Made by a program: the position numbers and the translations under genes
In this document: positions 1 to 22,810 of the stretch, piece by piece
Position numbering within the stretch: the first letter of the stretch is position 1
Layout: every line of letters starts with the position of its first letter
Source of the DNA: a virus
Virus record (IMG/VR): IMGVR_UViG_3300021090_000386
Location: 1-22,810 of that record
DNA length: 22,810 nucleotides
Strand: one strand, 5' to 3'
The notes under the pieces: model-generated
What the model was told of the DNA's origin: nothing
Database searches by the model: none
Seen by the model: only the letters and a program-made list of their open reading frames with translations

Positions 1-273
1 ACAGGTCCGGACGTTGCCCCGGTCGCTGATCCACCGCGTTGACTCTTCGATGGCCTTCATCGCCTGGACTTCGTGCCACTCCGGCGTGCCCTCGATCTTC
101 GCGAACATCGCGACGGCGGCCGGGGTCCGGCTCTGCGGCGTGAGATACCGGTGCTCGTTCTCCACCTCCCACTGACGACGGAGTTCGTCACGGATGGCCA
201 GCAGGGCGTTGGCCGTGGTGTGGTCGTTGTCCTGGAGCGTCTCCAGGAAGTCCGGGATTCCGTTGGTCTTCAT
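1..273 (-). CDS. Hypothetical protein, C-terminus beyond the window
   Basis: This leftward frame is open from an ATG at 273 to the window edge, giving 91 residues with no stop, so the gene is partial. The start overlaps the stop of the upstream gene in an ATGA arrangement (stop TGA at 272-270), so the two are probably translationally coupled. The protein begins MKTNGIPDFLETLQDND and is rich in charged residues, including a stretch ending DELRRQWEVENEHRYL. It looks soluble and mostly helical. I see no signal peptide, membrane segment or catalytic motif and do not recognise the family. Its position in a leftward pair diverging from a regulator/replication operon suggests an early or accessory phage gene, which is inference. 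The overlapping rightward frame at 73-399 reads as non-protein-like arginine-rich sequence and is rejected. Confidence 0.7.
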   Translation of the reverse strand, partial: MKTNGIPDFLETLQDNDHTTANALLAIRDELRRQWEVENEHRYLTPQSRTPAAVAMFAKIEGTPEWHEVQAMKAIEESTRWISDRGNVRTC

Positions 274-605
274 CGCAGGTCCTCCAGGCTCACTGTGAAC
301 CCCGAAGCGGCTTCGAGGCTCTTGAGGATGATTCCGATCAGGTACGACCGGCGGTCCGTGAAGTCACGGATGTTCTCGTATCCGGCTTCGGCTTCATAGA
401 AGTCCTCCAAGGCCTGGTCGATGTCATCCCGACCGGCCCGCGACTCCTTGAGGACCTGGAGGAACTCCCAGGCCTCATAAGCGGCGCTCTTGTGCTTGCC
501 CTGGATGATCGTCCATTCGGCGTCGGTCAGTCCTTCGCCGTTCTTGATCATCCGGTCGGCCATCTGAACCGCCGCCTTCGCGATCCTCTGTGTGCTGTCG
601 TTCAT
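270..605 (-). CDS. Hypothetical small acidic protein (111 aa)
   Basis: I take the ATG at 605 as the start because a GGAGG ribosome binding site lies just upstream on the minus strand. The frame is open further upstream, but that extension runs through the divergent promoter and reads as unlikely protein. The 111-residue product starts MNDSTQRIAKAAVQMADRMI and is helical and acidic, with a central segment around DDIDQALEDFYEAEAGYENI. No membrane segment or known motif is visible and the family is not recognised. It is the first gene of the leftward unit and overlaps the next gene by four bases. It is probably transcribed from the leftward half of the symmetric promoter at 652-680, so the XRE protein encoded next door is a plausible regulator of it (inference). 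Confidence 0.75.
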   Translation of the reverse strand: MNDSTQRIAKAAVQMADRMIKNGEGLTDAEWTIIQGKHKSAAYEAWEFLQVLKESRAGRDDIDQALEDFYEAEAGYENIRDFTDRRSYLIGIILKSLEAASGFTVSLEDLR

Positions 606-629
606 GCTTGGGGCTCCTCCACTGTCGGG

Positions 630-680
630 TTGTGCTGGGCTCCTGAATGCGATACTATCATCACACACAGGATGACGCAA
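630..680. promoter_or_regulatory. Divergent promoter pair with overlapping -10 boxes
   Basis: Rightward promoter: TTGTGC at 630-635, a 17-base spacer, then TACTAT at 653-658. Leftward promoter, read on the minus strand: TTGCGT at 680-675, a 17-base spacer, then TAGTAT at 657-652. Both have ideal sigma-70-like spacing, and five bases of the two -10 boxes coincide. The rightward one would drive the XRE-replication operon and the leftward one the genes at 605-1. The two initiation events should be mutually exclusive. Motifs were found by eye; no transcript data are available. Confidence 0.6.
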
Positions 681-697
681 CCCAGGGAAGAGGACCG

Positions 698-895
698 ATG
701 AAGATTGACGTAAGGTCACATCGCCGGAAGGCGGGGCTGACTCAGGACGAGTTGGCAGAACGGGCCGGAGTCGGTCAGTCCACGGTCGCCATGTGGGAGA
801 GCCAGGGACGACAGCCGACGGCGGAGAACGCGGTCAAGCTAGCCCGTGCTCTCGGCCTCACCGTGGAGCAACTGTACGAAGACGAGTGGGCATGA
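698..895 (+). CDS. XRE-family helix-turn-helix DNA-binding protein (65 aa)
   Basis: This is a small Cro/CI-like protein. The ATG at 698 follows a purine-rich GGGAAGAGGACC site; the frame is open upstream, but that part covers the promoter. The first five residues lead into a complete five-helix XRE fold: RRKAGLTQDELAERAGVGQS (about residues 8-27) holds the first helices and the start of the recognition helix, followed by VAMWESQGRQP, and the C-terminal helix ends VEQLYEDEWA. Such proteins bind operator DNA as dimers and repress or activate phage early genes. There is no extra dimerisation or protease-like domain, so it resembles Cro or an excision/copy-number regulator more than a full-length CI repressor. 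It is the first gene of the rightward operon and its stop overlaps the next in-frame ATG, tying it to the replication gene. Autoregulation at the promoter upstream is likely but inferred. Confidence 0.9.
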   Translation: MKIDVRSHRRKAGLTQDELAERAGVGQSTVAMWESQGRQPTAENAVKLARALGLTVEQLYEDEWA

Positions 896-975
896 GAAAG
901 GGCCAGGTCCCGATCACGGACCTGACCCCAGAAGAGTCCCGACAACTCTCGTACTCACAATTGAAAGGATACGGC

Positions 976-2856
976 ATGAGTGACACCGGGTCAAGGATTA
1001 CCCCGGAACACCGCGCTTACCTGAACCGCCACGCGATCACTGACGAAGTGATCGACCGCCACGGAGTCCGGTCCATTTCGGACCGTGACGAACTCCCCAG
1101 GAGTATCGCAGAACTGGCCTACTTCACGCCCGCTCCCGGGATTCTCTTCCCGGTCAGGATGCCGAACGGCAAGGACAGTTCCAGGTACCGGCCGGACAAC
1201 CCGGCACTGGACGGAGAAGGGCGAAAGGCCAAGTACATCGGGCCTGCCGGAGTGAGCACCGTCAACATGGTGCGTACCGGCCCGATCGTTCCGTCGTCGC
1301 TCAACGGGAAACCGGCCCACTTCATCAACATGGACGGCTTCGACAAGATCCTGTTCGTGGAGGGGAACAAGCAGGTCCTGGCGGCCGACTCCTACGCCCC
1401 GGGCGATTACGCGGTGATCGGAGTTCACGGATGCCGTGCATGGTCCGGCGCTGATTTCTCGTTCGTGAGCGGCCGTGACGTGTTCGTGGCGTTCGACTCG
1501 GATGTGTGGAACAAGTCCAACCCGGACGTTCCCGATGCCGCAGAGAAGTTCTCCGTGGAGCTGGTGGAGGCCGGGGCCGCATCTGTGCGGTTCGTATTCG
1601 TCCCTGGAGACCAGGGGACGGGCCTGGACGACGCCCTAGCCCTGATCGACCCCGGAGGCCGCACGGAGGCTCTCAAGAGCTGGCTCGAAGAAGCGGGACC
1701 GCTGACGCAGGAGAACGAGGGGGAGCCGTTCGACTACGACGGCCCCTATGAAGACCGTGTCAAGATCAAGGCCCGTGACCTGTACGTCAACCAGCGCGCT
1801 CGTGGCCTGGTGGACGACCGGATAGCCAGAGAGACCGGCCGGGCCGTGGACTGGGAGTCACGCGCTCACAACGGCGCTGACTGGCTGGACGTGAGCGAGC
1901 CGGAGCCGAAGCCGCTCTGGGGCACGCCGGACACGCCTCTCTGGCTTCCTGGGGAGTCGCTGACCATCGTCGGCCCTCCCAGTGTCGGCAAGTCCACACT
2001 GGCCCACGCGGTGATGTGGGGCGCGCTGGGGCTGACCCCGGACCTCCTTGACTTCCCGATCGAGGCCATGGAGGACGGCGGAATCCTGTACCTGGCCATG
2101 GACAGGCCGAAGCAGATCAAGCGCGCCATGGCCAGGTTCCTGCGGGCGCACCCCGACCGTCAGGACGAGATCACCACGGTTCTCCGTGAGCGGCTCACGA
2201 TCTGGGAGGGACCACTTCCCGGAGACCCGACGGCGGACAAACGGCTGTTGATCAGCATGGCCGAGAAGTTCGGCCGGACACGCATCGTCGTGGACTCGCT
2301 GAAGGACATCATCCCGAACGCCAGCGACGAAGCGAAGGCGGGCAGATACAACATGGCCCGTCAGGAGGCCCTGGCCGAAGGCTTCGAGTGGATCGAGCTG
2401 CACCACAACCGGAAGTCGGGGGCGGAGAACAAGGAGCCGAACACTCTTGACGACGTCTACGGCTCGCGGTGGATCACGGCCGGAGCCGGATCGGTCCTGT
2501 CCCTGTTCGGCCAGCCCGGTGACATCGTCCTGAAGCTGGCCCACCTCAAGCCGCTCGGGGAGCCGATCATGCCCACGCAAGTGGCGATCACCCGTATCTC
2601 GGGGGAGATGACCGTCTACGAGAAGACGACACCCCTGGACATCCTCAGGGCGTCAGGGGTTCAGGGCCTGACCGTCGAAGATGCGGCCCGGTCCATGTAC
2701 GGGGTTCTCGGGAACCGGAAGCTGACCCCGAACGAAGTTGAGAACACCCGGAACAAGCTCAACCGGATGGTCAGAGACGACCAGGCCGAGAAGCACCCGA
2801 AGGCCGAAGGCCCGGTCAGGTACCGGGTCAAGGACATCGAAAACCCGTGGTTATGA
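976..2856 (+). CDS. TOPRIM-helicase replication protein (bifunctional primase/helicase type)
   Basis: This is the probable phage replication initiator. I chose the ATG at 976 because AAAGGA precedes it; an in-frame ATG at 892 overlaps the XRE stop (ATGA) and would add 28 residues. In the 626-residue form, a TOPRIM-like module covers roughly residues 120-230, with the glutamate in ILFVEGNKQVL (about 129) and the acidic pair in VFVAFDSD (about 174-176). A RecA-like ATPase follows, with Walker A GPPSVGKST near 333-341, a Walker B-like RIVVDSLKDI near 436, and a histidine-rich ELHHNRKSG motif typical of RepA/AAA_25 hexameric helicases. The C-terminal 70 residues look like a winged-helix domain. 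TOPRIM-helicase fusions in this family prime and unwind DNA at the origin. A strongly structured repeat region follows directly. The last sense codon is TTA, rare in Streptomyces. Confidence 0.85.
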   Translation: MSDTGSRITPEHRAYLNRHAITDEVIDRHGVRSISDRDELPRSIAELAYFTPAPGILFPVRMPNGKDSSRYRPDNPALDGEGRKAKYIGPAGVSTVNMVRTGPIVPSSLNGKPAHFINMDGFDKILFVEGNKQVLAADSYAPGDYAVIGVHGCRAWSGADFSFVSGRDVFVAFDSDVWNKSNPDVPDAAEKFSVELVEAGAASVRFVFVPGDQGTGLDDALALIDPGGRTEALKSWLEEAGPLTQENEGEPFDYDGPYEDRVKIKARDLYVNQRARGLVDDRIARETGRAVDWESRAHNGADWLDVSEPEPKPLWGTPDTPLWLPGESLTIVGPPSVGKSTLAHAVMWGALGLTPDLLDFPIEAMEDGGILYLAMDRPKQIKRAMARFLRAHPDRQDEITTVLRERLTIWEGPLPGDPTADKRLLISMAEKFGRTRIVVDSLKDIIPNASDEAKAGRYNMARQEALAEGFEWIELHHNRKSGAENKEPNTLDDVYGSRWITAGAGSVLSLFGQPGDIVLKLAHLKPLGEPIMPTQVAITRISGEMTVYEKTTPLDILRASGVQGLTVEDAARSMYGVLGNRKLTPNEVENTRNKLNRMVRDDQAEKHPKAEGPVRYRVKDIENPWL

Positions 2857-3100
2857 GGGGGTTGGGAGGGGGTTGGGAGGGACCAACGGGCTCCCAACTC
2901 GTCCCAACTCCGATCAAGGAATCCCCAGGTCAGAGGCTCCCAACGGATTTCAGGGGCTATTTCCCAACTCGGCCACCAACTCAACCAACTCGATCAAGGG
3001 GCTTGCTGGTCAGGGGCCCCAACCCGTCTACCAACTCAACCAACCAGGCCATTCCAACTCCCCGACCCCCCTTAAAGGGGGAGGGGTTGGCGGTAAGGAT
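2857..3100. other. Candidate replication origin: G-quadruplex motif, CCAACTC repeats and hairpin
   Basis: This 250-base gene-free stretch follows the replication gene. Five G-runs at 2857-2881 separated by one- or two-base loops (GGGGGTTGGGA twice, then GGG) form a strong G-quadruplex motif. The heptamer CCAACTC occurs seven times (2894, 2904, 2964, 2976, 2985, 3031, 3054). An imperfect repeat with a period of about 80 bp is marked by CGATCAAGG at 2911 and 2991 and GGTCAG at 2928 and 3008. GTTGGGAG at 2872-2879 can pair with CTCCCAAC at 2891-2898. Direct repeats next to an initiator gene are typical of iteron-like origins. The assignment as origin is inference. Confidence 0.5.
3054..3090. repeat. 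GC-rich hairpin at the end of the repeat region
   Basis: A perfect core of CCCCCTT and AAGGGGG separated by one A (3067-3081) sits within a longer imperfect stem. CCAA plus CCCC on the left (from 3054) pairs with GGGG plus TTGG on the right (to 3090), with small bulges. It could be a single-strand initiation hairpin or a terminator separating the replication gene from the genes that follow. There is no T-run, so a classic intrinsic terminator is less likely. Confidence 0.5.
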
Positions 3101-3106
3101 CATGAA

Positions 3107-3370
3107 ATGACCGACCCGAAGACCCACCCAGAGATCATTCCCCAGCACTACCCGATGTGGGTCCACGAGTGGAGGCCGGGGCCGGGCGACGGGCACCACC
3201 GGTTCCTCCCGATCATCGGCTGGGTATGGCTGGACGGTCCTTACCTCCAACCCGTGGTCATCGCCGACACGGGGGCGCTCCCCTACGAGCGCGACGACGG
3301 AGACCAGGGCTGGGACATAGTCGATCAACGGTTCATGAATGAGTACGACCAAGAGGGGAAACGACCATGA
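3107..3370 (+). CDS. Hypothetical protein (87 aa)
   Basis: The ATG at 3107 follows an AAGGAT site. The frame is open upstream to 2738, but that extension reads through the repeat region and overlaps the replication gene, so it is rejected. The product starts MTDPKTHPEIIPQHYPMWV and is rich in W, Y, P and D, with several short beta-like segments (HRFLPIIGWVWLDGPYLQPVVIA) and an acidic C-terminal half (DGDQGWDIVDQRF). There is no membrane anchor or recognised motif. It overlaps the next gene by four bases (ATGA), indicating a two-gene coupled unit that could be transcribed with the replication gene. It is a real gene by coding character and junctions, but its function is unknown. Confidence 0.7.
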   Translation: MTDPKTHPEIIPQHYPMWVHEWRPGPGDGHHRFLPIIGWVWLDGPYLQPVVIADTGALPYERDDGDQGWDIVDQRFMNEYDQEGKRP

Positions 3371-3660
3371 GCGCACGGAAGACCAAGATGACGCTGGACG
3401 AGCACCGGGAGATGGGTCTGTACCTGGCCAGGGCCAACGATGAGCTGGTCGGCCGGTCGGTGACTATCAGTAACAGCAAGTCCAAGAGCGACCCCCGGGC
3501 CGGTAGGGTCGACCGATCCCTGAAGCGGGCCATCGACGGGCTACGACAGGCCCGGTCGGAGTTGGAGAACATGATGTTCGCGGACTATCCCGAGGAGACC
3601 CGGGGCCAGGACGCGCTTCAGGTCTACTACCCAACCCAGGTCATCCGTCAGGCGTCATGA
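3367..3660 (+). CDS. Hypothetical basic helical protein (97 aa)
   Basis: The gene starts at the ATG inside the ATGA overlap with the preceding gene, with a purine-rich GAGGGGAAACG site just upstream. The product begins MSARKTKMTLDEHREMGLYL and is strongly helical and charged. A second helical part follows (DRSLKRAIDGLRQARSELEN), then a short tail ending VIRQAS. I see no DNA-binding, catalytic or membrane motif and do not recognise the family. It is the last gene before the long structured intergenic stretch that precedes the terminase genes, so it probably closes the early/replication transcript. Confidence 0.72.
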   Translation: MSARKTKMTLDEHREMGLYLARANDELVGRSVTISNSKSKSDPRAGRVDRSLKRAIDGLRQARSELENMMFADYPEETRGQDALQVYYPTQVIRQAS

Positions 3661-3758
3661 CCACACCACTCCACCCATCAGCCCCCGGACCGATGCGGGT
3701 CGCTTCAGGCCCGCCTCGTTGTGTGACTTACCGTCGATGATCGGTGGCTTACCGCTTG

Positions 3759-3786
3759 GCGACTATGGCAGATCTGCCACAGTCGC
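3759..3786. repeat. 28-bp near-perfect palindrome
   Basis: The arms are GCGACT, one mismatched base, then TGGCAGA, meeting the reverse complement TCTGCCA, mismatch, AGTCGC. Only the pair 3765/3780 (A versus C) breaks the symmetry. A dyad of this length without a loop suggests a binding site for a dimeric protein or a nicking/cleavage site rather than a terminator. Position before the terminase genes favours a packaging or late-operator role (inference). Confidence 0.65.
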
Positions 3787-3790
3787 GAAT

Positions 3791-3818
3791 CGCTCCGTTA
3801 CAGCAGGGTCACGGAGTG
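3791..3818. repeat. Hairpin with 8-bp stem
   Basis: CGCTCCGT at 3791-3798 pairs with ACGGAGTG at 3811-3818 (one G-T wobble), leaving a 12-base loop. It begins four bases after the 28-bp palindrome, so the two form a compact structured block. Confidence 0.5.
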
Positions 3819-3859
3819 ATGTTGACCAGCGGGAAGACATCCGCGAACTGACCACCCCC

Positions 3860-3897
3860 ATCAGCCCCCGGCCGTTCACCACGGTCCGGGGGCTGAT
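3860..3897 (+). terminator. Strong hairpin, probable terminator without T-tract
   Basis: ATCAGCCCCCGG at 3860-3871 pairs perfectly with CCGGGGGCTGAT at 3886-3897, and CCG/CGG extends the stem inward past one bulged T. The loop is short. No T-run follows, which is common for actinobacterial terminators. It probably insulates the terminase operon from the replication transcript, or is part of the packaging site. Confidence 0.5.
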
Positions 3898-3945
3898 CCA
3901 CGTATCATCGGCTTGACGTAAGCGACCTGACATGAGGTGTTTTCC

Positions 3946-4416
3946 GTGGCCGGACCGATCGAGACGACCCAGGGCTACACAGTCAACCCCGCTACGGCCG
4001 TCCGTGACGCCAAAGCCGCACGGATGCGCTCCCGGTCGATGACCTACCAGCAGATCGGCGATGCTCTCGAGGTCACGAAACAGGCTGCGTGGGAGATGGT
4101 CGAACGCGCGATGAAGGAAGTCATCACAGAACCGGCCGAATCCGCCGTGGCGTTCGAGCTGCAGAAGCTTGACGCACAGGAGCAGGACATCCTGGAGAGG
4201 TTGGAGAAGCGGCACTTCGTCGTCTCCAATGGCCGTCTGATCAGCATCGGTGACCCTCCCCTCCCCCTGGAGGATGACGACTTCGCCCTACGGGCTCACG
4301 CCCTCCTGCTCCGCGTGGCGGAACGTCGTGCCAAGCTCCTGGGCCTGGACAGCGCCACGAAGCTGGACGTGTCCGGCGGCATGACGTACACGCTTCTCGG
4401 GGCCGACGACGTATGA
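3946..4416 (+). CDS. terS: Terminase small subunit (putative)
   Basis: The product should recognise phage DNA and deliver it to the large terminase for packaging. I chose the GTG at 3946, eight bases after an AGG; an in-frame GTG at 3937 is too close to that site. The 156-residue protein has a helix-turn-helix near its N-terminus (RSMTYQQIGDALEVTKQAAW, about residues 28-47). A long charged helix follows (FELQKLDAQEQDILERLEKR), then an acidic linker and a helical C-terminus with RVAERRAKLLGL, a motif common in actinophage small terminases and related HTH proteins. It ends in a four-base ATGA overlap with the large terminase gene, which strongly supports the assignment. Sequence similarity among small terminases is low, so the call rests on fold features and position. 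Confidence 0.8.
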   Translation: MAGPIETTQGYTVNPATAVRDAKAARMRSRSMTYQQIGDALEVTKQAAWEMVERAMKEVITEPAESAVAFELQKLDAQEQDILERLEKRHFVVSNGRLISIGDPPLPLEDDDFALRAHALLLRVAERRAKLLGLDSATKLDVSGGMTYTLLGADDV

Positions 4417-5729
4417 TCACCCACACCTACGGCCCGCGCGGGACCTGCAGAGAATTGATCACGAACAAGTCTCCCGCGATCTTGCTGAGCGGCCCAGCTG
4501 GGACCGGGAAATCCCGCGCGTGCCTGGAGAAGCTGATGCTGATCGCGCTGAAGTACCCCGGGTGCCGACTGCTGATCCTCCGGAAGACACTCGCGTCCCT
4601 GGGCTCTACCGCACTGGTGACCTGGCGTACCAAGGTCGCGCCGGAGGCTCTCAAGTCAGGAGAGGTCTACTTCTACGGTGGGTCGTCGGAGGAGGCTGCG
4701 CAGTACCGGTTCCGCAACGGGTCCACGATCACCGTTGGCGGGATGGACAAGGCCCAGAAAATAATGAGCTCGGAGTACGACGCCGCCTATATCCAGGAGG
4801 CCACGGAGCTGACCCCGAACGACTGGGAGATGATCAGCACCCGACTCCGTAACGGAGTCGTGCCGTACCAGCAGTTGATCGCCGACTGTAACCCGGACCG
4901 GCCCAACCACTGGCTTCACGAGAAGACCCGGACGGGCGAAGTCGTGATGCTCCACTCCCGGCATGAGGACAACCCGACCCTGTACCGTCCCGACGGCTCC
5001 CTGACGCCCTCTGGGGCGTCCTACATCTCCCGTCTGGACGCACTAACCGGCGTCCGCTTCCAACGCCTTAGGCGCGGTCTGTGGGTCGCAGCGGAGGGGC
5101 TGGTGTACGACGACTATGATCCGGCCGTCCACCTGATCGACCGCTTCGACATCCCCGACAGCTGGCCCCGGTACTGGGTGATCGACTTCGGGTTCACGAA
5201 CCCCTTCGTCTGCCAGTGGTGGGCGGAAGACCCGGACGGCAGGCTCTACCTCTACCGGGAGATCTACCGCACGCAGCGTCTTGTGGAGGACCATGCCAAA
5301 GATGTACTCGGCCAGGTTCAGAAGCGTGACGGTACCTGGAGGGAACCGAAGCCTGTGGCCGTCATCTGTGACCACGACGCCGAAGACCGGGCCACCTTCA
5401 CCCGGCACTCCGGTTTCTCCACCTCCCCCGCCAAGAAGGGCAAGACCGAGGGACTACAGGTCACCCAGGCCCGCTTCAAGGTCGCGAAGGATGGCAGGCC
5501 CCGGATCTTCTTCCTGCGGGACTCTCTGGTGAAGCGGGATCAGGCTCTGGTGGACGCCGGTAAGCCCACGTCCACCGTGGACGAGATCACGGGGTACGTC
5601 TGGCCCCAGGGCAAGACCGGGGACAAGGCGGAGGAACCGGTCAAAGAGGACGATCACGGAATGGACTGCGCCCGTTACATGGTCGCGTATCGTGACCTCA
5701 GGGGCCGTACACGATTGAGGTACCTATGA
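4413..5729 (+). CDS. terL: Terminase large subunit
   Basis: This is the ATP-driven DNA packaging motor and endonuclease (438 aa, normal for the family). The ATPase domain has Walker A GPAGTGKS at residues 27-34 and a Walker B-type segment YIQEATEL near 125-132 with its catalytic glutamate. The C-terminal RNase H-like nuclease domain begins RYWVIDFGFTNPF near 254 (catalytic Asp about 258). It continues with an acidic AVICDHDAEDR segment and ends with a conserved acidic EDDHGMDCARYMVAY motif near 412. The gene overlaps both neighbours by four bases (ATGA at each end), so it is translated as part of a tightly coupled terminase-membrane protein-portal unit. All motifs needed for activity are present and no truncation is seen. 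Confidence 0.96.
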   Translation: MITHTYGPRGTCRELITNKSPAILLSGPAGTGKSRACLEKLMLIALKYPGCRLLILRKTLASLGSTALVTWRTKVAPEALKSGEVYFYGGSSEEAAQYRFRNGSTITVGGMDKAQKIMSSEYDAAYIQEATELTPNDWEMISTRLRNGVVPYQQLIADCNPDRPNHWLHEKTRTGEVVMLHSRHEDNPTLYRPDGSLTPSGASYISRLDALTGVRFQRLRRGLWVAAEGLVYDDYDPAVHLIDRFDIPDSWPRYWVIDFGFTNPFVCQWWAEDPDGRLYLYREIYRTQRLVEDHAKDVLGQVQKRDGTWREPKPVAVICDHDAEDRATFTRHSGFSTSPAKKGKTEGLQVTQARFKVAKDGRPRIFFLRDSLVKRDQALVDAGKPTSTVDEITGYVWPQGKTGDKAEEPVKEDDHGMDCARYMVAYRDLRGRTRLRYL

Positions 5730-5980
5730 CCGTCATGGAAGCGTGGGCCACGGGTCGTCAGACCCGATCCCAGCGACGCGCCCGGAAGCCACTGCTCACC
5801 ATGCTGTTCACGCTGGCAGGCCGGTACCTTCCCCGGTGGATCACCGTACGGCGCTTCGCCACCTACGCGACGGCGTTCGGTCTCATCGACGCGGCGGCCT
5901 GGCAGTTCACCACCTGGTCCGGCCTTCTGGTCGCCGGTCTGTCCGTGCTGGCCCTCGATTACATGAGCGGTGACGAATGA
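5726..5980 (+). CDS. Small membrane protein between terminase and portal (84 aa)
   Basis: The ATG overlaps the terminase stop and the TGA overlaps the portal start, both as ATGA, so the gene is fully embedded in the coupled operon. The N-terminal half is strongly basic (RQTRSQRRARKPL) followed by a moderately hydrophobic stretch. The C-terminal half is hydrophobic, with ATYATAFGLIDAAAWQFTTW and GLLVAGLSVLALDYM forming one or two membrane segments, and it ends in acidic SGDE. Small membrane proteins at this place occur in other actinophages, but their job is not established. A role in anchoring procapsid assembly or packaging to the membrane is possible but unsupported. The alternative rightward frame at 5743-5973 is an arginine/histidine-rich shadow. 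Confidence 0.8.
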   Translation: MTVMEAWATGRQTRSQRRARKPLLTMLFTLAGRYLPRWITVRRFATYATAFGLIDAAAWQFTTWSGLLVAGLSVLALDYMSGDE

Positions 5981-7185
5981 GGTCCCTCCGTTCCGTGCTC
6001 GCGAAGACGCCCGTACCGTTCGCTCCGGCTGTCCGGTCACTCTTCGGCGCTCCCGTGGAGCAGGCGTCCATGGTCCAGCAGATGACCGCCATGGGCACCG
6101 TGGGGACACTGTTCGCCATGGTGGACGCGCTGTCCGAGAACACCGCACAGGCCGAATGGAAGCTGTGGGCGAAGTCCGCCAGCGGCCGGACCGAGGACCG
6201 TACCGAGGTCACGCGGCATCTGTCGCTGAAGATCTGGAACAAGCCCAACCAGTTCTATACACGGCAGGAGTTCGTTCAGACCTTCCAGCAGCATCGGGAC
6301 CTCACCGGAGAGGCGTGGTGGCTGGTCGGCAGGGATCGCAGAGCTCCGTTCCCCATGGAGCTGTGGCCGGTCCGCCCCGACCGGATGGACGTCGTGAGGC
6401 ACCCGACGGAGTTCCTGACCGGTTATGTCTACACCGGACCGGAGGGTGAGCGCGTTCCGCTCAACCGCGACGAAGTGATTCAGCTCCGGCGGCCGAACCC
6501 CCTCGATCCTTATCGCGGGATGGGGCCGGTACAGAGCATCCTCGCTGACCTCGACTCCGTCCGGTACTCCGCCGAGTGGAACCGGAACTTCTTCAGGAAC
6601 TCAGCCGAACCTGGCGGGATCATCGAAGTGCCCGAGAGCCTGGGGGACGATGAGTTCTACCAGCTTCGGGAGCGGTGGAACGAGCAGCACCGGGGCGTGG
6701 CACAAGCCCACAGAGTGGCCATCCTGGAGCACGGCAAGTGGGTGGACCGGAAGTTCAGCCAGCGGGACATGCAGTTCGCAGAACTTCGGGGTGTGAGTGA
6801 GGCCGTCCTGATGAAGGCGTTCCGGTTCCCGGTCCCGATGCTGGGCATCAGCGAGGACGTCAACCGGGCGAACGCGGACGCCGCTGAAGTGGTGTTCGCG
6901 CGGAGGCTGATCAAACCCCGCCTGGAGGCGATCAAGCAGGCGCTCAACAATGACTTCCTTCCCCTCTTCGGGAGCACTGGACAGGGCGTGGAGTTCGACT
7001 TCTGCGATCCGGTGCCCGAAGACCTGGAGCTGTCGGCGAAGCTCCTGACGGCCCGTTCAGACGCGGCCAAGGCACTGCGTGACGCGGGGTGGAACCCCGA
7101 CGACATCCTCAGCGCCGTGGGCCTGCCGGAGATGACCTATGATTCACCTCAGGTACCAGCGCAGACAGGAGCGTTCGGTGGGTAG
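5977..7185 (+). CDS. Portal protein (HK97-type family)
   Basis: The product forms the dodecameric ring at the capsid vertex through which DNA enters and leaves. It has 402 residues, typical of the HK97-type siphovirus portal family. Family-like features include ENTAQAEWKLWAKS near the N-terminus, the GEAWWLVGRDRR segment, GYVYTGPEGERVPLNRDEVI followed by LRRPNPLDPYRGMGPVQSIL, and FRFPVPMLGISEDVNRANAD leading into the EVVFARRLIKPRLEAIKQAL helix. It starts in an ATGA overlap with the membrane-protein gene. Its last codons lie in the first copy of the 56-bp direct repeat. A ribosome binding site (AGGAG) and a GTG overlapping the stop there look like the original start of the protease gene, now a 10-codon remnant. 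The portal frame itself is complete. Confidence 0.95.
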   Translation: MRSLRSVLAKTPVPFAPAVRSLFGAPVEQASMVQQMTAMGTVGTLFAMVDALSENTAQAEWKLWAKSASGRTEDRTEVTRHLSLKIWNKPNQFYTRQEFVQTFQQHRDLTGEAWWLVGRDRRAPFPMELWPVRPDRMDVVRHPTEFLTGYVYTGPEGERVPLNRDEVIQLRRPNPLDPYRGMGPVQSILADLDSVRYSAEWNRNFFRNSAEPGGIIEVPESLGDDEFYQLRERWNEQHRGVAQAHRVAILEHGKWVDRKFSQRDMQFAELRGVSEAVLMKAFRFPVPMLGISEDVNRANADAAEVVFARRLIKPRLEAIKQALNNDFLPLFGSTGQGVEFDFCDPVPEDLELSAKLLTARSDAAKALRDAGWNPDDILSAVGLPEMTYDSPQVPAQTGAFGG

Positions 7186-7206
7186 AGATCACTTCAAGGT
7201 CGCGCG
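7151..7206 (+). repeat. 56-bp perfect direct repeat, copy 1 (portal 3' end)
   Basis: Identical over 56 bases to 7320-7375, starting AGGTACCAGCGCAGACAGGA and ending CAAGGTCGCGCG. It covers the last 11 codons plus stop of the portal gene and a copy of the protease start region (AGGAG at 7167-7171, GTG at 7178). From that GTG only ten codons are open before TAA at 7208. The bases outside both copies differ (C versus G on the left, A versus G on the right). Confidence 0.97.
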
Positions 7207-7319
7207 ATAAACAGCGCGTGGTCAAGCCGCTACCAGATCCGACTGAGAGGAATTCCGCTCAGTCGGAGACTGTGACCAAGCGGGCACCGCAAGCTACCTC
7301 TCTCGCCGGTAAGTGGGTG
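7207..7319 (+). other. 113-bp insert between the direct repeats
   Basis: This sequence lies between the two 56-bp repeats and separates portal and protease, genes that otherwise would overlap by eight bases. It has a stop codon (TAA at 7208-7210) for the copy-1 frame, then stays open in the protease frame from a GTG at 7218. It carries a 30-bp near-palindrome at 7238-7267, and the left junction has CGCGC/GCGCG arms (7201-7218). No protein-like or RNA-gene signature was recognised. It could be a remnant of an inserted element or an att-type scar. Confidence 0.7.
7238..7267. repeat. 30-bp near-perfect palindrome inside the insert
   Basis: TCCGACTGAG, one mismatched A, then GGAATTCC at the centre, mismatched G, and CTCAGTCGGA. 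Only 7248/7257 break the symmetry. It could act as a binding site for a dimeric recombinase or regulator, or form a hairpin in RNA. Confidence 0.7.
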
Positions 7320-7375
7320 AGGTACCAGCGCAGACAGGAGCGTTCGGTGGGTAGAGATCACTTCAAGGTCGCGCG
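7320..7375 (+). repeat. 56-bp perfect direct repeat, copy 2 (protease 5' end)
   Basis: Identical to 7151-7206, displaced by 169 bp. This copy contains the AGGAG ribosome binding site (7336-7340) and GTG (7347) that most likely start the present protease gene, so the duplication supplied a working translation start. Confidence 0.97.
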
Positions 7376-8069
7376 GCCGGTGGCACGTCTCCGCGAGGGT
7401 CGGACCGACTGGTACACGATCAAGAACGAAGCCGGTACGTCCGAGATCATGATCTATGACGAGATCGGGTACTGGGCCGTCACCGCCAGCGACTTCGTCA
7501 GGGAGCTGTCCGGCCTCAGGACGGACAAGATCGACCTACACCTCAACTCCCCTGGCGGCGAAGTGTTCGACGGCATCGCCATCTACCAGGCGCTGAAGAA
7601 CCACAAGGCCGAGGTCACGGTGTACGTGGACTCGCTGGCGGCCTCGATCGCCTCCGTCATCGCGATGTCCGGCGACCGCGTCATCATGGCGCGAAACTCC
7701 ACGATGATGATCCATGAGGGCTCCGGCCTCTGCGTGGGCAACGCGGCCGACATGAAAGAGATGTCCGCCCTGCTGGACAAGACCAGCGACAACATCGCGA
7801 GCATCTACGCGGACCGGGCCGGAGGCACAAGCGCCAGCTGGCGTAAGCGCATGACGGCTGAGACGTGGTATTCCGCAGATGAGGCCGTGGCGGCGGGCCT
7901 GGCTGATGAAGTCCAGGGTAAGGGGACCGAGCAGTCCAACACCTGGGACCTGTCCATCTTCAACTACTCCGGCCGGAGCGAAGCCCCGGAACCGGAGATC
8001 GTGAAATCACCTACGTTCAACTGGGACCCGGAAGAGTTCCGGCGTCAAGCCTTGAGGGAGGCTGAGTAA
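7347..8069 (+). CDS. ClpP-like capsid maturation protease (S14 family)
   Basis: This serine protease is expected to cleave the capsid delta domain and scaffold during head maturation. I prefer GTG 7347 because AGGAG lies six bases upstream. In-frame GTG codons at 7218, 7272 and 7317 would add up to 43 residues encoded by the insert and repeat. The 240-residue form has the ClpP fold signatures: IDLHLNSPGGEVFDGIAIYQ (substrate-binding strand and glycine loop), YVDSLAASIASVIAMSG with the nucleophilic serine in LAAS, and the MMIHEGSG histidine. ETWYSADEAVAAGLADEV contains the likely acidic residue region and the typical end of the domain. About 40 variable residues follow. The stop shares an A with the capsid start (TAATG). 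The gene lies between portal and capsid, as in HK97-like phages. Confidence 0.93.
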   Translation: MGRDHFKVARPVARLREGRTDWYTIKNEAGTSEIMIYDEIGYWAVTASDFVRELSGLRTDKIDLHLNSPGGEVFDGIAIYQALKNHKAEVTVYVDSLAASIASVIAMSGDRVIMARNSTMMIHEGSGLCVGNAADMKEMSALLDKTSDNIASIYADRAGGTSASWRKRMTAETWYSADEAVAAGLADEVQGKGTEQSNTWDLSIFNYSGRSEAPEPEIVKSPTFNWDPEEFRRQALREAE

Positions 8070-9412
8070 TGCCGAAGATCACCATCCCCACGGCTCCGTC
8101 GGAGCTGGAAGAGATGCTCAACGACAAGGCCAAGATGGCCGAGATCAACGAAGCGGGCCAGCTCGCGGAAGTGACCGCCGCTTACGCGCGCCACGTCATG
8201 AACAAGGACAAGGGCCTCGCGGAGCAGATCAAGGTCGAAACCCAGCTGGCCCTGGCGGACATGCTGGGGCAGGACGCCGCCAACGGCGATGTCAAGAGGC
8301 TGAACCTGGCCATGCTCAACGGCCGCAACAGCACCGGGACCGGTGCCATTCACAACGCGGCCTACAACCCGAAGGCGTACGCGGCCCCGCTGGACGGCAC
8401 CTACACCAGCCTGGGGGATCTGGCCCTGGACGTCTACCGGGCGAACAAGACCGGTGCGCAGGTCCGCAACGCGGACGCGTGGAACAAGGTCGTGGAGCTG
8501 TCCAACGCCTACAGCGAGAATGACCCCGGGTCCGGCGGGTTCCTCATTCCCGAAGAGATGCGCTCGATGATCATGTCAACGGCGCTGGAGAACTCCGTGG
8601 TCCGCTCGCGGGCAACCGTGATCACCATGCAGAACCTCACGACCCGCATCCCGTTCATCGACGAGACCACCCACTCCGGGAGTCTCTTCGGTGGCATGAT
8701 CTTCTACTGGGTCGGCGAGTCCGCCACCATCACCGCGACAGAGGCCCGCTTCGGCTCCGTCCGGCTGGAGGCCAACAAGCTGGTCGGCGGTGCTCGTATC
8801 CCGAACGAGCTGTGGAACGACGCTCCGGCACTCCAGACCTGGCTGCAGGCCAACGCCCCCAGGGGCCTGGCCCACTTCGAGGACCAGGCGTTCGTGAGCG
8901 GCTCCGGCGTGAACCAGCCCCTCGGTTTCCGGGGGAGCGCCGCGCAGATTTCGGCTGCTCGGGCTGGAGCCAACGCCTTCACCCTCACGGACATCGCCGG
9001 TATGTACGCCCGGATGCTCCCCAGCTCACTCGGTAACGCCGTGTGGCTGGTCAACCAGACGGCCCTGCCGTACCTGTTCGCGATGGACACCGGTACCGCC
9101 GGTTACCCGCTCGGAGTGACCAACATTGCGAACTCTCCGGTGTTCACCCTCTTCGGGCGTCCTCTGATCGTCACGGAGAAGCTCCCCACCAACAGTTCGG
9201 CCGACGGCCTCATGTTCGTGGACCTGTCCTACTACCTGGTGGGCGACCGCCAGGCCGTGTCTCTGGACTTCTCGGAGCACAGCCGGTTCATGAACGACGA
9301 AACCGAACTCCGGCTGATCAGCCGGGTAGACGGCCGTCCGTGGATTCAGTCCGCGCTCACCCCGCTCAACGGCGACACCCTGTCTCCGTTCGTGGGCATC
9401 GACGCCAACTAA
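8069..9412 (+). CDS. Major capsid protein (HK97 fold)
   Basis: At 447 residues this is the standard length for an HK97-fold capsid protein with an N-terminal delta domain. Residues 1 to about 115 are helical and charged (PSELEEMLNDKAKMAEINEA) and probably act as scaffold, removed by the preceding protease. The capsid core follows: GSGGFLIPEEMRSMIMSTAL opens the N-arm and spine, then TRIPFIDETTHSG, GGARIPNELWNDAP, and FEDQAFVSGSGVNQPLGFRG (typical of this family). The ending has YYLVGDRQAVSLDFSEHSRF and ELRLISRVDGRPW. The start shares a base with the protease stop (TAATG), so translation is coupled. A cluster of intercistronic hairpins follows the stop and may lower expression of downstream genes relative to capsid. 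Confidence 0.96.
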   Translation: MPKITIPTAPSELEEMLNDKAKMAEINEAGQLAEVTAAYARHVMNKDKGLAEQIKVETQLALADMLGQDAANGDVKRLNLAMLNGRNSTGTGAIHNAAYNPKAYAAPLDGTYTSLGDLALDVYRANKTGAQVRNADAWNKVVELSNAYSENDPGSGGFLIPEEMRSMIMSTALENSVVRSRATVITMQNLTTRIPFIDETTHSGSLFGGMIFYWVGESATITATEARFGSVRLEANKLVGGARIPNELWNDAPALQTWLQANAPRGLAHFEDQAFVSGSGVNQPLGFRGSAAQISAARAGANAFTLTDIAGMYARMLPSSLGNAVWLVNQTALPYLFAMDTGTAGYPLGVTNIANSPVFTLFGRPLIVTEKLPTNSSADGLMFVDLSYYLVGDRQAVSLDFSEHSRFMNDETELRLISRVDGRPWIQSALTPLNGDTLSPFVGIDAN

Positions 9413-9463
9413 CCTCCGGCCGCAGACGCGGCTGGGTATCCGTCGCGACGGAGAGGAAAGAAG
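9413..9463 (+). promoter_or_regulatory. Intercistronic hairpins after the capsid gene
   Basis: GCCGC-AGAC-GCGGC is a short stem-loop near 9420-9432, and TCCGTCGCGACGGA at 9439-9452 is a perfect 14-bp palindrome just before the GAGAGGAAAG ribosome binding site of the next gene. This is the only sizeable gap in the head operon. It could be a partial terminator or RNA-processing site setting the high ratio of capsid to downstream proteins. Confidence 0.4.
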
Positions 9464-9976
9464 ATGACAGTACGAGGACTGGGCAACGCGTTCGACGTCG
9501 TTCCCGGCACCATCCCCACCGCTGACTTCGAGGCGGCCATCACGGCGACTCGTGTCCACATGAAGAACTACGGCGGCGTGGCCATCGTCGGTTACTACGG
9601 TGCCGTCTCGGCCGGTGCGGATGTCCTGACGTTCGACGTTCAGCAGGCCGACGCGGCTACCGGTGGGAACACGAAGGACTGCGATTGCATCACGCAGGTC
9701 TTCTACAAGAGCGAAGCGACTCTTGACGGTGACGAAGCGTGGACCCGAGCCACCCAGACCGCTGCCAGTGAGGTAGCGCTGGCGGACACCACGCAGACGC
9801 TGATCGTGGTGGAAGTGGACACGGACAGCCTGGACGTGGCCAACGGATACCAGTGGGTTTTCGTCCTCCACCCGGACCCGGGGTCAGGCGGTACCCGCAC
9901 CGGGGCGTACTTCTACATCCCGTACGGTCTCAAGGTGCAGCGTCGCCCTGACCTGCTCGTGCAGCCGAACGCCTAG
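9464..9976 (+). CDS. Head-associated protein downstream of capsid (170 aa), unknown function
   Basis: The ATG is preceded by a strong GAGAGGAAAGAAG site. The 170-residue protein is mostly beta-rich, with segments GGVAIVGYYGAVSAGADVLT, QTLIVVEVDTDSLDVANGYQ and YFYIPYGLKVQRRPDL. A CDC tripeptide near residue 68 could bind a metal or form a disulfide. It has no membrane segment. The position directly after the major capsid gene is where decoration/cement proteins and other head components are commonly encoded, and a large proportion of beta structure fits that. I do not recognise the family firmly, so capsid decoration is an inference from position. The 281-residue antisense frame across 9026-9871 is a GC-rich shadow. 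Confidence 0.75.
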   Translation: MTVRGLGNAFDVVPGTIPTADFEAAITATRVHMKNYGGVAIVGYYGAVSAGADVLTFDVQQADAATGGNTKDCDCITQVFYKSEATLDGDEAWTRATQTAASEVALADTTQTLIVVEVDTDSLDVANGYQWVFVLHPDPGSGGTRTGAYFYIPYGLKVQRRPDLLVQPNA

Positions 9977-9984
9977 GAGTCATC

Positions 9985-10389
9985 ATGGCTGGCACCCTCA
10001 CCGTTACCCAGACGATTCCCGCTCAGGACGTCACCCAGCACTCGTTCGCCTGGACGTGTGACGCGAGCGGGGTCGTGTCGGGTACTTCGGCGACGCTCCC
10101 CCCTGGGACCATCATCATCGTGGTGGTGGACCCTGGATCAGCTGCGCCGACGAACCTCTATGACGCCGTGCTCTTGTGCGACGATCACGGGGTGGATGTG
10201 CTGGCCGGTGAGGGTGCCAACCTTCTGACCGCGACGTCCGCCCACAAGATCCCTCTGATCGCCAACTCTGCGGCCACGGCCGCTGTGAGGCAGTGGCTTC
10301 ACGGAGGGGGATACACGCTCGGGATCACCAACGCTGGTGTGTCCACGTCCGGGGTCATCGACCTGTACATCAGCCGGAGGCCGTTGTGA
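9985..10389 (+). CDS. Head-associated beta-rich protein (134 aa), unknown function
   Basis: The ATG follows a TAGGAG site nine bases upstream. The protein reads as a compact beta sandwich: GTLTVTQTIPAQDVTQHSFA, an IIIVVVDPGSA strand, LYDAVLLCDDHGVDVLAGEG, and a C-terminal ITNAGVSTSGVIDLYISRRP. There is no signal peptide despite some hydrophobic strands, and no enzymatic motif. It lies second after the major capsid gene. A minor capsid or decoration role is plausible from position, and the composition (many A, T, V and G residues) is normal for virion proteins. Its stop overlaps a GTG (GTGA) that starts the next coiled-coil frame. Confidence 0.75.
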   Translation: MAGTLTVTQTIPAQDVTQHSFAWTCDASGVVSGTSATLPPGTIIIVVVDPGSAAPTNLYDAVLLCDDHGVDVLAGEGANLLTATSAHKIPLIANSAATAAVRQWLHGGGYTLGITNAGVSTSGVIDLYISRRPL

Positions 10390-10637
10390 GTCACGAAGAG
10401 GACGCGCTGGTCTCCAGGCTCCGTGAGCTGGAGGCCCGCGTCACCCGACTGGAGAAGTCATGTCCTGGCGATCACTCCTCAGCATCTACCGAGAAGCCGA
10501 AGCAGAAGATGAGGCAACCGAAGACCAGCCCCCAACGGCCTGCCCGAACGACGGCGAGCCGCTCGAAGAAGGCCCCGGTGGAGTCCTCCACTGCGGGTTC
10601 GACGGATGGATCTGGCGGGGCTGACGGCCCCTCCTGA
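10386..10637 (+). CDS. Possible small coiled-coil protein with basic low-complexity tail (83 aa)
   Basis: This frame starts at GTG 10386, overlapping the previous stop (GTGA). The first 25 residues form a convincing amphipathic coiled coil (EEDALVSRLRELEARVTRLE). From about residue 26 the sequence becomes a K/R/S/T/P-rich low-complexity tail, overlapping out of frame a second, conserved-looking small gene at 10460-10624. Options are a true basic-tailed protein, a shorter coiled-coil peptide whose tail is tolerated, or an ancestral gene overprinted by its neighbour. The coiled coil is the only coding content between 10386 and 10459, which supports translation of at least the front part. The function is unknown. 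Confidence 0.5.
   Translation: MSHEEDALVSRLRELEARVTRLEKSCPGDHSSASTEKPKQKMRQPKTSPQRPARTTASRSKKAPVESSTAGSTDGSGGADGPS
10460..10624 (+). CDS. Small CxxDG zinc-ribbon-like protein, nested in another frame (54 aa)
   Basis: The ATG at 10460 follows GGAGAAG, and the frame ends at TGA 10622-10624. The product begins MSWRSLLSIYREAEAEDEAT and continues with ACPNDGEPLEEGPGGVLHC followed by GFDGW. The two-cysteine CPNDG...LHCGFDGW pattern resembles a half zinc ribbon. Short proteins with an MSWRxLLxIYREA start and a CPNDGxPL motif are familiar to me from the head-to-tail region of actinophages, though I could not run a search here. It lies wholly inside the 10386-10637 frame but in a different phase. Of the two, this one has the better start site and motif support. 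Function is not known; a connector-region accessory role is inferred from position. Confidence 0.72.
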   Translation: MSWRSLLSIYREAEAEDEATEDQPPTACPNDGEPLEEGPGGVLHCGFDGWIWRG

Positions 10638-10651
10638 TGTTCAGGTAATAT
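10622..10651 (+). promoter_or_regulatory. Possible internal promoter before the adaptor gene
   Basis: TGACGG at 10622-10627 and TAATAT at 10646-10651 are separated by 18 bases. TAATAT is an unusually AT-rich hexamer for this genome and lies in one of the few gaps of the late operon (10638-10685). The -35 match is weak, so this is tentative. Confidence 0.3.
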
Positions 10652-10685
10652 CGCAGCAACGCCCTACCGAAAGCAGTGGGTGACG

Positions 10686-11744
10686 ATGGTCTGGTATTCG
10701 ACGCGCGAAGCCGTCATGGCAGCGGCCGACGTCAAACTTAGCGCGTACATGAACGGCCGTGTCGAAGAGGCTCTTGATTCCGCGTCACGGATGGTAGAGG
10801 GCCTGACCAACCGGCCGACCGACTACTTCGTTCCCACCATCGCCACCCGATACTTCGACTGGCCGGACCGTCGGCGCTCCCTTCCGTGGAGGCTATGGCT
10901 GGACCGGGACGAAGTGATCTCCGTGTCCGCGCTGGTCGCCGGAGGCGTGACCATCCCGGGGGCTGACTACTTCCTGGAGCCCGCCAACGAGGGGCCGCCG
11001 TACAACCGGGTCGAAGTTGACCTCGACTCCTCCAGCGTCTTCTCAAGCGCCGGTACCCACCAGCGTCAGATCGCCGTCACCGGGACGTTCGGTTACAGGG
11101 ACACGTCCACCGTCACAGGTGCCCTGGCCGAAGCGCTGGACAGCAGTGAGACCGGGGTTGACGTCACGGACTCCTCCGTCATAGGCGTGGGCAGTCTCAT
11201 CAAAGTGGACAGCGAGCGCATGACCGTCACGGGGCGGACCATGGCCGATACCGCCGTGGACATCCACAGCTCCGATTCCCTGACGGCCAGCGCGGCGGAC
11301 ACCTCGATTCTGTGTTCGACGGCGACGGCCATCCCTCAGCCCGGGGAGACGATCCTGATCGACTCCGAACGGATGCTGGTCGTGGACCTGGCCTCCACCA
11401 CGATCACCGTGAGGCGTGCCCATGACGGGACCGTGCTCGCCACCCACGCGGCCAACGCCGGTATCTTCGCGCCCCGGACGCTGACCGTGGTCCGCGCTTC
11501 GGCCGGAACCACGGCGGCGGCTCACGACACAGCGGCAGTCGTCACCACGACCACGTACCCGGGGCCGATCGTCCAGCTCACGAAGGCGTACGCCCTGGAC
11601 CAGCTTCAGCAGGAGGGCAGCGCGTACGCCCGTACCGTCGGCTCCGGCGAGAACGAGCGTCAGGCGTCCGGCCGTGCGATCAAGGAGCTGGAGAAGCGCG
11701 TGACGGACCTGTACGCGCGCCGGATGAGAACGGCGGCGGTCTGA
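10686..11744 (+). CDS. Head-tail adaptor/connector protein with inserted repeat domains
   Basis: The N-terminal 100 residues resemble the gp6-type head-tail adaptor that docks below the portal: a helical DVKLSAYMNGRVEEALDSAS segment, RFDWPDRR-like substitute YFDWPDRRRSLPWRLWLDRD, and a strand-rich region. The C-terminal helices (IVQLTKAYALDQLQQEGSAY and a final ELEKRVTDLYARRM) also fit. Between them is an insertion of about 130 residues holding two related beta modules, IKVDSERMTVTGR and ILIDSERMLVVDL, followed by TVRRAHDGT. This makes the protein longer (352 aa) than usual adaptors. I use ATG 10686; a GTG two codons upstream (10680) is possible, and neither has a strong ribosome binding site. 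The stop shares a base with the next ATG. The role is assigned from domain pattern and gene order. Confidence 0.78.
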   Translation: MVWYSTREAVMAAADVKLSAYMNGRVEEALDSASRMVEGLTNRPTDYFVPTIATRYFDWPDRRRSLPWRLWLDRDEVISVSALVAGGVTIPGADYFLEPANEGPPYNRVEVDLDSSSVFSSAGTHQRQIAVTGTFGYRDTSTVTGALAEALDSSETGVDVTDSSVIGVGSLIKVDSERMTVTGRTMADTAVDIHSSDSLTASAADTSILCSTATAIPQPGETILIDSERMLVVDLASTTITVRRAHDGTVLATHAANAGIFAPRTLTVVRASAGTTAAAHDTAAVVTTTTYPGPIVQLTKAYALDQLQQEGSAYARTVGSGENERQASGRAIKELEKRVTDLYARRMRTAAV

Positions 11745-12127
11745 TGATCAGAGTGGATGTGGACACCCATGGCCCCCTGTTCGACGGACGGGCCGCAGTG
11801 GCGGCTCGCGACCTGACACAGGCGCTGTCGGAAAAAGTGGCTGAGGATGGACGCCAGAACGTCCTGGCCAACCTCCACACCTCGATCCGCCACCCCACGG
11901 GCTACTACACCTCGCATGTCCGGGTGGAGGCACGGAGTTCCCTGGTTCACGTCGTGACCGACGGAGGTGTCGTGTACGGCCCCTGGCTGGAGGGGACGGG
12001 GTCACGGAACGAGACGACCAGGTTCAAGGGATACGCGTCGTTCCGGCGCGCTCTGCAGGAGACGGAGCGTTCCGTGGACGCCACGGCGGCGGAGACCGCG
12101 CCCCGGTACGTCGAAAGGATGGACTGA
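11744..12127 (+). CDS. Neck/tail-completion protein, HK97 gp10-like (127 aa)
   Basis: The ATG overlaps the TGA of the adaptor gene by one base. The product begins MIRVDVDTHGPLFDG, has a helix DLTQALSEKVAEDGRQNVLA, then strands and a GVVYGPWLEGTGSRNETTRF motif followed by KGYASFRRA. The pattern of a YGPWLEGTGSRN-type loop followed by a basic GYxxFRRA segment is typical of small actinophage proteins in the neck region, related to HK97 gp10-type tail-completion factors. These cap the tail tube or join it to the head. The length fits. Homology is judged by eye, so the exact step (head closure or tail completion) is uncertain. Confidence 0.7.
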   Translation: MIRVDVDTHGPLFDGRAAVAARDLTQALSEKVAEDGRQNVLANLHTSIRHPTGYYTSHVRVEARSSLVHVVTDGGVVYGPWLEGTGSRNETTRFKGYASFRRALQETERSVDATAAETAPRYVERMD

Positions 12128-12130
12128 CCC

Positions 12131-12586
12131 ATGTCCATCGACATCAACACGATCCTCAGCACCGTCAAGAGCCACGCGCAGAAGACGGGCTACTTCACGT
12201 CTGTCCTGCTTCACGAACCCAAGAACGCCCCTGCCGACTCCACCACGGCCGCCATCTGGGCCGACCGGGTCCGGCCGGTACGGACGTCCGGCCTCAACTC
12301 CGTGTCGGTCCTGCTGGTCCTGCGGGTCAGGCTCTACGCGAACATGTTGCAGGAGCCCCAGGACGCCATTGACGCGTCTCTGGCCACGGTGGCCGACGCA
12401 CTCATGACGGCCTACGCCGGAGACTTCGAGCTGGGTGGAGCCGTCCGGAACGTGGACATCTTCGGCACGTACGGCTTCGACTTCGGATGTGTCTTCGGGT
12501 ACCTGTCCCAGGACTCGGTTCTCTTCAGAACGGCAGAGATCACTTTGCCGATCGTGATCAACGATGTGTGGACGGAGACCGCCTAA
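12131..12586 (+). CDS. Tail terminator/completion protein (putative, 151 aa)
   Basis: The gene starts four bases after the neck-protein stop and ends in a TAATG overlap with the first tail-tube gene, so it is translationally coupled. The product begins MSIDINTILSTVKSHAQKTG, has a long strand region (NSVSVLLVLRVRLYANMLQE), the helix DASLATVADALMTAYAGDF, and ends with beta strands FGYLSQDSVLFRTAEITLPI. An alpha/beta protein of about 150 residues immediately before the major tail protein is the standard position of the tail terminator (gpU/gp17-like), a hexameric ring that stops tube polymerisation. The assignment rests mainly on position and size. Confidence 0.7.
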   Translation: MSIDINTILSTVKSHAQKTGYFTSVLLHEPKNAPADSTTAAIWADRVRPVRTSGLNSVSVLLVLRVRLYANMLQEPQDAIDASLATVADALMTAYAGDFELGGAVRNVDIFGTYGFDFGCVFGYLSQDSVLFRTAEITLPIVINDVWTETA

Positions 12587-13326
12587 TGGCCAAGCAGAGT
12601 GGTATGGGCGGCAACTTCTACGTCGCCGGTCGCAACCTCACGGGAGACGTCGGCTCACTGTCGCGTGTCGGAGGCGGCCCCGCGACCATCGACGTGACGT
12701 CCATCGACAAGTTCGCCATGGAGAGGTTGGGGGGGCTCCGTGACGGAGCGGTGGAGTACACCGCGTTCTTCAATCCCGCCGTGTCCGGCACCCACGAATA
12801 CCTGGCCACGCTCCCCCGTACGGACGTGGCGCTGACCTACACCATCGGGACCACTCTGGGCAATCCGGCCGCTGCCATGATCGGTAAGCAGGTCAACTAT
12901 GACCCGACCCACAACCAGGACGGATCACTGACGTTCGGGGTTCAGGCCGTGGCCAACGCCTACGGCCTGGAGTGGGGGCGACAGCTCACGGCCGGGCTGC
13001 GCACGGACACGACGGCCACGAACGGCGCGTCCATCGACACCACGGCGTCCGTCTCGTTCGGCTGGCAAGCCTATCTGCAGGTCACCGCGATCACGGGAAC
13101 GTCCGTCACGGTCTCGATCGAGGACTCGGCCAATGACTCGGCCTGGACGGCGTTGTCGGGGGCGTCCTTCACGGCCGCGACCGGCGTCACGTTCCAGCGG
13201 ATAGCTTCGGCCACCCCCACAGCCACAGTCCGGCGCTACCTGCGGGCCGTGACCACGGGTACCTTCAACCCCGCCACCTTCTCAGTCGTGTTCGTGAAGA
13301 ACACCGTCCAGCACCCGGGGTTCTAA
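12586..13326 (+). CDS. Major tail (tube) protein 1, with extra C-terminal domain
   Basis: This 246-residue protein begins MAKQSGMGGNFYVAGRNLTG and shows the tail-tube pattern: ATIDVTSIDKFAMERLGGLR, a GAVEYTAFFNPAVSGTHEYL strand-loop, and NYDPTHNQDGSLTFGVQAVA. A paralogue with the same DKFAMERL and HGQDGSL motifs lies at 14018-14428. From about residue 145 this copy has an additional beta-rich domain (SVSFGWQAYLQVTAITGTSV to the end) absent from the paralogue, likely an Ig-like or carbohydrate-binding surface domain on the tail. Both ends overlap neighbours in TAATG junctions. The role as tail tube subunit is well supported; the decorative function of the extra domain is inferred. Confidence 0.88.
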   Translation: MAKQSGMGGNFYVAGRNLTGDVGSLSRVGGGPATIDVTSIDKFAMERLGGLRDGAVEYTAFFNPAVSGTHEYLATLPRTDVALTYTIGTTLGNPAAAMIGKQVNYDPTHNQDGSLTFGVQAVANAYGLEWGRQLTAGLRTDTTATNGASIDTTASVSFGWQAYLQVTAITGTSVTVSIEDSANDSAWTALSGASFTAATGVTFQRIASATPTATVRRYLRAVTTGTFNPATFSVVFVKNTVQHPGF

Positions 13327-13580
13327 TGATCACTATCCAGAGCCCAATCGTGGCTGTCTACACCGTGGGTGAAAAAGAAGCGGTGGAGGTTCGGCCCGTT
13401 CTTGCCTGGGACGAGTCTGGCCAGCCCTATGTTCTGGGTGAACGGTCACTCGTCCTGGCCTCTTCCCTCCCGGGGTTCACGAGCGTCCAGCTCCCAGGTA
13501 ATGAGCTGAAGGACGAAGGCCCGCGACCCGTACCGGTCAGCACCCGGCCGGAGCGCAAGAGGATTGAGGAACGGCGATGA
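13326..13580 (+). CDS. Hypothetical tail-region protein (84 aa)
   Basis: The start overlaps the tail-tube stop (TAATG) and the stop overlaps the next start (ATGA), so the gene is clearly embedded in the operon. The N-terminal half is a small beta unit (IVAVYTVGEKEAVEVRPVLA, then DESGQPYVLGERSLVLASSL). The C-terminal third is proline- and arginine-rich and highly charged, ending RPERKRIEERR, and is probably disordered. There is no membrane segment or known motif, and the family is not recognised. The position between two tail-tube paralogues suggests a minor tail component or assembly factor (inference). Confidence 0.72.
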   Translation: MITIQSPIVAVYTVGEKEAVEVRPVLAWDESGQPYVLGERSLVLASSLPGFTSVQLPGNELKDEGPRPVPVSTRPERKRIEERR

Positions 13581-14014
13581 TCGACCGAACCGTTCAGCCC
13601 CTGATGCCCGCTGGATTCTACAAGACGTACCAGGTCAAGATGCCGCTCAGTACCCACTGGGTTCCGGCCACCTGTGAGGACGTCGGGTGTGCCGACTATC
13701 TGAACGGCTGGCGGGTCAGGGTAGAGGGACTCACGCCTGAGATGCTCCACACGGCCCGCACGTCCGGCCGGGCGTACAAAGAGACCAGTGTCGCCCAGGG
13801 AGAGACGTGGCTGGTCTACAGCGCCGGTCAGCCATGCTTCAGGGCCAGCACCCACAGACAGCCAGCGGAGCGGCCCGGTATCTACATCGTCCGGGGCGGA
13901 GACTTCCGGGGTAACCCACGGGGTGACCGCCGGATTCACAGGAACGGCCAGGAATGGACTGAGGACTTCTCGGAACATCTGGGCAAGATCAGCGATGAGA
14001 TCAAGAAGGGTTAG
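13577..14014 (+). CDS. Hypothetical tail-region protein with CxxxxC motif (145 aa)
   Basis: The ATG lies in an ATGA overlap with the preceding gene. The product begins MIDRTVQPLMPAGFYKTYQV and has a PATCEDVGCADYLNGWRVRV segment with a closely spaced cysteine pair, an YKETSVAQGETWLVYSAGQP strand region, a third cysteine in GQPCFRAST, and a basic central part rich in R and G (GGDFRGNPRGDRRIHRNGQE). It ends in a charged helix. Proteins with the C-x4-C-x2-YLNGW pattern near the tail-tube genes appear familiar from actinophages, but I know no assigned function. A metal-binding site formed by the cysteines and histidines is possible. It precedes the second tail-tube gene by three bases. Confidence 0.75.
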   Translation: MIDRTVQPLMPAGFYKTYQVKMPLSTHWVPATCEDVGCADYLNGWRVRVEGLTPEMLHTARTSGRAYKETSVAQGETWLVYSAGQPCFRASTHRQPAERPGIYIVRGGDFRGNPRGDRRIHRNGQEWTEDFSEHLGKISDEIKKG

Positions 14015-14017
14015 GCC

Positions 14018-14428
14018 ATGGCGAAGCAAACCGGTCTCGGGATGACCTCCCTGACTGTCGATGACAACAGCGGTTCGGGCCAGAACATCGTCAACGACGT
14101 CACGAACTTCGCGTGCTCCATGCCGCGCGCCGTTCAGGACACCACGGGTGTGGACAAGTTCGCGATGGAGCGGCTCCTGCTCCTGGCCGACTTCAGCGTC
14201 ACCCTGAACGGGGTGTTCAACATCACCGGCAACGCGTCTCACGACGTGTTCAAGACCGTCCCGTCATCGGCGGCGGTCAGCCGTACCGTGGTGGCCGTTC
14301 AGTCCGGGACCACCCTGACGGCCGAATGCCTGCTGACGGACTACAACCTCACCCACGGCCAGGACGGATCTCTCGTCTGGTCCGTGCCCGGGGTGCTGTC
14401 CAACGGCACCGCTCCGGCCTGGACGTAA
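14018..14428 (+). CDS. Tail-tube protein paralogue 2 (136 aa)
   Basis: The ATG at 14018 follows an AAGAAGGGTTAGG site. The product begins MAKQTGLGMTSLTVDDNSGS and parallels the major tail protein at 12586: MAKQ(S/T)G start, (T/S)xxDKFAMERL, a strand-loop region, and a HGQDGSL(V/T) segment near the C-terminus. It lacks the 100-residue C-terminal domain of the first copy. It may be the actual tube subunit while the longer copy is a decorated variant, or the reverse, or the two may assemble together. The DNA of the two genes is well diverged, so the duplication is not recent. It is followed by a small membrane-protein gene with its own AAGGAG site. Confidence 0.8.
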   Translation: MAKQTGLGMTSLTVDDNSGSGQNIVNDVTNFACSMPRAVQDTTGVDKFAMERLLLLADFSVTLNGVFNITGNASHDVFKTVPSSAAVSRTVVAVQSGTTLTAECLLTDYNLTHGQDGSLVWSVPGVLSNGTAPAWT

Positions 14429-14438
14429 GGAGACCGAC

Positions 14439-14534
14439 ATGAGGGACGCCATGAGGTCCACCGGTATCAGGATCATCGTCGTCAGTTTCGCACTCGCGGC
14501 GGTTGCCACGATGGTACGAGAGGTGTGGTGGTAG
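14439..14534 (+). CDS. 31-residue single-pass membrane protein
   Basis: The ATG at 14439 has an ideal AAGGAG ribosome binding site (14427-14432). The frame ends at TAG 14532-14534, two bases before the tail-chaperone start. The peptide has a basic N-terminus (MRDAMRSTGIR), a hydrophobic core IIVVSFALAAVATMV long enough to cross a membrane, and a short REVWW tail. By charge the N-terminus should stay in the cytoplasm. No family is recognised. It fills an otherwise empty gap between the second tail-tube gene and the chaperone genes. Possible roles include membrane targeting of tail assembly or lysis timing, both speculative. Confidence 0.65.
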   Translation: MRDAMRSTGIRIIVVSFALAAVATMVREVWW

Positions 14535-14536
14535 CC

Positions 14537-14911
14537 ATGGGTTACCGGAAGCAGCGAACGATCTATGACCTCACCTTCGCCAAGTACGAGGGGCTGGAGG
14601 TCAGCCTTCACGGGCTCAACACTGGCCAGACGATGGACCTGTGGGCCGCCAAGAACGACGGAGGACCGGAGGCCACGGCCGAGATGCTCGCGATGTTCTC
14701 CGACTCTCTTCGGGGCTGGAACCTGGAGACCGAAGAGGGGGAGCCGGTACCGCCGGACCTCAAGGGCGTCCGGTCCCAGGAACTGGCGTTCGTCCTGGAG
14801 CTGATCGACTCGTGGACCACGGCCATGACCGGGGCGAATGAGGACCTGGGAAAAGAATCGACCTCTGGCGAGACTTCCCCGGAGGCTGGCATTCCGACGG
14901 AACCCCTGTAA
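14537..14911 (+). CDS. Tail assembly chaperone, unshifted product (gpG-like)
   Basis: The 124-residue product begins MGYRKQRTIYDLTFAKYEGL and has the all-helical, acidic character of siphovirus tail assembly chaperones (FSDSLRGWNLETEEGEPVPP, then the helix SQELAFVLELIDSWTTAMTG). These proteins coat the tape measure protein and recruit tail-tube subunits. I use ATG 14537; the frame is open to a GTG at 14525 inside the preceding micro-gene. The heptamer GGGAAAA at 14848-14854 lies in the correct phase for a -1 slip near the 3' end. Ribosomes that do not slip make this short form, ending in a variable tail at TAA 14909-14911. Confidence 0.88.
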   Translation: MGYRKQRTIYDLTFAKYEGLEVSLHGLNTGQTMDLWAAKNDGGPEATAEMLAMFSDSLRGWNLETEEGEPVPPDLKGVRSQELAFVLELIDSWTTAMTGANEDLGKESTSGETSPEAGIPTEPL

Positions 14912-15078
14912 CCAAGCCGTGGGAGCTGACGGAGGCGGAGATCATCATGGATCTCTGCCACCGGTTCCACAAGCTCCCCAGCGAGATCAAGGCCGAAGGC
15001 TCGGAGCTGCTCCGCTACATGGAGATCGTCAGGCGCGGAACCCCGGTGAGAGAGGAGGTGGAAGAGGACTATGGCTAA
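14537..15078 (+). CDS. Tail assembly chaperone, -1 frameshift fusion (gpGT-like)
   Basis: This is the product of ribosomes that slip one base back at GGGAAAA (14848-14854): codons up to AAA at 14852-14854 are read in the first frame, then AGA from 14854 onward in the -1 frame. The fusion has 180 residues. The T part runs RIDLWRDFPGGWHSDGTPVT, then KPWELTEAEIIMDLCHRFHK and ends VEEDYG at TAA 15076-15078. The T part has no good start of its own between the slip site and the tape measure gene, and WELTEAEI-type segments are usual for T domains. The stop lies eight bases inside the tape measure gene. In lambda the ratio of G to GT is essential for tail assembly; the same is expected here. Confidence 0.88.
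14848..14854 (+). promoter_or_regulatory. -1 ribosomal frameshift slippery heptamer GGGAAAA
   Basis: G GGA AAA is in the X XXY YYZ phase relative to the gpG frame and is the classical lambda-type slippery site seen in tail chaperone genes. Both tRNAs can re-pair after a one-base backward slip. It sits directly before the point where the -1 frame becomes protein-like. Confidence 0.88.
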
Positions 15079-17149
15079 CACGGTGAGCATCCACGTTCAG
15101 TCCTTCGATGAGACGAACAATGGATTCAGCAAAGTGTCCGAAAGCCTGGGCAAGTCGATGAAATCCCTAATCGGCATCGCCGCTATGGCGGGTCCGGCCA
15201 TGTCAGCTCCGATCATCGCTGGTGCCGGTGCCTCCGCTGCAGCTCTGGCGTCCGTGGGTGCCGCTGTCGGAGCGTTCGGGCTGGCCGTGTCCCCCCAGAT
15301 CAAGAAGATCACGGACCTGAAGGCCAACCTCAACACCATGAGCCCCGCCGTGAAGACGGCCGCCGTACAGTTCCGGGGCCTGACCGAAGACCTGAACGCC
15401 TGGTCGGAGTCACTGGCCCCGCAGACCATGCCCGTCTTCACGAAGGGGTTGCAGGCCATGAGGGAAGTTCTCCCTCAGCTCACGCCCCTTGTGGAGACGG
15501 CCGCCGGTTCCCTGACCAAGTTCATGGATGGCATCCTCAAGGGTGTCAAAGGCGGGGGCTTCCGCTCGTTCATTTCAGACCTGGACAAGTCCGCGAGGAC
15601 CACCCTCCCCGCGTTCCTGAACTCCCTGAAGAACATCGCCGTCGGCTTCGGCGGGATCATCCGGGCGTTCCTCCCCTTCTCCGGTGCCATGACCGGAGGC
15701 CTTGAGAAGATCACCGCCAAGTTCCGGGAGTTCGGGCAGAGTCTCAAGGGCAGCAAGGGGTTCAACGACTTCATGGCCGGAGTTCAGGCCGTGGTCCCGG
15801 GGATCATCAAACTGTTCGGGAACCTCGCAGAGAGTGTCAAGAAGATCGCCCTGGCCTTCGCCCCGGTGTCCGGGGTGATGCTCGGGGTGGTGGAGGCGTT
15901 CGGGATGTTCTTCGCATCCATAGACCAGGACAAGCTTGACTTCATCGTCCCCATGGTCGCCGCCATCGTGGTCGGGATGAAGGCGTGGGCCTTCGTCACA
16001 GGGTTGGTGACGGCCGCCCAGGGCGCACTGACAGCCGCTATGGGGATCAACCCCTGGACCGGTACCATCCTCGCCGTCACGGCCCTGGCGGTGGCTCTGT
16101 ACTCCACCAACGACGCCAGCGAACAGGCCGCCCTGGGGCTGGACAAGGTGGCCGGAGCGGCGGACACGTCCAAAACCAGGATGATGGACGCGGCCAAGGG
16201 GATCGGTAGCGCCCTGCTGGACACCATCAAATGGGTGGACACCCTTGGCGGGCTGATGCCCAACCTCAGTGGAGAGGCGAAGAAGGCGGCCGACCAGTTC
16301 GGGGACTTCGCGGAGGGGGCCGATTTCGCGTCAACGTCTGCGGGTGACTTCGGGGAATCGACGGACGGCGCTTCAGATAGCGCGGCACGCGCAGCCGCCA
16401 AGGTGGGTGTGTTCACCGACGCACTGAAGACCCTGGCCAATCAGCAGCTGGAGCAGAGCGGCTCTCTCATCGGTCTCGAAGCGGCGTTCGATGACGCTAC
16501 CGAGTCGGTGAAGAAGAACGGCCGGAACCTGGACATCAACACCGAGAAGGGCCGGAACAACAGGACCGCGCTGAACAACATCGCGTCGTCCGCCCTCAAG
16601 GTCCGGGACAAGATGACAGAGGCCGGAGCCAGCGCCCGAAGCGTCGGCGGCCGGATGGAAGCGGCCCGGAACAACTTCATCCACGTAGCGCGCCAGATGG
16701 GTCTGTCCGCTACAGCGGCGCGTAGGCTGGCCGACCGCCTGGGCCTGATCAAGAGCAAGACCGTGGTCATCTGGACGAAGTACAAGACCACGTACACCAA
16801 CGCCGGTATCACCCACGGGACCGGTGATGCCGCTCTGGCCACGAAGGCGACGGGTGGTGTGGTCGGGTACTACGGTCACGCGGCCGGAGGCGGCCCCAGG
16901 TCGAACATGACGTGGGTCGGAGAGCAGGGTCCGGAGCTGGTGGACCTGGCCCCGGGCTCCATGGTCCATTCGGCCGGAGACAGCAGGCGCATGGCCGCCG
17001 GTATGGGTGGCGGCTCCCAGCAGCCGATCGTCGTTCAGCTTGTGCTGGACGGGAAGACCTTGGCCGAAGCCCTCATTGACCCCCTCAAGGGGTCCATCCG
17101 GTCCAGGGCCGGAAGCGGAACCAACAGTGTCCAGCGGGCACTCAGCTAA
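15071..17149 (+). CDS. Tape measure protein
   Basis: The product sets tail length and helps DNA injection. At 692 residues, and using the usual relation of about 1.5 angstrom per residue, it predicts a tail of roughly 100 nm. The N-terminus is helical (FDETNNGFSKVSESLGKSMK) followed by hydrophobic glycine/alanine-rich helices (AMAGPAMSAPIIAGAGASAA). More hydrophobic segments lie in the middle (MVAAIVVGMKAWAFVTGLVT), then an alanine-rich charged region. The C-terminal part ends with the conserved motif NMTWVGEQGPELVDLAPGSM and a SAGDSRRMA sequence, both hallmarks of actinophage tape measure proteins. The start overlaps the chaperone T stop by eight bases and is preceded by GAGAGGAGGTGGAAGAGG, a very purine-rich site. 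Long antisense frames over it (such as 16373-17425) are composition shadows. Confidence 0.95.
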   Translation: MANTVSIHVQSFDETNNGFSKVSESLGKSMKSLIGIAAMAGPAMSAPIIAGAGASAAALASVGAAVGAFGLAVSPQIKKITDLKANLNTMSPAVKTAAVQFRGLTEDLNAWSESLAPQTMPVFTKGLQAMREVLPQLTPLVETAAGSLTKFMDGILKGVKGGGFRSFISDLDKSARTTLPAFLNSLKNIAVGFGGIIRAFLPFSGAMTGGLEKITAKFREFGQSLKGSKGFNDFMAGVQAVVPGIIKLFGNLAESVKKIALAFAPVSGVMLGVVEAFGMFFASIDQDKLDFIVPMVAAIVVGMKAWAFVTGLVTAAQGALTAAMGINPWTGTILAVTALAVALYSTNDASEQAALGLDKVAGAADTSKTRMMDAAKGIGSALLDTIKWVDTLGGLMPNLSGEAKKAADQFGDFAEGADFASTSAGDFGESTDGASDSAARAAAKVGVFTDALKTLANQQLEQSGSLIGLEAAFDDATESVKKNGRNLDINTEKGRNNRTALNNIASSALKVRDKMTEAGASARSVGGRMEAARNNFIHVARQMGLSATAARRLADRLGLIKSKTVVIWTKYKTTYTNAGITHGTGDAALATKATGGVVGYYGHAAGGGPRSNMTWVGEQGPELVDLAPGSMVHSAGDSRRMAAGMGGGSQQPIVVQLVLDGKTLAEALIDPLKGSIRSRAGSGTNSVQRALS

Positions 17150-17155
17150 GGAGCT

Positions 17156-17674
17156 ATGAACGTGGCCCAGTACAAGACGTGGAACGGGCCGATGCCCACG
17201 ACCGCCGCACAGGCAGCGGTCACCACGGGCACGGCGATTAAGACCATGTTGCAGGTCAGTACCCCCGCGTCCAAGGTGCTCACTCTTATCGCCTGGGGCT
17301 TCACCGTGGATGCCGCTCCGGCGACGACCGGGGTAGGGGTCGTGGAGCTGCTCCAGACGGACGTGGCGGCCACGGTGACGGCCCATGTCGCCGCTGGTGT
17401 CCAGCCCCTTGACCCCAACGGGCAAGCCTCTGGGATGACTCTGGGGGTCGCCAACACGGGGTACACGGGGTCGGCCGAAGGAACCACCACGGCGGCCCGT
17501 GTGTTCGACGTCGTCAACGTCGCCGGAGTGTCAAACGGCGGAACTCCGACCACGTACTCATACCAGTTCCTGCCCGACGAACGCCCGGTCGTGGCAGTCT
17601 CGAAGTTCCTCCGCGTCCGGGCGACCTTCTCAGCAGCCGTGAACATGCGGTGCTGGGTAATTTTTGACGAGTGA
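17156..17674 (+). CDS. Tail-tip-region protein (172 aa), unknown function
   Basis: The ATG follows AAGGAG, six bases after the tape measure stop. The protein begins MNVAQYKTWNGPMPTTAAQA and is beta-rich and nearly neutral (KVLTLIAWGFTVDAAPATTG, VGVVELLQTDVAATVTAHVA, TYSYQFLPDERPVVAVSKFL, ending RCWVIFDE). No signal peptide, coiled coil or enzymatic motif is seen. In most siphoviruses this location encodes the distal tail protein, but this sequence lacks features I associate with that family, and a beta-sandwich virion protein is the safest description. It is separated from the large tail gene by only 13 bases. Confidence 0.72.
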   Translation: MNVAQYKTWNGPMPTTAAQAAVTTGTAIKTMLQVSTPASKVLTLIAWGFTVDAAPATTGVGVVELLQTDVAATVTAHVAAGVQPLDPNGQASGMTLGVANTGYTGSAEGTTTAARVFDVVNVAGVSNGGTPTTYSYQFLPDERPVVAVSKFLRVRATFSAAVNMRCWVIFDE

Positions 17675-17687
17675 TGGATAGCCGATC

Positions 17688-19922
17688 ATGAGCGTTGCGG
17701 CACGGCTGGCGGCATGGGAGCGATGGAGGCCCGGGGGGGTTACACCCACCAGGGCCTCCGGACCCATGTACCCGACGGCCGGGACGCCAGTAGAACCCCG
17801 TGTGGAGATCTACGTCAATGAGGTGTGGACCGACATCAGTCCCGACGTCAGGTACGCGGACAAGGTCAACATCACCGGGGGTCGTCCTGACGAGTCGTCA
17901 CGTGCCCAGCAGAACACGTGTCGGTTCACGCTGAACAACCGCGACGGCCGGTACAGCCCGCGTAACCCGACGGGACCTCTGTACGGTCAGATAGGCCGGA
18001 ACACCGCCGTACGCGTGTCGGTCATGCAAGAGGGCACGCAGCGCTTCCGCTTCCACGGTGAGATCGTGGCTTGGCCCCAGAACTGGGACAAGACGGGTAC
18101 CGACGTCTGGGTTCCGATCGAGGCGGCTGGAGTCCTTCGCCGGTTGAACCAGGGTGCCAGCCCGCTACGGTCCGCCCTGTACCGGGGATTGATCCGGGAG
18201 ACGGAGAACCCGGTCATCGCCTATTGGCCCATGGAGGACCAGGTGGGATCATTCGCCCTGGCCAGCGCACTGCCGAACGCCAAGCCCATGAATATCGACG
18301 GGACTCCGACCCTGGCCAGCTTTGACGGCTTCGGCGGGTCCGGCCCCGTCCCCATCATGGCCAACGGGTCCGCCACCGGGACGGTCCCGGCCTATACCCC
18401 CAACGGGAGCACCATCGTCAGGTTCCTGCTGCAGATCCCCGCTGCCGGAGAGACGAACGGCAAGCGCCTGTGCAACATCAGGACCACGGGCAGCGTGAAG
18501 AACTGGGAGCTTTTTTACGACGCGGGCACCGACACAGTTGACCTGAGAGCCTATAACGAAGACGGGGTTGTGCTGGCGATCATGGCCCCGACAACCCTCT
18601 CACCCCTGAACGGCGTGCCGGTCCAGGTGACAATCCAATGGTTCGAGTCGGGGGCCAGCCTGCCGGTCACCATATACCTGGGGCTCCTTGAAGACGGGTC
18701 CTTTGAGGAGGAGAGCACGCCCAATTTCGACGGGTATACGGTCGGCCGGGTCACGTCCATCTCCCTCTCCATTGGCCAGGGTGCCGGAGAGACGGCCATG
18801 GGACAGCTGTCCCTTCAGCAACCCCTGACGGACTTCGACGGCTTCTTTGACCAGAGCAGCGGGTACAACGGCGAGAACCCGATCATCCGTCTCCAGAGGC
18901 TCTGCGCCGAAGAAGGGGTCTCGTTCGAGTACCTGTCCGGGGCCGTGGAGAACACCACGACTATGGGGCCACAGGGAGCGAAGACCCTGCCCGATCTTCT
19001 GCAGGAGGCCGTAGACGCGGACCTGGGTGTCCTGTACGAGCCCCGTGATCAGTTCGGCCTCCAGTACAGGACCCGCGCGTCCCTCTACCACCAGAGCGCG
19101 GACATCGTTCTTGACTACACGAACGCGGACCTGTTCGAGATCCCGGTACCGACCGACGATGACCAGTACTCCCGAAACGACGTCACGGTGACTCGTGAGG
19201 GAGGGTCTTCAGCGCGCTCTGTGCTCGAATCCGGGCCACTGTCAGTCCTTCGCCCTCCCGATGGCATCGGCCGGTATGACACAGCCCTCACGGTCAATCT
19301 GGAGACCGATGACCAGCTGGCGGACCAGGCCGGTTTCAGGCGCTATCTGGGGACCGTTGACGAGCCGCGATATCCGGACATGACCGTTCACTTGAAGCGG
19401 CCCAGCTTCACGGCCAGCTACGGACTCACGGCCAAGGCGCTGAAGGTGCTGCCGGGAGACCGGGTGTGCATCGACAACATGCCCGACTTCGCGCACCCCC
19501 GGGGAATCGAGGGTCTCGTAAGCCAGATCGTCCAGGGCTGGACGGAGTGGTTCGACCAGTTCGAGCACGTGATCAGCTGGACCGGTGTTCCGGAGAGCCC
19601 CTATCAGATCGGGGTCCTGGACAGCTCCTCTCTGGGCCGGGCGGACACGGCGGGCAGTGCCCTCACGGCCGCCCTTGACGAGACCGCGACCAGCGTGAGC
19701 GTCACCACGACGTCCGGCCCGGTCTGGGTGGACAGCGCCACGTACCCGTCTGAGTTCCCGTTTGAGATCATGGTCGGAGGCGAGATCATGAGCGTGACCG
19801 CCATCACCGGCACCGCCAGCCCGCAAACGTTCACCGTGACCAGGTCCACGAACGAGATCGTCAAGAACCAGCTGGCCGGGACGGACGTCCGTCTCCGCTA
19901 TCCGATGATCGTCACATTCTGA
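17688..19922 (+). CDS. Large minor tail protein (tail hub/tip) with LamG-like insert
   Basis: This 744-residue protein is the largest tail-tip component and probably combines the distal-tail and hub roles. The N-terminal 150 residues (PRVEIYVNEVWTDISPDVRY, then CRFTLNNRDGRYSPRNPTGP) are characteristic of actinophage minor tail proteins. A jelly-roll region of roughly residues 170-375 starts PVIAYWPMEDQVGSFALASA and resembles LamG/concanavalin-like domains that bind carbohydrate, so it is a candidate receptor-binding module. The hub-like part follows (RLQRLCAEEGVSFEYLSGAV to about residue 640). The last 80 residues hold a small beta module, FEIMVGGEIMSVTAITG near residue 691, related to repeats in the head-tail adaptor. 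The start has only a weak ribosome binding site. Exact assignment of receptor binding is inference. Confidence 0.85.
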   Translation: MSVAARLAAWERWRPGGVTPTRASGPMYPTAGTPVEPRVEIYVNEVWTDISPDVRYADKVNITGGRPDESSRAQQNTCRFTLNNRDGRYSPRNPTGPLYGQIGRNTAVRVSVMQEGTQRFRFHGEIVAWPQNWDKTGTDVWVPIEAAGVLRRLNQGASPLRSALYRGLIRETENPVIAYWPMEDQVGSFALASALPNAKPMNIDGTPTLASFDGFGGSGPVPIMANGSATGTVPAYTPNGSTIVRFLLQIPAAGETNGKRLCNIRTTGSVKNWELFYDAGTDTVDLRAYNEDGVVLAIMAPTTLSPLNGVPVQVTIQWFESGASLPVTIYLGLLEDGSFEEESTPNFDGYTVGRVTSISLSIGQGAGETAMGQLSLQQPLTDFDGFFDQSSGYNGENPIIRLQRLCAEEGVSFEYLSGAVENTTTMGPQGAKTLPDLLQEAVDADLGVLYEPRDQFGLQYRTRASLYHQSADIVLDYTNADLFEIPVPTDDDQYSRNDVTVTREGGSSARSVLESGPLSVLRPPDGIGRYDTALTVNLETDDQLADQAGFRRYLGTVDEPRYPDMTVHLKRPSFTASYGLTAKALKVLPGDRVCIDNMPDFAHPRGIEGLVSQIVQGWTEWFDQFEHVISWTGVPESPYQIGVLDSSSLGRADTAGSALTAALDETATSVSVTTTSGPVWVDSATYPSEFPFEIMVGGEIMSVTAITGTASPQTFTVTRSTNEIVKNQLAGTDVRLRYPMIVTF

Positions 19923-19932
19923 GGGGGATGAC

Positions 19933-20439
19933 ATGCCGTACCCGACATTCGTCGCGGGCGACCGGGTGACGGCCGCCCTTCTGAACGCGGGAAAGGTCGA
20001 GTTCGTCACGAACGCGGCCGGAGCGCAGACCAACGCCACGACCACCTTCGCCAATGCCACTGACCTTTCCTTCGCGGTGGAGGCCAACGCCCGGTACAAG
20101 ATTCACGTTCTTCTGGGGTACGACGCGCCAACGGCCACGGACATCAAATTTGACTGGTCGATGCCGTCGGGCGCGTCCACGAACCGGAACTGTGAGTACC
20201 TCGCGGCCGGTACCGCGACGAACATTGACAGCAACATGGCGAAGATCCGGCGCGGAGCCACCACGGTTGTTATCGCGGGTGGCCCGAACGCCACGGCTAA
20301 CGCCTTCAGCGTCTACGAAGAGGTCACGGACCTGATCACCGTGAACGCAGGAACTGCTCAGCTTCGCTTCGCCGCCAATGCGGCCGGTACCGCGACGCTC
20401 CAGGCCGACAGCGTCATCTACTACCAAAGGATTGCGTAG
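19933..20439 (+). CDS. Tail-tip protein, paralogue A (168 aa)
   Basis: The ATG at 19933 follows GAGGGGG. The product begins MPYPTFVAGDRVTAALLNAG and continues with a beta-rich body and the ending ATLQADSVIYYQRIA. It is clearly paralogous to the next gene: shared (V/F)AGxxVTAALLN, LxFxVEANARY, NAFxVYEDV-like and KADSVIYYQR(I/V)A motifs. The N-terminal AGDRVTAALLNAGKV-type segment is a common attachment motif at the start of phage tail proteins and fibres, through which they join the tail tip. The beta-sandwich remainder probably faces outwards. A minor fibre or tip decoration protein is the likely role; the ligand is unknown. Confidence 0.78.
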   Translation: MPYPTFVAGDRVTAALLNAGKVEFVTNAAGAQTNATTTFANATDLSFAVEANARYKIHVLLGYDAPTATDIKFDWSMPSGASTNRNCEYLAAGTATNIDSNMAKIRRGATTVVIAGGPNATANAFSVYEEVTDLITVNAGTAQLRFAANAAGTATLQADSVIYYQRIA

Positions 20440-20447
20440 GTGGCCCC

Positions 20448-20972
20448 ATGACGTTCCCGTCATTCCTGGCCGGGCAGACAGTCACGGCGGCCCTTCTGAA
20501 CTCCGGCCGGGTCGAAAAGGTGACGAACACAGCGGCACAGGACACAACGCTGACAACGTTCGTGGACGCGACCGACCTGGGTTTCTCGGTGGAGGCCAAC
20601 GCCCGGTACCGGGCAAGGGCTCTGATCGCCTATGACGCGCCCTTGTCCAACACTGACGGGGATATCAACTTCCAGTGGACCGGGCCAGCAGACGTCACCG
20701 TGACGAGACGCGTCACAGGCCTCGCGGTAACCAACACCACGAACATCGACGCCAACCTCATGAGCGTGGCCAGATCCCTGGGAACGGACGTCCGAGTCGG
20801 CGGTACGGCCGGGACGGACAACGCTTTTACCGTGTACGAAGACGTTATGGACATCACCGTCATCACGGCTGGGACGATTCAGTTCCAGTTCGCCGTAGGT
20901 ATTATCACGACTCCGCCAATTACAGCTACTGTCAAAGCCGATTCGGTCATCTACTATCAACGCGTCGCGTAA
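20448..20972 (+). CDS. Tail-tip protein, paralogue B (174 aa)
   Basis: The gene begins nine bases after its paralogue with a GTAGGTGG site. The product starts MTFPSFLAGQTVTAALLNSG and ends VKADSVIYYQRVA. N- and C-terminal segments match paralogue A closely, while the middle (TGPADVTVTRRVTGLAVTNT and TDVRVGGTAGTDNAF) differs more, the pattern expected if the exposed parts diversify while the attachment and core strands are kept. It is followed immediately by AAAGGAG of the next gene. The function is inferred as a second minor tail-tip protein, possibly forming a hetero-complex with A or giving alternative host recognition. Confidence 0.78.
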   Translation: MTFPSFLAGQTVTAALLNSGRVEKVTNTAAQDTTLTTFVDATDLGFSVEANARYRARALIAYDAPLSNTDGDINFQWTGPADVTVTRRVTGLAVTNTTNIDANLMSVARSLGTDVRVGGTAGTDNAFTVYEDVMDITVITAGTIQFQFAVGIITTPPITATVKADSVIYYQRVA

Positions 20973-20983
20973 AGGAGCCGAGC

Positions 20984-21262
20984 ATGACCGTTCAATGGAG
21001 CGAAGATCCGGTCGAGGTCTTCCCCAGCCTCAACTACTACACGTCGTCCGTGACCCTGAGGGGTGGTCAGGATCTCGGGGGTGGTGAGGACCGAGACATC
21101 ACGGTACGGATTGAGTGGGGCGGCACGGAGTCGCCCGACCAATCAGCCCTTCTGGCGAACGTGAACGCCCTATGGGATGCGGTGGTAACTGCTGGCTACA
21201 CCATCACCCAAGCTCACGCGGCCGGGGTTGACGTACTACAGATGCCGATCGAGAAGGCATAA
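20984..21262 (+). CDS. Hypothetical tail-tip-region protein (92 aa)
   Basis: The ATG at 20984 follows a perfect AAAGGAG site. The frame is open upstream to 20675, but that extension overlaps paralogue B and is rejected. The product begins MTVQWSEDPVEVFPSLNYYT, with a short strand region SSVTLRGGQDLGGGEDRDIT, a VRIEWGG strand and a helix QSALLANVNALWDAVVTAGY. It ends AGVDVLQMPIEKA. It looks like a small alpha/beta protein without membrane or catalytic signature, and I do not recognise the family. It is the last gene of the contiguous tail set. Confidence 0.72.
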   Translation: MTVQWSEDPVEVFPSLNYYTSSVTLRGGQDLGGGEDRDITVRIEWGGTESPDQSALLANVNALWDAVVTAGYTITQAHAAGVDVLQMPIEKA

Positions 21263-21293
21263 ACCGGGACTACGGGGAAGGGAGCCACGAAGG

Positions 21294-21626
21294 ATGAACA
21301 TCACGCTGCAGGACTTTTTCAACGGCGTCATCTATGCCGGGGCGCTGGCGGGTGCCATCTCCGGCATCGGGATCTTGCTTCACTTCACCGTGGTCCGCCC
21401 GGTCCGGAAGTTCCTCAAGACGGAGGTAACGGTTCACCTGGTGGAAATCAAATCGAGCATTGACGACAACGGTCATGAATTGGCCCAGCTTCGTGAAGAC
21501 CACGAGAGGCTGGCCGCCGACTTCAGGGCGCACACCTCGGACAACCACGGCCCCGAGAACCAGAACGGCCCCAGAGCCGTACCAAAACCATCCGGAACAA
21601 CGGGACGTCGTACCACTGGTACGTGA
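21294..21626 (+). CDS. Membrane protein with coiled coil; possible holin-like protein (110 aa)
   Basis: The ATG at 21294 follows GGGAAGGGAGCCACGAAGG. The N-terminus holds one hydrophobic segment (FNGVIYAGALAGAISGIGIL, about residues 9-28), then a basic RPVRKFLK stretch consistent with the cytoplasmic side. A charged helical/coiled-coil part follows (DDNGHELAQLREDHERLAAD) and a disordered tail rich in P, G, R and T. Single-pass membrane proteins of this layout at the end of actinophage tail operons are often annotated as holins or membrane anchors, but no endolysin gene is next to it, so lysis is only a suggestion. The downstream stretch is GTAC-rich and hairpin-forming, starting within its last codons. 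Confidence 0.72.
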   Translation: MNITLQDFFNGVIYAGALAGAISGIGILLHFTVVRPVRKFLKTEVTVHLVEIKSSIDDNGHELAQLREDHERLAADFRAHTSDNHGPENQNGPRAVPKPSGTTGRRTTGT

Positions 21627-21813
21627 CCCATCTCAGTCTGGTACGTGCTGGCACGGATGGTACGAGAGCCGGTACACGACGAAGCCCAGGAGTGGTACGA
21701 GGTTCCGTACCGGGTCCTGGGCTTCTGTACCACTGCGACCATTCCGGATCAGGGAAGGCCCGGAACGGCCCGATCGGTACTCGTGGTACACGCTACCAGC
21801 GCGACTCCGTACC
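21609..21813. repeat. GTAC-rich repeat array with inverted repeats
   Basis: GTAC occurs at 21610, 21619, 21641, 21660, 21672, 21695, 21707, 21727, 21777, 21786 and 21809 (eleven in 203 bases, with further copies at 21579 and 21865), mostly inside TGGTACG or its complement. CGTACCA-C-TGGTACG at 21609-21623 is a perfect 7+7 inverted repeat. Intervals (9, 22, 19, 12, 23, 12, 20, 50, 9, 23) are close to multiples of one helical turn. Positions 21627-21792 hold no convincing gene. A protein-binding array or hairpin region is possible. Confidence 0.55.
21671..21731. terminator. Long composite hairpin, probable bidirectional terminator
   Basis: Three stem segments stack: GGTACA with TGTACC, GAAGCCCAGGA with TCCTGGGCTTC, and GGTACG with CGTACC around an AGGTTC loop, giving 23 base pairs with one four-base bulge and one small internal loop. 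It sits between the end of the rightward late operon (21626) and the end of the leftward gene (21793), exactly where a two-way terminator is expected. There is no T-tract on either side. Confidence 0.65.
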
Positions 21814-22155
21814 AGGGTGGACCGGATGTTCCCGGCCGTCCTTCAGGTTCCGCTGGTCCTTCCGGTACTTCTGCAGGTCCTGTTCCATCTTCTTGTCGGC
21901 CTTGACGGCCATCCCGGTCAGCACCCTGACCAGCTCCCGCTTGTACGTCTCGGCCTCCGCGTGGTGGCCGGACTTCTCCAGCGACACCTGTACGGCGCGT
22001 GCCCAGTCCCAGGCGGCCTGAGCGGCGTTCTGAGGGTCGCTGTCGATCCTCCCCTGGAACCAGACCTGCCGGTTCTCCCAGGGCCTACGGCGCTTGCTGA
22101 GAGGCTTGTGCGTGCCATCCTTGGCACCCAGCGGAGTGCCGATCCTTCTCACCAT
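21793..22155 (-). CDS. Hypothetical basic helical protein (120 aa)
   Basis: The minus-strand ATG at 22155 follows AAAAGGTGAG. The product begins MVRRIGTPLGAKDGTHKPLS and is strongly basic at first, then a continuous helical region: NAAQAAWDWARAVQVSLEKS, then AEAETYKRELVRVLTGMAVK and KADKKMEQDLQKYRKDQRNL. No membrane segment or catalytic motif is seen. The helical repeats and charge could fit a nucleic-acid-associated or structural protein, but I do not recognise it. It faces the late operon, with convergent transcription ending near the hairpin at 21671-21731. The 293-residue rightward frame over the same DNA (21460-22341) has poor protein character and is a shadow. Confidence 0.75.
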   Translation of the reverse strand: MVRRIGTPLGAKDGTHKPLSKRRRPWENRQVWFQGRIDSDPQNAAQAAWDWARAVQVSLEKSGHHAEAETYKRELVRVLTGMAVKADKKMEQDLQKYRKDQRNLKDGREHPVHPGTESRW

Positions 22156-22315
22156 GGTTTTCTCACCTTTTCTGAGTGCCAGTGGAGATCTGGACAGGTT
22201 TCGCTTGCGTGCTGGTCAGGGGGCTGTTATCCTCACGCGCGCACGTCGCGTGCCCACACCCCCCCGCGTACGGACGGTGTTTTCCGTCTGAGACTCACGC
22301 GGGAGGGAGCAGGGG
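22156..22315. other. 160-bp gap between two leftward genes with short hairpins
   Basis: No gene is seen. GCACG-TCG-CGTGC at 22241-22253 and GACGG-TGTTTT-CCGTC near 22273-22288 are short inverted repeats that could form a terminator for the membrane-protein genes upstream on the minus strand or a leader for the 120-residue gene. No convincing -10/-35 pair was found by eye. Confidence 0.35.
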
Positions 22316-22606
22316 TCAGGCGTACGCGCGGGTGGTCATGATGAGGGCTATGACCACGGCCATGACGACGGCGGACCGACGCCACGACAGTGAGCAGTAG
22401 AGGAACGCCAGGGCGGTACGGCGCGGCCACCGCATGAGCAGGGACCACCAGTGCTCCATACCACTCTGGGGATCGAAGGGCGGTACGGCCAGGAGCCACT
22501 CTGGAACGGTGGCCCGGCCGATGTCGGCGGTACGGTCCAGCGGTACCAGAGCGAAGCCGTCTGGTACGTGTACCAGTTCCTGATCGTGGTCTCCGCTCTG
22601 GTACAT
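22316..22606 (-). CDS. Small protein with C-terminal membrane segments (96 aa)
   Basis: The leftward ATG at 22606 lies three bases after the stop of the next upstream gene, with GGGGGG inside that gene's end as a possible ribosome binding site. The first 50 residues are soluble (MYQSGDHDQELVHVPDGFAL, then a proline-rich AVPPFDPQSGMEHWW). The C-terminus has two hydrophobic segments, RRTALAFLYCSLSW and SAVVMAVVIALIMTT, separated by arginines. Membrane proteins of this size beside other small membrane proteins occur in actinobacterial phages and conjugative elements, including near FtsK/SpoIIIE-type translocases, but no translocase is in the window, so no function is assigned. Out-of-phase minus frames at 22233-22499 and 22348-22680 are shadows. 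Confidence 0.7.
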   Translation of the reverse strand: MYQSGDHDQELVHVPDGFALVPLDRTADIGRATVPEWLLAVPPFDPQSGMEHWWSLLMRWPRRTALAFLYCSLSWRRSAVVMAVVIALIMTTRAYA

Positions 22607-22609
22607 GGT

Positions 22610-22774
22610 TCAGCCCCCCAGGGTCTGAGCGAACAGGACGAGCTTGTCAGCCGCCGTACCAAGCTGGCCCAGCAGGGCACTCGCGTTGTGTGCCATGTCC
22701 ACCGGCATACGCCAGATCAGGAACGCCAGCAGGAGTACCAGCAGGGCCGGACCGTTGACTCTCTTCATCCTCAT
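22610..22774 (-). CDS. Small single-pass membrane protein (54 aa)
   Basis: The ATG at 22774 is preceded by GGAAGGGCCGGATC and overlaps the stop of the gene upstream (ATGA). A second in-frame ATG at 22768 is possible. The product starts MRMKRVNGPALLVLLLAFLI, which places a hydrophobic helix directly after a basic N-terminus. It is a typical signal-anchor, or possibly an uncleaved signal peptide. The rest (WRMPVDMAHNASALLGQLGT, then AADKLVLFAQTLGG) is an amphipathic helix. No family is recognised. It is tightly packed between an upstream partial gene and the 96-residue membrane protein, suggesting a three-gene membrane-associated unit. Confidence 0.68.
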   Translation of the reverse strand: MRMKRVNGPALLVLLLAFLIWRMPVDMAHNASALLGQLGTAADKLVLFAQTLGG

Positions 22775-22809
22775 GATCCGGCCCTTCCCATGCGCTTGCT
22801 GATCGCCAG
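22771..22809 (-). CDS. C-terminal end of a leftward gene entering the window
   Basis: On the minus strand one frame reads LAISKRMGRAGS and stops at TGA 22773-22771, overlapping the ATG of the next gene in the ATGA arrangement used at many junctions in this window. Only 12 codons are visible, so the call rests on the junction and the protein-like end. The function cannot be told. Confidence 0.45.
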   Translation of the reverse strand: MAISKRMGRAGS

Positions 22810-22810
22810 C

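Follow-up and report, generated by a model that had tools for sequence, protein, structure and literature searches.

In the SaPI Rep/ori and SCCmec Cch2/ori systems, as described in PMC7581432, iterons lie downstream of the helicase gene or operon and are read by the C-terminal domain of the helicase. The region analysed here, positions 2857-3100 of a viral sequence of 22,810 bp (the window, meaning the whole stretch of DNA), is similar to that description in having iterons directly downstream of an initiator helicase gene, with a C-terminal winged helix as their putative reader. It differs in that the window's initiator, Rep, is DnaB/RepA-like with a RecA fold, whereas the same account (PMC7581432) presents Cch2 as an initiator helicase of 3'-to-5' polarity and likens it to SaPI Rep, and in that the window cassette has two extra elements, an 8-bp core within the array and a fixed hairpin at its end. 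A SaPI/SCCmec-like iteron origin is our best reading of the region, the likeness being one of anatomy only: the region would work like these origins and is not counted as one of them. According to PMC4234260, pRN1 also has its origin, with a stem-loop, downstream of a primase-helicase-winged-helix gene; unlike the window, it has a large stem-loop without iterons, an SF3 helicase and an archaeo-eukaryotic primase domain. Origins of extrachromosomal mycobacterial prophages have been tied to the repA gene, whose product, unlike the Rep of the window, carries an N-terminal helix-turn-helix, and the authors report that they saw no repeats in the stretches they looked at (PMC7157519). Our literature search for the core or for actinophage iteron origins gave no description of cassettes in which the iterons change around a recurrent core and a hairpin closes the array. 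Phage P4 (alpha protein/ori) and RSF1010 (RepA-RepB'-RepC/oriV) also bring primase, helicase and iteron-binding functions together at an iteron origin; RSF1010 has hairpin initiation sites as well and carries its functions on separate polypeptides, and the iterons and helicase family of P4 differ from those of the window. We know of no CAGGTCAG core in P4 or RSF1010.

The window comes from an IMG/VR virus record; its terminase, portal and capsid-protease matches are actinophage-like, and we describe it as a small actinobacterial virus. Its features in and around the region are as follows.

976..2856, + strand: rep, initiator/helicase gene (626 aa; stop codon 2854-2856)
976..2856, + strand: parts of Rep from profile matches and model, namely TOPRIM/DUF3854-like, DnaB/RepA-like AAA_25 helicase, C-terminal winged helix
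2623..2847, + strand: winged helix at the Rep C-terminus, the probable reader of the iterons (AlphaFold pLDDT 86.4, H-H-H-E-E)
2857..2881, + strand: G-rich block GGGGGTTGGGAGGGGGTTGGGAGGG, two inverted iterons; five G-runs with loops of 2, 1, 2 and 1 bases
2894..2900, + strand: iteron 1, CCAACTC, exact match
2904..2910, + strand: iteron 2, CCAACTC, exact match
2911..2935, + strand: core copy A, CGATCAAGG-N6-CAGGTCAGAG, 25-bp core
2964..2970, + strand: iteron 3, CCAACTC, exact match
2976..2982, + strand: iteron 4, CCAACTC, exact match
2985..2991, + strand: iteron 5, CCAACTC, exact match
2991..3015, + strand: core copy B, degenerate, CGATCAAGG-N6-CTGGTCAGGG, 80 bp after copy A
3031..3037, + strand: iteron 6, CCAACTC, exact match
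3054..3060, + strand: iteron 7, CCAACTC, exact match, in the 5' arm of the terminal hairpin
3054..3090, + strand: terminal hairpin with G/C-run stem and TTAA loop, 37 of 37 bases invariant in three window-family sequences

Rep matched the phrog_6012 DNA helicase (E 9.2e-68, residues 322-646 of a 656-aa reading, covering the helicase and the C-terminal part), the phrog_16213 primase (E 3e-27) and AAA_25 (E 8e-7), and a DUF3854 match fell slightly under the curated cut-off. MSDTGSR was taken as the start because in a close relative, L002, a stop codon lies right before this same start. The helicase part was modelled as a RecA fold of the DnaB/Twinkle/T7 gp4 type, the listed fold matches being mainly DnaB, Twinkle, T7 gp4 and KaiC, and the N-terminal TOPRIM region gave a model of poor quality; the alignments held 29 sequences for Rep and 26 for the winged helix. 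Solved folds nearest to the winged-helix model were generic winged helices (VIA Z up to 9.4), Foldseek returned no match for this domain at E <= 0.001, and the PDB sequence search gave no trusted match beyond P-loop stretches. At the level of predicted fold, Rep is an initiator with a DNA-binding domain. A search for plasmid relatives of three Reps found none, and a search of genome contigs for Rep relatives confirmed none.

Seven exact CCAACTC heptamers in 167 bases behind the replication gene had been reported in the initial annotation, and counting gave exactly this number. Only three more copies occur in the 22.8-kb window on both strands, so that 7 of 10 copies fall in one cluster. No shuffle reached a non-overlapping 7-mer count of seven, out of 5,000 dinucleotide shuffles each for 2857-3100 and 2894-3060 and 100 shuffles of the whole window; the cluster is beyond chance. 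The period of about 80 bp noted at the same time was also found, and corresponds to a duplicated 25-bp core, CGATCAAGG-N6-C[A/T]GGTCAG, at 2911 and 2991. The region is 61% G+C. It scored no Rfam family at the gathering score and no tRNA, and a loose pattern of three CCAACTC copies matched at least 120 stretches elsewhere, none of which, among those examined, encoded a Rep relative. A protein-coding reading (ORFs 2738-3370 and 2847-3110) was set aside, the L002 DNA behind the hairpin being unrelated.

Close Rep relatives were found on two IMG/VR contigs. L002 reaches 88% in its best segment; L003 and L004, at 95% and 98%, are opposite ends of a single contig of 23,264 bp, IMGVR_UViG_3300021090_000105, which is broken inside rep. 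About 16 Rep residues are missing between the ends of this contig, as for a circular or circularly permuted genome. The intergenic DNA of the window, L002 and L004 aligns, with the heptamers, both core copies and all 37 hairpin bases kept, eight exact CCAACTC copies in each relative, and a spacing of exactly 80 bp between the two cores in both. Absence of the repeats from relatives that keep rep had been named as evidence against an origin; the repeats are present in both. Similarity of L002 to the window stops right behind the hairpin (window position 3099), where an unrelated gene follows, and rep, array and hairpin therefore move as one module.

So that loci would not be picked for their repeats, viral contigs were searched with an alignment of the Rep helicase part, which is blind to repeats. 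The search gave 43 loci, collapsed to 38 families at 90% amino acid identity; the families of L277, L278 and L317 were not blind, because L270, L126/L127 and the window had entered the query alignment for their core, leaving 35 families as the blind part. Under a strict test (at least 4 copies, at most 350 bp behind rep or 450 bp before it, reached in 0 of 300 shuffles), 20 of the 38 families had a significant repeat array beside rep. Five or more copies stood beside rep in 16 of 38 loci, whereas control windows taken from other parts of these loci reached that number in 6 of 1,009 cases, and some of the control windows may be arrays in their own right (L287). Inspection added six families (L283, L287, L297, L306, L312 and L314), bringing those with an array to 26 of 38; L283 has degenerate iterons, and L306 few iterons with two cores and a hairpin. 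In L287 the iteron array, two cores and hairpin lie at 2250-2600, inside the 3' end of the rep ORF, which overruns the cassette, so that the cassette would be translated. The other 12 families, including records of 77-152 kb, among them those of the named mycobacteriophages Gaia, Redno2 and MiaZeal, showed no array by the strict test or inspection. Named phages with this Rep helicase are mainly mycobacteriophages, and the five inspected had no array.

The iteron differs in most cassettes (CCAACTC, CTATCACGG, CCTTCACG, AATCACG, TCCCACG, AGTCACG, GGTGCACGG, GGTACGG, GCCAGACG and others), and the place beside rep is kept while the iteron changes. Read in the direction of the iterons, most cassettes begin with iterons and a short A/T-rich tract, continue with C[A/T]GGTCAG, followed within a few bases by an iteron and then by further iterons, and finish with a hairpin. 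The cassette survey has 25 rows, with the window, L002 and L004 as one family. Over 21 of the 26 cassettes (L283, L287, L306, L312 and L316 were left out), iteron similarity followed winged-helix similarity (Mantel r 0.30, P 0.005), also with helicase identity removed (partial Mantel r 0.18, P 0.033, n = 21), and the converse, iteron against helicase with the winged helix removed, gave r 0.07, P 0.25. The signal is weak, but a winged helix that recognises the iterons would be expected to shift it in this direction.

The core C[A/T]GGTCAG was exact in 15 of the 26 cassettes and within one mismatch in 18, leaving eight (L280, L281, L283, L285, L303, L305, L310 and L312) with no core at that level. 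Beside rep the core is enriched 5-fold, with 22 copies in 30,063 bp vs 31 in 212,114 bp (Poisson P 2e-9), and exact CCGCAGGTCAG occurs in L290, L296, L297, L301, L309 and L318, 6 of the 26 regions examined for hairpins. The core alignment holds 18 sequences, among them L318, with cores and no clear array, and L305, whose copy has two mismatches; L287 and L306 are outside it. In these 18 aligned sequences, A/T enrichment covers only the 11 bases upstream of the core (58-65% A/T), with no long A/T-rich unwinding region. A pattern scan with the core returned three more viral contigs, with CTATCACGG repeats around the core in L126/L127 and CGTAAGTAT in L128. L126 and L127 have a diverged rep (34%) directly downstream of the core, not upstream, and in L270 GGTGTACGG repeats flank the core on both sides, with an AAA_25 rep downstream.

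Nearly all cassettes have an array closed by a hairpin with a G/C-run stem and an A/T-containing loop of varying sequence (e.g. GGGGGTCTTTATATAAGACCCCC and CCCCACCCCCCTATAAAGGGGGGGTGGGG), the hairpin of L291 being without the G/C run. The best hairpin per region, which was taken from anywhere in the region and is not always the terminal one, was reached by at most 5% of shuffles in 20 of 26 regions; the window, L317, L128, L318, L304 and L305 had no hairpin at this level. The strong terminal hairpin of the initial annotation exists in the window as a sequence, and its strength did not hold up: at -10.8 kcal/mol, it did not exceed the stability of shuffled versions of this DNA (z -0.68). In cassettes upstream of rep (L277, L278 and, in inverted orientation, L310) the hairpin is still 3' of the iterons, a position that speaks against a plain rep terminator. 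An exception is L311, where core and hairpin are inverted relative to the iterons as named.

Taking these data together, region 2857-3100 is probably the iteron-type origin from which the phage replicates, lying in cis right after the gene of its initiator. The initial annotation had proposed an origin here whose firing depends on DNA structure; its place beside rep is supported by the array in both relatives and by arrays in 20 of 38 families, and the structure-dependent firing is not. The GC-skew check suggested with it showed no clean origin switch at 3 kb, which counts against an origin here, as do the 12 families with no visible array, the eight cassettes with no core, the inverted core and hairpin of L311, the shortness of the A/T-rich tract, the cores away from rep, the weak Mantel signal and the unexceptional stability of the window hairpin. 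The conserved repeats, the cassettes that recur with changed iterons, the recurrent core and the predicted winged-helix fold were all obtained computationally, and beyond these we infer Rep binding, duplex opening, helicase loading and priming. Rep, as a DnaB/RepA-like ring helicase, would bind the CCAACTC iterons through its C-terminal winged helix, and the iteron-flanked core, a short A/T-rich tract followed by CAGGTCAG, would be the point where the duplex is bent, distorted or opened. The ring helicase could then be loaded at the opened core, with priming and extension by the TOPRIM part of Rep and/or by host primase and polymerase. The terminal hairpin may mark one fixed end of the cassette as a cruciform, a single-strand initiation site or a terminator. 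As a candidate rule, small actinophages with a DnaB-like Rep would have as their origin an iteron cassette touching the rep gene, which offers candidate origins for unmapped phages and matched Rep/iteron pairs for compatible actinobacterial vectors. The cassettes would also be a natural series for decoding winged-helix/iteron specificity, and the recurrent 8-bp core could be used to seek a host replication or architectural factor.

Other functions of the region were weighed against an origin. The model of the initial annotation, in which firing is set by competition between a G-quadruplex and the hairpin, starts from a real motif: the five G-runs with one- or two-base loops are present at 2857-2881, they form the sole four-run quadruplex pattern on either strand of the window, and they can pair with CTCCCAAC. 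The complementarity arises because the block itself consists of iterons, GTTGGGAG (2861-2868 and 2872-2879) being the reverse complement of CTCCCAAC. However, the fourth and fifth G-runs come from an 11-bp duplication private to the window, one extra inverted iteron that turns three runs into five, and L002 and L004, which keep the repeats and rep, have only three. The quadruplex is therefore not a conserved part and, judging from this alignment, is a local accident without a conserved role. Folding was also unexceptional relative to shuffles (z 0.10 for the whole region as RNA, in addition to the hairpin value above), and we rejected the switch, which is extremely improbable. Autoregulation by Rep, with the iterons as operators for rep's own or a neighbouring operon, the hairpin as a transcription terminator and no origin, would agree with a cassette that mostly comes after the stop codon of rep and is closed by a G/C-rich hairpin, and iteron Reps often regulate themselves too. 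We consider it unlikely, as most arrays are downstream of rep and away from its promoter, the polarity of iterons and hairpin is unchanged in the upstream or inverted cassettes of L277, L278 and L310, and the window hairpin lacks a T-run, with no terminator found there by the terminator scan.

A DNA packaging site (pac/cos) for terminase was considered because the core lies 0.3-1.0 kb from a small-terminase-like gene in the window, L126/L127 and L128, and about 50 bp behind the terminase large subunit (TerL) gene in L159 and L173. Yet TerL was found in the flanks of up to 3 kb at only 3 of 23 rep-linked cassette loci, by a tblastn search with five TerL sequences that divergent TerL could escape, and the array stays with rep all the same, which makes packaging very unlikely. 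Repeated repressor or partition sites occur in other phages, and an HTH_3 repressor-like gene is present at 647-895 of the window. A partition or stoperator-like repressor-binding site with no replication role nevertheless has to account for repeats gathered in one cluster and for arrays that hold their place beside rep across families, and there is very little chance that it is the right explanation. The iteron origin remains the reading we prefer.

The core was also found away from rep. With the loose pattern many matches looked like chance or coding sequence, and tighter patterns were used; exact cores occurred in 3 of 392 Streptomyces genomes and 1 of 394 Actinomycetes genomes (the seed genome included in each), with 0 for the control pattern. 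In matches to ATCAAGG-N6-CAGGTCAGAG, the free bases were mostly G before the pattern and R-A after AAGG, which is not expected by chance. Among 20 core-bearing loci, six (L126, L270, L128, L153, L211 and L214) had a significant array around the core and 14 did not. In the Streptomyces loci L132, L134, L136 and L137, the core lies, by eye, at the 3' end of a tyrosine-integrase-like ORF. Directly after the core, all four show by eye the apparent end of a superoxide dismutase gene. They are probably one integrated element family using that site. Other cores stand beside integrase-like genes, in L191 with a Pfam integrase match and in L211, L214, L133 and L244 by eye (a Pfam search with the L214 gene gave no match), or beside the terminase large subunit, in the L159 family and L173 and, 1.8 kb away, in L146. 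In L153 the core is beside a DUF3987 helicase, with repeats of its own. Core variants in plasmid records (pA387 12-34 and NZ_CP109351) were weak matches, with E about 6, and the match in L205, inside a gene, is probably due to chance. A primer described for the int-attP region of Streptomyces phage phiJoe contains CCCGCAGGTCAGAGC (PMC5311408).

Since the core is found away from any rep or array, it would act beyond Rep binding, and its position next to the integrase and terminase genes of actinobacterial elements that are unrelated to one another suggests a host-factor site. That the core (an A/T tract and C[A/T]GGTCAG, often GATCAAGG-R-A-N4-CAGGTCAGAG) is the site of a host-encoded actinobacterial protein recruited by unrelated mobile elements is a tentative idea, which we regard as rather doubtful. 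If true, the core would serve phage origins, integrases or attachment sites in prophage-like elements, and terminase genes elsewhere, and E. coli IHF has a comparable range of uses at ori, att and cos. Actinobacteria would then have a sequence-specific IHF-like factor, and the origins would be phage-specific iterons around one host-specific site.

Related sequences were seen in other records. One intergenic region of a 187-kb viral contig (L258, 127-149) and of two relatives (L259 and L260) has three GCAGGTCAGAG-like half-sites in alternating orientation, with no iteron array. In L261 (Gordonia phage KatherineG), the variant TCAAATCCCC[A/T]GGTCAG occurs twice at about 52152 of the record, together with further GCAGGTCA copies, in roughly the last 700 bp before the right end of the linear genome. 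Elsewhere in the window, 19933-20439 and 20448-20972 are neighbouring genes with similar products and look like a tandem duplication (19933-20972), and the products of 12487-13326 and 14018-14428 share DKFAMERL and similar stretches, apparently as paralogues near the tail genes.

Follow-up and report, generated by a model that had tools for sequence, protein, structure and literature searches.

The 169 bp of additional DNA at the portal/protease junction of this phage appear to result, with a probability that we place at roughly 0.55, from insertion of a non-coding palindromic element of ~100 bp together with duplication of a gene start; two such insertions would have occurred in the genome, each kept where the start was duplicated. 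The window, that is, the whole stretch of DNA analyzed, measures 22,810 bp and is a linear viral contig of the IMG/VR kind. Repeat-insert-repeat layouts are present at the starts of both the protease gene and the TerS gene, the TerS site is empty in a relative, and the two inserts have a palindrome architecture in common. Judged from their sequences, they appear to be copies of one element family.

The portal/protease junction

Direct comparison of 7151-7206 (R1) with 7320-7375 (R2) gave 56 identities in 56 positions, at a spacing of 169 and with a 113-bp insert between the copies, so that the original prediction was right in all its coordinates; an exact 56-mer repeat is expected by chance in a 22,810-bp record at ~4e-24. 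The repeat holds AGGAG (7167-7171 and 7336-7340) and GTG (7178-7180 and 7347-7349), with the portal stop TAG at 7183-7185 in R1, and portal end, ribosome binding site and protease start are thus all located where they had been claimed. Deletion of 169 bp in silico produced the predicted 8-nt overlap of portal stop and protease start, GTGGGTAG. The features are collected in Table 1.

Table 1. Positions of genes, repeats, inserts and palindromes in the window
Feature	Positions	Strand	Description
Upstream repeat remnant (D1)	3658..3694	+	~80 bp lost between 3688 and 3689, by comparison with L077
TerS-start insert	3695..3848	+	Missing in G402/L078
Element copy 2	3726..3832	-	~107 nt; orientation opposite to copy 1
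28-bp dyad GCGACTATGGCAGATCTGCCACAGTCGC	3759..3786	.	Within element copy 2
Downstream repeat (D2)	3849..3950	+	Terminator-like hairpin, leader, RBS, GTG 3937, 14 nt of TerS
TerS-like gene	3937..4416	+	Just before the large terminase; PHROG 645
Portal gene	5977..7185	+	PF04860, 8e-57; phrog_2662; last 11 codons and stop within R1
Repeat copy 1 (R1)	7151..7206	+	Portal end, RBS AGGAG, GTG, 29 nt of protease sequence
10-codon frame MGRDHFKVAR-TAA	7178..7210	+	Opened by GTG of R1; TAA 7208-7210; sequence reading
113-bp insert at protease start	7207..7319	+	Between R1 and R2
Element copy 1	7214..7314	+	CGCGTGGTCAA ... CGGTAAGT, ~101 nt; probably related to reverse complement of 3726-3832
28-bp dyad CCGACTGAGAGGAATTCCGCTCAGTCGG	7239..7266	.	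Within element copy 1
Repeat copy 2 (R2)	7320..7375	+	Identical to R1; gives the protease its RBS and start
ClpP-like head maturation protease	7347..8069	+	PF00574, 6e-32; GTG start within R2, by homology to Dagobah and L002

The longest mechanical open reading frame of the protease begins within the insert, at GTG 7218; homology places the true start at 7347 and not at 7218. In Streptomyces phage Dagobah and in locus L002, the protease N-termini align from their own start codons to the GTG of the repeat, with shuffle p values of < 0.0002 and 0.0002, respectively. The short frame opened by R1 is a candidate coupled minipeptide, which stops 8 nt ahead of GTG 7218; the latter is in frame with the protease, and coupled reinitiation could possibly yield an extended protease from that codon. 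By codon usage, the 113-bp insert does not look coding: more than 95% of real genes outscore its only open frame, and there is no protein family match. A phage search with the insert also returned no match.

In most relatives a long MuF-like tail is fused to the portal; in those without this tail, portal stop and protease start overlap or abut, and repeats are missing. Because these tail-less relatives are directly coupled or abutting, and because the Dagobah and L002 starts fit GTG 7347, the single-copy junction is probably ancestral, as judged from an empty state known at this site from distant relatives only. The same two lines of evidence back the earlier claim that the present state is derived. 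Comparison of the junction in related phages bore this out in part: distant relatives are without the repeat, and no close relative with this junction was found among the records, the best portal match being <= 64% at the amino acid level. In the close relatives G402-G404, the portal/protease module is a different one (50-57% at the amino acid level), which rules them out as examples of an empty protease junction.

Two other origins of the extra DNA were tried and rejected. An old, longer protease N-terminus like that of L009 or L027, of which the insert and R2 would be the remains, gave p values of 0.03-0.08, weaker than the Dagobah/L002 fit; and a 13-bp match, CGCGTGGTCAAGC, to the MuF-like portal tail is explained by common RVVK codons. 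In locus L011, a single 1699-aa frame (1493-6592) comprises portal, MuF-like region, an intein-like stretch (PF14890, E 1.5e-7, slightly under the family cut-off) and ClpP-like protease. A joined frame of this type is also found in L052, Streptomyces alboflavus, and the MuF region of L036 has a similar intein-like stretch. L020 and L024 have an open frame of ~90 aa between portal and protease (VSVDKPRTLRI... in L020), which is missing in most other relatives.

A second insert at the TerS start

A repeat-insert-repeat arrangement that restores a gene start recurs at a second essential gene. The gene concerned is read here as the small terminase subunit (TerS) from its position just before the large terminase and from its match to PHROG 645, a family labelled "Rnase E" in that library. 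A TerS query retrieved further contigs from the small phage family to which the window belongs, namely L077 (96% at the amino acid level), L078, which is G402 (89%), L079, which is G403 (74%), and L080, which is G404 (66%); in whole-record alignment, G402-G404 are circularly permuted relatives of the window, 22-23 kb in size. At the TerS start of L077, two repeat copies (78/84 identical, spacing 258) surround an insert with a palindrome within it, and the duplicated stretch runs from a terminator-like hairpin through the ribosome binding site and GTG to the first 14 nt of TerS. G402/L078 has one copy and no insert, that is, an empty site. The insert of L077 is also present in the window, where its upstream repeat copy has lost an internal segment between two CCGG strings; the right junction of the insert differs between the two contigs. 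This independent, older case with its empty-site relative strengthens the claim that something entered the protease junction and duplicated it. Among the short-range repeats in 1.3 Mb of related loci, only those at these two sites include a duplicated gene start, overlap with gene starts having been assessed by eye.

The second case also bears on whether the protease arrangement could be an assembly artefact, with the assembler having placed the second R copy and the insert. The perfect 56-bp identity is close to the k-mer length of short-read assemblers, and the record is a linear contig, as an artefact of this kind would have it. We judge it unlikely all the same: L077 is a separate contig that has a like layout with diverged copies, so the arrangement exists in nature; both genes are left intact; and the insert resembles the second insert of the same genome.

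The TerS dyads of the window (3759-3786) and L077 (3168-3195) are identical when one of them is read on the other strand. The difference is as if a 28-bp core had flipped, and two mutations would give the same result. The possibility that the TerS insert derives from part of an integrase (L100, L102, DGKSYDERGLKRRA) was rejected, the matches being at chance level (E 0.002-0.004 per genome over 393 genomes) and the remaining ones lying in unrelated genes.

The region upstream of TerS is hypervariable in this phage family. In L079, ~5536-5959, at the same TerS-upstream spot as the insert of the window, holds five copies of CCGGAGTCACCGTGAGAATCTCTT(C/G)AGGTG or near variants, each then followed by a different sequence and several forming hairpins, as well as an antisense helix-turn-helix fragment. 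L080/G404 (13356-13640 of the oriented contig) contains direct and inverted repeats of AAGGGTGCA / TGCACCCTTGATC upstream of TerS, and these repeats are another type. Elsewhere in the window, 274-604 is a 331-bp insertion relative to L077, G402 and G403, which corresponds closely to one minus-strand gene of ~111 aa with no significant family match.

The palindromic element

Among the loopless palindromes of the record, the strongest (7238-7267) lies in the protease insert and the second strongest (3759-3786) upstream of TerS. Both dyads have the form CGACT-N16-AGTCG, which occurs twice in the window against 0.05 expected and was not found in 730 kb of other loci. Matches to the palindrome pattern in other phages were confined to the arms, with flanks that have no similarity.

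Over ~100 nt, the protease insert can be aligned to the TerS insert in reverse complement, and the two share CGC(G)TGGTCAA at one end and TCG(C/A)CGGTAAGT at the other. Dinucleotide shuffles placed this alignment between 0/3000 and p 0.016 across four scoring schemes (p ~0.0003-0.02), and none of the 542 control segments from the window reached the insert-insert score. When the arms were anchored on the dyads, the right arm gave 0/5000 shuffles and the left p 0.033, while the alternative pairing of arms was at chance (0.87-0.89). The aligned dyads of the two sites show five two-sided changes with pairing kept, pair counts that are inflated by the selection of the dyads as palindromes, and a free MAFFT alignment did not place them on each other. 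As single strands, both elements fold with z values of ~-3.3 to -3.7. The evidence that the two inserts are related (homologous) is good but not beyond doubt, the similarity being modest and scoring-dependent; the elements differ at about a third of positions.

It is rather unlikely, although more probable than the other rivals, that the two sites record unrelated accidents, with illegitimate recombination at each start, arbitrary filler DNA and a chance resemblance of the inserts. The variable duplication length would fit template switching or end joining, neither donor nor third copy was found, the insert similarity weakens to the upper p value under strict scoring, and the codon usage of the only open frame gives the protease insert the look of non-coding filler. 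Such accidents do not readily account for the common dyad architecture, for the right arm common to both inserts, for the control segments, or for the like targets both times, a few codons past the start of an essential late gene.

A maintained control device is less probable still. The dyad would then be an operator or a hairpin by which translation of the protease is kept apart from that of the portal and the ratio of the two is set, in keeping with the strong hairpin between the two starts, the R1 minipeptide that ends just before an in-frame GTG, and the dyad pairing kept through two-sided changes. However, a repeat this perfect points to a recent event, the portal/protease pair of relatives is without the insert, no regulator is linked to the dyad, and the arrangement is seen in one genome only.

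No third copy of the element was found in 1.3 Mb of loci, nor in phages, plasmids or samples of actinobacterial genomes, and the insert ends have no terminal inverted repeats, the palindrome being internal. Nothing was found in Rfam and no tRNA was detected, permissive settings included; a 22-nt tRNA-Gln-like match in Pseudomonas phages is at chance level.

Origin of the inserts and comparison with known systems

The repeat had also been proposed as an att core for a tyrosine recombinase, and this part of the original prediction was not borne out. PF00589 and PF00239 genes were absent from five records, the present one (G000) and four relatives (G401-G404), which are possibly incomplete and for which controls were positive. 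The halves of the 56-mer had no exact match in viral contigs. The suggested search of host genomes and mobile elements returned no convincing match in plasmids and, among 393 Streptomyces genomes, a set outside which the host may lie, only chance-level matches of 36-40 nt in 4/393. The stretches duplicated at the protease and TerS sites are of unrelated sequence and different length. Site-specific integration, with R serving a tyrosine or serine recombinase as att core and with the insert as an element that is minimal or has decayed, would fit direct repeats around extra DNA that is missing in relatives, and the dyad may be divided into 11 + 6 + 11 bp in the manner of a recombinase core. It also has a parallel in mycobacteriophage LRRHood, where 1.35 kb of extra DNA with four genes lies between 29-bp direct repeats that are single-copy in its relatives (PMC3029335). 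Yet the dyad lies in the insert and not in R, and with no recombinase gene, no further copy of R and unrelated duplications of unequal length, we consider integration very improbable.

MITEs and other bacterial palindromic repeats are ~100 bp long, non-coding and palindrome-forming. The present inserts differ from MITEs: they have neither terminal inverted repeats, the palindrome being internal, nor a fixed short target duplication (56 vs ~84-110 bp), nor a high copy number, and no autonomous relative turned up in the sequences searched. Mycobacterial interspersed repetitive units (MIRUs), found in many mycobacteria, are short repeats at coupled start codons, coupled to the gene with -4 nt spacing, where the host gene is still expressed (PMC12548453). 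The likeness lies in a short repeat at a gene start with little harm to expression; here, by contrast, 56 to ~110 bp are duplicated, two inserts are known, and at the protease start, where the duplication is 56 bp, no insert ORF has a 4-nt overlap onto the start. The LRRHood insertion is similar in its extra DNA between direct repeats that are single-copy in relatives, and differs from the ~100 bp of non-coding palindromic DNA found here at gene starts and at two sites. MPME1, one of the ultra-small mycobacteriophage mobile elements (MPMEs), of 439 bp with IR-L and IR-R and 6 bp added at its left end (PMC3029335), likewise is a very small mobile element of actinobacterial phages, but the 113-bp insert is without such ends and without the 6-bp rule. 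In anatomy, none of MIRU, the LRRHood insertion and MPME matches the insert.

We propose that a ~100-bp non-coding element, centered on a 28-bp palindrome, was inserted 29 nt into the protease frame and that portal end, ribosome binding site and protease start, 56 bp in all, were duplicated in the same event, after which R1 would end the portal and R2 would start the protease. An earlier insertion, 14 nt into the TerS frame and with duplication of ~84-110 bp, would have brought in a related, oppositely oriented element. Neither classical integration nor classical transposition fits, since there is no recombinase, there are no terminal inverted repeats and the duplications are unequal in length. 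The layout is that of an illegitimate duplication, with repeat-insert-repeat order, abrupt ends and single-copy relatives (distant ones only at the protease). Insertion and duplication may have been a single event in which the element was captured during replication or end repair, for example by template switching with a jump backwards or by end joining of linear phage DNA. Selection would retain only those insertions in which the start of the essential gene is restored, and the element itself might favor capture, for example as a hairpin.

The identity of the R copies indicates that the protease event is recent, and since the elements differ at about a third of positions while the R copies are identical, the TerS copy was not the donor. 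The donor was presumably another, unseen copy; in the sequences searched, only the distant relation to the TerS insert was seen. Tentatively, this small phage family may harbor an undescribed class of ultra-small (~100 bp), gene-free, palindrome-centered mobile element. It is conceivable that elements of this class enter the frames of essential late genes after a few codons and duplicate the whole translation start, and so do little harm.

There is hardly any space for insertions in dense phage operons. If a tiny element forces the duplication of a start or carries it along, this would illustrate how essential operons can take up non-coding DNA and still work, and also how short hairpin-bearing intergenic regions come to lie between genes that formerly overlapped. 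The TerS sites, filled, part-deleted and empty, form a ready natural series.
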